Part shown: one piece after another, positions 1 through 64,000 of the stretch
How the letters are laid out: each line of letters begins with the position of its first letter
Position numbering within the stretch: position 1 is the stretch's first letter
Origin: Arthrobacter sp. PM3
GTDB lineage: Bacteria; Actinomycetota; Actinomycetes; Actinomycetales; Micrococcaceae
Assembly (NCBI RefSeq): GCF_003352915.1
Contig: NZ_CP022314.1
Span: 2,701,272 to 2,765,271, forward strand
Length of the DNA stretch: 64,000 nt
Reading direction: 5' to 3'
Made by a program: the position numbers and the translations under genes
The notes under the pieces: generated by a model
The model's input: the letters and a program-made list of their open reading frames with translations, nothing else
The model's database searches: none
Told to the model about the DNA's origin: nothing

Positions 1-548
1 AGGAGGAATGGGCCAAGAAGCTGAACTCCGCCGTGTTCCCCGGCCAGCAAGGCGGCCCGCTCATGCACGTGATCGCCGCGAAGGCCGTGGCCTTCAAGAT
101 CGCCGGCACCGAGGAATTCAAGGAGCGCCAGGAGCGCGTCCTTGAAGGCGCCAAGATCATCGCCGAACGCCTCGGCCAGGCCGACGTCGCCGAGGCCGGC
201 GTCTCGGTCCTCACCGGCGGCACCGACGTGCACCTGGTCCTGGTGGACCTGCGCAACTCCCAGCTGGACGGCCAGCAGGCAGAGGACCTCCTGCACTCCG
301 TGGGCATCACCGTCAACCGCAACGCCGTGCCGTTCGACCCCCGCCCGCCAATGGTCACCTCCGGCCTGCGCATCGGCACCCCGGCCCTGGCCACCCGCGG
401 CTTCGGCGCCGAGGAATTCACCGAGGTCGCGGACATCATCGCCACCGCCCTGAAGGCCGGCGCGTCCACCGACGTCGAGTCCCTGCAGGCCCGCGTGGAC
501 AAGCTCGCCGCCGACTTCCCGCTGTACCCGCAGCACGAGCAGTGGTAG
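1..548 (+). CDS. glyA: Serine hydroxymethyltransferase, C-terminal part (5' truncated by window edge)
   Basis: PLP enzyme that interconverts serine + tetrahydrofolate and glycine + 5,10-methylene-THF. The reading frame is open from base 3, so only the last 181 residues are present. The fragment begins with [19 protein letters not shown], the block that normally lies about 20 residues after the PLP-binding lysine, so that lysine is outside the window. The conserved [11 protein letters not shown] segment, whose Arg contacts the substrate carboxylate, is present near residue 120 of the fragment. The GTG at 33 is an internal valine, not a start. folD follows after three bases, so the two one-carbon genes are probably co-transcribed and the methylene-THF made here is the FolD substrate. 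Confidence 0.97.
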
Positions 549-551
549 CCC

Positions 552-1475
552 ATGACTTCCACTGAGACAGCACGATCTGCTAAGACGACCGCTCAGGTTC
601 TTGACGGCAAGGCCACCGCCGCCGCCATCAAGGCCGAGCTGACCGGACGCGTGGCCGCACTCAAGGCCAAGGGCATCACCCCCGGACTCGGAACCATCCT
701 GGTGGGCTCCGACCCCGGCAGCACCTGGTACGTGGCCGGCAAGCACAAGGACTGCGCCGAGGTCGGCATCACGTCCATCCGCCGCGACCTGCCCGAGGAA
801 ACCACCCAGGACGAACTCCTGGCCGTGGTCCGCGAGCTCAACGACAACCCGGCCTGCACCGGCTACATCGTCCAGCTGCCGTTGCCCAAGCACATCGACC
901 AGGACGTCATCCTGGAGGCCATGGATCCTGAGAAGGACGCCGACGGCCTGCACCCGATGAACCTGGGCCGGCTTGTGGCCAACGTCGGCGGGCCCATGCG
1001 GTCCCCGCTGCCGTGCACACCCAAGGGCTGCGTGGAGCTGCTGAGCCGGCACGGCATCGACCTCAACGGCAAGCGCGTCCTCGTGGTGGGCCGCGGCGTC
1101 ACCATCGGCCGCCCCGTCGGGCTGCTGCTGACCCGCAAGGACGTCAACGCCACCGTCACCCTGGCCCACACGGGAACGGCGGACCTGCCGGCCGAACTCC
1201 GGCAGGCCGACGTCGTGATCGCCGCGGCCGGACAGCCGCACATGATCAAGGCCAGGGACCTCAAGCCCGGGGCGATCGTGCTCGACGTCGGCGTCAGCCG
1301 GGTCGATGACGGCACCGGAAAAGCCGTGGTCACCGGAGACGTGGAGCCCGCGGCGGCAGAGGTCGCCGCCTGGATTTCGCCGAACCCCGGGGGAGTGGGC
1401 CCCATGACCCGCGCCATGCTGCTGGCCAATGTGGTGGAAACCGCAGAACGCCAGTCAGCAGGGAAAGGCCGCTAA
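552..1475 (+). CDS. folD: Bifunctional methylene-THF dehydrogenase / methenyl-THF cyclohydrolase
   Basis: Cytosolic enzyme that oxidises 5,10-methylene-THF to methenyl-THF with NADP+ and hydrolyses it to 10-formyl-THF. The protein is 307 residues, a little longer than the usual 280-300 because of about 15 extra N-terminal residues. The catalytic YxxxK motif is YVAGK at residues 60-64; the NADP-binding stretch [16 protein letters not shown] and the late [11 protein letters not shown] signature are intact. ATG at 552 is chosen because it lies three bases after the glyA stop; no strong Shine-Dalgarno sequence precedes it, which fits translational coupling. A perfect hairpin at 1537-1572 ends the unit. 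Confidence 0.96.
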
Positions 1476-1536
1476 GCAGAGAAAAGCCGCTGAGCTGAGA
1501 AGTACCACTAGGGACCGCCCAGGATCCGGGCCGATG

Positions 1537-1572
1537 ACAGGGCACCTGCTTCCCGCGAAGCAGGTGCCCTGT
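1537..1572 (+). terminator. Rho-independent-type terminator after folD
   Basis: Perfect 16-bp stem (1537-1552 with 1557-1572) closing a 4-base loop CCGC, followed by GTCGTT. The tail is short in T, as is common in high-GC actinobacteria. It separates glyA-folD from the ABC exporter genes. Confidence 0.85.
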
Positions 1573-1691
1573 GTCGTTAAAGACATAACGGATCGAATAC
1601 ATCCGGAGTTTTTACGAAAAGACTCTTTCATAGTTTGCGGACGTGCACTACCGTGGTGCGGGTGTCCGAACTTGTCTCGAAAGAATCAGCA

Positions 1692-2639
1692 GTGAGCAGC
1701 CCGTCTGACGCCGCTCCGCAGTACGTCATCACCGCCGAAAACCTCACCAAGCGTTACGGCGACGTCACCGCCGTCGACGGCATCTCCTTCCGCGTGCCCG
1801 CCGGGGAAGCCTTCGGCCTGCTCGGGCCCAACGGCGCGGGCAAATCCACCACGATGAAGATGATAGGCGGGGTCTCCCAGCGCACCTCCGGGAATCTGAC
1901 CATCATGGGCCTGGATCCCGAACAGCACGGGCCGGAAGTGCGCGCCCACCTCGGCGTCGTGCCGCAGCAGGACAACCTGGACGAGGAACTCAAGGTCCGG
2001 GACAACCTGCTGGTGTACGGCCGCTACTTCGGCCTGCCCATGAGCTACCTCAGGCCCAAGGCCGACGAGCTGCTGGAGTTCGCCCAGCTCACGGACAAGG
2101 CAAAATCCAAGGTGGACGCCCTGTCCGGCGGCATGAAGCGCCGCCTGACGATCGCCCGCTCCCTCATCAACGAACCCCGGATCCTGCTGCTGGACGAGCC
2201 GACAACGGGCCTGGACCCGCAGGCCCGGCACATCCTCTGGGACCGGCTGTTCCGGCTCAAGGAGCAGGGCGTCACCCTGATCCTCACCACCCACTACATG
2301 GATGAGGCCGAGCAGCTGTGCGACCGCCTGATCGTGGTGGACAAGGGCAGGATCATGGCCGAAGGGTCACCGGCCAGCCTGATCCGCGACTACTCCACCC
2401 GCGAGGTCCTCGAACTGCGTTTCGGCTCGGAACGCAACGCCAGTGTCGGCGCCGAGCTCGAGGGCATCGGCGAACGCCTGGAAACCCTGCCGGACCGGGT
2501 GCTCATCTACGCCCACGACGGCGAAGCCGCCCTGGAGCAGGTCACCGCCCGGGGCCTGCGCCCGCTCACCTCGCTGGTCCGCCGCTCCTCGCTCGAAGAC
2601 GTCTTCCTGCGCCTGACCGGCAGGAGCCTCGTTGACTAG
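1692..2639 (+). CDS. ABC-2 exporter ATP-binding protein (NodI/DrrA-like)
   Basis: ATPase subunit of an ABC-2 export system. Walker A GPNGAGKS (residues 45-52), Q-loop VVPQQDNL, signature LSGGM (144-148), Walker B ILLLDEP (D168/E169) and switch histidine in LILTTHYMDEAEQL are all present; the Thr-Thr-His-Tyr-Met-Asp-Glu run and overall layout resemble NodI of lipo-oligosaccharide export and DrrA drug exporters. I chose GTG at 1692 because the protein then begins just before the ATPase fold; in-frame upstream TTG/GTG codons (1635, 1653-1662) would add a tail without conserved features. It overlaps the first permease by eight bases. The substrate cannot be told from sequence. Confidence 0.93.
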   Translation: MSSPSDAAPQYVITAENLTKRYGDVTAVDGISFRVPAGEAFGLLGPNGAGKSTTMKMIGGVSQRTSGNLTIMGLDPEQHGPEVRAHLGVVPQQDNLDEELKVRDNLLVYGRYFGLPMSYLRPKADELLEFAQLTDKAKSKVDALSGGMKRRLTIARSLINEPRILLLDEPTTGLDPQARHILWDRLFRLKEQGVTLILTTHYMDEAEQLCDRLIVVDKGRIMAEGSPASLIRDYSTREVLELRFGSERNASVGAELEGIGERLETLPDRVLIYAHDGEAALEQVTARGLRPLTSLVRRSSLEDVFLRLTGRSLVD

Positions 2640-3453
2640 CGCGCATCCGCCGGCGGTTTCCGCCGCCCGCGCCCGCCGCTGGGGCGCGTTCTACTACGCG
2701 GAGCAGGTCCTGCGGGTCATGAAGGGCTACGGCTGGACCATTGTCATGTACGGCGTGGGACAGCCCGTGGCCTACCTCTTCGCGATGGGCGTCGGCCTGG
2801 CCACCCTGGTTGAGGCCAACGGCGCCGGTGCCTTCGGCGGCGTCAGCTACCTGACGTTCATCGCGCCGGCCCTGCTGATCTCGGCCGCCGTCATGACCGC
2901 CGCCAACGAGTTCACGTTCCCGGTCATGGACGGCTTCAAATGGCGGCGCGTCTACTACGGCCCCCACGCCTCGCCGCTGACCCCGGAGCAGATCGCCGGC
3001 GGCCAGATCATCGCCGTCACCGTGCGCTTCCTGGTCCAGTCCGCCATCTACTTCGCCGTCGTCGCACTGTTCGGGGCCGCCCCCGGCGCCTGGGCCTGGG
3101 TGTCGATCCTCATCGCCACCCTCGCGGGCCTGTCCTTCGGCCTGCCGCTCATGGCCTACGCGGCCACCATCAAGGACGACCGCGGCCAGTTCGCCATGGT
3201 CATGCGGTTCATCGTCATGCCGCTGTTCCTCTTCTCCGGCACGTTCTTTCCGCTGGACACCCTGCCGCTCGGCGTGCGCTGGATCGGCTGGATTTCACCG
3301 ATCTGGCACGGAACGGAACTGGGCCGCGTCGTCAGCTACGGCTACGAGGAAGAACCGTGGCTCACGATCGTCCACCTCCTCTTCCTCCTGGGCCTCGCGG
3401 CCGCCGGCTGGATCCTGACCAAGCGCCGGTTCGCCCAAAGGATGGCCTCATGA
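2632..3453 (+). CDS. ABC-2 type permease (NodJ-like), first subunit
   Basis: Integral membrane subunit of the exporter, 273 residues with about six hydrophobic segments and the conserved ABC-2 block around FIVMPLFLFSGTFFPLDTLP in the second half. The start is TTG at 2632, inside the ATPase stop region, with a clear AGGAG five bases upstream; no better start lies nearby. Its last codons overlap the next permease ATG by the ATGA arrangement, so the three genes are translationally coupled. Two related permeases suggest a heterodimeric channel. The exported compound is unknown. Confidence 0.93.
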   Translation: MTSAHPPAVSAARARRWGAFYYAEQVLRVMKGYGWTIVMYGVGQPVAYLFAMGVGLATLVEANGAGAFGGVSYLTFIAPALLISAAVMTAANEFTFPVMDGFKWRRVYYGPHASPLTPEQIAGGQIIAVTVRFLVQSAIYFAVVALFGAAPGAWAWVSILIATLAGLSFGLPLMAYAATIKDDRGQFAMVMRFIVMPLFLFSGTFFPLDTLPLGVRWIGWISPIWHGTELGRVVSYGYEEEPWLTIVHLLFLLGLAAAGWILTKRRFAQRMAS

Positions 3454-4298
3454 GCGTGCTCACCGGAAACTTCAGCGCTGGGGACCACAGCGTCGCCGAC
3501 GCCGCCCGCCGGCGGCGCTTCGGGCCCATCTACTCCCGCAACGTCCGCGCCGTCGTCGCCCGCGGCCTGATGGCGACCAAGAGCAGCAACTGGATGGTCA
3601 TGGTCTCCGGGTTCTTCGAACCTGTCCTGTACCTGATCTCCATGGGCGTGGGCCTGGGCGCGATCGTGGGAACCGTCCAGGGCCCGGGCGGCCAGGCGAT
3701 CAGTTACGCGGCGTACATCGCGCCGGCCCTGCTGGCGGTGTCCGCCATGAACGGCGCCGTCTACGACTCCACCTGGAACGTCTTCTTCAAGATGAACTTC
3801 GCCAAGCTGTACCAGGGAATGCTCTACACCTCGCTGGGGCCGCTGGACGTGGCGATGGGCGAGATCTTCCTGGCCCTGCTGCGCGGCTTCATGTACGCCA
3901 CCGGCTTCACGGCCGTGATGGCGGTGATGGGCCTGATCACCACGCCGTGGGCCGTCCTGATGATCCCGGCCTCGGTGCTCATCGCCTTCGGCTTCGCGAG
4001 CTTCGGGATGGGGATCACCAGCTACATGAAGACGTTCCAGCAGATGGACTGGATCAACTTCGTGATGCTGCCGATGTTCCTCTTCAGCGCCACGTTCTAC
4101 CCGCTGAGCGTCTACCCGCAGTACATCCAGTGGTTCATCCAGGCCATGCCGCTGTGGCACGGCGTGGAGCTGCTGCGGCAGATCAGCGTGGGCGTGTTCA
4201 CCCCGGCGACGGCCGTGCATATCGGCTACTACCTCGTCATGATTGCCGTCGGCGTCCTGCTGACCACGAGCCGCCTGCGCAAGCTGTTCCTCAAATAG
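3450..4298 (+). CDS. ABC-2 type permease (NodJ-like), second subunit
   Basis: Second membrane subunit, 282 residues. It is paralogous to the preceding permease: both have the same layout, with the FVMLPMFLFSATFYPLSVYP segment matching the first protein's FLFSGTFFPLDTLP block. ATG at 3450 overlaps the TGA of the upstream gene (3451-3453), and the frame upstream of it is a shadow of that gene. Together with the ATPase it should form one complete exporter: one ATPase gene, presumably a homodimer, with two different permeases. Confidence 0.93.
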   Translation: MSVLTGNFSAGDHSVADAARRRRFGPIYSRNVRAVVARGLMATKSSNWMVMVSGFFEPVLYLISMGVGLGAIVGTVQGPGGQAISYAAYIAPALLAVSAMNGAVYDSTWNVFFKMNFAKLYQGMLYTSLGPLDVAMGEIFLALLRGFMYATGFTAVMAVMGLITTPWAVLMIPASVLIAFGFASFGMGITSYMKTFQQMDWINFVMLPMFLFSATFYPLSVYPQYIQWFIQAMPLWHGVELLRQISVGVFTPATAVHIGYYLVMIAVGVLLTTSRLRKLFLK

Positions 4299-4323
4299 TC
4301 CGGCTGGCCCCTAAGGAGATTCG

Positions 4324-4680
4324 ATGATCGGCAAATGGCACGCACTCGTGATCGACTGCGAGGACCCGGACGCGCTGGCGGGCTTTTACCAGGAGCTGCT
4401 GGGCATGATCCGGGTGCAGGAGGACGCGGACTGGATTTCGATCGGCGACGCCGCCGACCGTCCCGCCGTCGCCTTCCAGCGCGTGGAACGGCTGGTCAGG
4501 CCGCAGTGGCCCGACGCCGAGCACCCGCAGCAGATGCACGTGGACGTCACGGTGGGGGACCTCGAGGCGGGCGAAGCCGAGGTCCTGAAACTCGGCGCCA
4601 CACCCCAGCCCGGCGGCGGAACGTCCTTCCGGGTTTACACCGACCCCAGCGGCCACCCGTTCTGCCTCGTGCGCTCGTAA
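4324..4680 (+). CDS. VOC-family (glyoxalase/bleomycin-resistance fold) protein
   Basis: 118-residue single-domain protein of the vicinal-oxygen-chelate superfamily. It starts with HALVIDCEDPDALAGFYQELLG, the first beta-alpha unit typical of the fold, and ends with the FRVYTDPSGHPFCLV segment that closes the second beta-alpha-beta3 module and carries a candidate metal ligand. AAGGAG sits seven bases before ATG 4324. It lies 25 bases after the exporter permease, so it may be co-transcribed and could protect against or modify the exported compound; that is inference from position only. The reaction is unknown. Confidence 0.88.
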   Translation: MIGKWHALVIDCEDPDALAGFYQELLGMIRVQEDADWISIGDAADRPAVAFQRVERLVRPQWPDAEHPQQMHVDVTVGDLEAGEAEVLKLGATPQPGGGTSFRVYTDPSGHPFCLVRS

Positions 4681-4695
4681 GCCTGTCCCGACGTT

Positions 4696-4721
4696 CGCCC
4701 GGGGTGGAAGCGCCCCGGGCG
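4696..4721 (+). terminator. Possible stem-loop terminator after the VOC gene
   Basis: CGCCCGGGG (4696-4704) pairs perfectly with CCCCGGGCG (4713-4721) across an eight-base loop. There is no T-run, so termination efficiency is uncertain. It lies between the VOC gene and the promoter of the next gene. Confidence 0.4.
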
Positions 4722-4736
4722 GCCGGCCCCGTTTGC

Positions 4737-4742
4737 GATAAT
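4737..4742 (+). promoter_or_regulatory. -10 box GATAAT of a putatively leaderless gene
   Basis: GATAAT ends six bases before the ATG at 4749, so transcription would start at or next to the start codon. No Shine-Dalgarno sequence is present, and no convincing -35 element is seen. Confidence 0.5.
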
Positions 4743-4748
4743 GGGCTC

Positions 4749-5315
4749 ATGCAATCTCTGGGTAGCTCCTCCACGTCCAACGCCAGCTCGGCCACCAGCC
4801 GGTTCTCCACGTTCCGCATCAGCGGGCCGGGGATGCTGGTCTTCATCATCGCGTTCACCGTCGCCGTGATCTTCGCGGCCAACCAGAACGACGTCGTGGG
4901 CTGGATCGTGGCGATCATCGCCGGCTCCTGGCTGGCCCTGGCCGCGTTCGTGGTGTTCAGCATCCAAAGGGCCGCCCGGAAGGCCGCGGCCCGGCTCGAT
5001 GAGGCCCAGAACGCCTTCAACGCCGCCACCGGGCGGGCACCGACGGCCAGCAGCGTGGACCACGGCGGCACCCGCGTGGTCAGCGAAGGCCGCTCGGGCG
5101 AAAGCGTGCGCGACATGAAGCTGGACCACTCCTTCAAGATCGTCCAGGTCCAGGTCCGCGTCATCGAACAGGAGCGGGCCAAGGGCGACGCCGCGGACCA
5201 GGAGACGATCCGCCGGGCCCTCGAGACCATCGAGATCACCGCCACCAATGCCCGGGACATGGTCAAATCCTCCGGCGGCAGCGACGAACCCGTCAGCGGA
5301 ACCATCATCGACTAG
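4749..5315 (+). CDS. Small membrane protein of unknown function with a cytoplasmic helical tail
   Basis: 188 residues. A Ser/Thr-rich N-terminus of about 25 residues is followed by two hydrophobic segments separated by AANQNDVVG, then a charged, probably helical cytoplasmic tail (repeated R, K, E, Q around RVIEQERAKGDAADQETIRRA). I do not recognise a defined family. The start is ATG 4749; the frame is open further upstream, but only as a shadow of the VOC gene. The -10 box six bases before it points to a leaderless transcript. xth starts 10 bases downstream with its own -10 box, inside this gene's end. Confidence 0.8.
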   Translation: MQSLGSSSTSNASSATSRFSTFRISGPGMLVFIIAFTVAVIFAANQNDVVGWIVAIIAGSWLALAAFVVFSIQRAARKAAARLDEAQNAFNAATGRAPTASSVDHGGTRVVSEGRSGESVRDMKLDHSFKIVQVQVRVIEQERAKGDAADQETIRRALETIEITATNARDMVKSSGGSDEPVSGTIID

Positions 5316-5318
5316 AGT
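5313..5318 (+). promoter_or_regulatory. -10 box TAGAGT before xth
   Basis: TAGAGT overlaps the stop codon of the upstream gene and ends seven bases before the GTG chosen for xth, consistent with a leaderless mRNA. It decides between GTG 5317, which lies inside the box, and GTG 5326. Confidence 0.45.
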
Positions 5319-5325
5319 GGATCGG

Positions 5326-7283
<1,958 letters not shown>

Positions 7284-7287
7284 GTCA

Positions 7288-7902
7288 ATGTCCTCCGTCA
7301 GCAAAGCCACCGCGACAGCCGCCACGTCGAACGGGCAGACCCGCAGTGAGGGCATCAGCATCGGTGTGATCCTGAGGTTCCCGGCGGCCATCGCTGAGGA
7401 GCTCCAGCGATGGCGGGCGTCCTTCGGGGACCCGATGGCCGCCGTCGTGCCGGCCCACATCACGCTGGTCACCACCACCATGACGCAGGACTGGGATGCG
7501 ACCTGCAGCCATGTCCGGGACGTGGCCCGGCGGCAGGAGCCGTTCACGGTGACGATCGCCGGGACCGGGTCCTTCCGGCCTGTGTCCCCGGTGGTCTTCC
7601 TGAAGGTGGAGGACGGCTTCAGCGAATGCGTGAACCTGCACCGGCAGCTGCAGTCGGGACCGTTGGAGCGGGTGCTGCCGTTCAGCTACCACCCGCACGT
7701 GACGGTGGCCCACGATGTCGCCCCGGAAAGCCTTGACGAGGCCGAAACGGCCCTCAAGGATTACCGCGCCACGTTCCCGGTGGCTAGCATGGGACTCTAC
7801 GAGCACGACGACAACGGGATCTGGCAGCTACGGGAAGAGCTCGACTTTGGGACCAAACCTCACCAGCACAGAGGCCAGGACGGCACCGCAGGCGCCCGCT
7901 GA
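7288..7902 (+). CDS. 2H phosphoesterase superfamily protein (2'-5' RNA ligase-like)
   Basis: 204 residues with the two HxT motifs that define the 2H superfamily: HIT at 57-59 and HVT at 137-139, spaced as in LigT/ThpR-type cyclic phosphodiesterases and RNA ligases. About 20 poorly conserved residues precede the fold. ATG 7288 lies five bases after trpS, so it is likely co-transcribed. The true substrate (RNA 2',3'-cyclic ends or small cyclic phosphates) cannot be told. Its 3' end overlaps the start region of the next gene by about 56 bases. Confidence 0.87.
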   Translation: MSSVSKATATAATSNGQTRSEGISIGVILRFPAAIAEELQRWRASFGDPMAAVVPAHITLVTTTMTQDWDATCSHVRDVARRQEPFTVTIAGTGSFRPVSPVVFLKVEDGFSECVNLHRQLQSGPLERVLPFSYHPHVTVAHDVAPESLDEAETALKDYRATFPVASMGLYEHDDNGIWQLREELDFGTKPHQHRGQDGTAGAR

Positions 7903-9025
7903 GCCGCCCCTTCCCACCGACCTGGCCGGGCTGAGACTGGAAGTCATCCGCAAACGGGTGGAGTGGGGTCGGGCCCGGCGCTCCGGCGGCGGATGGATCG
8001 CTTCGCTGATGGCGATGGTGGCCTGGCTGGTGGCCAAGGTCAACGCGCTGCTGCCGGTGCGCGCGTACATGCACTACCTCCGCCAGCGCGGCCCGTTGTT
8101 GAGCGCCGGTATCGGGTTCAGGATGTTCTTCTCGGTCACGGGTCTGTTGGCCACCGGCCTCTCGATCGCGGGCCTGCTCCTCAGCGGACATCCCGCCCTG
8201 CTGGATCAGATCTTCAAGAGCGTCAACGCCGCCGCTCCCGGCCTGCTGCAGGTCAACGGCAGCCCGGGGCTCGTCGATCCCTACCAGCTGCTGAACCCGG
8301 CCAGCCTCGGCTGGGCCGCCCTGATCGCCGCCGCGGTCACCGTGTTCACCTCCCTGGGCTGGATCGGTGGCATCCGCGACGGGGTGCGCGGCATGATGCG
8401 GCTCGGTCCGCTGGTGATGAACCCGGTCCTGCAGATCTTCAAGGACGTCGGGACGCTGATCCTGATGGGCGTGGCGCTGGTGATCAGCTCCGCGGTTTCG
8501 CTGATCTTCGGCACGGCCGCGGGCTGGGTGACCGAACAGCTCAGCCTCGACCCCGCAATCGCCGGGCCCCTGACGACCTCCATCACGATCCTCGTGCCGC
8601 TCCTGCTCGGCTGGGGTACGGCGCTGATCATGTACCGGGTGGCCGCAGGCCTGAATCCGTCCCGCCGCTCCCTGCTGGAAGGAACCACGCTCGCCGCGGT
8701 GGGCGCCACCGTGCTGCAGATCTTCAGCACCCAGCTGCTGGCCAGCGCCGGGAGGAACCCCATCCTGGCGCCCTTCGCCATCATCATCGGCCTGCTGATC
8801 TGGTTCAACCTGGTCAGCCAGGTCTACGTGGTCTGCGCCGCGTGGGTGGCGATCCGGGAGGAGGATCTCAAGACGCAGCCCGCGGCCGCGGCGGCCCGCT
8901 GGGGCTCTCGGCAGGTCCAGCCGGGCAGGACACCGGTTGAGGCGCCCGCCGAGGGCCGGGCCCGCCGGCGGCCGCTGTCCGCCGCGTTCAGGCGTCGAGG
9001 TACTGGTCGGCCCACGCCGAAATAA
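7847..9025 (+). CDS. YihY/BrkB-family inner-membrane protein
   Basis: About 392 residues with roughly six hydrophobic segments between residues 40 and 340, ending in a basic tail (RRRPLSAAFRRRGTGR). The long hydrophobic blocks with GxGFRMFFSVTGLLATG early and APFAIIIGLLIWFNLVSQVY late match the YihY/BrkB (UPF0761) family, once mis-annotated as RNase BN; function unknown. The start is uncertain: TTG 7847 has GGAAG upstream and is preferred, giving a 56-base overlap with the preceding gene. Its last 38 bases overlap the convergent hydrolase gene on the minus strand. Confidence 0.85.
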   Translation: MGPNLTSTEARTAPQAPAEPPLPTDLAGLRLEVIRKRVEWGRARRSGGGWIASLMAMVAWLVAKVNALLPVRAYMHYLRQRGPLLSAGIGFRMFFSVTGLLATGLSIAGLLLSGHPALLDQIFKSVNAAAPGLLQVNGSPGLVDPYQLLNPASLGWAALIAAAVTVFTSLGWIGGIRDGVRGMMRLGPLVMNPVLQIFKDVGTLILMGVALVISSAVSLIFGTAAGWVTEQLSLDPAIAGPLTTSITILVPLLLGWGTALIMYRVAAGLNPSRRSLLEGTTLAAVGATVLQIFSTQLLASAGRNPILAPFAIIIGLLIWFNLVSQVYVVCAAWVAIREEDLKTQPAAAAARWGSRQVQPGRTPVEAPAEGRARRRPLSAAFRRRGTGRPTPK

Positions 9026-9752
9026 TCTTCGCGGCCCGCGCCGCCTGGCCCTTGCCGGTCAGAAGGTGGTCGCTGCCCTCCAGTGACACGAAGCTGCGCG
9101 GGTGGCGTGCCGTGCGGAAAATGGTGCTGGCGTTCTCGATCCCCACCGTGTTGTCCGTGGGGGAGTGCAGGACCATGAGCGGCTTGTGCAGCTGCCGGAT
9201 GCAGTCCGTCAGGTCAGCGTTCTCCAGGTCCTCGACGAAGTGCCGCCGGATCTCCACCCGTTTGCCGCCGAGGTCCACCTCGGCGCTGCCCTCCGCCAGG
9301 ATCCGGTCCAGCGCCGCGTCAAAGACGTGGGCCACGTGCTTGGGCGAGAACGGCGCCCCCACCGTGGCCACGGCCTTGAGTTCCGGGATCTGCCGCGCGG
9401 CGGACAGGACGGCCGCGCCGCCGAACGAGTGGCCCACCAGCAAGGACACGCGCCGGTCGGCGTCCCGCATGAACTCGACCGCCTTGACCGTGTCGGCCAC
9501 CTTGTGGCTGAAGGACCCCTCCGACCACATCCCCGCGGACTCGCCGAGCCCCAGGTTGTCGAACCGGAGCATGCCCACGCCGTTGTCGGCGAGGGCCTTG
9601 CACATCCGCGACGCCGCCGGGCTGTCCTTGCCCAGGGTGAAGCCGTGCGAGAACACGCCCCAGCCCTTCACCGGGCCGTCCGGCAGGTCCACGATGCCGG
9701 AGAGCAGCTCGCCGGTGGAACCCTGGAAGGAGACTTTTTCTGAGCGGGACAC
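8988..9752 (-). CDS. Alpha/beta hydrolase (resembles hydrolase half of hydrolase-OsmC fusions)
   Basis: 254 residues. The nucleophile elbow GHSFGG has Ser109; candidate acid and base lie in HSPTDNTVG and GSDHLLTG. The sequence from VSFQGSTGELLSG through the VFSHGFTLGKD and LRFDNLGLGES blocks resembles the N-terminal half of bifunctional alpha/beta hydrolase-OsmC proteins, but no OsmC domain follows. GTG 9752 is chosen because AAAGGGG precedes it; the upstream extension has no conserved sequence. It is read from the minus strand and is separated from sdhB by a strong hairpin. Substrate unknown. Confidence 0.88.
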   Translation of the reverse strand: MSRSEKVSFQGSTGELLSGIVDLPDGPVKGWGVFSHGFTLGKDSPAASRMCKALADNGVGMLRFDNLGLGESAGMWSEGSFSHKVADTVKAVEFMRDADRRVSLLVGHSFGGAAVLSAARQIPELKAVATVGAPFSPKHVAHVFDAALDRILAEGSAEVDLGGKRVEIRRHFVEDLENADLTDCIRQLHKPLMVLHSPTDNTVGIENASTIFRTARHPRSFVSLEGSDHLLTGKGQAARAAKIISAWADQYLDA

Positions 9753-9780
9753 GGTGTCCCCTTTCGTGTGAGGGCCGGAA

Positions 9781-9826
9781 GACGACGGCGGCGCCCCCAC
9801 CTAAAAAGGTGAGAGGCGCCGTCGTC
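9781..9826 (-). terminator. Stem-loop terminator of the sdh operon
   Basis: GACGACGGC...GCC on the plus strand pairs with GGCGCCGTCGTC (9815-9826), with a three-base bulge, and an inner CACCT/AGGTG stem closes on an A-rich loop. It lies directly downstream of sdhB on the minus strand, before the hydrolase gene. Confidence 0.7.
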
Positions 9827-9870
9827 GTTGTTTCAATCCCGGAGGAACTTACGGGAGGTGGGACCGTTTG

Positions 9871-10653
9871 CTAGATCTTGCGGGACAGGATGGCCTGCTT
9901 GACCTCGGCGATGGCCTTGGTGACCTGGATGCCGCGCGGGCAGGCCTCGGAGCAGTTGAAGGTGGTGCGGCAGCGCCACACACCTTCCTTGTCGTTGAGG
10001 ATTTCCAGGCGCATGTCGCCGGCGTCGTCGCGGGAATCGAAGATGAAGCGGTGCGCGTTGACGATCGCGGCCGGGCCGAAGTACTGCCCGTCGGTCCAGA
10101 ACACCGGGCAGGACGAGGTGCACGCGGCGCAGAGGATGCACTTGGTGGTGTCGTCGAACCGCTCACGGTCCTCGGCGGACTGCAGGCGCTCCTTGGTGGG
10201 CTCGTGGCCGCGGTTGATCAGGAAGGGCATGACTTCGCGGAAGGACTGGAAGAAGGGTTCCATGTCCACGATCAGGTCCTTCTCGACCGGCAGGCCCTTG
10301 ATCGGCTCGACCGTGATCGGCTTGGACGTGTCCAGGTCCTTCAGCAGGGTCTTGCAGGCCAGGCGGTTGCGGCCGTTGATGCGCATGGCATCGGAGCCGC
10401 AGACGCCGTGGGCGCAGGACCGGCGGAAGGAGACGCTGCCGTCCTGCTCCCACTTGATCTTGTGCAGGGCGTCCAGGACGCGGTCCGTGCCGTACATGGT
10501 GACCTTGAAGTCATCCCACGTGGCGTCCTCGGAGACCTCGGGGTTGTAGCGGCGCACGCGCAGGGTGACGTCGAAGGACGGGATTTCCCCGCCCCCGCCG
10601 ACGCCGGCGGGCAGTTCGATCTTGGATGCTGGCTCAGCGAGTTCAGCGCTCAT
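9871..10653 (-). CDS. sdhB: Succinate dehydrogenase iron-sulfur subunit
   Basis: Electron-transfer subunit of complex II, 260 residues. The [2Fe-2S] site is C80, C85, D88 and C100 (Asp in the third ligand position, as in several SdhB proteins); the [4Fe-4S] motif is C172-C175-C178 with C182; C228, C234 and C238 complete the [3Fe-4S] and remaining ligands. The ATG begins one base after the sdhA stop, with GAGGAAG inside the end of sdhA, so SdhA and SdhB are coupled. Last gene of sdhCDAB. Confidence 0.97.
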   Translation of the reverse strand: MSAELAEPASKIELPAGVGGGGEIPSFDVTLRVRRYNPEVSEDATWDDFKVTMYGTDRVLDALHKIKWEQDGSVSFRRSCAHGVCGSDAMRINGRNRLACKTLLKDLDTSKPITVEPIKGLPVEKDLIVDMEPFFQSFREVMPFLINRGHEPTKERLQSAEDRERFDDTTKCILCAACTSSCPVFWTDGQYFGPAAIVNAHRFIFDSRDDAGDMRLEILNDKEGVWRCRTTFNCSEACPRGIQVTKAIAEVKQAILSRKI

Positions 10654-10654
10654 C

Positions 10655-12454
10655 TTAGTACTTCCTCACCATCGGCTCGTAGCGCGTAAAGACCACCGGT
10701 TTGGTGGCAAGCCGGATGCCGGCAATGGCTTCCGCGGAACCGTCCGCAGGAGCATGCTCATCCTTGTACGCCATGGAGTGCTTCATGAATTTTTCGTCGT
10801 CGCGGTCCGGGAAGTCCTCGCGGAAGTGGCCGCCGCGGGATTCCTCGCGGTGCAGGGCCGCCACGGTCATGACCTTGGCGAGCTCCAGCAGGAAGCCCAG
10901 CTCCACGGCCTCGAGGAGGTCCAGGTTGAAGCGCTTGCCCTTGTCCTGGACGCTGATGCGCTGGTACCGCTCCTCGAAGGACGCGATGTCCTTCAGGACC
11001 TGGTTCAGGGTCTCGGCGGTGCGGAACACCTGCATGTTGGCATCCATGGTGTCCTGCAGGTCCTTGCGGATCTGGGCCACCTTTTCGGTGCCGTCCGCGG
11101 TGCGGACGTGGTTGAGCAGTTCCTGCGTGTAAGCCTCGGGATCGGCCGGGAGCTCCACGAAGTCGGCCGTCTTGGCGTATTCCGCGGCGGCGACGCCGGC
11201 GCGCTTGCCGAACACGTTGATGTCCAGCAGGGAGTTGGTGCCCAGGCGGTTGGAGCCGTGGACGGAGACGCAGGCGACCTCGCCGGCGGCGTAGAGGCCC
11301 GGGATCACGGTGTCGTTGTCCTGGAGGACCTCGGCCTTGATGTTGGTGGGGATGCCGCCCATGGCATAGTGCGCCGTCGGGAACACCGGAACCGGTTCCG
11401 TGTACGGCTCCACACCCAGGTAGGTGCGGGCGAACTCGGTGATGTCCGGCAGCTTGGCGTCAATGTGCGCGGGCTCGAGGTGGGTCAGGTCCAGCAGGAC
11501 GTAGTCCTTGTTCGGGCCGCAGCCGCGTCCTTCGCGGACTTCGTTGGCCATGGAGCGGGCCACGATGTCGCGCGGGGCGAGGTCCTTGATGGTGGGGGCG
11601 TAGCGCTCCATGAAGCGCTCACCCTCGGAGTTGCGCAGGATCGCGCCCTCGCCGCGGGCGGCCTCGGAGAGCAGGATGCCCAGGCCGGCGAGGCCGGTCG
11701 GGTGGAACTGGAAGAACTCCATGTCCTCCAGCGGGATGCCGCGGCGGAATGCGATGCCCATGCCGTCACCGGTGAGGGTGTGGGCGTTGGACGTGGTCTT
11801 GAAGACCTTGCCGGCGCCGCCGGAGGCGAACACCACGGACTTGGCCTGGAAGACGTGCAGTTCGCCGGAGGCGAGGTCGTAGGACACGACGCCGGCAACG
11901 CGCTTCTGCTTGTAGGGGGTGCCGTCCTCGCGGACCGCGTCTTCCTCGACCGTCAGCAGGTCCAGGACGTAGTACTCGTTGTAGAACTCAACGTTGTGCT
12001 TGACGCAGTTTTGGTACAGGGTCTGGAGGATCATGTGGCCGGTGCGGTCGGCGGCGTAGCAGGCGCGGCGCACCGGCGCCTTGCCGTGGTCGCGGGTGTG
12101 TCCGCCGAAGCGGCGCTGGTCAATGCGGCCTTCGGGCGTGCGGTTAAACGGCAGGCCCATCTTTTCCAGGTCCAGGACGGCGTCGATCGCTTCCTTGGCC
12201 ATGACCTCGGCGGCGTCCTGGTCAACCAGGTAGTCGCCGCCCTTGATGGTGTCGAAGGTGTGCCACTCCCAGTTGTCTTCCTCGACATTGGCCAGGGCCG
12301 CACACATGCCGCCCTGCGCCGCACCGGTGTGGGACCGGGTGGGGTAGAGCTTGGTCAATACCGCTGTTCGGGCGCGCTGACCGGATTCGATCGCCGCGCG
12401 CATCCCGGCGCCACCGGCACCGACGATCACGACGTCGTATTTGTGGACCTGCAT
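10655..12454 (-). CDS. sdhA: Succinate dehydrogenase flavoprotein subunit
   Basis: Catalytic subunit of complex II that oxidises succinate to fumarate with covalently bound FAD. 599 residues. VVIVGAGGAGMRAA near the N-terminus binds the FAD ADP part; the flavin-linked histidine is H42 in RSHTGAAQGG. The catalytic block RGEGAILRNSEGERFM and the HTRDHGK segment are intact. ATG 12454 is chosen over an in-frame ATG seven codons upstream because conservation begins at MQVHKYDVV; AAAGAG precedes it. A 120-base gap separates it from sdhD. Confidence 0.97.
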   Translation of the reverse strand: MQVHKYDVVIVGAGGAGMRAAIESGQRARTAVLTKLYPTRSHTGAAQGGMCAALANVEEDNWEWHTFDTIKGGDYLVDQDAAEVMAKEAIDAVLDLEKMGLPFNRTPEGRIDQRRFGGHTRDHGKAPVRRACYAADRTGHMILQTLYQNCVKHNVEFYNEYYVLDLLTVEEDAVREDGTPYKQKRVAGVVSYDLASGELHVFQAKSVVFASGGAGKVFKTTSNAHTLTGDGMGIAFRRGIPLEDMEFFQFHPTGLAGLGILLSEAARGEGAILRNSEGERFMERYAPTIKDLAPRDIVARSMANEVREGRGCGPNKDYVLLDLTHLEPAHIDAKLPDITEFARTYLGVEPYTEPVPVFPTAHYAMGGIPTNIKAEVLQDNDTVIPGLYAAGEVACVSVHGSNRLGTNSLLDINVFGKRAGVAAAEYAKTADFVELPADPEAYTQELLNHVRTADGTEKVAQIRKDLQDTMDANMQVFRTAETLNQVLKDIASFEERYQRISVQDKGKRFNLDLLEAVELGFLLELAKVMTVAALHREESRGGHFREDFPDRDDEKFMKHSMAYKDEHAPADGSAEAIAGIRLATKPVVFTRYEPMVRKY

Positions 12455-12574
12455 ACCAGATGCTCTTTCTCTCAAAATTCGCTGTTTAACACCGCCGGCG
12501 TGGCCTGCGCGGTGAAGTCTCGTGACCCGGGCCCGCGCGGGCAGGCGGGGATCAGCGCCCGGAGGCGCGTGCCG

Positions 12575-13039
12575 CTACGGAGCGGGGCAGAAGCCGCCGG
12601 GCAGCTGGACGCCGTTGGCCACGGGGCACGGATCGAACGTGAAGATGACCAGGGTCCCCAGGATGATGATGACGGTCGTGGCCGCGTACAGCACGATCTT
12701 CAGCCACAGGCGCGTGGCGTCCTTCTCGGCGTAGTCGTTGATGATCGTCCGGACGCCGTTGGTGCCGTGCAGCATGGCGAGCCACAGCATGGCCAGGTCC
12801 CAGAACTGCCAGAACGGGTCGGCCCACTTGCCGGCCACAAAGCCGAAGTCGATCGCGTGGATGCCCTCGCCGACCAGGAGGTTGACGGTCAGGTGGCCGA
12901 AGATCAGCACCACCAGGACGACGCCGGAGAGGCGCATGAACAGCCAGGCCAGCATCTCGAAGTTGCCCTTGGACGAACCGGTGCGGCGGTACTTCGGGGA
13001 GATCTTCCCGCTGCGGGGACTCTGAATGGTTGCAGTCAT
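12575..13039 (-). CDS. sdhD: Succinate dehydrogenase membrane anchor subunit
   Basis: 154-residue hydrophobic subunit with three transmembrane segments starting around residues 28, 68 and 108. The WLFMRLSGVVLVVLIFGHL segment carries the conserved Arg-Ser and the His that can ligate haem b or line the quinone site. It starts three bases after the sdhC stop. The C-terminal PCPVANGVQLPGGFCPAP tail contains two cysteines of unknown role. Between this gene and sdhA are 120 bases with no recognisable signal except GC-rich inverted repeats. Confidence 0.93.
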   Translation of the reverse strand: MTATIQSPRSGKISPKYRRTGSSKGNFEMLAWLFMRLSGVVLVVLIFGHLTVNLLVGEGIHAIDFGFVAGKWADPFWQFWDLAMLWLAMLHGTNGVRTIINDYAEKDATRLWLKIVLYAATTVIIILGTLVIFTFDPCPVANGVQLPGGFCPAP

Positions 13040-13042
13040 GGC

Positions 13043-13423
13043 TTAGTGACCTCCAAGGGCGAGGGACAGGTGGCGGATGGCGAAGCCGGCCATGACAACG
13101 ACCCAGAGGCCCAGGACCGTCCAGAGCATCTGACGCTGGTACTTGGCACCCTTCTTCCAGAAGTCGACGGCGATGATCCGCAGGCCGTTGAAGGCGTGGA
13201 ACACGATCGCTGCGACAAGGCCCGTTTCACCCAGGGCCATGAGGGGGTTCTTGTAGGCGCCGATCACGGCCGTGTAGGCCTCGGGGGACACACGCACCAA
13301 TGAGGTGTCCAGCACATGGACCAACAAGAAGAAGAAAATCACTACACCAGTAATGCGGTGTCCAACCCAAGACCACATGCCTTCACGGCCGCGGTACAAG
13401 GTGCCAGCTGGTTTTGTCGGCAC
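13043..13423 (-). CDS. sdhC: Succinate dehydrogenase cytochrome b556 subunit
   Basis: 126-residue membrane subunit with three hydrophobic segments. SWVGHRITGVVIFFFLLVH contains the SxxHRxTG signature and a later His that is the likely haem ligand. GTG 13423 is chosen because GGGAGG lies eight bases upstream and conservation begins at TLYRGREGMWSWVGHR; an in-frame ATG 45 bases upstream gives a non-conserved extension. First gene of sdhCDAB, with an 85-base leader from the promoter at 13508-13543. Confidence 0.93.
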   Translation of the reverse strand: MPTKPAGTLYRGREGMWSWVGHRITGVVIFFFLLVHVLDTSLVRVSPEAYTAVIGAYKNPLMALGETGLVAAIVFHAFNGLRIIAVDFWKKGAKYQRQMLWTVLGLWVVVMAGFAIRHLSLALGGH

Positions 13424-13507
13424 TGAATAAACCTCCCTGCGACACAGCGGCGCTGGCATGGGATCCACGCGGGGGGAACGCCTGCTGCGAGAGCACTCGT
13501 AAGCTCA

Positions 13508-13543
13508 AGCCTAAATCTAGGCTTCGCTCACAGCTTATTCAAT
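13508..13543 (-). promoter_or_regulatory. sdhC promoter with a 7-bp dyad over the -10 box
   Basis: Read on the minus strand: -35 TTGAAT (13538-13543), a 17-base spacer and -10 TAGATT (13515-13520). A perfect dyad AAGCCTA-n4-TAGGCTT (13508-13525) covers the -10 box, an ideal place for a repressor. Start of transcription would be near 13508, giving a leader of about 85 bases. The binding factor is not recognised. Confidence 0.65.
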
Positions 13544-13677
13544 TTCGGAACCCGGTGTTGACCGGCCCCGGCGCGGTTTTCCGTCGCTTTTGAGACGAAC
13601 GCCACATTTGCTTGCGGCTGCGCGGGTGGAAGGGCCCGGATCCGGGGCCAACCGGGGGTGATCCGGCCGCCGTCGGC

Positions 13678-13683
13678 TAAAGT
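13678..13683 (+). promoter_or_regulatory. -10 box TAAAGT before mannose-1-phosphate guanylyltransferase
   Basis: TAAAGT ends seven bases before ATG 13691, with no Shine-Dalgarno sequence between, so the mRNA is probably leaderless. Confidence 0.5.
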
Positions 13684-13690
13684 AGCCCTG

Positions 13691-14824
13691 ATGACTACAC
13701 ACAAAGTGACAAGCCAGGATTCACCGCTGGACCGTTTCATGGCGGTCATTCCGGCGGGCGGGGTGGGGACCCGCCTCTGGCCCCTGTCGCGGGCGGCAGC
13801 CCCGAAGTTCCTTCATGACCTCACCGGTTCCGGCAGCACGCTGCTGCGCGCCACCTACGACCGGCTCCAGCCCGTCGCCGGTGAACACGTGCTGGTGGTG
13901 ACAGGGGCAGCGCACCGGGAAGCCGTCTGCCGGCAGCTGCCCGAAGTCCTGGAATCCGACCTCGTCCTGGAAAGCGAGCCGAAAGACTCCGGCGCCGCGA
14001 TCGGCCTCGCCGCCGCCATCCTCCACGAGCGGGATCCGGACACCATCATGGGCTCCTTCGCCGCGGACCAGGTCATCAGCCCGGACGGACTCTTCCAGGA
14101 CGCCGTCCGCGAGGCCGTCTACACCGCGGCCGCCGGGAAAATCGTCACGATCGGCATCAAGCCCACCCACCCCTCCACCGGGTTCGGCTACATCCGCTCC
14201 GGCGCGAACCTGAACATCCCGGATGCCCCCAGCGCGCAGGCCGTGGTGGAGTTCGTGGAGAAGCCCAGCGAGGAAGTGGCCCAGCAGTACGTCGACAGCG
14301 GCGACTACGTCTGGAACGCCGGCATGTTTGTGGCGCCGGTATCGCTGATGCTCAAGCACCTCGAGGCCAACCAGCCCGAGCTCTTCGCCGGACTGCAGGA
14401 GATCGCCAAGGCCTGGGACACCCCGGAGCGCGACGCCGTCACCGCCCGGGTCTGGCCCACCCTGCCCAAGATCGCCATCGACTACGCCGTCGCTGAGCCC
14501 GCCGCCGCTGCGGGCGACGTCGCCGTGGTGCCCGGAACCTTCCGCTGGGACGACGTCGGGGACTTTGCCTCCGTGGGCCGGCTCAACAGCGCCAAGGAAG
14601 TCGACGAGGTCACGGTGCTGGGCGAGGGCGCGCGCGTCTTCACCGAGAACGCCAGCGGCGTCGTGGTCTCCGACACCAAGCGGGTGATCGCCCTTATCGG
14701 CATCAAAGACGTCGTGATCGTTGACACCCCGGACGCCCTGCTGGTCACCACCAAGGAACACTCGCAGCGGGTCAAGCAGGCCGTGGATGCCATCAAGGCC
14801 AAGGGCGACACCGACGTCCTGTGA
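13691..14824 (+). CDS. manC: Mannose-1-phosphate guanylyltransferase
   Basis: Makes GDP-mannose from GTP and mannose-1-phosphate for mannosylated glycolipids and cell-wall glycans. 377 residues; the nucleotidyltransferase signature GGVGTRLWPLSR lies at 23-34 with Lys39 after it, and later FVEKP and WNAGMFV blocks contact the sugar. There is no C-terminal isomerase (cupin) domain, so it is monofunctional. ATG 13691 is fixed by the -10 box at 13678-13683; the upstream in-frame codons are not conserved. It is divergent from sdhC. The symbol is given for function; naming varies (manB/manC). Confidence 0.9.
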   Translation: MTTHKVTSQDSPLDRFMAVIPAGGVGTRLWPLSRAAAPKFLHDLTGSGSTLLRATYDRLQPVAGEHVLVVTGAAHREAVCRQLPEVLESDLVLESEPKDSGAAIGLAAAILHERDPDTIMGSFAADQVISPDGLFQDAVREAVYTAAAGKIVTIGIKPTHPSTGFGYIRSGANLNIPDAPSAQAVVEFVEKPSEEVAQQYVDSGDYVWNAGMFVAPVSLMLKHLEANQPELFAGLQEIAKAWDTPERDAVTARVWPTLPKIAIDYAVAEPAAAAGDVAVVPGTFRWDDVGDFASVGRLNSAKEVDEVTVLGEGARVFTENASGVVVSDTKRVIALIGIKDVVIVDTPDALLVTTKEHSQRVKQAVDAIKAKGDTDVL

Positions 14825-14907
14825 GGCAGCCCGGGCCCGGCAGTCACATCGCGTTCAGCAATCCGTAACGCGCCGTACCCCGATGCCGCTATTCACCGTC
14901 CGCTCGA

Positions 14908-14913
14908 TAGAGT
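14908..14913 (+). promoter_or_regulatory. -10 box TAGAGT before the M20 amidohydrolase
   Basis: TAGAGT ends six bases before GTG 14920; there is no ribosome-binding site, so a leaderless transcript is likely. Confidence 0.5.
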
Positions 14914-14919
14914 TGTTCA

Positions 14920-16119
14920 GTGCGCAACTATTCGACTGAAGCAGAGCCCACGACCCTCGTGGGGCCGTGGCTGGAGCCCCTCCTGCCGGAGCTGATCGCC
15001 TTCCGCCGCGACCTGCATGCGCACCCCGAACTGTCGTTCAAGGAGTTCCGGACCACCGACAAGCTGGCGAAGCGGCTCGAGGAAGCCGGGCTCAAGCCCC
15101 GCCGCCTGGAAGGCACCGGCCTGACGGTCGACGTCGGACAGGGACCCATCGCCACCGCCCTCCGCGGCGATATCGACGCCCTGCCGATCATCGAGGAAAC
15201 GGGCCTCGAGTTCGCCTCCAAGAACCACGGCGTCACCCACGCCTGCGGCCACGACGTCCACACCACCACGATGCTCGGCATCGCCTTGGTGCTGCAGCGC
15301 ATGCACGAGCGCTCCCCGCTGCGGGGCACAGTCCGGATCATCTTCCAGCCCGCCGAGGAGACCATGCCCGGCGGCGCCACCTCCTGCATCGAGCAGGGCG
15401 TCCTGGACGGCGTGCCCCGCATTCTCGCGCTGCACTGCGACCCCCGGATCGAGGTCGGCAAGATCGGCACCCGGATCGGGGCCATCACCTCCGCCTCAGA
15501 CACCATCAAAATTGAACTCTCCGGCCGCGGCGGACACACCTCCCGCCCGCACCTGACCGAGGAACTGGTCTTCGCCCTGGCGCAGATCGCCGTCAACGTT
15601 CCCGCCGTGCTGTCCCGCCGCGTCGATGTCCGCAGTGGCGTCTCCGTGGTCTGGGGCCAGATCTCCGCGGGCTCGGCCCCCAATGCGATTCCCGGCAGCG
15701 GGTACATGGCCGGCACCATGCGGTGCCTGGACCGCGAGGCCTGGCACGACGCCGGCGAGCTGCTCGACGAGGTCGTCCGGCAGATCGCCGAGCCGTACGG
15801 CGTCGACGTCCACCTGGAACACACCCGCGGCGTGCCGCCGGTGGTCAATTCCGAGCACGAGACCGCGCTGATCGAGGCCGCTGCGCGCGCCGAAATCGGC
15901 GAGAGCGCCGTGGTCCTGACCCCGCAGTCCATGGGCGGCGAGGACTTCGCCTGGTTCCTGGCCGACACCCCCGGCGCCATGATGCGCCTTGGCACCAAGA
16001 CCCCCGGCGGGGAAGAGTACGACCTCCACCGCGGCGACTATATCGTGGATGAGCGGGCCCTCGGCCTCGGCATCCGGGTGCTTACGGCAGCGGCCCTGCG
16101 CACCATCCGCGACCTCTAA
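14920..16119 (+). CDS. M20-family metal-dependent amidohydrolase
   Basis: 399 residues, typical of the M20D aminoacylase / IAA-amino-acid hydrolase / N-acyl-diaminopimelate deacetylase group. Metal ligands are visible in THACGHDVH, in QPAEETMPGG, in the LALHCDP region and in the late MGGEDFAWF block, and the lid dimerisation domain begins near SGRGGHTSRPH. GTG 14920 is set by the -10 box six bases before it. The substrate (N-acyl amino acid, hippurate-like or peptide) cannot be told; neighbours give no clue. A 567-base intergenic region with a repeat array follows. Confidence 0.9.
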   Translation: MRNYSTEAEPTTLVGPWLEPLLPELIAFRRDLHAHPELSFKEFRTTDKLAKRLEEAGLKPRRLEGTGLTVDVGQGPIATALRGDIDALPIIEETGLEFASKNHGVTHACGHDVHTTTMLGIALVLQRMHERSPLRGTVRIIFQPAEETMPGGATSCIEQGVLDGVPRILALHCDPRIEVGKIGTRIGAITSASDTIKIELSGRGGHTSRPHLTEELVFALAQIAVNVPAVLSRRVDVRSGVSVVWGQISAGSAPNAIPGSGYMAGTMRCLDREAWHDAGELLDEVVRQIAEPYGVDVHLEHTRGVPPVVNSEHETALIEAAARAEIGESAVVLTPQSMGGEDFAWFLADTPGAMMRLGTKTPGGEEYDLHRGDYIVDERALGLGIRVLTAAALRTIRDL

Positions 16120-16218
16120 AGTCCCGGCCCGGGCCCTGTGCCCGCGGAGTTCCACCACCTTTGTCTCGCTGTCCGGAGGGGGTATGGCGCGGGATGGCCT
16201 GCCTCGTGCGCAACCGTT

Positions 16219-16619
16219 GAGCATGCTCTCCGGGTGGGCCGGCGCGTGCGTAACCATTGAGCATGCTCTCCGGGTGGGCCGGCGCGTGCGTAACCATTGA
16301 GCATGCTCTCCGGGTGGGCCGGCGCGTGGACATGTGGGGCATTTGTCCGTTGCTGCGGCCAGGGGGAGAGCATGTCCCGCGGCGTGGGGGACGAGGAATG
16401 GGCATGCCCTTTGGTAGGGCCGCTGGGTGCGTGAGGAATGGGCATGCTCTCCTGTTGGGCCGGAGGGTGCGCGAGGAATGAGCATGCTCTCCGGGTGGGC
16501 CCGCGCGTGGACATGTGGGGCATATGTCCGTTGCTGCGGCCAGGGGGAGAGCATGTCCCGCGGCGTGGGGGACGAAGAATGGGCATGCCCTTTGGTAGGG
16601 CCGCTGGATGAGCATGTCC
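16219..16619 (+). repeat. Array of ten palindromic GCATG repeats with a 128-bp direct duplication
   Basis: Ten cores of the form RGCATGYYC occur at 16219, 16259, 16299, 16368, 16400, 16440, 16480, 16549, 16581 and 16610. Three are in tandem with an exact 40-bp period (16219-16338). A block of about 128 bp (16299-16426) is repeated 181 bp downstream (16480-16607) with only about three differences. Cores are perfect palindromes (GAGCATGCTC or GGGCATGCCC) or near-palindromes (GAGCATGTCC). The array fills most of the 567-base gap between the M20 gene and ohrR (16120-16686). Flanking bases 16120-16218 show nothing recognisable. Open frames across it are repeat artefacts. Confidence 0.9.
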
Positions 16620-16636
16620 CCTCGGGAATAGTTGGG

Positions 16637-16680
16637 TTGTGCACAACTGAATTGTGCACAGGTAAATTGTGCGGTAGTCT
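16637..16680 (+). promoter_or_regulatory. ohrR promoter with three phased TTGTGC operator repeats
   Basis: TTGTGCACAA (16637-16646, perfect palindrome), TTGTGCACAG (16652-16661) and the half-site TTGTGC (16667-16672) recur every 15 bases. The second copy supplies the -35 hexamer TTGTGC (16652-16657), 17 bases before the -10 box TAGTCT (16675-16680), which ends six bases before ATG 16687. The layout implies autoregulation by OhrR and a leaderless ohrR mRNA. Confidence 0.7.
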
Positions 16681-16686
16681 CGAACT

Positions 16687-17151
16687 ATGACGACGCCAGA
16701 GACCGCCCGCCCCGCCGGTCCGGAAGCCCTGCGCCTGAACCGGCAGGTGTGCTTCGCGATGTACTCGGCCTCCCGCGCCGCCACGGCGGTGTACCGGCCC
16801 ATGCTGGAGGAGCTCGGCCTGACGTACCCGCAGTACCTGGCCATGCTGGTGCTGTGGGAGGCGGAACCGCGCAGCGTCCGTGAACTGGGGGAGGAGCTCG
16901 GGCTCGACTCCGGCACGCTCTCGCCGCTGCTCAAGCGGCTCGAGGCCCTCGGGCTGGTCGAGCGCCGCCGGTCCGCCGAGGACGAGCGGCGGGTCGAAAT
17001 CTTCCTGACCGACGCCGGAGCGGCCCTGCGTGAAAAGGCCGGCGGCATTCCGCAGCGCCTCGCTGACGCCGCCGGGCTCACCGCCGTGGAACTCGACCAG
17101 CTCCGCGAAACCCTGGGCCGGCTGACCGCCGCGCTGCACGCCTCCCACTGA
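16687..17151 (+). CDS. ohrR: Organic hydroperoxide-sensing MarR-family repressor OhrR
   Basis: 154-residue MarR-type winged-helix regulator. The N-terminal LNRQVCFAMYSASRA block matches OhrR, with the peroxide-reactive cysteine at C22; the tyrosine just after it and Y-rich YRPMLEELGLTYPQYLAML are also OhrR-like. The recognition helix region is LGLDSGTLSPLLKRLEALG and the wing RRSAEDERRVEI. No second conserved cysteine is obvious, so it is likely a one-Cys sensor that uses a small thiol, presumably mycothiol here. It sits upstream of ohr and under three operator-like repeats. Confidence 0.93.
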   Translation: MTTPETARPAGPEALRLNRQVCFAMYSASRAATAVYRPMLEELGLTYPQYLAMLVLWEAEPRSVRELGEELGLDSGTLSPLLKRLEALGLVERRRSAEDERRVEIFLTDAGAALREKAGGIPQRLADAAGLTAVELDQLRETLGRLTAALHASH

Positions 17152-17284
17152 GCCTTCGCGGCGGACGCCACCGACGTCGAAATCGCTGGAGGCGTGCCAA
17201 CTCGCCGGATGATTACGGCGACTGCGCACGCTTCCGGCGATTTCCCCGCTGAACCCCTGATTTCCTCGACGAGAACGGATACTC

Positions 17285-17716
17285 ATGAAGACCCTTTACA
17301 CAGCCGAGGCCCTGGCCTCCGGCGAAGGCCGCGACGGCACCGCTGTCAGCAAGGACGGCAAGCTCAGCGTCACCCTCGCCAGCCCGGTGGAACTTGGCGG
17401 TGACGGCGCGGGGACCAACCCGGAGCAGCTTTTTGCCGCGGGCTACGCCGCGTGCTTCCACTCCGCTCTCCGCCTGGTCGGCCGCCAGCAGAAAGCCGAC
17501 CTGAGCGATTCCGCCGTCGCCGCGAAGATCCACCTCGGCGCCCTCGACGGCGGCGCCGGCTACGGCATCGCCGCCGAACTGGAAATCGCCCTGCCCGCCG
17601 TGGACCGCGCAACGGCCGAGACCCTCGTGGCGAAAGCCCACGAGGTCTGCCCCTATTCCAACGCCACCCGTGGCAACATCACTGTCGACATCACGATCCT
17701 GGAGGTCGCCGCATGA
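17285..17716 (+). CDS. ohr: Organic hydroperoxide resistance protein Ohr (OsmC family)
   Basis: 143-residue thiol peroxidase that reduces organic and fatty-acid hydroperoxides. The redox cysteines are C57 in YAACFHSAL and C122 in EVCPYSNATRGN; the Arg and Glu of the active site are likely in the early strands. ATG 17285 has only a weak GAGAACGG upstream. It lies 133 bases after ohrR, with no separate promoter that I can define, and overlaps the next gene by ATGA. Its likely inducer is alkyl hydroperoxide acting through OhrR. Confidence 0.95.
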   Translation: MKTLYTAEALASGEGRDGTAVSKDGKLSVTLASPVELGGDGAGTNPEQLFAAGYAACFHSALRLVGRQQKADLSDSAVAAKIHLGALDGGAGYGIAAELEIALPAVDRATAETLVAKAHEVCPYSNATRGNITVDITILEVAA

Positions 17717-18744
17717 GCACCAACACCAGCACCCGCACCCTGCCCGCCACCACGCGGGAGATCCAGCTCGCCTCCCGCCCGCACGGCCGTCCCGTCCCGG
17801 ACAACTTCCGCCTCGCCGAATCGGTGCTGCCGGAACTCCAGGACGGCCAGGTCCTGGTCCGCAACCTCTACATCTCCGTGGACCCGTACATGCGCGGCCG
17901 CATGAACGACGTGAAGTCGTACTCTGCACCGTTCGCCCTGGACGCCGCCATGGAGGGCGGCGCCGTCGGCGAGGTCATCGCCTCCCGCTCGGCCGACCGC
18001 GCGGTGGGGGACACCGTCGTGCACAGCCTCGGCTGGCGGGAATACGCCGTCGTCGACGCGGCCGCCACCGCCCCGGCCCGCACGGACCTGGCCCCCGCCT
18101 CCGCTTTCCTCGGCGCGCTCGGCATGACCGGCCTGACCGCCTACGCGGGGCTGCTGAAAGTCGCGGAGTTCAAGCCCGGCGAGGTCGTCTTCGTCTCCGG
18201 CGCCGCCGGGGCCGTCGGCTCCCTGGTGGGGCAGATCGCCAAGGCGATGGGCGCCTCACGCGTGATCGGCAGCGCGGGCTCCCCGGAAAAGGTGGCCCGC
18301 CTGCTCGAGCTCGGCTTCGACGCCGCCTTCAACTACCACGACGGACCAGTGGCCGAACAGCTGGCTGCGGCCGCGGGGGAGCGGGGGATTGACGTCTACT
18401 TCGACAACGTCGGCGGCGAGCACCTCGAGGCCGCGCTGTCCGCCCTCACCGTCGGCGGCCGGGTGGCCATGTGCGGTGCCATCGCCCAGTACAACTCCAC
18501 GGAGCCGACGCCGGCGCCGCGGAACCTGATGCTGGCGATCGGCAAGCAGCTGACCCTCAAGGGATTCCTGGTCGGCGGCTACTGGCAGTACATGGGCGAG
18601 TTCGTTGAGAAGCTCTCGGGCTGGCTGGCCGACGGCACGGTCCGTTACGACGAGACCATCGTGGACGGCCTGGAGAACGCCCCGCAAGCCTTCATGGACC
18701 TGCTCGACGGCGGCAACACCGGCAAGATGCTCGTCCGGCTGTAG
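17713..18744 (+). CDS. NADP-dependent zinc-less MDR oxidoreductase (CurA/leukotriene B4 DH-like)
   Basis: 343 residues of the medium-chain dehydrogenase/reductase superfamily, zinc-free branch. YISVDPYMRGRMN is the family signature near the N-terminus; the nucleotide fold has VFVSGAAGAVGSLVGQIAKAMG, and the tail DLLDGGNTGKMLVRL is typical of the YncB/CurA and prostaglandin reductase group, which reduce the double bond of alpha,beta-unsaturated carbonyls. GGAGG lies before ATG 17713, which overlaps the ohr stop. Co-expression with ohr suggests removal of enals formed from lipid peroxides; that is inference. Confidence 0.9.
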   Translation: MSTNTSTRTLPATTREIQLASRPHGRPVPDNFRLAESVLPELQDGQVLVRNLYISVDPYMRGRMNDVKSYSAPFALDAAMEGGAVGEVIASRSADRAVGDTVVHSLGWREYAVVDAAATAPARTDLAPASAFLGALGMTGLTAYAGLLKVAEFKPGEVVFVSGAAGAVGSLVGQIAKAMGASRVIGSAGSPEKVARLLELGFDAAFNYHDGPVAEQLAAAAGERGIDVYFDNVGGEHLEAALSALTVGGRVAMCGAIAQYNSTEPTPAPRNLMLAIGKQLTLKGFLVGGYWQYMGEFVEKLSGWLADGTVRYDETIVDGLENAPQAFMDLLDGGNTGKMLVRL

Positions 18745-18770
18745 CCAGCGCCGGCACAGCCCCTGTACGC

Positions 18771-18817
18771 GGACGCCTCCGGCGCCGGTCCCCTCGGGGC
18801 CGGTGCCGGAGGCGTCC
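18771..18817 (+). terminator. Strong stem-loop after the ohr operon
   Basis: An 18-bp stem (18771-18788 with 18800-18817, one G-T pair) is extended inward by CCCC/GGGG. No T-run follows. Confidence 0.75.
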
Positions 18818-19054
18818 GCATGCCCGGGCCCGCAGCCGGGACCGGCTACCGCAAGGTAACAAGTTCTCAACAATCTGGGTAATTGCTGTGAAGTCTGCTA
18901 CGTCGACGTGTCGCAGGACACTACAGTGGCTTCATCAGTGCGCCTCGGCGCAGTGCTGCGAATCCATCAGTGACAACAGAATTCAGCGGAACACCGCAGA
19001 CAGACACTCATTGAGCTCCCGTCGTAGCGCTTACTCTTTCTTCCTGGAGGAAAA
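18818..19054 (+). other. Intergenic leader of the nucleoside-binding lipoprotein gene
   Basis: About 240 bases upstream of the BMP gene. A small dyad GTGTC-GCAG-GACAC (18908-18921) abuts a possible -10 box TACAGT (18922-18927); no good -35 is seen. If used, it leaves a leader of about 120 bases. The segment 18850-18900 is more A/T-rich than its surroundings. No coding capacity is evident. Confidence 0.4.
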
Positions 19055-20161
19055 TTGAAGAACTCTCTGCGTGCCACCTTCAAGCGCGGATCAATGGCCG
19101 GCGTCGCCACCGCGGGCGCGGCTGCACTCCTGCTGTCCGGCTGCGGGGCTGCCCCGGAGGCCAGCACCGCCACCCAGACCGCCAGCAACTACACCGGCTG
19201 CATCGTGTCCGACTCGGGTGGGTTCGACGACCAGTCGTTCAACCAGTCTTCCTACGAGGGCCTGAAGAAGACCGAAAAAGACCTCGGCATCAAGACCAAC
19301 CAGGCGGAGTCCAAGACCAACAACGACTTCGAGCCGAACCTGCGCGCCATGGTCGCCGCGGGCTGCAACCTGACCATCACGGTCGGCTTCCTCCTCGGCG
19401 ACGCCACCAAGGCGCAGGCCACGGCGAACCCGGACAAGCACTTCGCCATCATCGACTACGGCTACGACACCCCGATCAGCAACGTCAAGCCGATCATCTA
19501 CGACACCGCCCAGGCCGCATTCCTGGCCGGCTACCTCGCAGCCGGCACCACCAAGACCGGAACGGTCGCCACCTTCGGCGGCATCAAGATCCCCACGGTC
19601 ACCATTTTCATGGACGGCTTCGCCGACGGCGTGAAGTACTACAACGAAAAGAAGGGCAAGGACGTCAAGCTGCTGGGCTGGGACAAAGCCAAGCAGGACG
19701 GCTCCTTCACCGGTGACTTCGAAAAGCAGGACAAGGGCAAGCAGTTCACCCAGAACTTCCTGGACCAGGGCGCCGACATCGTCATGCCCGTCGCCGGTCC
19801 GGTCGGCAAGGGCGCGGGCGCCGCGCTGAAGGAAGCCAAGGCCGCAGGCAAGGACGTCAAGCTCATCTGGGTTGACTCCGACGGCTTCCTCACGGCCCCG
19901 GATTACAAGGACATCATGCTCTCCTCCGTCATGAAGCTGATGGGCGAGGCCGTCGAGACCGTCGTCAAGCAGGACAAGGACGGCCAGTTCACCAACGCGC
20001 CGTATGTCGGCACCCTCGCGAACGACGGCGTCCAGCTGGCTCCGTTCCACGACCTGGACTCCCAGGTTCCGGCCGAACTGAAGTCCGAGCTCGACCAGAT
20101 CAAGAAGGACATCGCCGACGGCAAGCTGAAGGTTGAATCCGCAGCAAGCCCGAAGTCCTAA
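19055..20161 (+). CDS. BMP-family nucleoside-binding lipoprotein
   Basis: Surface lipoprotein of the BMP/PnrA/BmpA family, the binding component for nucleoside ABC importers. 368 residues. Signal peptide with lipobox LLSGC, lipidated Cys30; the mature domain starts with YTGCIVSDSGGFDDQSFNQSSYEG, the family hallmark, and contains the VGFLLGDA and VMPVAGPVGKG segments. TTG 19055 is chosen for the GGAGG four bases upstream. The terminator at 20173-20222 lies between it and the ATPase gene, which would let this subunit be made in excess. Confidence 0.95.
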   Translation: MKNSLRATFKRGSMAGVATAGAAALLLSGCGAAPEASTATQTASNYTGCIVSDSGGFDDQSFNQSSYEGLKKTEKDLGIKTNQAESKTNNDFEPNLRAMVAAGCNLTITVGFLLGDATKAQATANPDKHFAIIDYGYDTPISNVKPIIYDTAQAAFLAGYLAAGTTKTGTVATFGGIKIPTVTIFMDGFADGVKYYNEKKGKDVKLLGWDKAKQDGSFTGDFEKQDKGKQFTQNFLDQGADIVMPVAGPVGKGAGAALKEAKAAGKDVKLIWVDSDGFLTAPDYKDIMLSSVMKLMGEAVETVVKQDKDGQFTNAPYVGTLANDGVQLAPFHDLDSQVPAELKSELDQIKKDIADGKLKVESAASPKS

Positions 20162-20172
20162 CTTCCTTCGCT

Positions 20173-20222
20173 AAGCGCCACGGCCCGTCCGGTCACCACC
20201 GCACGGGCTGTGGCGCTTTTCG
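20173..20222 (+). terminator. Terminator between the BMP lipoprotein gene and its ATPase gene
   Basis: A 16-bp stem (20173-20188 with 20203-20218, one G-T pair) with a 14-base loop, ending in TTTT. Readthrough is probably partial because the downstream transporter genes have no obvious promoter. Confidence 0.85.
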
Positions 20223-20326
20223 TTGCGGCCCCGCTGCGGCCCGGACCGCAGGCACTAAGCTGGTGCTGCAGCCCCCACTACGCGTCCGGACCAAGCCTTC
20301 CGGACACCTCGAGATTGGTCAGAGTT

Positions 20327-21955
20327 TTGAAACTTGAACTCAAGGGCATTACTAAACGCTTCGGCTCCCTGGTAGCAAACGATCACATCGATGTGGTTGT
20401 TGAACCCGGGCAGATCCACTGTCTGCTCGGCGAGAACGGCGCTGGCAAGTCCACGCTGATGAACGTCCTCTACGGACTGTACGAGCCCACCGAGGGCGAA
20501 ATCCTGATTGACGACAAACCGGTCACCTTCCGCGGCCCCGGCGACGCCATGGCCGCCGGCATCGGCATGGTGCACCAGCACTTCATGCTCGTCCCCGTCT
20601 TCACCGTCGCGGAAAACGTGGCCCTGGGCGCGGAAACCACCAAGACCGGCGGATTCCTGGACCTCGATGACACCCGGCGGAAGATCCGGGAGATCTCCGA
20701 CCGCTACGGCTTCGACGTCGACCCCGACGCCCTGATCGAGGACCTCCCCGTCGGCGTGCAGCAGCGGGTGGAAATCATCAAGGCCCTGGTCCGCGACGCC
20801 AAGGTGCTCATCCTGGACGAACCCACGGCCGTGCTGACCCCGCAGGACACCGACGAGCTCCTGGACATCATGCGCCAGCTCAAGAGCCACGGCACCTCCA
20901 TCGTCTTCATTTCGCACAAGCTCCGCGAGGTCAAAGCCGTCTCGGACACCATCACCGTCATCCGGCGCGGCAAAGTTGTGGGCACGGCCGATCCCGGCGC
21001 CTCCACCACCGAGCTGGCATCCATGATGGTGGGCCGCGCCGTGAGCCTGACCCTGGACAAGGCACCCGCCAATCCGCAGGAAACCACGTTTGAGGTCAAG
21101 GACCTCACCGTGATCGCGCCCAGCGGCCAGCACGTCGTGGACGGCATCAGCTTCGGGATCGCCCGCGGCGAGATCCTCGCCGTGGCCGGCGTCCAGGGCA
21201 ACGGCCAGACCGAACTGACCGAGGCCATCCTGGGCCTGCACGACCGGGTCCACGGCTCGATCACCCTCGACGGCGAAGAACTCCTGGGCCGCAGCGTCAA
21301 GGACGTCCTGAACGCCGGCGTCGGGTTCGTCCCCGAAGACCGCTCCCTGGACGGTCTGATCGGGACCTTCTCGATCGCCGAGAACCTGATCCTGGACCGC
21401 TACGACCGGGCCCCGTTCGCCAAGGGCATCAGCATGAGCCCGGCCAAGGTCCTGGAGAACGCCAAGACCCGGATCGAGGAATTCGACGTCCGCACCCCGT
21501 CCGGCTCCCTGGCCGCCGGCACGCTGTCCGGCGGCAACCAGCAAAAGGTCGTCATGGCGCGGGAACTGTCCCGGCCGCTGCGGCTCTTCATCGCCTCCCA
21601 GCCCACCCGCGGCGTGGACGTGGGGTCCATCGAGTTCCTGCACAAGCGGATCGTCGCTGAACGGGACCATGGCACGCCGGTCATGATCGTCTCCACCGAA
21701 CTGGACGAGGTCATTGAACTCGCCGACCGGATCGCCGTCCTCTACAAGGGCCGGCTGGTCGGAATCGTCCCGGCCGGCACCGGCCGCGACGTCCTCGGCC
21801 TGATGATGGCCGGAGTGTCGCCGGCCGAAGCCCAGGCCGAGGCCGCCGGGCGGCACCCGGCGCAGAGCCCCGCAGATACCCCCGCCCCGAACCCGGCAAC
21901 CGCCCCGTCCGAGCAGGAGCCCCGCTCCGGCGCCGTAGGAGACCACCATGAGTGA
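20327..21955 (+). CDS. Nucleoside ABC importer ATPase, two fused ABC domains (YufO/NupA-like)
   Basis: 542 residues with two ABC modules, as in simple-sugar and nucleoside importers. Module 1 has Walker A GENGAGKS, Q-loop VHQHF, a divergent signature LPVGVQQRVEI and Walker B LILDEP. Module 2 has a degenerate Walker A GVQGNGQTEL but a proper signature LSGGNQQK, the usual asymmetry of this family. A Pro/Ala-rich tail of about 45 residues follows. Start TTG 20327 begins the conserved KLELKGITKRFG; no strong ribosome-binding site is visible, so the start is less certain. It overlaps the first permease by eight bases. Confidence 0.93.
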   Translation: MKLELKGITKRFGSLVANDHIDVVVEPGQIHCLLGENGAGKSTLMNVLYGLYEPTEGEILIDDKPVTFRGPGDAMAAGIGMVHQHFMLVPVFTVAENVALGAETTKTGGFLDLDDTRRKIREISDRYGFDVDPDALIEDLPVGVQQRVEIIKALVRDAKVLILDEPTAVLTPQDTDELLDIMRQLKSHGTSIVFISHKLREVKAVSDTITVIRRGKVVGTADPGASTTELASMMVGRAVSLTLDKAPANPQETTFEVKDLTVIAPSGQHVVDGISFGIARGEILAVAGVQGNGQTELTEAILGLHDRVHGSITLDGEELLGRSVKDVLNAGVGFVPEDRSLDGLIGTFSIAENLILDRYDRAPFAKGISMSPAKVLENAKTRIEEFDVRTPSGSLAAGTLSGGNQQKVVMARELSRPLRLFIASQPTRGVDVGSIEFLHKRIVAERDHGTPVMIVSTELDEVIELADRIAVLYKGRLVGIVPAGTGRDVLGLMMAGVSPAEAQAEAAGRHPAQSPADTPAPNPATAPSEQEPRSGAVGDHHE

Positions 21956-23354
21956 GAACACCGGGCCGCGCCGCGCGGCCGCACCGGACCCGGACCGGAT
22001 TCCGGCAGACCAGGCCATCGACGCGGACATTGAGACGCCCGACGAGGACGACGAAGCGTACGTCACCTCGCTGGACACCGCCGGCGGCGCCATGCAGCCC
22101 TCCGCGGTCCCGGTCTCGACCCAAAGCGGCCACCTTCCCGGCACCCCGGACGAGCCCGAGTCGCTGATGCGCAGAATCTTCACCGGCAACGGCATGGTGA
22201 CCATCCTGGCCGTGCTGCTCGCCCTGGTCCTCGGCGGACTCCTGATCGCCGTCACGGACAAAGTGGTCGGCACCACCGCGGGCTACTTCTTCGCCCGTCC
22301 CACGGATTTCCTCACCGCCGTCTGGTCTGCCGCCACCCGGTCCTACGTCGCCCTCTTCCAGGGCGCGGTCTTCAACCCCCGCGGGACCGGCGTGGCCGGG
22401 CAGTTCGCCCCGCTCATGGAGACGCTGACCATCGCCACGCCCCTGATCACCGCGGGCCTCGGCGTGGCGCTGGCCTTCCGCGCCGGCCTGTTCAACATTG
22501 GTGCGCAGGGCCAGATCATCATGGCCGGCATCCTGGCCTCGTGGGTCGGTTTCGCCCTGCACCTGCCGCTGGGGCTGCACCTGCTGCTGGTCCTGGTGGC
22601 CGGCGTCGTCGGCGGTGCCGTCTGGGGCGGAATCGTGGGCGTGCTCAAAGCCCGCACGGGTGCCCATGAGGTCATCGTGACCATCATGTTCAACTACATC
22701 GCCCTGTATCTGCTGCGCTACCTGCTCGACACGGACCTGTTCCAGCGCCCGGGCGAGTCCACCCCGATTTCCCCGATCCTGGACCCCAACGCCGTGTACC
22801 CGCTGCTCTTCGGCAGCCAGTACCGGCTCCACTTGGGCTTCCTGCTGGCCATCGCGGCCACGGTCTTCGTCTGGTGGCTGCTGAACCGTTCCACGATCGG
22901 CTTCGAATTCCGGGCCGTCGGCGCCAACCCGAAGGCCGCCCTCACCGCCGGCATCAACGTCTCCCGGGCCACGGTCCTGGTAATGACCATCGCCGGTGGC
23001 CTGGCGGGCCTGGCCGGCGTCGCCCAGGTGGCCGGGACCGAGAAGGTCCTGACTGACGGAGTCGCGGCGACCTACGGTTTTGACGCGATCACCGTGGCCC
23101 TGCTGGGCCGCTCGTCCCCGTGGGGCACCTTCGCGGCCGGCCTGCTGTTCGGAGCATTCCGGGCAGGCGCCGTCCAGATGCAGATCCAGACCGGAACGCC
23201 GATCGACATCGTGCTCGTCGTCCAGTCGCTGATCGTGCTGTTCATCGCGGCGCCGCCCCTGGTCCGGGCCATTTTCGGGCTCAACCCGCGCAAGAAGAAG
23301 TCCGCCACCGCCGGCACCCCCAAGCAGGCAGCAACCACCGGAGGTGCCGCATGA
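21948..23354 (+). CDS. Nucleoside ABC importer permease (YufP/NupP-like)
   Basis: 468-residue membrane subunit. About 75 acidic, disordered N-terminal residues precede eight or so hydrophobic segments; the NIGAQGQIIMAGI and GRSSPWGTFAAGLLFGAFRAGA blocks are the signatures of BPD_transp_2 nucleoside permeases. ATG 21948 lies inside the ATPase end and its TGA overlaps the next ATG. The long charged N-terminus is unusual compared with the roughly 350-residue B. subtilis-type protein. Confidence 0.93.
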   Translation: MSENTGPRRAAAPDPDRIPADQAIDADIETPDEDDEAYVTSLDTAGGAMQPSAVPVSTQSGHLPGTPDEPESLMRRIFTGNGMVTILAVLLALVLGGLLIAVTDKVVGTTAGYFFARPTDFLTAVWSAATRSYVALFQGAVFNPRGTGVAGQFAPLMETLTIATPLITAGLGVALAFRAGLFNIGAQGQIIMAGILASWVGFALHLPLGLHLLLVLVAGVVGGAVWGGIVGVLKARTGAHEVIVTIMFNYIALYLLRYLLDTDLFQRPGESTPISPILDPNAVYPLLFGSQYRLHLGFLLAIAATVFVWWLLNRSTIGFEFRAVGANPKAALTAGINVSRATVLVMTIAGGLAGLAGVAQVAGTEKVLTDGVAATYGFDAITVALLGRSSPWGTFAAGLLFGAFRAGAVQMQIQTGTPIDIVLVVQSLIVLFIAAPPLVRAIFGLNPRKKKSATAGTPKQAATTGGAA

Positions 23355-24661
23355 GCACAACAGCAACCTCGCCCGTCAAACCGCAGCCGGAGAAGAACCA
23401 CACGCCGGGGCAGTCCGCCAAGCCCGTGACCTGGAAGGTGCCGGTCACGCTCGCGGTGCTCGCCGTCGTCGCCTTCATCTTCTTTGGCCTGCTGGGCCCG
23501 CAGGGGACCGCCAAATTCGGGGTGTCCTCCGGCGGCGACTTCTTCCAGCTGCCGGCAATCGAAGTGCCCGCCTTCCTGAGCGGCATGGTGCTCTCCGTGG
23601 TCCTGCTGGGCCTCGCCGGCTACGCCCTGGTCCTGAAGGCGAACCGGAACGCCCGGCCCCCGCGCTGGCTGCCGGTCACTTTCACGGTGGTGTTTGTGGT
23701 CGCCTTCCTGATCTGGGTGGTGGGCGGCGCCCGGACCCCCAGCATCTCGCTGGCGGGCCTGATCGCAGGGTCCGTGACGCTCGCCGTGCCGATCGTCTTC
23801 GGTTCCCTGTCCGGCGTGCTGTGCGAACGCGCCGGCGTCGTGAACATCGCCATTGAGGGCCAGCTGCTGGGCGGCGCCTTCACAGCCGCGCTCGTGGCCA
23901 GCCTGACCCACAACCCCTACCTGGGCCTCCTGGCGGCGGCCGTCGCCGGCGCCCTCGTCTCGATGGTCCTGGCCCTGTTCAGCATCAAGTACGTGGTCAA
24001 CCAGATCATTGTCGGCGTCGTGCTCAACGTCCTGGTCTCCGGCCTCACCGGCTTCCTGTTCACTACCGTGATGCAGTCGGACCCGGAGAAATACAACTCG
24101 CCCGGCCGGCTGCCCATCATCGACATCCCGGTGCTCTCCGGCATTCCCGTGATCGGCCCCATCCTGTTCAAGCAGTCCGTGGTGGGGTACCTGATGTATG
24201 TGGCCGTGATTGTGGTGTGGATCGCACTGTTCAAGACCAAGTGGGGCCTGCGCGTCCGGGCTGTGGGCGAACACCCGCAGGCCGCCGACACCCTGGGCAT
24301 CAAGGTCAACGCCACCCGCTTCTGGAACGTCACGCTCGGCGGCGCGGTGGCCGGGATCGGCGGCTCGTTCTTCACCCTCGTCGCGATCGACAGCTTCACC
24401 AAGGAAATCTCCGGAGGCCGCGGGTTCATCGCCCTGGCCGCCATGATCCTGGGCCGCTGGAACCCGATCGGGGCATTCTTCGCCGCGCTGCTGTTCGGCT
24501 TCGCCGACAACCTGCAGAGCATCGTGACGATCATCGGTACCCCCGTGCCGAGCCAGTTCATGGCCATGCTGCCGTACCTGGTGACCGTGTTCGCCGTGGC
24601 CGGACTCGTCGGCCGCTCGCGGCCGCCGGCGGCCGACGGCATACCGTACGTCAAGGGCTGA
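23351..24661 (+). CDS. Nucleoside ABC importer permease (YufQ/NupQ-like)
   Basis: 436-residue second permease. It has an N-terminal extension with three extra hydrophobic segments (about residues 30-135) before the conserved core that starts at GSLSGVLCERAGVVNIAIEGQ, the typical NupQ/YufQ beginning. The later AAMILGRWNPIGAFFAALLFG block matches the first permease. ATG 23351 overlaps the upstream stop by ATGA. cdd begins two bases after the stop. Confidence 0.93.
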   Translation: MSTTATSPVKPQPEKNHTPGQSAKPVTWKVPVTLAVLAVVAFIFFGLLGPQGTAKFGVSSGGDFFQLPAIEVPAFLSGMVLSVVLLGLAGYALVLKANRNARPPRWLPVTFTVVFVVAFLIWVVGGARTPSISLAGLIAGSVTLAVPIVFGSLSGVLCERAGVVNIAIEGQLLGGAFTAALVASLTHNPYLGLLAAAVAGALVSMVLALFSIKYVVNQIIVGVVLNVLVSGLTGFLFTTVMQSDPEKYNSPGRLPIIDIPVLSGIPVIGPILFKQSVVGYLMYVAVIVVWIALFKTKWGLRVRAVGEHPQAADTLGIKVNATRFWNVTLGGAVAGIGGSFFTLVAIDSFTKEISGGRGFIALAAMILGRWNPIGAFFAALLFGFADNLQSIVTIIGTPVPSQFMAMLPYLVTVFAVAGLVGRSRPPAADGIPYVKG

Positions 24662-24663
24662 CC

Positions 24664-25068
24664 GTGGAGACCACACCGGTTGACTGGGCCGCGCTCGAGG
24701 CTGCGGCGGTTTCCGCCATGAAGAACGCCTACGCGCCGTATTCGAAGTTTCCGGTGGGGGCGGCAGCCCTCACCGGGGACGGCCGGATCGTCAGCGGCTG
24801 CAACGTCGAAAACGCCAGCTACGGGCTGACCCTGTGCGCCGAGTGCGCCTTGGTCGGCAACCTGCAGATGACCGGCGGCGGACTGCTGCGCGCCTTCTAC
24901 TGCGTCGACGCCGGCGGCAACGTCCTCATGCCCTGCGGGCGCTGCCGACAGTTGCTCTACGAATTCCGGGCTTCCGATATGGAGCTCATGACCACCCAGG
25001 GAATCAAGACCATGGACCAGGTCCTTCCCGATGCCTTTGGCCCCCAACACCTGGAGGAACCCCGGTGA
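24664..25068 (+). CDS. cdd: Cytidine deaminase
   Basis: 134-residue homotetrameric-type cytidine/deoxycytidine deaminase, which makes uridine. Zinc ligands are C58 (in CAE, with the catalytic E60), C91 and C94 (PCGRC); SGCNVENASYG binds the ribose. GTG 24664 follows the permease stop by two bases. It is placed between importer and deoA, so imported cytidine can be converted to uridine and then cleaved by a pyrimidine phosphorylase. Its stop overlaps the deoA start (GTGA). Confidence 0.96.
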   Translation: METTPVDWAALEAAAVSAMKNAYAPYSKFPVGAAALTGDGRIVSGCNVENASYGLTLCAECALVGNLQMTGGGLLRAFYCVDAGGNVLMPCGRCRQLLYEFRASDMELMTTQGIKTMDQVLPDAFGPQHLEEPR

Positions 25069-26396
25069 CACTTTCGACACAGCCCGCCAGTACGACTGAA
25101 GCGTTCGACGCCGTCGACATCATCCGCATCAAACGGGACAAGGGCGTGCTCAGCCCCGCCCAGATCGACTGGACGATCGACGCGTACACCCGCGGCGCCA
25201 TCGCCGACGAACAGATGGCCGCCCTGAACATGGCCATCCTGCTCAACGGCATGGACCGCGCCGAGATCTCCCGCTGGACCGCGGCCATGATCGCCTCCGG
25301 CGAGCGGATGGATTTCTCCAGCCTGCGCCGGCCCGACGGCGGCATGAAGGCCACGAGCGACAAGCACTCCACCGGCGGCGTGGGGGACAAGATCACTCTC
25401 CCGCTGGCCCCGCTGGTGGCCGTCTTCGGCGTGGCCGTCCCGCAGCTCTCCGGCCGCGGCCTGGGCCACACCGGCGGGACCCTGGACAAGCTCGAGGCGA
25501 TCCCGGGCTGGCGCGCGGCCCTGAGCAACGAGGAAATGATGACCCAGCTCCAGGACGTCGGCGCCGTCATTTGCGCCGCCGGCGCGGGACTGGCCCCGGC
25601 CGACAAGAAGCTCTACGCGCTCCGGGATGTTACCGGGACCGTCGAGGCCATCCCGCTGATCGCATCCTCGATCATGAGCAAGAAGATCGCGGAGGGCACC
25701 GGATCGCTGGTCCTCGACGTCAAGGTGGGCAGCGGCGCGTTCATGAAGGACGAGGACCGTGCCCGCGAGCTCGCCGAGACCATGGTGGCCCTGGGCAAGG
25801 ACGCCGGCGTGAACACCGTGGCCCTGCTGACCAACATGAACACGCCACTGGGCCTCACTGCGGGCAACGCGATCGAGGTTGAGGAGTCGGTGGAGGTCCT
25901 GGCCGGCGGGGGCCCGGAAGACGTCGTCGAACTCACCGTACGGCTCGCGGAGGAAATGCTGGCGTGCGCCGGTGTCCGCGACGCCGACCCCCGGGCCGCC
26001 CTGCGCGACGGCCGGGCCATGGACGTGTGGAACCGGATGATCGAGGCCCAGGGCGGCGACCCGCGCGCCAAGCTTCCGGTCGCCAAGGAATCCGAGGTCA
26101 TCTACGCCCCGGCCGACGGCGTCCTGGTGGAGCTCGACGCGATGGCCGTCGGCGTCGCCGCATGGCGCCTCGGCGCCGGCCGCGCCCGCAAGGAGGACCA
26201 GGTCCAGGCAGGGGCCGGGGTGCGGATGCACGCCAAACCGGGCGCCACGCTCCGCGCCGGCGAGCCGCTCATGACGCTGCTGACGGACACCCCGGAGAAG
26301 TTCGGCCGTGCCAAGGAAGCGCTGGAGCACGCCGCCGTGATCGCACCGGAAGGCTCCCGGCCCGCCCAGAAGCTGATCATCGACCGCATCGCCTGA
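25065..26396 (+). CDS. deoA: Thymidine phosphorylase
   Basis: Phosphorolytic cleavage of thymidine/deoxyuridine to base plus deoxyribose-1-phosphate. 443 residues; the phosphate-binding signature DKHSTGGVGDK is at 99-109, followed by the GLGHTGGTLDKLE and SSIMSKKIAEG blocks that contact the pyrimidine. In Gram-positives such enzymes may also accept uridine (Pdp type), which this sequence alone does not settle. GTG 25065 has GGAGGA upstream and overlaps cdd by four bases. Last gene of the importer operon. Confidence 0.95.
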   Translation: MTLSTQPASTTEAFDAVDIIRIKRDKGVLSPAQIDWTIDAYTRGAIADEQMAALNMAILLNGMDRAEISRWTAAMIASGERMDFSSLRRPDGGMKATSDKHSTGGVGDKITLPLAPLVAVFGVAVPQLSGRGLGHTGGTLDKLEAIPGWRAALSNEEMMTQLQDVGAVICAAGAGLAPADKKLYALRDVTGTVEAIPLIASSIMSKKIAEGTGSLVLDVKVGSGAFMKDEDRARELAETMVALGKDAGVNTVALLTNMNTPLGLTAGNAIEVEESVEVLAGGGPEDVVELTVRLAEEMLACAGVRDADPRAALRDGRAMDVWNRMIEAQGGDPRAKLPVAKESEVIYAPADGVLVELDAMAVGVAAWRLGAGRARKEDQVQAGAGVRMHAKPGATLRAGEPLMTLLTDTPEKFGRAKEALEHAAVIAPEGSRPAQKLIIDRIA

Positions 26397-26420
26397 GGAC
26401 CCGGCGGGCCGACAACCCCG

Positions 26421-26494
26421 CGTTGCCCCATCACGTATGGCCCTTAAACAGCCCTCAACCCAGAGATTTGGCCGCCATGCGTGATGGGGCAACG
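26421..26494. repeat. Large inverted repeat after deoA
   Basis: A perfect 15-bp inverted repeat, CGTTGCCCCATCACG (26421-26435) and its complement (26480-26494), extends inward as TATGGCC/GGCCGCCATG with a three-base insertion and encloses about 30 bases. There is no T-run. It could be a terminator for the deoA operon, an mRNA-stabilising hairpin or a member of an intergenic repeat family. Confidence 0.7.
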
Positions 26495-26566
26495 GGCTGG
26501 GCGGGGCAGTACACTGACAGCACAACTTTCCGGGAGAAACCGGGCCCCGCCGTGCGTTAGGAAGCT

Positions 26567-27202
26567 GTGCAGGCAATCAACGACTTCATCCTCGCCGCCG
26601 CAGGGCAGCCCTGGGTCCTCGTTCTCGTGTTTGCCTGCTGTGTCATCGATGGCTTCTTCCCGCCGATCCCCAGCGAATCGGTGGTGGTGGGCCTCGCCGC
26701 CGTCGCTGCCACCGCGGGCGTCCCCAACCCGGTGCTCCTGATCGCGACCGCCGCCGCCGGGGCCTGGGTGGGAGACAACCTCGCCTACCTGATCGGCCGC
26801 AGGACCGGGACCCGCCGCTGGGCCTGGATGCGCGGCCCCCGGATGCAGGGGGCCTTTGCCTGGGCCGGACGGGAACTGCGGAAACGGGCCGCGTCACTGA
26901 TCCTCGTGGCGCGCTTCGTACCGATCGGGCGGGTGGCCGTCAACCTGACCGCCGGCGCAACGCACTACCCGCGGCCCAGGTTCATGGGCCTGACGGTGCT
27001 CTCGGCGGTGCTCTGGGCCGGGTACTCGGTGGGGATCGGCCTGTTCGTTGGTCCGTGGTTCGAGAAGAACCACGTCCTCGGCGCGAGCATCGCGATCGTC
27101 TGCGCGATTGTCCTGGGCCTGTTCGTCGACTTCGTGATCAGCAGGGTCCGCGGCCGCACAACGGAGGAACCGGCCTCTTCGGTCCCGCCCGCCGAGACCT
27201 AG
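26567..27202 (+). CDS. DedA-family membrane protein (first of a tandem pair)
   Basis: 211 residues of the DedA/VTT (SNARE-associated) family, now linked to lipid flipping. The PPIPSE motif at the end of the first hydrophobic segment and the RFVPIGRVAVNLTAG block with the essential Arg residues are present, and there are about five membrane segments. GTG 26567 has TAGGAAG upstream. A possible -10 box TACACT lies at 26510-26515. The next gene is a paralogue. Confidence 0.9.
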   Translation: MQAINDFILAAAGQPWVLVLVFACCVIDGFFPPIPSESVVVGLAAVAATAGVPNPVLLIATAAAGAWVGDNLAYLIGRRTGTRRWAWMRGPRMQGAFAWAGRELRKRAASLILVARFVPIGRVAVNLTAGATHYPRPRFMGLTVLSAVLWAGYSVGIGLFVGPWFEKNHVLGASIAIVCAIVLGLFVDFVISRVRGRTTEEPASSVPPAET

Positions 27203-27234
27203 CGCATCCGTTGCAGCACCCGGTGCAACCTGCT

Positions 27235-27251
27235 CCGCCGTGACACGGCGG
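27235..27251 (+). terminator. Short GC hairpin between the two dedA genes
   Basis: CCGCCGTG and CACGGCGG form a near-perfect palindrome around one base, without a T-run. The rest of the 243-base gap (27203-27445) shows only a GTTGCA/TGCAAC dyad near 27211-27228 and no clear promoter. Confidence 0.35.
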
Positions 27252-27445
27252 CCGCCCGAAGATCCGCCGCCTGCAACGTAGCGGACCGCGCCCCGGGCGT
27301 GGGACACTTAGGAGCGATTTGCGTCACGTCCGCAGGGCGCAGTCCGTCCCAGGTTCCACCCGCACGCCAGTGGCATCGCCGTCACGGTGTGATTGTCCGT
27401 AACCGTTCACCCGTCCGCACCCATTCATCGAGGAGCACCGCCCGC

Positions 27446-28195
27446 ATGGAGTTCATTAACGAGGCCGTGCTCCATGCCGCGGGTCAGTGGTGGATCTACC
27501 CCCTCCTGCTGGTCTTCTTCTTCGTGGACGGCTTCGCGATGGTGGTCCCCAGCGAGACCCTCATCGTTGCCCTTTCGGCGTACTCCGTGCACAGCGGCCA
27601 GCCCAACCTCTGGATCCTGGGGCTCACGGCACTCGTCGGGGCGATGGCCGGCGACAACATGGCGTACCTGCTCGGCCGGAAGATCGGCCTGGAACGGTTC
27701 CGCTGGATGCGGAAGCCCAAGGTCCAGAAGGTTTTCGCCTGGGCACACTATGAGCTCGAAAAGCGCGGCGCCGTCCTGATCTTCACGGCCCGCTACATCC
27801 CGTGGGGCCGCGTGGCCGTCAACTACGTGGCGGGAACGACGGCGTTTCCGCACCGGAGATTCTTCTTCCTGGACGCTTTCGCCTGCCTGACGTGGGTCGC
27901 CTATTCGATCGGCATTGGCCTGCTGGCCAGTTCCTTCCCGTGGCTGCACCACAACCCGCTGCTCAGCGCCGGGATCGCCGTGGTGTTCGCGATCGTGCTC
28001 GGGGTCCTCATCGACCACCTGCTGCGCTGGTGGCACAAGCGCCTGGGGCGCCACGACACGCGCCCGGACCGGACCGCGGAAGCGCCCGCCCCGGAACATG
28101 CGGCCCAGGGGCACGCTACCCAGGGGCACGCTACCCAGGGGCACGGCGCGATGCTGGCCGGCCCGGGCTCTGAAGCCGGAGCCTCCGGAAAGTAG
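27446..28195 (+). CDS. DedA-family membrane protein (second of a tandem pair) with a His-rich tail
   Basis: 249 residues. It keeps the DedA pattern, with VVPSE in place of PPIPSE and TARYIPWGRVAVNYVAGTT as the conserved Arg block. The C-terminal 35 residues are hydrophilic and contain a short tandem HATQG repeat encoded by a 15-bp DNA repeat. AGGAG lies 10 bases before ATG 27446; upstream in-frame codons are not conserved. Tandem duplication with the preceding gene is old, as the two proteins share only the motif regions. Confidence 0.9.
   Translation: MEFINEAVLHAAGQWWIYPLLLVFFFVDGFAMVVPSETLIVALSAYSVHSGQPNLWILGLTALVGAMAGDNMAYLLGRKIGLERFRWMRKPKVQKVFAWAHYELEKRGAVLIFTARYIPWGRVAVNYVAGTTAFPHRRFFFLDAFACLTWVAYSIGIGLLASSFPWLHHNPLLSAGIAVVFAIVLGVLIDHLLRWWHKRLGRHDTRPDRTAEAPAPEHAAQGHATQGHATQGHGAMLAGPGSEAGASGK
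28106..28145 (+). repeat. 15-bp tandem microrepeat inside dedA-2
   Basis: The unit CAGGGGCACGCTACC occurs about 2.7 times and encodes QGHAT copies in the protein tail. In-frame repeats of this kind can change copy number by slippage. Confidence 0.9.
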
Positions 28196-28215
28196 CATCC
28201 GGCGCCCCGCGACCC

Positions 28216-28221
28216 TATGGT
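28216..28221 (+). promoter_or_regulatory. -10 box TATGGT before add
   Basis: TATGGT ends six bases before GTG 28228; there is no Shine-Dalgarno sequence, so the add mRNA is probably leaderless. Confidence 0.5.
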
Positions 28222-28227
28222 TGGAAC

Positions 28228-29397
28228 GTGACTGAGACTATTCCTGACGCTGCCCCTGACCTCGACTTCGACCTGAAGGTCCTCCCCAAGGTTTCCCTTC
28301 ACGACCACCTGGACGGCGGCCTGCGCCCGGCCACCATCATTGAACTGGCCGAGACCGTCGGGCACACGCTGCCCTCGACCGATCCCGTCGCCCTGGGGGA
28401 GTGGTTCCGGGAATCCGCCGATTCCGGTTCGCTGGTGCGCTACCTGGAAACCTTTGACCACACCATCGCCGTGATGCAGACCAAGGAAGGCCTGTTCCGC
28501 GTCGCCAAGGAATTCGTCGAGGACCTGGCCGACGACGGCGTCGTGTACGGCGAAGTTCGTTGGGCCCCCGAGCAGCACCTGCAGAAGGGCCTCAGCCTGG
28601 ATGAGGTCGTGGAGGCCGTCCAGGCCGGACTCGACGCCGGCGTGGACGCCGTTGCCGAAACCGGCCGCGACATCCAGGTGGGCCAGCTCATCACCGCCAT
28701 GCGCCACGCCGACCGCGGCCAGGAAATCGCCGAACTCGCAGTCCGCCACCGGAACCGGGGCGCGGTGGGCTTTGACATTGCCGGCGCCGAGGACGGCTTC
28801 CTGCCCGCCCGCTTCCGGGACGCGTTCACGTACCTCGCCCAGCACAACTTCCCGGCCACCGTGCACGCCGGCGAGGCCGCCGGCCTGGACAGCATCCAGT
28901 CCGCCCTGGTGGACGGCCGCGCCCTGCGCCTGGGCCACGGCGTGCGGATCGCCGAGGACATCTCAATCGAATTCGAAGAGGTCGACGAGGCCTGGGAGGA
29001 CTCCGAAGGCTTCGGCGAGGAAGTCAGCGACACCATCGGCATGGTGACCCTGGGCGAGCTCGCCAGCTGGGTGCGGGACCGCGGCATCGCCCTGGAGATC
29101 TGCCCGTCCTCGAACCTGCAGACGGGCGCCATCTCCGGCTTCGGTGAAGGGATCGAAAGCCACCCGCTGGACATGCTCTACCAGCTGGGCTTCAACGTCA
29201 CCATCAACACCGACAACCGCCTGATGAGCGGCGTGACCCTCACCGACGAGTTCGAACTTCTGGTCGAGACCTTCGACTACGACCTCGACGACCTGCTGGA
29301 GCTCACCCTCAACGCCGCCGAGGCCGCCTTCCTCCCGCTGGAGGAGAAAGAAGCGCTGGTCGAATACATCAACGAGGCCTACGCCGACCTTGGCTAA
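28228..29397 (+). CDS. add: Adenosine deaminase
   Basis: Zinc hydrolase that converts adenosine and deoxyadenosine to inosine forms. 389 residues. The HxH zinc motif is H25-D26-H27 in SLHDHLDGG; HAGEAAG supplies a zinc His and the catalytic Glu; GHGVRI and NTDN provide the remaining His and Asp. An acidic insertion (EFEEVDEAWEDSEGFGEE) between the latter two motifs is longer than in many bacterial enzymes. It is a functional partner of the nearby nucleoside importer but has its own promoter. mazG overlaps its end by eight bases. Confidence 0.94.
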   Translation: MTETIPDAAPDLDFDLKVLPKVSLHDHLDGGLRPATIIELAETVGHTLPSTDPVALGEWFRESADSGSLVRYLETFDHTIAVMQTKEGLFRVAKEFVEDLADDGVVYGEVRWAPEQHLQKGLSLDEVVEAVQAGLDAGVDAVAETGRDIQVGQLITAMRHADRGQEIAELAVRHRNRGAVGFDIAGAEDGFLPARFRDAFTYLAQHNFPATVHAGEAAGLDSIQSALVDGRALRLGHGVRIAEDISIEFEEVDEAWEDSEGFGEEVSDTIGMVTLGELASWVRDRGIALEICPSSNLQTGAISGFGEGIESHPLDMLYQLGFNVTINTDNRLMSGVTLTDEFELLVETFDYDLDDLLELTLNAAEAAFLPLEEKEALVEYINEAYADLG

Positions 29398-30088
29398 CGA
29401 GGACCCGACACCCGTCCGGGGGCAGCCCGTGCCCGCGGCAGCGGAGCTCGTCTCCGTCATTGCCGCCCTGCGCGAGCACTGCCCCTGGATGGGTGCCCTC
29501 ACCCACGAGTCCCTCGTCGAGTATCTCCTCGAGGAGGCCTACGAGGTGGCCGAAACCATCGAGACGGGCGGCGGCGACACCGAGCTCAAGTCCGAGCTCG
29601 GTGACGTGCTGCTCCAGGTGGTCCTGCACGCCCGGCTCGCCGAGGAGCGCGGCGCCTTCGACCTCGACGACGTCGCGCGCTCCCTCAGCGCCAAGATGAT
29701 CCGGCGGAACCCGCACGTGTTCCGCCCCGACGGCTCCCTGCAGGATTCCTTCCCGGCAACGGTCGAGGAAATCGTCCTGACCTGGGACGCCGTCAAGAAA
29801 GCCGAAAAACCCGACCGCGGCCACGCCTTCGACGGGGTTCCCGCGGCGCTTCCCGCGCTTGCCCGCGCCCAGAAACTCCTGGACCGTGCCGAACGCGCCG
29901 GCCTGCCCGCGGCCGCGGCCGGCACCAATGCGGCCGGCACCGCCGTCGGGATCCCCGGCACCGAAGACGAACTCGGTGAGCTGCTGTTCGGGATCGCGGC
30001 CGGCGCCCGGGCGCACGGGCTCGACGCCGAACGCGCCCTGCGCGGCGCCCTGCGCCGCTTCCAGGACAGCCACGGCCCCACGCCGTAG
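29390..30088 (+). CDS. mazG: MazG-family nucleoside triphosphate pyrophosphohydrolase
   Basis: 232 residues, all-alpha NTP pyrophosphatase fold. The first domain has CPW, LEEAYEVAETIE and ELGDVLLQVVLHA, the ExxE...ExxD metal-binding pattern; the second domain is shortened and lower in conservation (DELGELLFGIAA). The family removes aberrant or excess (d)NTPs. TTG 29390 overlaps the add stop and suits translational coupling. In mycobacteria mazG also sits just before eno, which supports the call. Confidence 0.9.
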   Translation: MANEDPTPVRGQPVPAAAELVSVIAALREHCPWMGALTHESLVEYLLEEAYEVAETIETGGGDTELKSELGDVLLQVVLHARLAEERGAFDLDDVARSLSAKMIRRNPHVFRPDGSLQDSFPATVEEIVLTWDAVKKAEKPDRGHAFDGVPAALPALARAQKLLDRAERAGLPAAAAGTNAAGTAVGIPGTEDELGELLFGIAAGARAHGLDAERALRGALRRFQDSHGPTP

Positions 30089-30237
30089 CAACAGCAGTGC
30101 CGGCCCCGCGTCGGCGGCACTATAGCGCCGGGATTCTGGAACCAGCATCATGACGTCCGGGGTTTGGATAGGTTTCCGTAACCTCCGCCACTCTCGACTA
30201 GGCTAGTAGCGACGACGACGTCGGTCTTTCCGTCTGA

Positions 30238-31581
<1,344 letters not shown>

Positions 31582-31600
31582 TTAGCCGCTAAAACCGGTG

Positions 31601-31645
31601 ACCGGTGGCTATGGTTGAAAGACCATGGCCACCGGTTCTGTTTTT
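31601..31645 (+). terminator. Intrinsic terminator after eno
   Basis: A 15-bp stem (31601-31615 with 31622-31636, one G-T pair), a six-base loop and then TCTGTTTTT. One of the clearest terminators in the window. Confidence 0.93.
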
Positions 31646-31667
31646 GGTCCGCTGTTGAAGGAGTGAC

Positions 31668-32399
31668 ATGGCTACCCGACGCCCCAATGTTCCCCGGGCT
31701 ACGCCCGCGGCGCCCAAGGCGGCCACGCCGCCGGCGGACGCCGGCACGGGGCCGGCAGGCGACGGCGGCGACGTGATCCGGGCGGACTTCGGCGGCGCGA
31801 AGGCATCGGCAGCAAAGCCGCCGACATCGGCAGGGGCAGCGGCCCCTGGGGCGGCCAAACCCGGACCCCGGTCTCCGGCGTCGGGCACCCCGGCCCCCGG
31901 CAAGCGCCGCCCGGCAGCAGCGCCGGGAACCAGGCCGGCACCCGGAAAAGCCGGCGGAAAGCCCGCCCGCCGCCCGGCCGCGGGGGACGCCGGCGACTCG
32001 CTCGATCCCGTCCCCGCCAAGGCATTCTCCGGCAGGCTGCTGGCCCTCGGCGTCGTCATGGTCGCCATCACGATCCTGCTTGCCCCGACCGTGAAGATAT
32101 TCCTCGACAAGCGCGCCGAGATCGCGGCCCTGCAGGCGGATATCGCGGCCAAGCAGGCCAAGCAGGAGGACCTCAAACGCCAGGTGTCGCGGTGGCAGGA
32201 TCCCAACTACGTCAAGCAGCAGGCCCGCGACCGCATTAACATGGTTATGCCCGGAGAGACGGGCTACTGGGTCTTCGGCAGCGATCTTCCTGCCGCTCAG
32301 GCCAGTGGCTCGGCAGGGGCAGCAACAGCACAAGACCCGGCCAACCTGCCGTGGGTGGACGCCCTGTGGGAGTCCATCCGGCGATCGGCAACAGACTAG
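31668..32399 (+). CDS. ftsB: Septum formation initiator family protein (FtsB/DivIC)
   Basis: 243-residue bitopic divisome protein. Residues 1-118 are a disordered Pro/Ala/Lys-rich cytoplasmic tail, far longer than in E. coli FtsB; the single membrane segment is at about 122-142, followed by a coiled coil (144-175) and the conserved DPNYVKQQARDRINMVMPGE block. GAAGGAG precedes ATG 31668. The order eno-ftsB-DUF501-ppx is shared with mycobacteria. It has no obvious promoter after the eno terminator apart from readthrough. Confidence 0.93.
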   Translation: MATRRPNVPRATPAAPKAATPPADAGTGPAGDGGDVIRADFGGAKASAAKPPTSAGAAAPGAAKPGPRSPASGTPAPGKRRPAAAPGTRPAPGKAGGKPARRPAAGDAGDSLDPVPAKAFSGRLLALGVVMVAITILLAPTVKIFLDKRAEIAALQADIAAKQAKQEDLKRQVSRWQDPNYVKQQARDRINMVMPGETGYWVFGSDLPAAQASGSAGAATAQDPANLPWVDALWESIRRSATD

Positions 32400-32466
32400 G
32401 AGCGGCGCCCGCCGCCGCGGTTGTCCCGCAGGCAACCGCAGACCAGGGCAGGAAGGTGCCACTCCC

Positions 32467-33186
32467 GTGGACCAGAACCGAGTGGACCAGAACCAGGAAC
32501 ACACAGTGCCGGAAAATACAGTGCCGGAAAATACAGCGCAGGCGTCCCGCCGGCCGTCCCCACACGACCTCGAGGTCCTCAGCCGCCAGCTGGGCCGGCC
32601 GGTGCGGGACGTCGTCGAAATCCCGGCCCGCTGCGCGTGCGGCAACCCGCTCGTGGCGGCCACCTCGCCGCGGCTCAGCAACGGCACGCCGTTCCCCACT
32701 ACGTTCTACCTCACGCATCCGGTGATCACGTCCGCGGTGTCACGGCTGGAAGCGGCCGGGCTGATGAACGAGATGAACGACCGGCTCGCCGCCGACGCCG
32801 GCCTCGCCGCCCGCTACCGCGACGCCCACGAGGCCTACCTGGCCTCCCGCGCCGAAATCGGCGCGCGCTCCGGCACCGGCGCCGTCCCGGAGATTGACGG
32901 CATCTCCGCCGGGGGCATGCCGACCCGCGTCAAGTGCCTGCACGTCCTGGTGGGCCATTCGCTGGCCGCCGGGGCCGGCGTGAACCCGCTTGGCGACGAG
33001 GCCATCGCGGCCATCGCCGAGTGGTGGACCGCGGACCGCTGCTATTGCGACGGCGCCTGGGACACCGGGGGAGAGGCCCCTTCCCGGGACCTCAGCCGCC
33101 ACGGGCCGCAGGGCCTGCCCGAGATCGTGGGACGTCCCGCCCCCGTGCGCAAGTCCCGCACCGCCGGTACGGAGGACGTAAAGTGA
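32467..33186 (+). CDS. DUF501 family protein
   Basis: 239 residues; the DUF501 core runs from about residue 35 (DLEVLSRQLGRPVRDVVEIPARC) to the end and contains the CACGNP, FPTTFYLTHP, RVKCLHVLVGHSLAAG and YCDGAWDTGG segments with several conserved cysteines and histidines. Function unknown; the gene is nearly always between ftsB and ppx in actinobacteria. The start is uncertain: GTG 32467 has GGAAGG upstream, but GTG 32482 is also possible because the first 30 codons are short repeats. The stop overlaps the ppx GTG. Confidence 0.88.
   Translation: MDQNRVDQNQEHTVPENTVPENTAQASRRPSPHDLEVLSRQLGRPVRDVVEIPARCACGNPLVAATSPRLSNGTPFPTTFYLTHPVITSAVSRLEAAGLMNEMNDRLAADAGLAARYRDAHEAYLASRAEIGARSGTGAVPEIDGISAGGMPTRVKCLHVLVGHSLAAGAGVNPLGDEAIAAIAEWWTADRCYCDGAWDTGGEAPSRDLSRHGPQGLPEIVGRPAPVRKSRTAGTEDVK
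32468..32533 (+). repeat. Two 15-bp duplications at the 5' end of the DUF501 gene
   Basis: TGGACCAGAACC occurs twice 15 bases apart (32468 and 32483), and CAGTGCCGGAAAATA occurs twice in tandem (32504-32533). Both keep the reading frame and duplicate five residues. Confidence 0.9.
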
Positions 33187-34142
33187 CCCGCGTTGCGGCA
33201 GTGGACTGCGGCACCAACTCGATCCGCCTGCTGATCGCAGATATAGAAACAGAGGCCACCGCCGCCCGGCCCGCCCCGCGGCTGAGCGACATCGTGCGCG
33301 AAATGCGCGTCGTCCGGCTCGGCCAGGGTGTGGACTCCACCGGCGAACTTGCCCAGGAAGCCCTCGAGCGCACCTTCGCGGCAACCCGGGACTACGCCGC
33401 CCTCATCCGCGGGCACGGCGCCGAAAAAGTGCGTTTCGTAGCCACCTCGGCCACCCGAGACGCCAGCAACCGCCAGGTCTTCGTCGACGGCATCCGCGGC
33501 ATCCTCGGCGTCGAACCCGAGGTCATCACCGGCGACGAGGAAGCCGCGCTGTCCTTCGCCGGCGCCAGCAGCGTCCTGCCCTCCCGCGGCGCCGACCCCG
33601 TGCTGGTGGTGGACCTCGGCGGCGGCAGCACCGAGTTCGTGCTCGGCAACGCCGACGGCGTCATCGCCGCCCGCTCGGTCGACGTCGGCTGCGTCCGGAT
33701 GACCGAACGGCACCTGCGCGCGGACCCGCCCACCGCGGAACAGATCGCGGCTGCGGAGGCCGACGTCGACGCTGCCATCGCCGAGGCGGCACGGACCGTG
33801 CCGCTGGACCGCGCCACCGCCGTCGTCGGCGTCGCCGGCTCCGTCACCACGATCACCGCGCACGCGCTGCGCCTGCCGGAGTACTCGCCGGCCGCGATCC
33901 ACGGCACCGAACTGGACCTGGAAGCGGTGCGGAAAGCCTGCACCGAACTGCTGGACATGACCCGGGCCGAACGCGCGGCCCTGCCGTACATGCACCCGGG
34001 CCGGGTGGACGTCATCGGGGCCGGCGGCCTCGTGTGGCGCCGGGTCCTGCAGCGCCTGGCCGAGGCCACGGCCGGCCGCATCACCACGGCGGTGACCAGC
34101 GAACACGATATTCTTGACGGAATTGCCCTCAGCATCAGCTAA
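33183..34142 (+). CDS. ppx: Exopolyphosphatase / pppGpp phosphatase family protein
   Basis: 319 residues of the ASKHA-fold Ppx/GppA family. VAAVDCGTNSIRLLIADI is the first phosphate loop, TSATRDASN and VITGDEEAALSF are core motifs, and VVDLGGGSTEF is the second loop. It lacks the C-terminal HD-like domain of E. coli Ppx, so it is the short form, as in mycobacterial Ppx homologues. GTG 33183 overlaps the DUF501 stop. Substrate preference (polyphosphate or pppGpp) is not readable from sequence. Confidence 0.93.
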   Translation: MTRVAAVDCGTNSIRLLIADIETEATAARPAPRLSDIVREMRVVRLGQGVDSTGELAQEALERTFAATRDYAALIRGHGAEKVRFVATSATRDASNRQVFVDGIRGILGVEPEVITGDEEAALSFAGASSVLPSRGADPVLVVDLGGGSTEFVLGNADGVIAARSVDVGCVRMTERHLRADPPTAEQIAAAEADVDAAIAEAARTVPLDRATAVVGVAGSVTTITAHALRLPEYSPAAIHGTELDLEAVRKACTELLDMTRAERAALPYMHPGRVDVIGAGGLVWRRVLQRLAEATAGRITTAVTSEHDILDGIALSIS

Positions 34143-34237
34143 TTTTGACCGCGATGTTATGCATCAGCCGGTGTGCACCAGCCGTTGTGTACCGACACCG
34201 TGCTTGTGCCGCTGGCGCTTGCGCCGATAGGACCTGT

Positions 34238-35650
34238 ATGACCAGAGCAACAGCCCGGCGCCGCCGGACCGCCTCCGCGTTGATGGCCTTGGCCCTTGCC
34301 GGCGGCACCGCCTCGGCCGCCCTCACGGCTGCCCCGGCCGCCTACGCCGACTCCTGGCGGGACAAGGAGTACTGGCTCGCCGAATCCGGCATCACCAAAG
34401 CCTGGGACGTGTCCAAGGGCGCCGGCGTCAAGGTCGCCGTAATCGACAGCGGCGTGGACGGCGCGCACCCGGATCTGGCGGGCGTGCTCGCCGGAGGCAC
34501 GGACATCTCCGGCGCCGGAAGCCCCAACGGGCAGGAAAGCATCGGGGCCAAGCCCGAGCACGGGACCCTGGTGGCCACCATGCTTGCCGGGCGCGGGCAC
34601 CAGCCCGCCGGGTCCACGGCCAAACCGACGGCCAGCGCCTCCGGCCCTGCAGCGGGCGCTGCCGTCGGACCCGACGGGATCGTCGGCGTCGCCCCGGAGG
34701 CCCGGATCCTGTCCGTCTCCACCTGGCTGGGGTCCGCCAACCCGGGCGGCAAAACCGACCAGGACCAAATCCCGGAGGCCGTGCGCTGGGCCGTGGACAA
34801 CGGCGCCCGCGTCATCAACATCTCCCTTGGCAGCACCTCGCCGGAATGGCCGCAGAGCTGGGACGCGGCATTCCTCTACGCCGAACAAAAGGACGTCGTG
34901 ATCGTCGCCGCCGCGGGCAACCGGGTGGGCGGCAACATCCAGGTCGGGGCCCCGGCCACCATCCCCGGGGTGCTGACCGTCGCGGGCCTGGACCGGACGG
35001 GGACGGCGAGCATCGACTCCTCGTCCCAGGGCATCAGCATCGGCGTTGCCGCACCCGCCGAGGGCCTGGTCGGCGGGATGCCCGCCGGCGGCTACGCCGA
35101 GTGGGCAGGAACCTCCGGCGCCACCCCCATCGTCGCCGGCGTCGCCGCCCTCATCCGCTCCAAGTGGCCCGAGATGTCCGCGAGCCAGGTCATCAACAGG
35201 ATTGTCAGCACGGCCAAGGACGCCGGGGCCCCGGGGAAGGACCCGCTGTACGGCTTCGGCGTGCTCGACGCCGAAGCCGCCCTCAAAGCCGACGTCCCGG
35301 AAACCAAGGTCAACCCGCTGGGCTCCATTTCCGACTGGATCAGGGTCCAGCGGCGCGGGAACCCTGCCACGACGGCGCCGGCCGCCGCGCCCTCGCCCCC
35401 GAGCGCCGAGCCCACCCTGCCCGAGGCGACCGTGCCGGTCGCGGAGAAACCCTCGCAGCTGGACAGCGCCGTGCCGGCCGCCGTCGTGCTCGGCTTCGGC
35501 CTGCTGTTCGTCGGTATCATCGCCGGGGCCGCCGTGCAGTTGCGTGCCGCGATGCGCACCCCGCCGACGGACACCCGGGGCGGGTCGGAGGGCCCGGGCG
35601 GGGCCGGTTCGGGGACCGCGGATTCATTGGATTCCAGCAGCCAGTCATAG
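34238..35650 (+). CDS. S8 (subtilisin-like) serine protease, mycosin-like, membrane anchored
   Basis: 470 residues. Signal peptide (residues 1-37), then the catalytic triad D70 (VIDSGVDGAHPDL), H108 (EHGTLVATMLAG) and S293 (GTSGATP), with oxyanion N228 (AAAGNRVG). A Pro-rich linker and one C-terminal membrane segment (VVLGFGLLFVGIIAGAAVQL) follow, the architecture of type VII secretion mycosins. An insertion after H108 is Ala/Ser/Pro-rich. No ESX genes are near. ATG 34238 is chosen because it starts the signal peptide; the frame is open 93 bases further upstream without conserved sequence. Confidence 0.9.
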   Translation: MTRATARRRRTASALMALALAGGTASAALTAAPAAYADSWRDKEYWLAESGITKAWDVSKGAGVKVAVIDSGVDGAHPDLAGVLAGGTDISGAGSPNGQESIGAKPEHGTLVATMLAGRGHQPAGSTAKPTASASGPAAGAAVGPDGIVGVAPEARILSVSTWLGSANPGGKTDQDQIPEAVRWAVDNGARVINISLGSTSPEWPQSWDAAFLYAEQKDVVIVAAAGNRVGGNIQVGAPATIPGVLTVAGLDRTGTASIDSSSQGISIGVAAPAEGLVGGMPAGGYAEWAGTSGATPIVAGVAALIRSKWPEMSASQVINRIVSTAKDAGAPGKDPLYGFGVLDAEAALKADVPETKVNPLGSISDWIRVQRRGNPATTAPAAAPSPPSAEPTLPEATVPVAEKPSQLDSAVPAAVVLGFGLLFVGIIAGAAVQLRAAMRTPPTDTRGGSEGPGGAGSGTADSLDSSSQS

Positions 35651-35651
35651 T

Positions 35652-35669
35652 TAGTGAAGGTTTTCACAA
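35652..35669 (+). promoter_or_regulatory. Rex-like operator in the ndh promoter
   Basis: TAGTGAAGGTTTTCACAA matches the Rex consensus TTGTGAAnnnnTTCACAA at every defined position but the second. It is part of a longer dyad whose arms are 11 bp with one mismatch. It covers the expected -35 region of the -10 box at 35677-35682, so a bound repressor would block RNA polymerase. Rex responds to NADH/NAD+ and controls ndh genes in other Gram-positives. Confidence 0.7.
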
Positions 35670-35676
35670 ACTACTG

Positions 35677-35682
35677 TATTCT
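35677..35682 (+). promoter_or_regulatory. -10 box TATTCT before ndh
   Basis: TATTCT ends six bases before ATG 35689 with no ribosome-binding site, indicating a leaderless mRNA. Confidence 0.55.
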
Positions 35683-35688
35683 TGACGC

Positions 35689-37170
35689 ATGGCATCCTCC
35701 CTTCAGCTCCAGGACCGTCCCCGTGTGCTCGTCGTCGGCGGCGGGTACGTCGGCCTGTATGTAGCCCTCAAACTGCAGAAAAAGATCGCGAATGCAGGTG
35801 GCATCGTCACCGTCGTCGATCCGCTGCCCTACATGACCTACCAGCCCTTCCTGCCGGAAGTTGCCGGCGGCAACATCGAGGCCCGCCACGCGGTCGTCTC
35901 GCACCGCCAGCACCTGAAGCAGACCGAACTCATCCAGGGCCGCGTCACCTCGATCGACCACGCCAACCGCACTGCGGTGGTGGCCCCCTCCGACGGCGGC
36001 GCCACCTTCGAGGTGCCCTACTTCGACGTCGTCCTGGCCGCCGGCGCCATCACCCGCACCTTCCCGATCAAGGGCCTCGCGGACAAGGGCATCGGCCTGA
36101 AGACCATCGAGGAAGCCGTTGCGCTGCGCAACAAGGTCCTCGAGCGCATCGAGACCGGTTCGCTCATGACGGACCCGGCCGAGCGCGCCCGCGCCCTGAC
36201 GTTCGTCGTCGTCGGCGGCGGCTTCGCCGGCATCGAATGCATCACCGAAATGGAAGACCTTGCCCGCGCCGCGGTCAAGAACAACCCGCGCGTCAAGCAG
36301 GAGGAAGTCCGCTTCGTCCTGGTCGAGGCCATGGGCCGCATCATGCCCGAGGTTACGGCGCAGCAGGCCGAGTGGGTTGTTGGACACCTCCGCAGCCGCG
36401 GCATCGAGGTCCTGCTCAACACCTCGCTGGACAACGCCGAGGGATCCCTGAAGCTCATCAACCTGCCGGACAAGACCCTGGCCCAGGAATTTGAGTCTGA
36501 CACCCTGGTCTGGACCGCGGGCGTGCAGGCCAACCCGATGGTCCGCTCCACGGACTTCCCGCTCGAGCCGCGCGGCCGCGTCCGCGTGCTGCCGGACCTG
36601 CGCATCGCAGGTGACGAGGGCATCATCGACAACGCCTGGGCTGCCGGCGACATCGCCGCCGTTCCCGACCTCACCGGCGGCGGCCTGCCGGACGGCACCT
36701 GCGTGCCGAACGCCCAGCACGCGCTGCGCCAGGCCAAGCGCCTCGCCAAGAACCTGTGGGCCTCCCGCTGGAACAAGCCGCTCAAGGACTACAAGCACAA
36801 GAACCTGGGCGCCGTCGCCGGCTTCGGCGAATGGAAGGGTGTCGCGAACATCAACCTGCTGGGCCGCATCGGCCTCAAGGGCCCGCTGGCGTGGCTGGCC
36901 CACCGCGGCTACCACGGCCTGGCCATGCCGACCGTTGAGCGCAAGATCCGCGTGATCACCGGCTGGTTCTGGGCCTTCTTCCTGGGCCGCGACACGACGC
37001 AGCTGATGGACCTGGACAACCCGCGCGGCGCATTCGTGGCCGCAGCGACCCCGGCGCCGAAGCCCGCACCGGCACCGGCACCGGAGGCGGCCAAGCCCGC
37101 AGCTGACGCCAAGGCCGACGCCAACGTGTCAGCCAAGGAGTCAGCCTCGGTTCCCGCAGACGCCAAGTAA
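35689..37170 (+). CDS. ndh: Type II NADH:quinone oxidoreductase
   Basis: Single-subunit, non-proton-pumping NADH dehydrogenase on the inner face of the membrane; 493 residues. FAD loop VLVVGGGYVGLYVALKL starts at residue 13; the quinone-side PYMTYQPFLPEVAGG follows; the NAD loop is FVVVGGGFAGIECI; the AAGDIAAVPD segment closes the FAD site. A C-terminal region with HRGYHGLAMP and an aromatic amphipathic stretch (WFWAFFLG) probably anchors it to the membrane; the last 50 residues are Pro/Ala/Lys-rich. It is controlled, by inference, through the Rex-like site. Confidence 0.95.
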   Translation: MASSLQLQDRPRVLVVGGGYVGLYVALKLQKKIANAGGIVTVVDPLPYMTYQPFLPEVAGGNIEARHAVVSHRQHLKQTELIQGRVTSIDHANRTAVVAPSDGGATFEVPYFDVVLAAGAITRTFPIKGLADKGIGLKTIEEAVALRNKVLERIETGSLMTDPAERARALTFVVVGGGFAGIECITEMEDLARAAVKNNPRVKQEEVRFVLVEAMGRIMPEVTAQQAEWVVGHLRSRGIEVLLNTSLDNAEGSLKLINLPDKTLAQEFESDTLVWTAGVQANPMVRSTDFPLEPRGRVRVLPDLRIAGDEGIIDNAWAAGDIAAVPDLTGGGLPDGTCVPNAQHALRQAKRLAKNLWASRWNKPLKDYKHKNLGAVAGFGEWKGVANINLLGRIGLKGPLAWLAHRGYHGLAMPTVERKIRVITGWFWAFFLGRDTTQLMDLDNPRGAFVAAATPAPKPAPAPAPEAAKPAADAKADANVSAKESASVPADAK

Positions 37171-37198
37171 ACACCGGCCGTAACTTAGCGGTTGCCAT

Positions 37199-37247
37199 AC
37201 GACGGCGGCTGTTCCCCTCCGGGGAGCAGCCGCCGTCGTTTGTTGTT
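37199..37247 (+). terminator. Intrinsic terminator after ndh
   Basis: A stem of 19 bp (37199-37217 with 37221-37239, one wobble pair) and three-base loop, followed by TTGTTGTT. Confidence 0.92.
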
Positions 37248-37299
37248 CCGGTCCCGGCAGCCGCACCACTGAAGGGAACAGCCGCCGGACCCCGGCGCC

Positions 37300-37305
37300 T
37301 AGACT
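37300..37305 (+). promoter_or_regulatory. -10 box TAGACT before the ACT-GNAT gene
   Basis: TAGACT ends six bases before ATG 37312; leaderless arrangement. Confidence 0.5.
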
Positions 37306-37311
37306 GGCATC

Positions 37312-38301
37312 ATGACAGGCGAAAAGGACCTCCATACGCTGCTGGCAACGATGCACCCCGTGCGCCGCGACGGCGAATACGTCTATGTTCTGTGGCCGCA
37401 CGGCAGGCCGCTGGCGGGGGAGATCATGGCCGCCGTGCGGGAAGCCGAGGGACTGACAGTGGTGATGCCCCGGGACGACGCGGACGCCATGGGACTCTCC
37501 TATGACTTCGTGGGCGCCTGGATAACCCTCGAAGTGCATTCCTCGCTGGAAGCAGTGGGCCTCACGGCCGCCGTCGGAGCCGCCCTGACCGAGGCGAAGA
37601 TCAGCTGCAACGTGCTGGCCGGCTTCCACCATGACCACCTGCTGGTGCCGGTGGCGGATGCCGACCGCGCCCTGGAAGTCCTGCACGAACTAGCCCTGCG
37701 CGAATCCGCCCCGCACGAATTCGACCCGCACGAGCTCGCCCAGGACAGCAGCCGGGAGCCCGCCGCACCGGCACTGCGGCTGCGCGTCGAACAACCGGAG
37801 GACCGGCCCGCCCTCCTGGCCCTCACCGCCGCCGCCTTCGCCGTGTCCCCGGTGACCGGACTGCCGGTGGAAGGCGAACCGGAGGAAGTTGACCTGCTCC
37901 GCCGGCTCTTCGGCTGCGCAGAGTACCTGCCGGAGTTCAGCATTGTCGCGGAGCTTGACGGCGAGATCGTGGGCCATGTGATCAGTACCCGGGCCCGGGT
38001 GGGGGACCTGGACCTTCTCGGACTCGGGCCGATTGGGGTGGTGCCCCGGCTGCAGCGGCACGGCATCGGCACCGCGCTCATGAAGGAGACCGTGGCACGG
38101 GCCAACGCCGCGGGGGAGCGGGGGATCGCCCTGCTGGGCAGCCCCGGCTACTACTCGCGGTTCGGCTTCGTGCCGTCCTCCTCCCTCGGGGTGGCGCCGC
38201 CGGTGCCGGCATGGGGCGCGAACTTCCAGCTGCTCCCGCTCGCCCTCTGGCCCGGCGGCGTCAGCGGCACTTTCCGCTACGCCGCGCCGTTCGAGGGCTG
38301 A
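37312..38301 (+). CDS. ACT-like domain fused to a GNAT acetyltransferase
   Basis: 329 residues with two parts. Residues 1-130 resemble the ACT_7 (DUF2241) family: YVYVLWPHGRP, AEGLTVVMP, AWITLEVHSSLEAVGLTAAV and AGFHHDHLLVPV. Residues 155-329 are a YhbS-like GNAT domain with the acetyl-CoA loop LQRHGIGTALMKE and the YYSRFGF motif. ACT domains usually bind amino acids, so the first part may sense a ligand that controls acetylation, but the substrate is unknown. The gene has its own leaderless-type promoter and ends 32 bases before a tRNA gene. Confidence 0.87.
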   Translation: MTGEKDLHTLLATMHPVRRDGEYVYVLWPHGRPLAGEIMAAVREAEGLTVVMPRDDADAMGLSYDFVGAWITLEVHSSLEAVGLTAAVGAALTEAKISCNVLAGFHHDHLLVPVADADRALEVLHELALRESAPHEFDPHELAQDSSREPAAPALRLRVEQPEDRPALLALTAAAFAVSPVTGLPVEGEPEEVDLLRRLFGCAEYLPEFSIVAELDGEIVGHVISTRARVGDLDLLGLGPIGVVPRLQRHGIGTALMKETVARANAAGERGIALLGSPGYYSRFGFVPSSSLGVAPPVPAWGANFQLLPLALWPGGVSGTFRYAAPFEG

Positions 38302-38333
38302 TCCGGCCTGCGACGGGATACCATTGACCGGGC

Positions 38334-38407
38334 GCCCTAGTAGCCCAATTGGCAGAGGCATCGGACTTAAAATCCGCGTGTTGTGGGTTCGAGTCCCACC
38401 TGGGGCA
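38334..38407 (+). tRNA. tRNA-Leu, anticodon UAA, short (class I) form
   Basis: 74-nt cloverleaf: acceptor GCCCTAG (38334-38340) pairs with CTGGGGC (38400-38406, including one G-T pair), discriminator A; T-arm GTGGG-TTCGAGT-CCCAC; anticodon loop CTTAAAA gives anticodon TAA. The anticodon stem has four good pairs and one T-C mismatch at its outer end. The variable region is only five bases, not the long arm expected of tRNA-Leu. CCA is not encoded. A -10 box TACCAT (38319-38324) lies ten bases upstream, and a terminator follows. Confidence 0.85.
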
Positions 38408-38451
38408 CAAGCCGGGAACCGGCGTGTTCGAACAGTCCGTGGGACGGACGG

Positions 38452-38485
38452 AAGCGCCCCACCCGCCATCGGGTGGGGCGCTTTT
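38452..38485 (+). terminator. Intrinsic terminator after the tRNA gene
   Basis: AAGCGCCCCACCC (38452-38464) pairs perfectly with 38471-38483 across a six-base loop, then TTTT. It could serve both the tRNA and, on the other strand, the NCS1 permease gene. Confidence 0.9.
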
Positions 38486-38580
38486 CGGGTCTTGGCCCCG
38501 CCCCCGATAATGGTTACCCTGGGCCACTACTCCTTACCATGCTAGTGAGCACCTGGCCGGGCGGCAATGATTGATTTGCG

Positions 38581-40275
38581 CTATGCCGGGCGGGCCGGGA
38601 GAACGTACCGGCCGGCCTTGTCGGTGGCCAGAGCCAGGGAACTGATGTACTGCGGGCCGCCGTCCGGTGCCCGTTCCGCCGACAGCATCATGTCCGGCCG
38701 TTCGAAGTGCAGGCCGCTGACGTGGCAGGGCAGCGTGGCGCCGCTGGGATTCCCGTCGGCGTCGAACATCGGCAGGTCGATACCGTCGTCGGTGCGTCGC
38801 AGGTAGAACCGGCCTTTCGTGACAATCGCCATGATCGGGGTGACGACGACGGCGATCGCCACGGCGAACACCGGCGAGAACGGCTGCACGGCGGAGCCGA
38901 AGGCGCCGAAGAACATCGCGATCGAGACCCCGGCGGAGAGCGCGAGCGAGACGACACCGACCGGGTTCCAGTCGTGCAGCATGCCGCGGCGGAACTCCGG
39001 GTGGAGCGGCGAGAGCTTCAGGAGCCACTTGTTGACCATGATGTCGGTGGCGACCGTGACGATCCACGCCATCGCGATGTTGGCATAGAAGCCGAGGATG
39101 GTGTTCAGGAAGTCGAACATGTTCGCCTCCATCAGTACCAGGGCGATGCCGAGGTTCACCACCACGAAGACGAGGCGGCCGGGGTAGGTGCGGGTGACGC
39201 GGGTGAACGAGTTGGTCCAGGCAAGGGAACCCGAGTAGGCGTTGGTGACATTGATCTTGATTTGCGAGATCACCACCAGGACGACTGCCAGCGTCATGGC
39301 CAGCCAGGCCGGCATCATCTCCGTGTAGACGCCGAGGAACTGGTGCACGGGCTCATTGGCGGTGGCCGAGGCGGCCGGGTCGAGGGTGCCGATCAGGTAC
39401 ACGGCGATGAAGAGGCCGATCGCCTGCTTGATCGCACCGAACACGACCCAGCCGGGTCCGGCGAGGATCACGGCCCGCCACCAGGCCACGCGGTTCTCGG
39501 CGGTCTTGGGCGGCATGAAGCGCAGGTAGTCGATCTGCTCCGCGATCTGGGCAATGAGTGACAGGCAGACGCCGGCCGCGAGCATGACCGAGGCGAAGCT
39601 GGGGCCCCCGTTGCCGTCGCTGCCGCCGTAGGCGAAGAACTCGCTGATCGAACCGGGGTGGGTGGCCACCAGGAAGCCGAAGGGAAGCACCATGAGCACC
39701 AGCCAGAGCGGCGTGGTCCAGACCTGCAGCTTTGACAGGACCTTCATGCCGTAGATGACCAGCGGAATGACCAGGATTGTCGACACGGCGTAGCCGGCCC
39801 AGCGCGGCACCCCCAGTCCGATCTCGAGCCCCTGGGCCATGATCGAGCCTTCGAGGGCGAAGAAGATGAACGTGAACGTGGCGAAGATGATGTTGGTGAC
39901 CACCGACCCGTAGTAGCCGAACCCCGCTCCGCGGGTGATCAGATCGAGGTCGATGTTGTAGCGGGCCGCGTAATATGCGAGCGGGAAACCTGTCACGAAG
40001 ATGATCGCGGCGGCCACGGCGATGCCGAGCAGCGCGTTGGTTGTCCCGTGGGCGATGCCGATGTTGGCGCCGATCGAGAAGTCGGCCAGGTAGGCGATGC
40101 CGCCCAGGGCGCTGGTCGCGACCACGCCGGTGCCCCACTTGCGGTACGAGCGCGGCGCGAACCGGAGGGTGTAGTCCTCCAGGCTCTCCTTGGTGGCGTT
40201 CCTGGTGTCGGAGTCGGCCGGGGACTGTGGGGCCGGGGCGGTGGTGGCGCTGGCGGGCTGTAAGTCCGTTGACAT
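38581..40275 (-). CDS. NCS1-family permease (purine-cytosine permease type)
   Basis: 564 residues with about twelve membrane segments. The N-terminal DYTLRFAPRSYRKWGTGVVATSALGG, RGAGFGYYGSVVTNI and the QIAEQIDYLRFMPP segment match NCS1 cytosine/purine/hydantoin transporters. A C-terminal soluble tail of about 75 residues (from KGRFYLRRTDDGIDLP) is longer than in CodB-type proteins. AAAGG precedes ATG 40275 on the minus strand. It is divergent from a solute-binding protein gene, 304 bases away. The substrate is not determinable. Confidence 0.9.
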   Translation of the reverse strand: MSTDLQPASATTAPAPQSPADSDTRNATKESLEDYTLRFAPRSYRKWGTGVVATSALGGIAYLADFSIGANIGIAHGTTNALLGIAVAAAIIFVTGFPLAYYAARYNIDLDLITRGAGFGYYGSVVTNIIFATFTFIFFALEGSIMAQGLEIGLGVPRWAGYAVSTILVIPLVIYGMKVLSKLQVWTTPLWLVLMVLPFGFLVATHPGSISEFFAYGGSDGNGGPSFASVMLAAGVCLSLIAQIAEQIDYLRFMPPKTAENRVAWWRAVILAGPGWVVFGAIKQAIGLFIAVYLIGTLDPAASATANEPVHQFLGVYTEMMPAWLAMTLAVVLVVISQIKINVTNAYSGSLAWTNSFTRVTRTYPGRLVFVVVNLGIALVLMEANMFDFLNTILGFYANIAMAWIVTVATDIMVNKWLLKLSPLHPEFRRGMLHDWNPVGVVSLALSAGVSIAMFFGAFGSAVQPFSPVFAVAIAVVVTPIMAIVTKGRFYLRRTDDGIDLPMFDADGNPSGATLPCHVSGLHFERPDMMLSAERAPDGGPQYISSLALATDKAGRYVLPARPA

Positions 40276-40579
40276 GGGGCGACCTTTCGCAGAGGGAACA
40301 GCGGGCAGTGGTGCGGACGCGATTCTGCCGAAGACATGTTTCCGGCATGTTCCCGGCTGCGCTCATGCATGTGTCGTTCGCCGCGGGCCAGAGGGCCCGG
40401 CTTTCGCCGCAGGCCGGCCCGGCGCCGGGCGCCAGATTTCCTCTATGCAACGAGTGTTATAAGGATGTGATCGTAGTCACTTATTTTCGGGCCGAATTTG
40501 CATTAGCTTGAAGTGGAATCAGGAACACCTGATCTTTCGCGTCAAAGGCCGTTCGCACCTTTAGATGAGGAGCTTGTAC
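40276..40579. promoter_or_regulatory. Divergent regulatory region between the NCS1 permease and the solute-binding protein
   Basis: A/T-rich section 40445-40520 within otherwise GC-rich DNA. It holds a dyad GTGA-n6-TCAC (40467-40480) flanked by ATAAG and CTTAT, and a perfect hairpin ATCAGG-AACA-CCTGAT (40518-40533) in the leader of the binding-protein gene. AGGAG lies before ATG 40580. No confident -35/-10 pair can be assigned on either strand. Confidence 0.45.
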
Positions 40580-41929
40580 ATGACTTCACTCCCTCGGGTC
40601 GCGCCCCGCATCGCTAAGCTCACAGTGCTTAGCGTGGGCGTCGCCCTTCTGGCTACGGCTTGCGGTGGTTCGTCCACCCCGAGCTCGACGGGCTCCAGTT
40701 CAGCCGCGGCCGCCGGCATCGCATGCCCGGCACCCAGCGCTACCGGCGGCGGCACCTCAGCTGCCAGTGACACCGGCTCCGTGCCCGCATCGGCCACCAC
40801 CACCGACACGCCCCTGAAAATCGGCTCGCTCCTGCCGACAACGGGTTCGCTGGCCTTCCTCGGCCCGCCCGAAATTGCCGGTGTCAACCTCGGCATCAAG
40901 GAAATCAACGACGCCGGCGGCGTCCTGGGCAAGCCCGTCGAGGTCATCCACCGCGACTCCGGCGACACCAAGACCGACATCGCCACCCAGTCCACCACGG
41001 CACTGCTCGGCCAGGGCGTCGGCGCCATCATCGGTGCCGCTTCCTCGGGCGTGTCCAAGACGGTCATCAACCAGATCACCGGTGCCGGCGTCGTCCAGTT
41101 CTCCCCGGCGAACACCTCGCCGGACTTCACCACGTGGGACGACAAGGGCCTCTACTGGCGCACCGCTCCCTCGGACGTGCTCCAGGGCAAGGTCCTCGGT
41201 AACTACATCGCCACCTGTGGCGCCCAGACCATCGGCATGATCGTCCTGAACGACGCCTACGGAACCGGCCTCGCCAAGAACGTCCAGGCCGCTTTCGAGG
41301 CAGCCGGCGGCAAGGTTGTGGCTCAGGAGCTCTTCAATGAAGGCGACTCCCAGTTCAGCAGCCAGGTGGACAAGGTCCTCGCCGCCAAGCCGGATGCCAT
41401 TGCCCTGATCACCTTCGACCAGGCCAAGAGCATCGTTCCGCTCATGACGGGCAAGGGTGTCAAGCCCAACCAGATCTTCATGGTGGACGGCAACATGTCC
41501 GACTACAGCAAGGACTTCCAGCCGGGAACCCTCAAGGGCGCCCAGGGCACCATCCCGGGCACCTTCGCCAAGGATGACTTCAAGAAGAAGCTCCTCGCGA
41601 TCGACCCGGCCCTGAAGGACTACAGCTACGCAGGTGAATCGTACGACGCTGCCAACCTGATCGCTCTGGCAGCGGAAGAGGCCAAGAGCACCAAGGGTAC
41701 GGATATCGCCGCACACCTGAAGGATGTCTCTGAAGGCGGCGAGAAGTGCAACACCTTCCCGTCCTGCGTCACCCTGCTCCGCAACGGCAAGGACATCGAC
41801 TACGACGGCCAGTCCGGCCCCGTAACGTTCTCCGATGCCGGCGACCCGACTGAAGCCTACATCGGCATCTACGAGTACCAGGATGACAACACCTACAAGC
41901 CCGTCAAGGAAGAGTTCGGCAAGCTGTAA
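40580..41929 (+). CDS. ABC importer solute-binding lipoprotein, branched-chain amino acid type (Peripla_BP_6)
   Basis: 449 residues. Signal peptide with lipobox ending in ATAC, lipidated Cys28, then a Ser/Thr/Ala-rich linker to about residue 75 and a type I periplasmic binding fold (LKIGSLLPTTGSLAFLGPPEIAGVNLGIKEIN...). The family binds branched-chain amino acids, amides or urea; binding residues cannot be assigned by eye. ATG 40580 is preferred over an ATG 15 bases upstream because AGGAG lies between them. It is monocistronic, with a terminator, and faces the livHMGF genes, its probable partners. Confidence 0.93.
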   Translation: MTSLPRVAPRIAKLTVLSVGVALLATACGGSSTPSSTGSSSAAAAGIACPAPSATGGGTSAASDTGSVPASATTTDTPLKIGSLLPTTGSLAFLGPPEIAGVNLGIKEINDAGGVLGKPVEVIHRDSGDTKTDIATQSTTALLGQGVGAIIGAASSGVSKTVINQITGAGVVQFSPANTSPDFTTWDDKGLYWRTAPSDVLQGKVLGNYIATCGAQTIGMIVLNDAYGTGLAKNVQAAFEAAGGKVVAQELFNEGDSQFSSQVDKVLAAKPDAIALITFDQAKSIVPLMTGKGVKPNQIFMVDGNMSDYSKDFQPGTLKGAQGTIPGTFAKDDFKKKLLAIDPALKDYSYAGESYDAANLIALAAEEAKSTKGTDIAAHLKDVSEGGEKCNTFPSCVTLLRNGKDIDYDGQSGPVTFSDAGDPTEAYIGIYEYQDDNTYKPVKEEFGKL

Positions 41930-41950
41930 GCCGCACTCCGCCTGACACGG

Positions 41951-41982
41951 AAGGCCCCCGCCCCCAGGGCGGGGGCCTTTTG
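41951..41982 (+). terminator. Intrinsic terminator after the solute-binding protein gene
   Basis: AAGGCCCCCGCCC (41951-41963) pairs perfectly with 41967-41979 across three bases, followed by TT. Confidence 0.93.
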
Positions 41983-42241
41983 CGTGCCCGGAGGGCCCGA
42001 CGCCGGCGAGGCGAGGGCGGGTGTCACGCACTTCTACTCAAGAGCCTGCGCTGCGTGACGCCGTCGTCGCCTTGGTGGTGAAGCAAACGGTGACTTAGGA
42101 GCTGAGGGTGACGGAGGCAGGCGCTTGTGAAAGCGCCGTTGTTGCGCGAGGCACGAGCGCAGGCGCCGAGCAAGTGGCTGCGGAGTCGCCCGGAGTCCCC
42201 AGAGCGGCCGCGGAGTCCGAAGGCGCGCGGGGCACGCAGAA
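41983..42241. other. Intergenic region between convergent transporter genes
   Basis: About 260 bases of GC-rich sequence between the two terminators. It contains a hairpin GGCGCTT/AAGCGCC (42121-42137) and several copies of CGGAGTC around 42179-42218. Short open frames on both strands have no ribosome-binding sites and no recognisable sequence. I see no gene. Confidence 0.5.
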
Positions 42242-42267
42242 GGGCCGCCACCGGCTGGTGACGGCCC
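42242..42267 (-). terminator. Stem-loop terminator of the livHMGF operon
   Basis: GGGCCGCCACC (42242-42252) and GGTGACGGCCC (42257-42267) form an 11-bp stem with one mismatch, just downstream of livF on the minus strand. Confidence 0.65.
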
Positions 42268-42294
42268 CTCAGCGAAGCGGTACTGCTGGTACTC

Positions 42295-43068
42295 CTACTC
42301 GACGGTGTCCGCGAGCGTCCCGAGGTAGAGCTGGATGACCTTGGGGTCCTTCATCAGTTCCCGGCCGGTGCCCGTGTACGCGTCCTTGCCCTGGTCCAGG
42401 ACGTAGCCGCGGTCGCAGATCTGCAGGCAGCGGCGCGCGTTCTGCTCGACCATGATGACGGAGACGCCGGCCCGGTTGATCTCGTGCACCCGCAGGAAGG
42501 TCTCATCCTGTTTGACGGGGGAGAGGCCGGCCGAGGGCTCGTCGAGCAGGAGCACGGCGGGATCCATCATCAGGGCCCGGCCCATGGCCACCATCTGGCG
42601 TTCGCCGCCGGAGAGTGAACCCGCCCGCTGGGCGCGCCGCTTGCCGAGTTCGGGGAACAGGCTGGTGACGAAGTCGAACCGTTCGGCGTAGTCCTTGGGC
42701 CGCTGGAACATGCCCATCTGCAGGTTTTCCTCGATGGTCAGGGCCGCAAAGACGTTGTTCGTCTGGGGTACGAAGCCCACACCCTTGGTGACCAGCTTGT
42801 TGGCCTTGAGCCCGGTGATGTCCTGGCCGCGGACCACGACCGAGCCGGAGTGGACCTTGACCAGGCCGAACATCGCCTTCAGCAGCGTGGACTTCCCGGC
42901 GCCGTTGGGGCCGATGATGCCGATCAGTTCACCCTTGCGGGCCTCGATGCTGCAGCCGTTGAGGATGTTGACCCCCGGGATGTACCCGGCCACGAGGTCG
43001 GTGACCTTGACAACCGAGTCGCCGTCGAAGGCGGGCTGGGCGGTCGGTGCCGCGCTGGTGGCGCTCAT
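42295..43068 (-). CDS. livF: Branched-chain amino acid-type ABC ATPase LivF
   Basis: 257 residues. Walker A GPNGAGKS (53-60), Q-loop VPQTNNVF, signature LSGGE, Walker B LLLDEPSAGLSP and the MVEQNA switch block; the last is LivF-specific. Its ATG overlaps the livG stop (ATGA on the minus strand). Last gene of the operon, followed by a hairpin. Confidence 0.94.
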   Translation of the reverse strand: MSATSAAPTAQPAFDGDSVVKVTDLVAGYIPGVNILNGCSIEARKGELIGIIGPNGAGKSTLLKAMFGLVKVHSGSVVVRGQDITGLKANKLVTKGVGFVPQTNNVFAALTIEENLQMGMFQRPKDYAERFDFVTSLFPELGKRRAQRAGSLSGGERQMVAMGRALMMDPAVLLLDEPSAGLSPVKQDETFLRVHEINRAGVSVIMVEQNARRCLQICDRGYVLDQGKDAYTGTGRELMKDPKVIQLYLGTLADTVE

Positions 43069-44216
43069 TCTGTGTCCTTATCAGTGCTGGTCGGTTTCCC
43101 GGGGCTCTCCGGCTGATCAGTGTTCGCCGGCTCCCCGGAGACGCCCGACTGGTCCCCGGGCGTCGGTTCCCCGGCGCTGCGGCGGCCGTGCGGGGCCCCG
43201 TTCGCACCGGGCTCCTGCGCCTCGGTGGCGAGGACATCGGCCGAGATGATGCCGGCGTTGTCCGTGCCGACGATCGATTCCTCGTCCGCGACAAGCTCGG
43301 CAGCCAGTTCCTTGATGCCCTCCGCGTCGCCGAGGTCGACGTCGTGGTGGGCGCCGAGGTAGGCGTCGATCACGGCGGGGTTCTTCATGACCTCCGCCGG
43401 CGGACCTTCGGCCACGATCTTGCCCTCGGCCATCACGACGACCCAGTCCGCAATGTGACGGACCATGTGCATGTCGTGCTCGACGAACAGGACCGTCATG
43501 CCTTCGGACTTGAGGTTCTTGATGTGGTCCAGCAGCGACTGCGTCAGGGCCGGATTAACGCCGGCCATGGGCTCGTCGAGCATCACGAGCTTGGGACGCA
43601 CCATGAGCGAGCGGGCCATTTCCAAGAGCTTGCGCTGGCCGCCGGACAAGGACGCCGCGTAATCGTCCTTCTTGGCGTCCAGCTTGAACTTCTCGAGCAG
43701 GACGTTCGCCTCTTCGGTGATCTTGCGCTCCTGGCCGCCCCAGATGCCCTTGAACAGGGCCTTGGAGAGCCGCTCGCCGGACTGGCTGGAGGCGCCCAGG
43801 CGCATGTTCTCCATGACAGTGAGCTTGCCCATGACCTTGGTGAGCTGGAACGTGCGCACCATGCCCATCCGGGCCACCTTGTAGGAGGACACCCCGGCGA
43901 GGCTCTGGCCCTCAAACTGCCAGCTGCCCGAGTTTGGGGTGTCGAAGCCCGTGAGCAGGTTGAACAGCGTGGTTTTGCCGGCCCCGTTCGGGCCGATCAG
44001 GGCCGTGATCTTGTGCCGCGGAATCTCCAAATATTCGACGTCGACGGCGTTGATGCCGCCGAAGCTGCGGGTGACGTTCTCCGCCACCACGATCGGGTCA
44101 CGCTTCTTGCAGCCTGGCCCGACCTCGCCGACGGCGATCGGCCGGGTGTCGGTCATGTAGTCGACTTCTTCCGACATGCGGGGTTCGCCGCGCGATTCTT
44201 CGCTGGGAATGCTCAT
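43065..44216 (-). CDS. livG: Branched-chain amino acid-type ABC ATPase LivG with a long C-terminal tail
   Basis: 383 residues; usual LivG proteins have 250-290. The ATPase core has Walker A GPNGAGKT (75-82), MVRTFQLTKV, signature LSGGQ, Walker B LVMLDEPMAGVNP and VEHDM. About 40 N-terminal residues precede the core, and about 90 acidic then Pro/Ser/Gly-rich residues follow the usual AYLG end. ATG 44216 has AAGGAGCT upstream and overlaps the livM stop; a later ATG (codon 21) is possible. The tail is probably disordered. Confidence 0.92.
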   Translation of the reverse strand: MSIPSEESRGEPRMSEEVDYMTDTRPIAVGEVGPGCKKRDPIVVAENVTRSFGGINAVDVEYLEIPRHKITALIGPNGAGKTTLFNLLTGFDTPNSGSWQFEGQSLAGVSSYKVARMGMVRTFQLTKVMGKLTVMENMRLGASSQSGERLSKALFKGIWGGQERKITEEANVLLEKFKLDAKKDDYAASLSGGQRKLLEMARSLMVRPKLVMLDEPMAGVNPALTQSLLDHIKNLKSEGMTVLFVEHDMHMVRHIADWVVVMAEGKIVAEGPPAEVMKNPAVIDAYLGAHHDVDLGDAEGIKELAAELVADEESIVGTDNAGIISADVLATEAQEPGANGAPHGRRSAGEPTPGDQSGVSGEPANTDQPESPGKPTSTDKDTE

Positions 44217-45181
44217 GCGAATGCCAGCTCCTTCTTGTTGCCGAGGACGCCCTGGGGCCTGAAGATCATCAACAGCATCAGCGCGACACCCACCAGGATG
44301 TAACGCAGCTGACCGGCCTGGACCGTGTTCAGCCAGGTGATGGTGCCGGACTCGATCAGGCCGTAGAGGATGCCCTGGGTGAGGGAGAGCACCACCCAGA
44401 AGATCATGGCGCCGACCACCGGGCCGAGCACCGTGCCGAGGCCGCCCAGCAGCAGGCAGGTGTACAGGAAGAACGTCAGTTCGGTGCCGTAGTTGGCGGG
44501 CTGGACCGCGCCGCGGGGGAGCGTGAAGATCATGCCTGCCAGGGCACCGAGCGCGCCGCCGATGATCAGGGACTGCATCTTGTAGGCGTACACGTTCTTG
44601 CCCAGTGAGCGGACGGCGTTCTCGTCCTCGCGGATGCCCTTGAGCACGCGGCCCCAGGGGCTGCGCATGAGCAGCCAAACCAGGGTGCAGAACAAGGCCA
44701 CGACTGCCCAGGCGACCACCCGGATGAAGAAGTCGCGGTTGTTCATGCCGATGTAGGTCCCCGGCGGGAAGGGGTTCATGGCGTAGAAGTCGCCTTCGAA
44801 AGCGGCCAGGCCGTTGGCCGAACCGGTGACGGAGGTCAGCTGGTTGGTCGTGACGATGTAGCGCACGATTTCAGCCGCCGCGATGGTCACGATGGCCAGG
44901 TAGTCCGCCCGCAGCCGCAGCGTCGGGATGCCCAGCAGCAGGGCGAAGATGGCCGAACACACGACGGCGATGAGCAGTCCGACGAAGAACGGCACGTGGA
45001 ACGTCAAGGTGGAGATGGCGAAGCCGTAGGCCCCCACCGCCATGAAGCCGGCCTGGCCGAAGTTCAGCAGGCCGGTGTAGCCGAAGTGGACCGCGAGGCC
45101 GAGGGTGGCGAGGGCGTAGGCGGCTGTCGTCGGGCTGAAGAGTTCGCCGGCGGCGCTGGAGAAAATAAATCCGAAATCCAT
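44213..45181 (-). CDS. livM: Branched-chain amino acid-type ABC permease LivM
   Basis: 322-residue permease with eight or so membrane segments. LNFGQAGFMAVGAYG and the SPWGRVLKGIREDENAVRSLGKN cytoplasmic loop, which docks with the ATPase, are LivM hallmarks; it ends RPQGVLGNKKEL. It begins 9 bases after the livH stop, and its stop overlaps the livG start. Confidence 0.94.
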   Translation of the reverse strand: MDFGFIFSSAAGELFSPTTAAYALATLGLAVHFGYTGLLNFGQAGFMAVGAYGFAISTLTFHVPFFVGLLIAVVCSAIFALLLGIPTLRLRADYLAIVTIAAAEIVRYIVTTNQLTSVTGSANGLAAFEGDFYAMNPFPPGTYIGMNNRDFFIRVVAWAVVALFCTLVWLLMRSPWGRVLKGIREDENAVRSLGKNVYAYKMQSLIIGGALGALAGMIFTLPRGAVQPANYGTELTFFLYTCLLLGGLGTVLGPVVGAMIFWVVLSLTQGILYGLIESGTITWLNTVQAGQLRYILVGVALMLLMIFRPQGVLGNKKELAFA

Positions 45182-45190
45182 GGCTGTCTC

Positions 45191-46531
45191 CTAACCCACG
45201 CGCTCGCGGCGGCCCAGAATGCCCTGAGGCCGGAACAAGAGGACAACGATCATGATGAACAACGCTCCCACGTATTTGAGGTCGGCCGCGAGACCGAACA
45301 CGGTGGTCAGCTCCACGAAGATGCCGACGATGATGGAACCGACCAGGGCGCCCCAGACCGTGCCGAGGCCGCCCAGGGTGACAGCGGCGAAGATGAGCAG
45401 CAGGATCTGCGAGCCCATGTCGAAGGTGACGCCGGGCCGGTAGTAGGCCCACAGGATGCCGCCGAGGGCGGCGAGCATGCCGCCGACCACCCAGACGATC
45501 CGGATGACGGAGTCGACGTCGATGCCGGAGGCCGCGGCCAGGGCCGGGTTGTCGGCCACCGCGCGGGTGGCCTTGCCCAGCCTGGTCTTCAGAAGGACGA
45601 CGCCGAGGGCTGCGATCACGGCGGCGCTGACGATCAGGGAAAAGAGGTTGTTGGGGGAGATCGAGACCGGGCCGATCAGGATTTCCGCGCTCTGGGCAAA
45701 CGGCAGCTGCTGGGTGGCGCCGCCGAAGTAGAACTGGATGATGTAGCGGACGGCCAGGGCGAGGCCGATGCTGACGATCATCATCGGAACAAGCCCGGTG
45801 CCGCGGCGCCGCAGCGGCTTCCACAAGCCTGCGTCCTGGGCGTAGCCGAACAGGCCGCCGCCCACAATCGCCAGGAGGACGGCCAGCCAGAACGGCAGGT
45901 TCATCCCGTTGAATGCAAAGACCAGCACGGCGCCCAGGGTGACCATTTCACCGTGGGCGAAGTTCGTCAGGCCCGTGGTGCCGAAGATCAGCGAGAGGCC
46001 AACGGCCGCGAGGGCGAGCAGCAGGCCGAAGCTCAGGCCGGCCACGAGCCGGTTAATCAGGTTCTGGCCGAAGTTCTGCTCCGCCACAACAATGCCTTTG
46101 CCGAAGGCGAAGATCACCGAGAGGTTGGAGGTCTGGCTGAACGTGACCTTGCGGGGGTTTTCCTGGCCCTCGGCGAGCTTGATGCCGCTCGGCAGCGTGG
46201 ACTCGTCGAGTTTGACCTCGTAGGTGCCCTGGGTGGGGACGCCGATGGTCCAGGCGCCATTGGCTCCCGATTTTGCGGTTCCCGTGAAGTCGCCGTTCGT
46301 GGCGGTGATGGTGACCCCGGGGATCGGTGCGCGGTCATCGCCGCGCAGGAAGCCGCTGATGCTGTTCGTGAACTGGGTGGCCGACGGGGATGGTGTCGGC
46401 GAAGGGGTCGTGGCGCTGGATGCCGGGGCAACGATGAGCAGTAGTGCGGCCATGGTGGCAAGTACCGCCCCCACCGACCTCAGTAGACTGCCGCGCCGTC
46501 TCTGCGACAGGCCGCTCGTTGTGCTTCTCAA
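45191..46531 (-). CDS. livH: LivH-type permease with an N-terminal signal peptide and extracellular beta-sandwich domain
   Basis: 446 residues, about 150 more than ordinary LivH. Residues 1-40 form a signal peptide ending SSA. Residues 55-140 (SISGFLRGDDRAPIPGVTITATNGDFTGTA...) look like a carboxypeptidase-regulatory/Cna-B-type beta-sandwich. The permease proper starts near 158, with LNFAHGE-like TNFAHGEMVTLGA and the KTRLGKATRAVADNP docking loop. TTG 46531 is chosen for GGAGG eight bases upstream. A possible -10 box TAGCAT (46663-46668, minus) would leave a leader of about 125 bases. Confidence 0.9.
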   Translation of the reverse strand: MRSTTSGLSQRRRGSLLRSVGAVLATMAALLLIVAPASSATTPSPTPSPSATQFTNSISGFLRGDDRAPIPGVTITATNGDFTGTAKSGANGAWTIGVPTQGTYEVKLDESTLPSGIKLAEGQENPRKVTFSQTSNLSVIFAFGKGIVVAEQNFGQNLINRLVAGLSFGLLLALAAVGLSLIFGTTGLTNFAHGEMVTLGAVLVFAFNGMNLPFWLAVLLAIVGGGLFGYAQDAGLWKPLRRRGTGLVPMMIVSIGLALAVRYIIQFYFGGATQQLPFAQSAEILIGPVSISPNNLFSLIVSAAVIAALGVVLLKTRLGKATRAVADNPALAAASGIDVDSVIRIVWVVGGMLAALGGILWAYYRPGVTFDMGSQILLLIFAAVTLGGLGTVWGALVGSIIVGIFVELTTVFGLAADLKYVGALFIMIVVLLFRPQGILGRRERVG

Positions 46532-46962
46532 ATTGAAAACCTCCACATGGGGGTGCTGTGGGTTGCGCCTTTGCAACCGCTGCGAACGGTCAGGGGGCGG
46601 GGTCCTGCCTGCAGTGGTGTACTGCGGGCATTGCTTGTGATGTCCGTCACCCTGTGTGGCCTATGCTACAGCGCGGGGAGGCCGATGAATGCCGTTGCGA
46701 GCAGGCAGAACGTCGCGATCGGGTAACAACCGTGTAGTGCGGCAGGAGCTATGTTTTAGCGCAGCTTAAGAAAACTTTTGTTGATTCCGAGTATGCCTAA
46801 ACAGTGGCCGCTCTGACCCCGGGCTCCAAGCTTTTCCCAAGCCGTCCCGCGTTATGGTGCGAAGAGCGCCGGCGTCCGAGGACGGGATGCCGGGACCCGG
46901 ATCTCCAGTCCGGGACCAGGTGCCGGCGCCGGCAGCGGGGGCCGATCTTGGAGGGCCGAGCG
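46532..46962. other. Divergent intergenic region upstream of livH and the exported-protein gene
   Basis: 431 bases. It holds the livH ribosome-binding site and possible minus-strand -10 box TAGCAT (46663-46668). An A/T-rich stretch (46750-46800) with TTGATT (46781-46786) may carry the plus-strand promoter, but no well-spaced pair can be fixed. GGAGG near 46950 serves ATG 46963. No gene is seen; the frame open from 46804 lacks conserved sequence. Confidence 0.45.
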
Positions 46963-47838
46963 ATGAACCGGGTGGTCAGGCTGTGCCTCGCGGGCACGCT
47001 TGTCCTGGCGGTCCTGGGGATTCCGGCACTCAGCCTTGGACCCGAAACCGCCGGGGCCCAGGCCTGCGTGCCCGGTGCGGGCCCGCCGTCCAATCCCTAC
47101 CCCGGGAGCACCGCGGCGGCGTCGGGCTTCGAGTCCGCCACCTTGGACGGGTTTGGCGTCTCCACCTCCGGGACGGGAACGGCCTCGGTGTCCACCGCCA
47201 TATCGCATTCCGGCAACTGTTCGGCCGTCCTGCACACCACGACAGCGCCGGGCTCCCTGGCCCGCATGACAGTCGGCCTGAAGCCGGGGGCGACCGAAGC
47301 GTATGCGGACGGCTGGTTCAATATCGCCGCGGAGGGCGGGGCGGGAAACAATGTTCCCTACTTCCGGTTCTTCTCCGGCGGCGTCCGTGTCCTGGATGTC
47401 TTCCGGCAGAACGTCTCCCATGAGCTGATGCTCCGGACATCCTCACCGGAAGGGTTCATGTACACCACGCTGCGGCGGGAAGTTCCCGGCGACTCCTGGC
47501 ACCGGCTCATCATGCACGTGGTGCCCAACGGACCCGCGACGGAGGTGCAGATCTGGTGGGACGGGCGGTCCGTCTATGCGGGGACGGTCAGTGTGCCGGC
47601 GATGACGGTCGATACGGTGCAGCTCGGCTCAGAACATGACCAACAGATGGCAGACATCTATGTCGACGACGTCATCGTCAGCAGCGGCACGGGAAGTCCG
47701 GTGCCGGTTCCCGGGCCGCTCCCGGCACCCAAAGGGGAACCGTCGGCACCGCCGAACGACCTCCGGGTGGACAACCACTCGTTGGTTCTGGCGGCGGGCA
47801 CCGTCTACAGGCGCGGCAGGCCACTCCGGATGGGCTGA
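46963..47838 (+). CDS. Exported protein of unknown function, possible jelly-roll (LamG-like) fold
   Basis: 291 residues. A signal peptide of about 34 residues ends at AGAQA. The mature part (SGFESATLDGFGVSTSGTGTASVSTAISHSGNCSAVLHTT...YVDDVIVSSG) has the alternating beta pattern and terminal DIYVDDVIV strand seen in LamG/concanavalin-like carbohydrate-binding or lyase proteins. There is no recognisable catalytic motif. A short Pro-rich segment and about 25 further residues follow. GGAGG precedes ATG 46963. It stands alone, so neighbours do not suggest a role. Confidence 0.8.
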   Translation: MNRVVRLCLAGTLVLAVLGIPALSLGPETAGAQACVPGAGPPSNPYPGSTAAASGFESATLDGFGVSTSGTGTASVSTAISHSGNCSAVLHTTTAPGSLARMTVGLKPGATEAYADGWFNIAAEGGAGNNVPYFRFFSGGVRVLDVFRQNVSHELMLRTSSPEGFMYTTLRREVPGDSWHRLIMHVVPNGPATEVQIWWDGRSVYAGTVSVPAMTVDTVQLGSEHDQQMADIYVDDVIVSSGTGSPVPVPGPLPAPKGEPSAPPNDLRVDNHSLVLAAGTVYRRGRPLRMG

Positions 47839-48130
47839 GTGGGATCCGCTGACCGGGGCCGGTCGGTGCCCGGCGTTAGGCCTGTCGTCCGGTTCCGGCG
47901 TTAGGTCACGGTTCGGTTGCGGCGGCCGTAGCAGGGAACTATCCCTCCCGGCCGGCCGTGGGAATTGGTAGCGTGACTTTACAAAGCCTGCTGCAGAGCG
48001 GCCCTGTGGCTTCCTGCACGGCCGGCTGCCTGCCCGTAGGCTTCGCATTGTCCGCGCTGCATTTGTCCGCATCACTCATTCCGTATCGCACCGGATCACC
48101 ACCTACCCCTAATCTTGGAGGAAACCCGCA
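47839..48130 (+). other. Intergenic region upstream of the BI-1 family gene
   Basis: 292 bases. A short direct repeat CCGGCGTTAGG occurs near 47870 and 47900. No clear terminator or promoter is seen; GGAGG before ATG 48131 is the only firm signal. Confidence 0.4.
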
Positions 48131-49060
48131 ATGGCATCTGGCGGAAACCCGATCTTCAGCGGAAAGAATTTCCGTGAAGCCACCCAGGCCCCGCCCGCCC
48201 CGCAGGCGTACGGCCAAAACCCCTACGGCCAGGCCCCCTACGGCCAGAACGGCTACGGCCAGGCCCCCGGCCAGGTCATGGACGCCCGGGGTGCGTGGAG
48301 CTCCGCGCAGCAGGGCATGACTCAGGATCAGCTGCAGGACCTGTACAACCGCCCGGCTGCCGGCCCGGCAGATATCGGCCGGATGACCTACGACGACGTG
48401 ATCGTCAAGACGGCCGGATGCCTCGGTGTCCTGGTGGTCGGCGCCGCCGTGGCGCTCGCCGTTCCGCAAGGCACCGGGTCCATGCTGATGATCCTCGGCG
48501 CGCTCGGCGGCTTCGCCCTGGCCATGGTCAACACGTTCAAGAAGCAGCCCTCTCCCGCGCTGATCCTGGCGTACGCGCTGCTCGAGGGATTCTTCCTCGG
48601 CGGCCTGACCCGCATCCTGGACAACATGTTCCCGGGTGTCGGCATCCAAGCCGTCGTCGGGACCCTGTCCGTGTTCGCCGTGACCCTGGTGCTGTTCAAG
48701 AGCGGCAAGGTGCGGGCAACGCCCAAGGTCATGCGGTTCTTCATGATCGCCCTGATCGGCTACGCGGTGTTCGCGCTCATCAACCTGTTCATGATGATGA
48801 CCGGTGCCGTGACGACGCCGTTTGGCCTGAGCACGAGTGTGGAGATTTTCGGCATCCCGCTCGGTGTCTTCATCGGCATCCTGGCGATCGGCCTGGCCGC
48901 GTTCTCGCTGATCATGGACTTCACCAGCATCGAGGCGGCCATCAGCGCCGGCGCCCCGCAGCGGTTCTCCTGGACCGCCGCTTTCGGCCTCACGGTCACC
49001 CTGGTCTGGCTGTACGTCGAGATCATCCGCCTGCTGGCCATCCTCCGCGGCGACGAGTAG
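48131..49060 (+). CDS. Bax inhibitor-1 / YccA family membrane protein
   Basis: 309 residues with seven hydrophobic segments, the BI-1 (TMBIM) pattern; the family is linked to calcium leak and stress in other organisms. A cytoplasmic N-terminus of about 85 residues contains a YGQxP/YGQN repeat (about residues 27-46), low-complexity and Gln/Gly/Tyr-rich. The core includes YALLEGFFLGGLTRI and MDFTSIEAAI, typical of actinobacterial members. GGAGG lies before ATG 48131. Confidence 0.92.
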   Translation: MASGGNPIFSGKNFREATQAPPAPQAYGQNPYGQAPYGQNGYGQAPGQVMDARGAWSSAQQGMTQDQLQDLYNRPAAGPADIGRMTYDDVIVKTAGCLGVLVVGAAVALAVPQGTGSMLMILGALGGFALAMVNTFKKQPSPALILAYALLEGFFLGGLTRILDNMFPGVGIQAVVGTLSVFAVTLVLFKSGKVRATPKVMRFFMIALIGYAVFALINLFMMMTGAVTTPFGLSTSVEIFGIPLGVFIGILAIGLAAFSLIMDFTSIEAAISAGAPQRFSWTAAFGLTVTLVWLYVEIIRLLAILRGDE

Positions 49061-49090
49061 CCGCCGTCCTTCCCGACACCGGCTCTGTCA

Positions 49091-49128
49091 CGCAGGAGCC
49101 CCGCCGGACGGCGGGGCTCCTGCGTTTT
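49091..49128. terminator. Bidirectional terminator between the BI-1 gene and the thiolase gene
   Basis: A perfect 15-bp stem (49091-49105 with 49110-49124) with a four-base loop, followed by TTTT on the plus strand. It separates convergent genes. Confidence 0.93.
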
Positions 49129-49138
49129 AAGCGCGGCG

Positions 49139-50377
49139 TCAGCTCAGGCGCTCGAGGACCACCGCCATGCCCTGGCCGCCGCCGACGCACAGCGTGGCCA
49201 GCCCGAGGGCGGCGTCACGGGTGCGCAGGCCGTTCAGGAGCGTGGTGGTCATGCGGGCCCCGGTCATGCCGAACGGGTGTCCCAGGGCGATCGCGCCGCC
49301 GTGGACGTTGAGCTTCTCCGGATCAATCTCCAGCTCCCGGGCACTGGCCACCACCTGGACGGCGAAGGCTTCGTTGAGCTCCACGAGGTCGACGTCGCGG
49401 ATTGTCAGGCCGGCGAGCGTGAGCGCCCTGCGGCTCGCCTCCACCGGGCCCATGCCCATCAGTTCCGGGGACAGGGCGCTGACCCCGGTGGACACGATCC
49501 GGGCGAGGGGTTCGAGGCCGAGTTCGCGGGCGCGCGTGTCGCTCATGACCACGACTGCGGCCGCCCCGTCATTGAGCGGGCAGGCGTTGCCGGCGGTGAC
49601 GGTGCCGTGGCTGCGGAACACCGGCTGCAGGGCGGCGACACCCTCGGCGCTCACGCCGGGCCGCGGAGAGTCGTCGCGGTCCACCACCGAGCCGTCGGCG
49701 CGGGTGTACGGCGTGATTTCGCGGGCGTAGAACCCGGAGGTGATCGCCGCCTCGGCCCGGTTCTGGCTGAGCACGGCCCACGCATCCTGTTCCGCGCGGC
49801 CGATCCCGTAACTCGTCGCGACGTTCTCCGCGGTCTGGCCCATGGCGATGTAGACGTCCGGCATACGGCCGCCCAGGCGCGGGTCGGTCCAGGGCGTATT
49901 GGAGGCCGCGCGGGCCTCGGTGCGTTGCCGCGCCGCCTGGAACTTCGGGTTGTGGCTGCCAGGGTCGGTCTCGCCGGCCCCGGCCCAGTCCCGGTACCGG
50001 GACACCGACTCCACGCCGGCGGCGACGAACGCGTGCCCTTCTCCGGCTTTGACGGCGTGGAACGCCATCCGGAGCGTCTGCAGGCTGGAGGCGCAGAACC
50101 GGTTGATGGTGGCGGCGGGAACGTTGTCCAGCCCGGCCAGGATGCCGGCCACCCGCGCCATGTTGGAGCCGGCCTCGCCGCTGGGCTCGGCGCACCCCAG
50201 GTAGATGTCGTCGAGGCCCGGACCCGGCCCGGCGGCGGCGTCGAACCCGGCCAGCGGCGCCAGGGCGGCCGTGATCATGGCGGCGGCGAGGTCGTCGGGC
50301 CGCTCATCCTTCAGCGACCCCTTGAACGCGCGCCCGATCGGGCTCCGGGCGGTGGAAACGATGACGGCTTCAGGCAT
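49139..50377 (-). CDS. Thiolase family acetyl-CoA acetyltransferase
   Basis: 412 residues. Acyl-enzyme cysteine in NRFCASSLQT, base His in GHPFGMTGAR and second Cys in CVGGGQGMA: all three catalytic motifs are present. NEAFA is also intact. It may work in beta-oxidation or acetoacetyl-CoA synthesis; no fatty-acid genes are adjacent. On the minus strand it lies 20 bases after galK, so co-transcription with galK is possible although functionally unrelated. Confidence 0.93.
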   Translation of the reverse strand: MPEAVIVSTARSPIGRAFKGSLKDERPDDLAAAMITAALAPLAGFDAAAGPGPGLDDIYLGCAEPSGEAGSNMARVAGILAGLDNVPAATINRFCASSLQTLRMAFHAVKAGEGHAFVAAGVESVSRYRDWAGAGETDPGSHNPKFQAARQRTEARAASNTPWTDPRLGGRMPDVYIAMGQTAENVATSYGIGRAEQDAWAVLSQNRAEAAITSGFYAREITPYTRADGSVVDRDDSPRPGVSAEGVAALQPVFRSHGTVTAGNACPLNDGAAAVVVMSDTRARELGLEPLARIVSTGVSALSPELMGMGPVEASRRALTLAGLTIRDVDLVELNEAFAVQVVASARELEIDPEKLNVHGGAIALGHPFGMTGARMTTTLLNGLRTRDAALGLATLCVGGGQGMAVVLERLS

Positions 50378-50397
50378 GCGCCAAGACTACGCCCCGG

Positions 50398-51558
50398 CTA
50401 TGCCAGCCGCACGGCCCCGGCGGCGGGGCGGACGCTGAAGATCTCCGGCGCGGTGTAGCCGGCACGGGAGAAGGCCTGCCCGACGGCGGCACGGACCTGC
50501 GGCTCGGACCCCGCCGGCGTCAGGGCGATCGCGGAGCCGCCAAAGCCTCCGCCGGTCATGCGGGCACCGAGCGCGCCGGCGGACCGTGCGGTGTCCACGG
50601 CCAGGTCCAGCTCGGCACAGGAGATCTCGAAGTCATCGCGCATCGAGGCGTGGGAGGCGTCCAGCAGGGGACCGATCACGGCCGGGCCCAGGGTCTCCAG
50701 CAGCTCCACCGTCTGCAGCACGCGGTCGTTCTCGGTGACGACGTGCCGGACCCGCCGGAACGTTTCAGCGTCCAGGAGCCCGCTGGCTTCCTCCAAGTCC
50801 TCCAGCCCGACGTCGCGCAGGGCCCGCACGCCGAGGACTTCGGCGCCGAGCTCGCACGATTCCCGCCGGGCGGCGTATTCGCCGTCGGCGTGGGAGTGGG
50901 AGACCCTGGTGTCGATGACCAACAGCACCAGCCCGGCGGCGTCGGCGTCGAACGGGACCTGGCGGACGCTCTGGTCCCGGCAGTCGAGGAAGACGGCGTG
51001 CCCGGCCGTGGCCCGGAGCGAGGCGGACTGGTCCATGATGCCGGTCGGCGCTCCGACGAAGTCGTTTTCCGCGCGCTGGGTGGCCAGGACCATGTCCTGG
51101 GCGGACAGGCCGGCGGAGGTGAGGTCGTTCAGCGCCGTGATCACGGCGCATTCAATGGCGTGGGAGGAGGACAGGCCGGCGCCGCGCGGGACGTCGGAGT
51201 CCAGGAGCAGGTCCACGCCCGGGACCGTGACCCCCACTTGCTGCAGCGCCCAGATGACACCGAGCGGGTATTTGGTCCAGCCCCGCGCGGCGGCGCGGTC
51301 CAGCGAAGCCGTGTCCGCCGTCGTCAGTCCCTGGTTGCCGAACGTGGAGAGCATCCGCACGGCCGAATCCGGCCGGATCCCGACGGCCACCCGGGCCGTC
51401 CGGTCGATCGCGAACGGCAGGACGAAGCCCTCGTTGTAGTCCGTGTGCTCGCCGATGAGGTTGACCCGTCCCGGCGCCCGCCACACGCCGTCGGGCCGGA
51501 CGCCGAAGACCGCCTCAAACCGGCCCGCGAGCCCGCCGCTGTCCGTGGAGGGGATCAT
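50398..51558 (-). CDS. galK: Galactokinase
   Basis: GHMP kinase that phosphorylates galactose at C1; 386 residues. GRVNLIGEHTDYN (31-42) is the galactokinase signature; VPRGAGLSSSHA (123-134) is the ATP loop; APTGIMDQSAS holds the catalytic Asp; GGGFGGSAI is the C-terminal glycine motif. ATG 51558 is chosen because conservation begins near WRAPGRVN; the frame upstream is a shadow of galM. A -10 box TATACC (51596-51601, minus) gives a leader of about 30 bases. galT is not in the window. Confidence 0.95.
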   Translation of the reverse strand: MIPSTDSGGLAGRFEAVFGVRPDGVWRAPGRVNLIGEHTDYNEGFVLPFAIDRTARVAVGIRPDSAVRMLSTFGNQGLTTADTASLDRAAARGWTKYPLGVIWALQQVGVTVPGVDLLLDSDVPRGAGLSSSHAIECAVITALNDLTSAGLSAQDMVLATQRAENDFVGAPTGIMDQSASLRATAGHAVFLDCRDQSVRQVPFDADAAGLVLLVIDTRVSHSHADGEYAARRESCELGAEVLGVRALRDVGLEDLEEASGLLDAETFRRVRHVVTENDRVLQTVELLETLGPAVIGPLLDASHASMRDDFEISCAELDLAVDTARSAGALGARMTGGGFGGSAIALTPAGSEPQVRAAVGQAFSRAGYTAPEIFSVRPAAGAVRLA

Positions 51559-51635
51559 GGCCTGGCACCTGCGCTGCTGGAAGTCATGGAACCAAGGTAT
51601 ACGGGTTCGCAGGGTTGTTTGTGTGGTGCGGGCTG

Positions 51636-51641
51636 TACGGT
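51636..51641 (+). promoter_or_regulatory. -10 box TACGGT before galM
   Basis: TACGGT ends seven bases before ATG 51649, consistent with a leaderless mRNA. It lies about 35 bases from the divergent galK -10 box (51596-51601), so both promoters share one short control region. Confidence 0.45.
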
Positions 51642-51648
51642 GTTCACC

Positions 51649-52626
51649 ATGGACCCCACAGCAACTGACTCCGCATCCGGCACTGCAACAGGCGCCGATG
51701 CCACCGTGCGGCGGTACGCCACCGGGCGGCAGTACGAGCTCCGGCGCGGGGACGCGCTGGCCGTCGTCACCGAACTCGCCGCCGGGCTGCGGCTCTACAG
51801 CCGCGGCGGGACCGCTCTGACAGAGAGCTATGGCGACGCCGACATCCCGCCCGGCGCCACCGGCATCACCCTGGCGCCCTGGGCCAACCGGGTGGAAGAC
51901 GGCACCTGGTACCTCAACGGCAAGAAGATGCAGCTCGACATCACCGAGGTCTCCCGCCACAACGCCAGCCACGGCCTGCTGCGGAACTCCGCCTACGAAC
52001 TGGTCGATGAGGACGAATTCTCCGTCACCCTGGAGGCAGCCGTGTTCCCGCAGCACGGCTACCCGTTCCTGCTGCGGCACCGGGTCCGCTACGAGCTCGC
52101 CGACGACCTCGGACTGGTGGTGCGCCAGAGCCTCATCAACGACTCCCGGGACCCCGCGCCGTTCGTGCTCGGCGCGCACCCGTACCTGCGGCTGGGCGAC
52201 GTGCCCGCCGAGGACCTCACGGTGACCGTCAGCGCCCGGACCCGGCTGGTCGCCGACGACCGGCTCATCCCGCGCAGCACCGCGCCTGTCAGCGGCGATT
52301 TCGACCTCCGCGGCGGACAGCCCGTGGGGACGCTGGACCTGGATTCGGCGTACACGGACTTGGAGTTCGACGGCGGCGTCGCCCGGCACACGTTGCGGGC
52401 ACCGGACGGGCGGACCGTGAGCCTGTGGCAGGATGCCGCCTGCGGCTATGTCCACGTTTTCGTGACCACGGAGTTTCCCGGCCGGACCAAGGCGGTCGCG
52501 ATCGAGCCGATGACCGGGCCCGCGAACGCGTTCAACAGCGGCGAGGGACTGCGCTGGCTGGCACCGGGGGAGCAGTTCTCCATGAGCTGGGGCATCACCG
52601 CCTCCTTGACTGACGCGGCTGACTGA
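51649..52626 (+). CDS. galM: Aldose 1-epimerase family protein
   Basis: 325 residues. The galactose mutarotase motifs are present: ANRVEDG, RHNASHGLLRN (His108), VLGAHPYLR (second His) and the catalytic Glu in AIEPMTGPANAF. It interconverts alpha and beta sugar anomers ahead of GalK, which is encoded divergently 90 bases away. About 20 non-conserved residues precede the fold. The sequence is closer to the broad 'aldose epimerase' group than to classical GalM, so other hexoses are possible. Confidence 0.9.
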   Translation: MDPTATDSASGTATGADATVRRYATGRQYELRRGDALAVVTELAAGLRLYSRGGTALTESYGDADIPPGATGITLAPWANRVEDGTWYLNGKKMQLDITEVSRHNASHGLLRNSAYELVDEDEFSVTLEAAVFPQHGYPFLLRHRVRYELADDLGLVVRQSLINDSRDPAPFVLGAHPYLRLGDVPAEDLTVTVSARTRLVADDRLIPRSTAPVSGDFDLRGGQPVGTLDLDSAYTDLEFDGGVARHTLRAPDGRTVSLWQDAACGYVHVFVTTEFPGRTKAVAIEPMTGPANAFNSGEGLRWLAPGEQFSMSWGITASLTDAAD

Positions 52627-52724
52627 CGCCGCCGGCTGATACCGGGGGAAGCCGGCCCAACGGACTGTCCCGGCGCGCCGCGGGCCGGTTTCCCATTAAC
52701 CGGCGGCTGGGGAAGTATGGGGCT

Positions 52725-54032
52725 ATGACGCCAGCTGAGGACGCCACCCCCGCCACCAACCCCGCTGTTTCCGCGGCAGGGACCGGATACCGGGCCCGGC
52801 CCAAAACGGACCGCGAGATTGACCAGGACATCCCCTACGGCGTGCGGATCGCCGCCGCCTGGGCCTGGCGCGTCGGGCTGATCATCCTGGTGCTCGGCGG
52901 CCTGGTCTGGCTGCTGAGCCATGTCAGCTTCCTCATCATCCCGGTGATGGTGGCAGCCCTGCTGTCCGGGCTCCTCAGCCCGATCGTGCGCTGGCTGGCC
53001 CGGCGCAGCGTGCCCAAGGGCCTGGCGGTCGCCATCACGGTGCTCGGCTTCATCGGCGTGATTATCGGCGCCCTGGTCCTGGTCGGGCGCCAGCTCACCC
53101 AGGGGTTCGGCGAGCTGTGGTCCCAGGCGCTTGAGGGCGTGCAGCAGGTCCAGACCTGGCTGTCCGAAGGCCCGCTGCACTTGACGGCCGCCCAGATCGA
53201 CAAGTACATCCAGGACGCCACCGCCGCCCTGCAGAACAACAGCAGCAGCATCCTCAGCGGGGCACTGACCTTCGGCAGCACGGCCGGGCACTTCGCCGCC
53301 GGCCTGGTGCTGGCGCTGTTCGTGCTGATCTTCTTCCTGCTGGAAGGGGACAGGATCTGGGCCTTCCTGGTCCGGCTCATGCCGCGGAAGGCGCGCCGCG
53401 CCACGGACGGCGCCGGCCGCCGCGGCTGGGCCTCCATGGTCAGCTACGCCCGGATCCAGATGTTCGTCGCGTTTGTCGACGCCGTGGGAATCGGCGTCGG
53501 TGCCGCCATCATCGGCGTGCCGCTGGCGCTGCCGCTGGGCGTGTTGGTGTTCCTCGGTTCGTTCATCCCGGTGGTCGGTGCGCTGGTCACCGGGGCCATC
53601 GCGGTGCTGCTGGCCCTGGTCGCCAACGGGCCCGTCAACGCCCTGATCATGCTGGCAATCGTGCTCGGGGTCCAGCAGCTCGAAAGCCACATCCTGCAGC
53701 CGCTCGTCATGGGCAAGGCCGTGGCCCTCCACCCGGTGGCCGTGATCCTGTCCGTCGCGGCGGGTTCCTACCTCGCCGGAATCCCCGGCGCGCTGTTCTC
53801 CGTGCCGATCCTGGCCGTAGCAAACTCGTCGATTCGCTACATTGCCGGCAGAACGTGGGAACATGATGAAGTGCTGGCAACCGCGGGACCCGGGGGCAGC
53901 CCTGCCTCAGAGCCATCCGCGGATACCACCTTCACTGACGCCCATCTGCCGGGCGGAACCCCCGGCCGCGAGGGCGCCGCACCCAACAGCGGTGCTCCGG
54001 GCAGCGATGCCGGACGGGGCACCGACGCCTGA
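52725..54032 (+). CDS. AI-2E family transporter (YdiK/PerM-like)
   Basis: 435 residues with about eight membrane segments. The VMVAALLSGLLSPIVRWLARR opening, FLGSFIPVVGALVTGAIAVLLAL and the GVQQLESHILQPLVMGKAV block are typical of the AI-2E/PerM family. The family name comes from AI-2 export by TqsA, but many members transport other things. About 45 N-terminal and 55 C-terminal residues are disordered. GGGGAAG lies nine bases before ATG 52725. Confidence 0.92.
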   Translation: MTPAEDATPATNPAVSAAGTGYRARPKTDREIDQDIPYGVRIAAAWAWRVGLIILVLGGLVWLLSHVSFLIIPVMVAALLSGLLSPIVRWLARRSVPKGLAVAITVLGFIGVIIGALVLVGRQLTQGFGELWSQALEGVQQVQTWLSEGPLHLTAAQIDKYIQDATAALQNNSSSILSGALTFGSTAGHFAAGLVLALFVLIFFLLEGDRIWAFLVRLMPRKARRATDGAGRRGWASMVSYARIQMFVAFVDAVGIGVGAAIIGVPLALPLGVLVFLGSFIPVVGALVTGAIAVLLALVANGPVNALIMLAIVLGVQQLESHILQPLVMGKAVALHPVAVILSVAAGSYLAGIPGALFSVPILAVANSSIRYIAGRTWEHDEVLATAGPGGSPASEPSADTTFTDAHLPGGTPGREGAAPNSGAPGSDAGRGTDA

Positions 54033-54053
54033 TCCGAAGAAGGAGAACAGTTC

Positions 54054-55292
54054 GTGAATACCCTTGAGAGCCTGCCCGTCACGCTGGACGATGTCCTGGA
54101 GGCGCAGAAGCTGCTCGACGGGATTATTACGCGGACGCCCGTGGAGTCCTCCCGGGCCCTCGGCGGCATGGTGGGCGGCGAGGTCTTCCTCAAGTGCGAA
54201 AACCTGCAACGGGCCGGTTCGTTCAAGGTCCGCGGCGCCTACGTGCGCATGGCTAAGCTCTCCGACGCCGAAAAGAAGCGCGGCGTGGTGGCGGCCTCCG
54301 CCGGAAACCACGCCCAGGGCGTCGCGGTCGCCGCGAAGAGCCTGGGCATCAAGGCCCGCATCTACATGCCGCTCGGCGTCGCCCTGCCCAAACTGGCCGC
54401 CACCCGCAGCCACGGCGCCGAGGTGGTCCTGCACGGCCACAACGTGGACGAGGCGCTCGCCGAGGCCCGGCGCTACGCCGACGAAAGCGGTGCCGTCTTT
54501 GTCCACCCGTTCGACGACGTCGACGTCGTGGCCGGCCAGGGCACGGTGGGCCTGGAAATCCTCGAACAGGTGCCCGACGTCGACACCATCCTCATGGGCG
54601 TCGGCGGCGGCGGCCTGCTGGCCGGCGTCGCCGTCGCCGTGAAGGCCCGCGCCAAGGAACTGGGCCGCGATATCCGCATCATCGGCGTCCAGGCCGAGAA
54701 CGCGGCCGCCTACCCGCCCTCGCTCGCCGCGGACGCCCTCGTCCCGCTCAAGAAGGTCTCCACCATGGCGGACGGCATCGCCGTCGGCCGGCCCGGGCAG
54801 CTGCCGTTTAGCATCATCCGCGAGCTGGTGGACGACGTCGTCACCGTCAGCGAGGACGCCCTGGCCCGGGCGCTGATCTTCCTGCTCGAACGCGCCAAGA
54901 TGGTGGTGGAACCCGCCGGGGCGGTCGGCGTCGCCGCGCTCATGGAAGGCAAGATCGAAAACCCCGGAACCGTCGCGGTGGTGCTCTCCGGCGGCAACAT
55001 CGACCCCATGCTGATGCTCAAGGTGATCCAGCGCGGCCTCTCCGCCGCCGGCCGCTACATGACCGTGCGCATGATGCTCGACGACCGGCCCGGCTCGCTC
55101 GCAACCATCGCCCGCATCATCGCCGAAAACGACGCCAACGTCACCGGGCTGGACCACACGCGGGTGGGCGGCTCCATCAGCATGGGCGACGTCTCCATCA
55201 CGGTCAACCTGGAAACCAAAGGCCACGAGCACTGCAGCCAGGTCCTGGCAGCACTGCGGGCCGAGGGCTTCCAGCCGATCGTGGTGCACTAG
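54054..55292 (+). CDS. ilvA: Threonine ammonia-lyase (dehydratase)
   Basis: PLP enzyme making 2-oxobutanoate from threonine. 412 residues. The PLP lysine is K58 in GSFKVRGA; ASAGNHAQGVA binds the carboxylate and GVGGGGLLAG the cofactor phosphate. The C-terminal 80 residues form a single ACT domain (MMLDDRPGSLATIARIIAENDANV), the layout of the short ilvA/tdcB type found in actinobacteria. GTG 54054 has AAGGAG eight bases upstream. No isoleucine genes are adjacent, so a catabolic role is equally possible. Confidence 0.94.
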   Translation: MNTLESLPVTLDDVLEAQKLLDGIITRTPVESSRALGGMVGGEVFLKCENLQRAGSFKVRGAYVRMAKLSDAEKKRGVVAASAGNHAQGVAVAAKSLGIKARIYMPLGVALPKLAATRSHGAEVVLHGHNVDEALAEARRYADESGAVFVHPFDDVDVVAGQGTVGLEILEQVPDVDTILMGVGGGGLLAGVAVAVKARAKELGRDIRIIGVQAENAAAYPPSLAADALVPLKKVSTMADGIAVGRPGQLPFSIIRELVDDVVTVSEDALARALIFLLERAKMVVEPAGAVGVAALMEGKIENPGTVAVVLSGGNIDPMLMLKVIQRGLSAAGRYMTVRMMLDDRPGSLATIARIIAENDANVTGLDHTRVGGSISMGDVSITVNLETKGHEHCSQVLAALRAEGFQPIVVH

Positions 55293-55297
55293 GGGAC

Positions 55298-55906
55298 GTG
55301 GTGCTGGAGCCGTCCGGCGGCGGCCAGCCGGGAGCCGGGGACACCCCCGCAGTACGGGCCCGCCGGGGCCTGCTGGTGGTGGGCTCGTTCGTGGTGTTGC
55401 TGTACCTGATCGAGATCGTCAACACCGTCATGCTCCATGCCCTGAACCGCACGTTCGGGCTGCGCCCGCGCAGCCTGGACGGGATCTTGGACATCCTGAC
55501 GTTTCCGCTGCTGCACGCCAGCCTGGCCCACCTGATGTCCAACACGCTCCCGCTGGTCATCTTCGGGTTCCTCGTGTTCCTGTCCGGCCGGCGCGTCTTC
55601 ATCACCGCCCTGGCCGCCAGCTGGCTTGCCTCGGGAATTCTCGTCTGGCTGATCGGCGGCACCAGCGTCACCGTCGGCGCGTCCGGACTGGTATTCGGGC
55701 TGTTCTCGTTCCTGCTGGTCCGCGGCTTCTTCAACCGGAGCTGGTGGCAGATCGTGCTGTCGGTGGTCCTGTTCATGGCCTACGGCGGCATCCTGTTCGG
55801 CGTCCTGCCCACAGTGGCCAGCTTCGTCTCATGGCAGGCCCACCTGGGCGGGGCAATCGGCGGCGTCGTGGCGGCGCTGCTGCTAAGCACGCGGCGCCCG
55901 CGGTAA
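55298..55906 (+). CDS. Rhomboid family intramembrane serine protease
   Basis: 202 residues with six hydrophobic segments. Catalytic Ser129 in VGASGLVFG and His182 in WQAHLGGAIGG form the dyad; HASLAHLMSNT is the conserved oxyanion/structural region with His and Asn. GTG 55298 lies five bases after ilvA (GTG 55301 is equally possible). The order ilvA-rhomboid suggests co-transcription. Substrates are unknown. A bidirectional terminator separates it from greA. Confidence 0.92.
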   Translation: MVLEPSGGGQPGAGDTPAVRARRGLLVVGSFVVLLYLIEIVNTVMLHALNRTFGLRPRSLDGILDILTFPLLHASLAHLMSNTLPLVIFGFLVFLSGRRVFITALAASWLASGILVWLIGGTSVTVGASGLVFGLFSFLLVRGFFNRSWWQIVLSVVLFMAYGGILFGVLPTVASFVSWQAHLGGAIGGVVAALLLSTRRPR

Positions 55907-55923
55907 AGGGTAACTGCGCAAAT

Positions 55924-55970
55924 AACGACGCCGGCCTCCCCTTGAAGGGGAGACCGGCGTCGTTGTTGAT
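55924..55970. terminator. Bidirectional terminator between rhomboid and greA
   Basis: AACGACGCCGG (55924-55934) pairs with 55954-55964, and an inner CTCCCCTT/AAGGGGAG stem extends the hairpin after one mismatch; GTTGTT follows on the plus strand. Confidence 0.92.
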
Positions 55971-55995
55971 CCATGCAGGATCCTGTGCGGCGTTG

Positions 55996-56490
55996 TCAGC
56001 CGGTGTACGGCTTGGCGGAGATGATTTCCACCGCGATGGCCTTGCCGTTCGGGGCGGTGTAGCTGAGCTTGTCGCCCTCCTTGTGGCCCACGATGGCCGC
56101 GCCGAGGGGTGACTTCTCGCTGAAGACGTCCAGGTCCGAGCCACCGGCGATCTCGCGGGAGCCGAGGAGGAAGGTTTCCTCGTCGCCGGCAATCTTTGCC
56201 ACGACGATCATGCCCGGCTCCACGATTCCGTCATCGGCCGGGGCCTCGCCGACGTGGGCGTCGCGCAGGAGTACCGTGAGCTGGCGGATGCGGGCCTCGA
56301 TCTTGCCCTGCTCCTCCTTGGCAGCGTGGTAGCCGCCGTTTTCCTTGAGGTCGCCCTCCTGGCGCGCGGCTTCGATCTTCTGGACGATTTCTGCCCGGCC
56401 TGCGCCGGAAAGGTGGTCCAGCTCTGCCTTCAGGCGGTCAAAAGCTTCCTGGGTTAGCCAAGCCGCAGTTGCGCTGTTGGTGGTAGACAC
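55996..56490 (-). CDS. greA: Transcription elongation factor GreA
   Basis: Rescues backtracked RNA polymerase by stimulating transcript cleavage. 164 residues: an N-terminal coiled coil with the acidic tip in ARQEGDLKENGGYHAAKEEQG and a C-terminal FKBP-like domain that ends SPLGAAIVGHKEGDKLSY. GTG 56490 has AAAGGAGAA upstream; an in-frame ATG 27 bases earlier would place the Shine-Dalgarno sequence inside the gene. A hairpin lies in its leader. As I recall, mycobacterial greA has the same neighbours. Confidence 0.96.
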   Translation of the reverse strand: MSTTNSATAAWLTQEAFDRLKAELDHLSGAGRAEIVQKIEAARQEGDLKENGGYHAAKEEQGKIEARIRQLTVLLRDAHVGEAPADDGIVEPGMIVVAKIAGDEETFLLGSREIAGGSDLDVFSEKSPLGAAIVGHKEGDKLSYTAPNGKAIAVEIISAKPYTG

Positions 56491-56518
56491 GGACTTCTCC
56501 TTTGGGTGGTCATACAAA

Positions 56519-56563
56519 CAAAGACCCCGCCACGATGGCCACTTTTAGGACGCAGGGTCTTTG
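56519..56563 (-). terminator. Terminator-like hairpin in the greA leader (possible attenuator)
   Basis: On the minus strand CAAAGACCC pairs perfectly with GGGTCTTTG (56519-56527 and 56555-56563), an inner GCCA/TGGC helix is possible, and TTTGTAT follows. It sits about 30 bases before the greA start codon, between DUF4307 and greA. Confidence 0.65.
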
Positions 56564-56666
56564 GCAGTAACCAGCTCAGCGGGGAAAGGTATTGATCCAT
56601 TGTAGGCAATCCTGTGGATAAACCAAAGACGAATGCGGTGCGGATCACACCGTGTCGCGCCCCGGC

Positions 56667-57119
56667 CTACTTTCCGGCGTCGGGAATCCAGCAGCTGTCG
56701 ACGACGGCGGAGACCGCTTGGGACTCCGTGCGCAGTTCGGCGCGGTGGGCGGTGGTGCGTCCGCCGTCCGTGCCGACGTCGGCCCCGTTGGGGGCGATGT
56801 CCACGACCTGCCAGCCGACAATCGCGAACTTCGAGTCCATGGCTTTGACGGCGCATTTGGCGTCCGTCGCCGGCTCCTTGGTGACCTGGAAGTCGATCTC
56901 CGTCAGCGTGGCGTCGCGGGTGCTGTAGCCGATGTCCTTGAAGCTCACGCTGGCGGTGGCCGCCGACGTCGACACCCAGGCCAGGAAGGCGATGCCCACG
57001 GCGAGGCCGGCGATGAGGATGTTGCGTTTGGCCTTGCGGGTCAGCGCGCGCTTTTGGCCGCCGTAACGATTGGCTAGGCTGGTAGGTGCCGGCGCGGCGG
57101 GCTGATCCTCGGAAGTCAC
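56667..57119 (-). CDS. DUF4307 membrane protein
   Basis: 150 residues with one membrane segment (NILIAGLAVGIAFLAWVST) after a short basic cytoplasmic N-terminus, then an extracellular beta-rich domain of about 95 residues with two cysteines (DAKCAVKAM, VDSCWIP) that may pair. This matches DUF4307, which accompanies greA in actinobacteria. Function unknown. It is divergent from mca, 171 bases away. Same strand as greA, 176 bases upstream. Confidence 0.88.
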   Translation of the reverse strand: MTSEDQPAAPAPTSLANRYGGQKRALTRKAKRNILIAGLAVGIAFLAWVSTSAATASVSFKDIGYSTRDATLTEIDFQVTKEPATDAKCAVKAMDSKFAIVGWQVVDIAPNGADVGTDGGRTTAHRAELRTESQAVSAVVDSCWIPDAGK

Positions 57120-57187
57120 TCATCCAGTTTAGTGTGGATCGGACCGGGACGGTGCCGCCCGCCAGCCCCGCACTGTCCGCCTGCATT

Positions 57188-57229
57188 GTCCGTTCGTACT
57201 GCACCGTCCGTTCGTACTGCACCGTCCGT
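57188..57229 (+). repeat. 18-bp tandem repeat upstream of mca
   Basis: GTCCGTTCGTACTGCACC occurs twice in tandem (57188-57205, 57206-57223) with a partial third copy. Similar GCACTGTCCG phrases flank it at 57171 and 57243. It lies in the divergent DUF4307/mca promoter region. Confidence 0.9.
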
Positions 57230-57290
57230 CCGCAGAGACCCGCACTGTCCGCCCGAAGGGAAGGACAGCAGAAAGAGGAGCCGTCCCCCG

Positions 57291-58196
57291 ATGACAGCAG
57301 CCCCCAGCCCGTCAGCCCCGCTCCGTCTGCTGGCGGTCCATGCTCATCCCGACGACGAATCGAGCAAGGGCGCCGCCACGATGGCCATGTACGCCGCCGC
57401 CGGGGTGGACGTCCTGGTGGCCACCTGCACCGACGGCTCCCGCGGCGACATCCAGAACCCGGCCATGGAGGGCAAACCGCACCCCAAACGCGACATGGCC
57501 GGGGCGCGCCGGCTTGAGATGGATGCCGCGGCCAAGGTCCTCGGCGTCCGGCAGCGCTGGCTCGGATTCGTGGATTCCGGCCTGCCGGAGGGCGATCCGC
57601 TGCCGGACCTGCCGGCGGGGTGCTTCGCCCTGCAGCCGCTGGAGCGGGCGGCCGCGCCCCTGGTCCGGCTGGTTCGGGACTTCAAGCCGCAGGTGATCCT
57701 GAGCTATGACGAGAACGGCGGCTACCCGCACCCGGACCACATCATGGCGCACCGCGTGGCCGTCGAGGCGTTCGCTGCTGCCGGCGATCCCGCCCGGTAC
57801 CCGGGCACCGGGGAGCCCTGGACGCCCAGCAAGCTCTACTATGACCGCGCCTTCAGCCCGGACCGCTTCCGCGCACTCCACTTCGCCCTGGAAGAGGCCG
57901 GCCTGCAGTCGCCGTATGCCGAGCGTCTGGCCGCTTGGCTCGAAGCGGACGCCGAGGGCCACACCCCGCCGCCGCCGACCCACCCCACCACCACCCAGAT
58001 CGAGTGCGGCGACTTTTTCGAAGCCCGGGACGAGGCACTGCGGTCCCACCGCACCCAGGTGGACCCGGAAGGGTTCTTCTTCGCGGTCTCTCCGGCCATG
58101 CAGCGCAGGGTCTGGCCGTGGGAGGACTACTCCCTCATCGAGTCCCGCATCCCGTCGGAACTGCCCGAAAAGGACCTTTTCGCCGGGCTAAGATAG
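57291..58196 (+). CDS. mca: Mycothiol S-conjugate amidase
   Basis: Zinc amidase that cleaves mycothiol-toxin conjugates so that the mercapturic acid can leave the cell; 301 residues. AHPDDES gives zinc ligands H19 and D22, and the later HPDHIMAH supplies the third. YGQ-like and LYYDRAFSPDRFRALH segments are typical of Mca rather than the biosynthetic paralogue MshB, and neighbours match the mycobacterial mca locus. GAGGAG lies about ten bases before ATG 57291. It implies the organism makes mycothiol. Confidence 0.93.
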   Translation: MTAAPSPSAPLRLLAVHAHPDDESSKGAATMAMYAAAGVDVLVATCTDGSRGDIQNPAMEGKPHPKRDMAGARRLEMDAAAKVLGVRQRWLGFVDSGLPEGDPLPDLPAGCFALQPLERAAAPLVRLVRDFKPQVILSYDENGGYPHPDHIMAHRVAVEAFAAAGDPARYPGTGEPWTPSKLYYDRAFSPDRFRALHFALEEAGLQSPYAERLAAWLEADAEGHTPPPPTHPTTTQIECGDFFEARDEALRSHRTQVDPEGFFFAVSPAMQRRVWPWEDYSLIESRIPSELPEKDLFAGLR

Positions 58197-58289
58197 ACGG
58201 GAGAGCGATCTTCTATTCCGTGTAGAAAAGACACTGCGGGTAGAAGAGCCGCCGCAGAAAGACACCGGTTTCCACAGAAGGTTTTCACC

Positions 58290-58599
58290 GTGCATTCCTT
58301 GCTCATAGCTCTGGCAACAGCCCCGGCGCCCAGCCCTACGCCGTCACTGCGCCCGGGCCTGTCCGAGGACCAGGTCACCCCGGGTCTGCTGGGCTTCCTG
58401 CTGACAGCCTTCATCGTGGTGCTGACAGCGTTCCTGATCGTGGACATGGTGCGGCGCATCCGCCGGGTCCGCTACCGGGCCCAGGTGGAGGCCGAGCGCG
58501 AAGCCGCCGAAGAGGCTCCGGACGGGGCCGGGGCCGGCACGTCCGGCGGCGGCGGGCTGCCTTCCGATGGCGGGGTTTCCCGGCCGGAAGTCAACGGCG

Positions 58600-58622
<23 letters not shown>
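58290..58622 (+). CDS. Small single-pass membrane protein of unknown function
   Basis: 110 residues: a short N-terminus, one clear membrane segment (LLGFLLTAFIVVLTAFLIVDM), a basic stretch (RRIRRVRYRAQ) and a Gly/Ala/Glu-rich tail. The same position is held by a small membrane protein after mca in mycobacteria (as I recall, Rv1083). AGAAGG lies eight bases before GTG 58290. The next gene starts inside its 3' end. Confidence 0.85.
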
Positions 58623-60761
<2,139 letters not shown>

Positions 60762-60765
<4 letters not shown>

Positions 60766-61427
60766 TTTCCCAAGACGGCTTTGACCTGGTGGTTTTCGAT
60801 TGTGACGGCGTCCTGGTGGATTCCGAGGTGATCTCCGTCCGGGTGGACCAGCGGGTGCTGGCAGATCTCGGCTGGGAGCTGGAACTGGATGAAATCGTTG
60901 AACGGTTCGTCGGGAAGTCCGAGGCGCACTTTGTTGCCACCGTCGAGCAGCAGCTGGATATCCGGCTGGCCGACGGTTGGGACCGCGAGTACGGGCTCTG
61001 GTACCAGGAGGCGTTTGAACGCGACCTTGAGGCGGTTGACGGCATCGAGGAGGCCCTGGACCGGCTGCAGCTGCCGCACTGCGTGGCCTCCAGCGGCAGC
61101 CACGAGAAGATGCGCCGGACCCTGAGCCGGACCGGGCTGCTGCACCGGTTCGAGGGACGCATCTTTAGCGCCACGGAGGTCGCGAACGGCAAACCGGCAC
61201 CGGATTTGTTCCTCCACGCCGCCGCACGGCTCAACACGGCTCCGGAACTGTGCGCCGTCGTCGAGGACAGTGCCTATGGCGTGCAGGCTGCCCGGGCCGC
61301 CGGAATGCACGTCTTCGCCTATGCAGGCGGCGTCACCCCGGCCGCGCGGCTGGCCGGACCAGGGACAACCGTCTTTTCCGACATGCGCCAGCTGCCCGAG
61401 CTCATCGCTGCCGGGCGCCCCTGCTGA
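60762..61427 (+). CDS. HAD-superfamily phosphatase (beta-phosphoglucomutase-like)
   Basis: 221 residues. Motif I VFDCDGVLVDSE with nucleophile D13 and D15; motif II ASSGS; motif III Lys in NGKPAPDLF; motif IV EDSAYGVQAA. This is the subfamily of phosphoglycolate phosphatases and beta-phosphoglucomutases, with a helical cap between motifs I and II. Substrate unknown. Start ATG 60762 overlaps the previous stop by four bases. Convergent with the hemolysin III gene. Confidence 0.92.
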
Positions 61428-61466
61428 CCCGTCAGCCGATCGTGGCTGGCGCCCGGCCCGGCAGGC

Positions 61467-62183
61467 TCAGCTCAGGACCGCGATGGCAATGGCGATGTAG
61501 TGCGCGGCGAAGGCGACCACCGTCATGGCATGGAACAGTTCGTGGAAGCCGAAGTGCTCATAGCTGAAGTTCGGCTTCTTCAGCGCGTAGAAGACGGCGC
61601 CGGTGATGTAGAAGACGCCGCCGACGCAGATCAGCACCGCCGAGGCGACATTCGCGGCGAAGAAGTCCGGGAGGTAGAACAGCGCCCCGCAGCCCAAGGC
61701 GATGTAGATCGGCACGTAGAGCCAGCGCGGGGCGTTGGTCCACAGGAGCCGGAACAACACGCCCAGAACGGCGCCGGACCAGATGACCCACAACAGCACT
61801 TCGGCCTTCTGCCGGTCCAGCAGGGCCCAGGCCAGCGGCGTGTAGCTTCCGGCGATCACCAGCATGATATTGGTGTGGTCCAGGCGCTTCAGGACCATCT
61901 TGACCCGCGGGGACCAGTTCCCGCGGTGATACACGGCGCTGACGCCGAACAGCAGTACCCCGGTGACGGCGTAGACGGCACACGCGACCTTCAGATCCGC
62001 CGGAGCCAGGATCACGAGCACCAGCCCGGCGGCCAGCGCCAGCGGGGCCGTCACCGTGTGGATCCAGCCCCGCCATTTGGGCTTGATCATCAGCAGTTCG
62101 GCAAGCCGCACCGCGGCATCGTCCACCGGGGTCCGCTCAGTTGCCGGACGCTCCGGACGGGGTTCCGGACTGTTGCTCTCCAT
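61467..62183 (-). CDS. Hemolysin III family membrane protein (PAQR/YqfA type)
   Basis: 238 residues with seven membrane segments. Conserved residues of the PAQR/HlyIII superfamily are visible: SAVYHRGNWS, LDHTNIMLVIAGSYTP and the terminal EHFGFHELFHAMTVVAFAAH, whose Ser, His and Asp residues form the zinc site. Despite the name, a haemolytic role is doubtful. ATG 62183 is fixed by the minus-strand -10 box TACTAT six bases upstream. Divergent from uppS. Confidence 0.92.
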   Translation of the reverse strand: MESNSPEPRPERPATERTPVDDAAVRLAELLMIKPKWRGWIHTVTAPLALAAGLVLVILAPADLKVACAVYAVTGVLLFGVSAVYHRGNWSPRVKMVLKRLDHTNIMLVIAGSYTPLAWALLDRQKAEVLLWVIWSGAVLGVLFRLLWTNAPRWLYVPIYIALGCGALFYLPDFFAANVASAVLICVGGVFYITGAVFYALKKPNFSYEHFGFHELFHAMTVVAFAAHYIAIAIAVLS

Positions 62184-62189
62184 CCCGCA

Positions 62190-62195
62190 ATAGTA
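62190..62195 (-). promoter_or_regulatory. -10 box TACTAT (minus strand) before the hemolysin III gene
   Basis: On the minus strand TACTAT ends six bases before ATG 62183, with no ribosome-binding site. The upstream 62196-62230 stretch is A/T-rich for this genome and has GTAAC/GTTAC dyad copies. Confidence 0.5.
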
Positions 62196-62326
62196 ACCTA
62201 CGGGAAAGTAAGTTACCCGCGAGTAATAAGCATCCGGCGGCCATCCCGGGGCCGCCCTGCGCGCGGCAGGACGCTCATGCGGGTAGCCTAGGATGTGCAC
62301 TGAACACAGGATCTCAAGGAAGCCAG

Positions 62327-63100
62327 GTGAATCTCCGGATGGAATTGCCCGGATTCCTCTACGGCTTTTACGAGCGCAACTTGCAGCGTTCCCTCGACCC
62401 GGAACGGATCCCCCGGCACATCGGTGTCATGGTCGACGGCAATCGGCGCTGGGCCCGCCAGTTCAACGCCCCCACGAGCCAGGGGCACCAGGCCGGCGCG
62501 GACAAGATCCACGAATTCCTCGGCTGGTGCCAGGAGCTTGGCGTCAAGGTGGTCACCCTGTACATGCTCTCGACGGACAACATGAACCGGTCGGGGGAGG
62601 AACTGGACCTCCTGATGGGCATTATCGCCAACACGATGGACCGGCTGGATGAGGACGCGGACATCTCGGTGCACGCGATGGGGGCGCCGGAACTGCTGCC
62701 GGATTATCTGGCCGAGCGGCTGAACAAACTGACGGCCCGCACGCCCGTGCACGAAAAGCTGCACGTCAATGTCGCCGTCGGCTACGGCGGGCGGCGGGAA
62801 ATCGTCGACGCCGTCCGGGAACTGCTGCACGACGCCGTCGCCCGCGGCGCGGACATCGCACAACTGGCCGATGACCTCACCGTGGATGACATCTCCCGGT
62901 TCCTCTACACGCGCGGCCAGCCGGACCCTGACCTTGTGATCCGGACCTCCGGAGAGCAGCGGCTATCCGGGTTCCTCATGTGGCAAAGCGCGTACAGTGA
63001 GTTCTACTTCTGCGAGGCCCTGTGGCCGGCCTTCCGCAAGGTCGACTTCCTGCGCGCCCTGCGCGATTACGCCGGCAGGCAGCGCCGCTTCGGCGCCTGA
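62327..63100 (+). CDS. uppS: Short-chain Z-isoprenyl diphosphate synthase (UppS family)
   Basis: 257-residue cis-prenyltransferase. Substrate loop VMVDGNRRWARQ with catalytic D37 and N39; RTSGEQRLSGFLMWQSAYSEFYF near the C-terminus. Actinobacteria usually have two such enzymes; the gene order here matches the mycobacterial locus of Rv1086 (omega,E,Z-farnesyl diphosphate synthase), so a short-chain product is likely. GTG 62327 has AAGGA six bases upstream; ATG 62339 is an alternative. A -10 box TAGGAT (62289-62294) gives a leader of about 25 bases. Confidence 0.93.
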   Translation: MNLRMELPGFLYGFYERNLQRSLDPERIPRHIGVMVDGNRRWARQFNAPTSQGHQAGADKIHEFLGWCQELGVKVVTLYMLSTDNMNRSGEELDLLMGIIANTMDRLDEDADISVHAMGAPELLPDYLAERLNKLTARTPVHEKLHVNVAVGYGGRREIVDAVRELLHDAVARGADIAQLADDLTVDDISRFLYTRGQPDPDLVIRTSGEQRLSGFLMWQSAYSEFYFCEALWPAFRKVDFLRALRDYAGRQRRFGA

Positions 63101-63333
63101 TCCGTTCACGCGGAGTTCACAAGAAAGCAACAAGAATCGCCGGAAAATAACCGGACAAACCGGCCGCCGGAGACGTACCTTGAGTGCATCGGCAGGTAAT
63201 TCGCCGGCCGATCGGGGAGGCCAGTACATGGAGCGGATTTTCGCACCGGGTGTATGGGGGGCCGCGTCCGGCCTCCAGGCCGAGCCGCCTCACCTATAAC
63301 AATTCCGGGCATTGTCCCGGGGCTGGAGTCGAT
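63101..63333 (+). other. Structured 5' leader upstream of the PIN-PhoH gene
   Basis: 233 bases with several complementary segments: GGAGGCC (near 63215) with GGCCTCC (near 63271), a GGCCT/AGGCC hairpin next to the latter, and CCGGG-CATTGT-CCCGG (63305-63320) immediately before the GGAG ribosome-binding site. No promoter can be fixed, and no known riboswitch consensus was recognised. Confidence 0.45.
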
Positions 63334-64000
63334 GTGGCTATTTCTGAGCAACTGCCCGTTTCCGAACAGGGACAGAAAGCTACCTCTCGCGCCAAGCGAG
63401 CCACCTCAAAGACCGGTGCAGCGCATGCAGACGCTGCGGCCGGTCTTGCTGTTTCCGGGGAAGGAACAGAGCGCCGGGGCACGGCCCGCAGTTTCGTGAT
63501 CGACACCTCCGTGCTGCTCTCCGATCCGCGGGCCCTCCTGCGCTTCGCCGAGCACGAGGTCATCCTGCCGATCGTCGTCATCACCGAGCTCGAAGGAAAG
63601 CGGCACGACCCCGAACTGGGCTACTTCGCGCGCAAAGCGCTCCGGCTGCTGGATGACCTGCGGCTCGAGCACGGCGGCCTGGACCGGCCCATCCCGCTCG
63701 GCCGCGACGGCGGCACGCTCATGGTGGAGCTGAACCACATCTCCGCCGAGGTGCTCCCGGCCGGCTTCCGCGGGGCGGACAACGACAGCCGCATCCTGGC
63801 GGTGGCGAAGAACCTGGCCAATGAGGGCCGCGATGTCACCGTGGTGTCCAAGGACCTGCCGATGCGCGTCAAAGCATCGGCGATGGGGCTGCTGGCCGAC
63901 GAATACCGCAACGAACTCGTCAAGGACTCCGGCTGGACCGGCGTCGCCGAGGTCGACGCGGGCGAGGACGAGGTCGCCACCCTCTATGGGCACGAACCCG
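63334..64000 (+). CDS. PIN-PhoH family protein, N-terminal part (3' truncated by window edge)
   Basis: 222 codons are visible. About 50 Ser/Thr/Ala-rich residues lead into a PIN ribonuclease domain: [14 protein letters not shown] (D57), [13 protein letters not shown] (E85), and the [14 protein letters not shown] and [12 protein letters not shown] blocks that carry the remaining acidic residues. The PhoH ATPase/helicase domain expected after residue 230 lies beyond the window. Such PIN-PhoH proteins act as RNA helicase-ribonucleases in mycobacteria. GTG 63334 has GGAG five bases upstream; an overlapping ATG two bases earlier is in another frame. Confidence 0.9.

Follow-up and report, generated by a model that had tools for sequence, protein, structure and literature searches.

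Why does Arthrobacter sp. PM3 carry ten GCATG palindromes within 401 bp, between an amidohydrolase gene and a gene that resembles ohrR? The initial annotation of this 64-kb stretch of DNA (the window) proposed either a REP-like intergenic repeat family of the genus that has expanded here or a multi-site platform for a DNA-binding protein, and it placed the array just upstream of a redox-controlled promoter. The array, at 16219-16619, consists of ten 10-bp cores of the form RRGCATGYYC, which are separated by 40, 40, 69, 32, 40, 40, 69, 32, and 29 bp from start to start. It is placed after the stop codon of the amidohydrolase gene (14920-16119, + strand; TIGR01891, 342.6 bits versus a cut-off of 153.75) and ends 67 bp before the start of the downstream gene (16687-17151, + strand). 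This gene belongs to the MarR family and is OhrR-like: its best NCBIfam match is NF052638 (OhrR) at 159.3 bits, which is under the cut-off of 200. The gene after it encodes Ohr and passes TIGR03561.

A pattern count confirmed the ten + strand matches to RGCATGYYC that had been described (at 16220, 16260, 16300, 16369, 16401, 16441, 16481, 16550, 16582, and 16611; the 10-bp cores begin one base before each of these). Elsewhere in the window there are 3 same-strand matches, and 0.019 would be expected in 401 bp (Poisson P = 1.6e-24). The description of three cores in a 40-bp tandem was also correct: three 40-bp units, with one GAGCATGCTC core apiece, span 16212-16331, and units 2 and 3 differ from unit 1 by 1 and 4 bases. 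(TRF reports 3.1 copies with 97% matches.) A larger block at 16298-16429 is duplicated at 16479-16610. The reported offset of 181 bp stands, and the reported size of about 128 bp with about three differences was nearly right, as we find 132 bp with 4 mismatches. GGACATG at 16328-16334 and CATGTCC at 16371-16377, which had been noted as able to pair, are both at those positions. The window also contains other perfect short tandem repeats at 28104-28145, 32503-32536, and 57188-57229, with units of 15, 15, and 18 bp and 2.3-2.8 copies.

The repeat unit is a 79-bp dyad, in which two inverted 10-bp cores are 69 bp apart and the symmetry axis is occupied by a split core, GGRCAT-N9-ATGYCC. By arithmetic from the aligned units, the center-to-center spacings from core to half-site to half-site to core are 29, 11, and 29 bp. 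The array contains two dyads. Dyad 1 (16299-16377, 79 bp) has cores at 16299-16308 and 16368-16377 and split half-sites GGACAT (16328-16333) and TTGTCC (16343-16348). Dyad 2 (16480-16558, 79 bp) has cores at 16480-16489 and 16549-16558 and split half-sites GGACAT (16509-16514) and ATGTCC (16524-16529). The single cores include GGGCATGCCC, a perfect palindrome that is present at both 16400-16409 and 16581-16590, and GGGCATGCTC at 16440-16449; the last core of the array is GAGCATGTCC at 16610-16619.

The array spacings of 69, 32, 29, and 40 bp recur throughout the PM3 genome. Among 163 gaps between neighboring cores in PM3 arrays (drawn from 17 loci), 33 are 69 bp, two are 70 bp, and none is 68 bp; the 32-bp class has 37 gaps, the 29-bp class has 17, and the 40-bp class has 6. 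The 69-bp spacing is fixed, and this is free of search bias. The two cores of a dyad also have a polarity. We scored the orientation of each core with a profile of its flanks that was built without the locus being tested, and of the 33 gaps of 69 bp, 24 were outward on both sides, none was inward, six had both cores facing the same way, and three had one unscored side. (A profile trained on the scored units themselves gave 23/33 outward, versus 24/33.) The satellite cores favor distances of 32, 29, and 40 bp, and of 88 such cores, 50 face away from the nearest dyad, 24 face towards it, and 14 were unscored with the locus-out profile.

We then asked how common these sequences are. In the PM3 genome (one 4.35-Mb contig), GAGCATGCTC has 46 matches, versus 3 for the reversed word, and TGRGCATGYYC has 147 matches on the + strand and 175 on the - strand, whereas its reversed form has 8 on each. 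A strict dyad pattern has 53 copies, which is the highest count among 206 genomes of the same genus; 50 of the 53, as listed, map to 29 separate places. Across the genus, 57 of the 206 genomes carry the strict dyad, with 1 to 53 copies each, and the reversed control of this pattern had no matches in any of the 206. Because 149 of the 206 genomes lack the strict dyad, the dyad is not essential for the genus. At least one of the 149 (G106) has a variant dyad whose center is one base shorter, as is the case for some copies in G086.

For a wider survey, we used a dyad pattern with a variable center. Outside the genus, the dyad family is rare. In a sample of the family Micrococcaceae, 8 of 295 genomes had the dyad: 7 of 24 from the same genus and 1 of 271 from other genera (G029). 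In an order-wide draw, 3 of 396 genomes had it: 3 of 10 from the same genus and none of the other 386 (25 of which are family members that are also in the 295-genome sample). In G029, the carrier outside the genus, there are 12 dyads, whose cores and spacing are unchanged but whose linkers differ. In some of them (locus L168 is an example), runs of T and A lie immediately inward of the outer cores.

These results support the idea of a REP-like intergenic family of the genus that has expanded in PM3, given its 53 dyads (highest of 206), the 57 carriers, and its site-richer arrays: the mean number of RCATGY sites within 350 bp of a dyad is 9.3 for 11 PM3 loci versus 3.4 for 32 loci from other genomes. 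The recent local duplication that was proposed earlier is backed by the near-identical 40-bp and 181-bp repeats, which suggest that the array grew in this way. We rejected an origin from phages or plasmids, as there were no exact dyads in viral contigs and 16200-16625 had no blastn match in plasmid or phage records.

The family lies between genes. Using a purpose-written codon-based gene caller to orient the genes of PM3, we found that all 21 arrays with at least three cores are intergenic, with one overlapping a called gene end. The flanking genes are both on the + strand for 6 arrays, both on the - strand for 5, convergent for 6, and divergent for 3, with one open. Convergent placement is not clearly enriched in PM3 (6/20 arrays, with 3/20 divergent). 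In 23 other genomes, 33 of the 33 dyad loci that we examined are intergenic: 17 between convergent genes, 14 between tandem genes, 1 between divergent genes, and 1 open. As background, we used gaps of over 60 bp in the PM3 genome, including those that hold arrays (20 convergent, 62 tandem, and 24 divergent). Relative to this background, the loci of the other genomes are more often convergent (17/32 versus 20/106, P = 0.0004) and less often divergent (1/32 versus 24/106, P = 0.009). These loci are not independent, as two share an intergenic region and several are orthologs of one another; after merging the orthologous loci by hand, 13/23 were convergent (P = 0.0005) and 1/23 was divergent (P = 0.045). 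REPs of the GTAG and CGTC types are likewise mostly between tandem and convergent genes, according to an excerpt of PMC3733652.

The intergenic places that recur between genomes include sites beside alr, purH, dnaX, and a CRP-like gene. When we clustered the 114 distinct flanking proteins, we obtained 23 groups of two to four members. Most groups represent both sides of one orthologous neighborhood; four two-member groups share one side only; and one four-member group (transporter-like by eye) joins different neighborhoods. After this clustering, we set aside the idea that a recurrent neighboring gene encodes the cognate factor.

Is the array related to the control of ohrR? It might supply additional operators for a redox-controlled promoter or serve in looping. 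The distance from the array to the OhrR-like gene is 67 bp, and a second array is at the equivalent place in Pseudarthrobacter sp. PS3-L1 (L067). However, this is the sole relative with clustered cores among the 38 ohrR loci that we compared (L033-L069 and L110, of which one is from Rhodococcus, and L052, L054, and L061 have less flanking sequence, being contigs or at contig ends). In the up to 450 bp upstream of ohrR at the other 37 loci (a few with shorter flanks), RCATGY is absent from 36 and occurs once in the remaining one. The seven closest loci (L033-L039) lack the array despite the 22-38 dyads elsewhere in the same genomes, and they retain, by eye, a sequence like TTGTGCACAA beside ohrR. 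Also, elsewhere the family adjoins other genes. So the earlier link between the array and the ohrR promoter is not supported, and we rejected ohrR-specific regulation, which we now consider very improbable. Because only L067 shares the array and the seven closest relatives lack it, the array looks like a lineage-specific gain that is outside the control of ohrR.

By eye, the repeats at the place upstream of ohrR, whether palindromic or tandem, vary from species to species; examples are TTTCCCCACCTTTG..., AGCGCGAACKGRCA..., CCGAGGTGAGAG..., and ACCCAACYGAGT... (loci L033-L038, L040-L043, L046, L047, L049, L050, L055, L056, L058, L062, L065, L066, L069, and L110). This gives the impression of a competition for gene ends among repeat families, each specific to a lineage. 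In PM3, a relic of another such repeat may be present near 16147-16164.

The place downstream of purH allowed us to compare one location across species. We fetched the 3' region of purH from 30 genomes via the protein, independently of the repeat: 17 carriers (including PM3) and 13 genomes without the strict dyad. (Models of purH match the fragment along its length, with scores below the whole-protein cut-offs.) The 69-bp pair is present in 12 of the carriers (68 bp in G187), while two have a partial element (G321 and G322) and three have none (G289, G304, and G260). At purH, no cluster of cores is present in the 13 genomes that lack the strict dyad, where other hairpins are seen by eye. In six species, which were chosen for having an intact element, the outer cores are 99% identical, the inner half-sites are 100% identical, and the linkers are 81% identical, while the stretch from the stop codon to the element is 58% identical, the stretch after the element is 44% identical, and the coding end of purH is 92% identical. 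Thus, the cores and their spacing at purH persist across species while the flanks diverge. A nearly unchanged element at a shared site suggests recognition by a candidate protein.

The purH region also has a compact pair of cores, 21-23 bp apart, in 13 of the 17 carriers, with at least five T after the pair in 8 of the 13. We folded one of these pairs (-36.9 kcal/mol, z = -7.6). In PM3 and in two other carriers, the compact pair is between purH and a facing gene. It looks like an intrinsic terminator, and with its long stem and T run it resembles bidirectional intrinsic terminators; the array in the window differs from these in that no T run follows a stem, as does the family in that the same core is found at many loci. 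In G321 (L222), a deletion has removed the first core pair downstream of purH and joined the A run to a TGG; this TGG flanks the hairpin on either side, a pattern that resembles slippage across a hairpin.

Does selection act on the DNA letters or on their pairing? Two columns of the split core (41 and 57 of the aligned units) pair in 11 of 23 non-redundant units from PM3, where 12.4 would be expected. Elsewhere, the paired units number 34 of 47 in six genomes (versus 33.5 expected) and 12 of 27 in three more (versus 13.9 expected). The split-core columns vary between A and G and between C and T without a tendency to preserve pairs, which fits recognition in double-stranded DNA. The arms beside the split core do covary in the six other genomes (columns 34/64, z = 3.9; 37/61, z = 4.6; and 38/60, z = 3.2), and in both groups, one pair of outer-core columns (12/86) exceeds what is expected (z = 2.1 and 2.0).

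Folding gave results that vary with lineage. We compared true units to chimeras with swapped halves, a control that is uncorrected for the strand composition of arbitrarily oriented units and so is biased against detecting pairing. True units were more stable in the six genomes (z = -8.3), weakly more stable in PM3 (z = -2.4, a level reached by 4 of 200 chimera sets), and less stable in the three genomes (z = +2.8, with 200 of 200 chimera sets lower). Compared to dinucleotide shuffles, 26 PM3 units fold more stably on both strands (mean z = -4.27 and -4.14), versus z = -0.30 for 52 flanking stretches, and 63 units from other genomes also fold well below their shuffles on both strands. The exclusion of hairpins on the basis of counts at symmetric columns was dropped after wider sampling showed that covariation depends on the lineage. 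We rejected a known structured RNA, as 15900-17000 has no Rfam match up to E = 1. Because the split core varies without pairing and because covariation depends on the lineage, we favor sequence-specific recognition together with a constraint on the palindrome that differs by lineage, while giving substantial weight to the hairpin and selfish explanations that are considered below.

The closest known system is the REPIN, an inverted doublet of REPs that is mobilized by a RAYT transposase, in Pseudomonas, E. coli, and other bacteria. The family has features of a REP (it is a short palindromic repeat with a high copy number, and it is extragenic in PM3 and at 33/33 loci elsewhere) and of a REPIN (an inverted pair at a fixed distance, given that 33 of 163 gaps are 69 bp, with 24 outward and none inward). 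In the GI REPINs of Pseudomonas fluorescens, the starts of the invariant 16-mers are 71 bp apart, spacer length and pairing matter, and tandem clusters occur, as described in an excerpt of PMC3116915. The dyads have a similar fixed distance (69 bp), conserved ends, a variable spacer, extragenic placement, tandem clusters, and the potential to form hairpins. Unlike REPINs, the dyad has a second conserved site, split across its axis, whose half-sites do not covary. Also unlike REPINs, PM3 and 56 of the 57 carriers have no match to RAYT. The initial annotation had suggested looking for a RAYT-type transposase, and a search of the PM3 genome with PF01797 (Y1 transposase) had 0 matches. Across the genus, 2 of 206 genomes match PF01797, one of them over the cut-off, and only G295 is a dyad carrier; the model detected 5 of 14 control genomes. 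We also counted REP tags in 182 outer 14-nt arms (from 91 units) and found GTAG 4 times and CGTC 11 times, versus 5, 11, and 20 for control words, so there is no clear tag. We rejected a RAYT-driven REP, and because of the RAYT and tag results, we do not file the dyad family as a REPIN, despite the resemblance.

Other intergenic repeats are also similar in part. BOX elements are modular, with a variable number of internal units. They are an intergenic repeat family of pneumococcus, according to an excerpt of PMC3049150. The dyads and their satellites share this short, modular, intergenic build and the varying count of internal units, but the modules, the host, and the sequence are different. 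The BIMEs of enteric bacteria are intergenic arrays of REP-like palindromes that are rarely between divergent genes and whose unit number varies, as for the dyad family; unlike in BIMEs, the polarity is outward around a central dyad, and the sequence and spacing are unrelated. Gyrase and IHF are among the proteins that bind BIMEs. Binding of BIMEs by several proteins is described in an excerpt of PMC2817692. In a part of PMC12306157, a table line names Arthrobacter livingstonensis. The GCATG dyad family is apparently undescribed in the open-licence PMC literature that we searched.

We considered two other explanations for the family as a whole. The repeats might act in RNA, as hairpins at gene ends that are transcribed from either side and that terminate transcription or protect the 3' ends of mRNAs, so that no dedicated DNA-binding protein would be required. 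This would account for the enrichment between convergent genes in other genomes, for folding z scores near -4 on both strands, for the covariation of the inner arms in six genomes, and for the compact pair at purH with its frequent T run and stable fold, and the 13 genomes that have other hairpins at purH are consistent with it. But a pure hairpin would not need identical letters at dozens of loci or an exact spacing of 69 bp, and the split-core positions change without compensation. In three genomes, the true halves have no pairing advantage, and a pattern scan of 16050-16750 for a GC-rich stem followed by a T run found no terminator-like sites near the array. We consider this explanation unlikely.

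Alternatively, the inverted core pair might be a REPIN-like selfish element that replicates and is spread in trans by a transposase that is not a RAYT, or by one that has since been lost, with the arrays as by-products. The fixed-distance inverted doublet with its conserved ends and more variable spacer, the extragenic placement, and the near-identical tandem copies all point this way, as do the similar 71-bp distance in GI REPINs (in the excerpt of PMC3116915), the range of 1 to 53 copies among the 57 carriers, and the apparent lineage-specific gain at ohrR. Against this, PM3 has no Y1 transposase and only one carrier in the genus has a match, the outer arms have no clear GTAG or CGTC tag, and at purH the cores in six species are more alike than the adjacent coding sequence, so they are unlike neutral remnants. 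We view a selfish family as rather unlikely.

Instead, we propose that the PM3 array belongs, in enlarged form, to a family of extragenic palindromic repeats that characterizes the genus at large, is located mostly at the 3' ends of genes, is similar to REPINs and BIMEs, and is maintained through a candidate recognizing factor. This explanation is tentative, and we would rate it a little short of probable. From the sequence comparisons, we favor a putative multi-site platform for a DNA-binding protein. The putative sequence-specific factor, probably a dimer that reads GGRCAT half-sites in double-stranded DNA, would bind the dyad and the satellite cores. The bound site might then act like a BIME of E. 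coli and mark or insulate the ends of transcription units; possible roles include support of termination and the handling of supercoils or topoisomerases. Local tandem duplication probably enlarged the arrays of PM3, and the copy at ohrR is a probable gain of the PM3 lineage.

A broader version of this proposal, which is possible but doubtful, is a chromosome-wide marking system in Arthrobacter and its relatives, in which a putative protein reads the four-site dyad at gene ends and spreads over the satellites. If so, the protein would nucleate at the dyad, extend over the mostly outward satellite cores, and organize transcription boundaries or supercoiling; such a system would be BIME-like and would have arisen independently of RAYT transposases. 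REP-type repeats are known best in association with RAYT transposases. A family that has a similar layout and placement but no RAYT, and whose cores at a shared locus are more conserved across six species than the adjacent coding sequence, can help to test whether such repeats persist as parasites or as sites in use by the cell. With 57 carriers versus 149 genomes that lack the strict dyad, a single genus offers a tractable comparison for finding the cognate factor. We also note that transposase sequences of the IS30 and IS3 families (over the NCBIfam cut-offs) adjoin two of the PM3 arrays, at 479-1096 of locus L012 and at 2140-2946 of locus L032.
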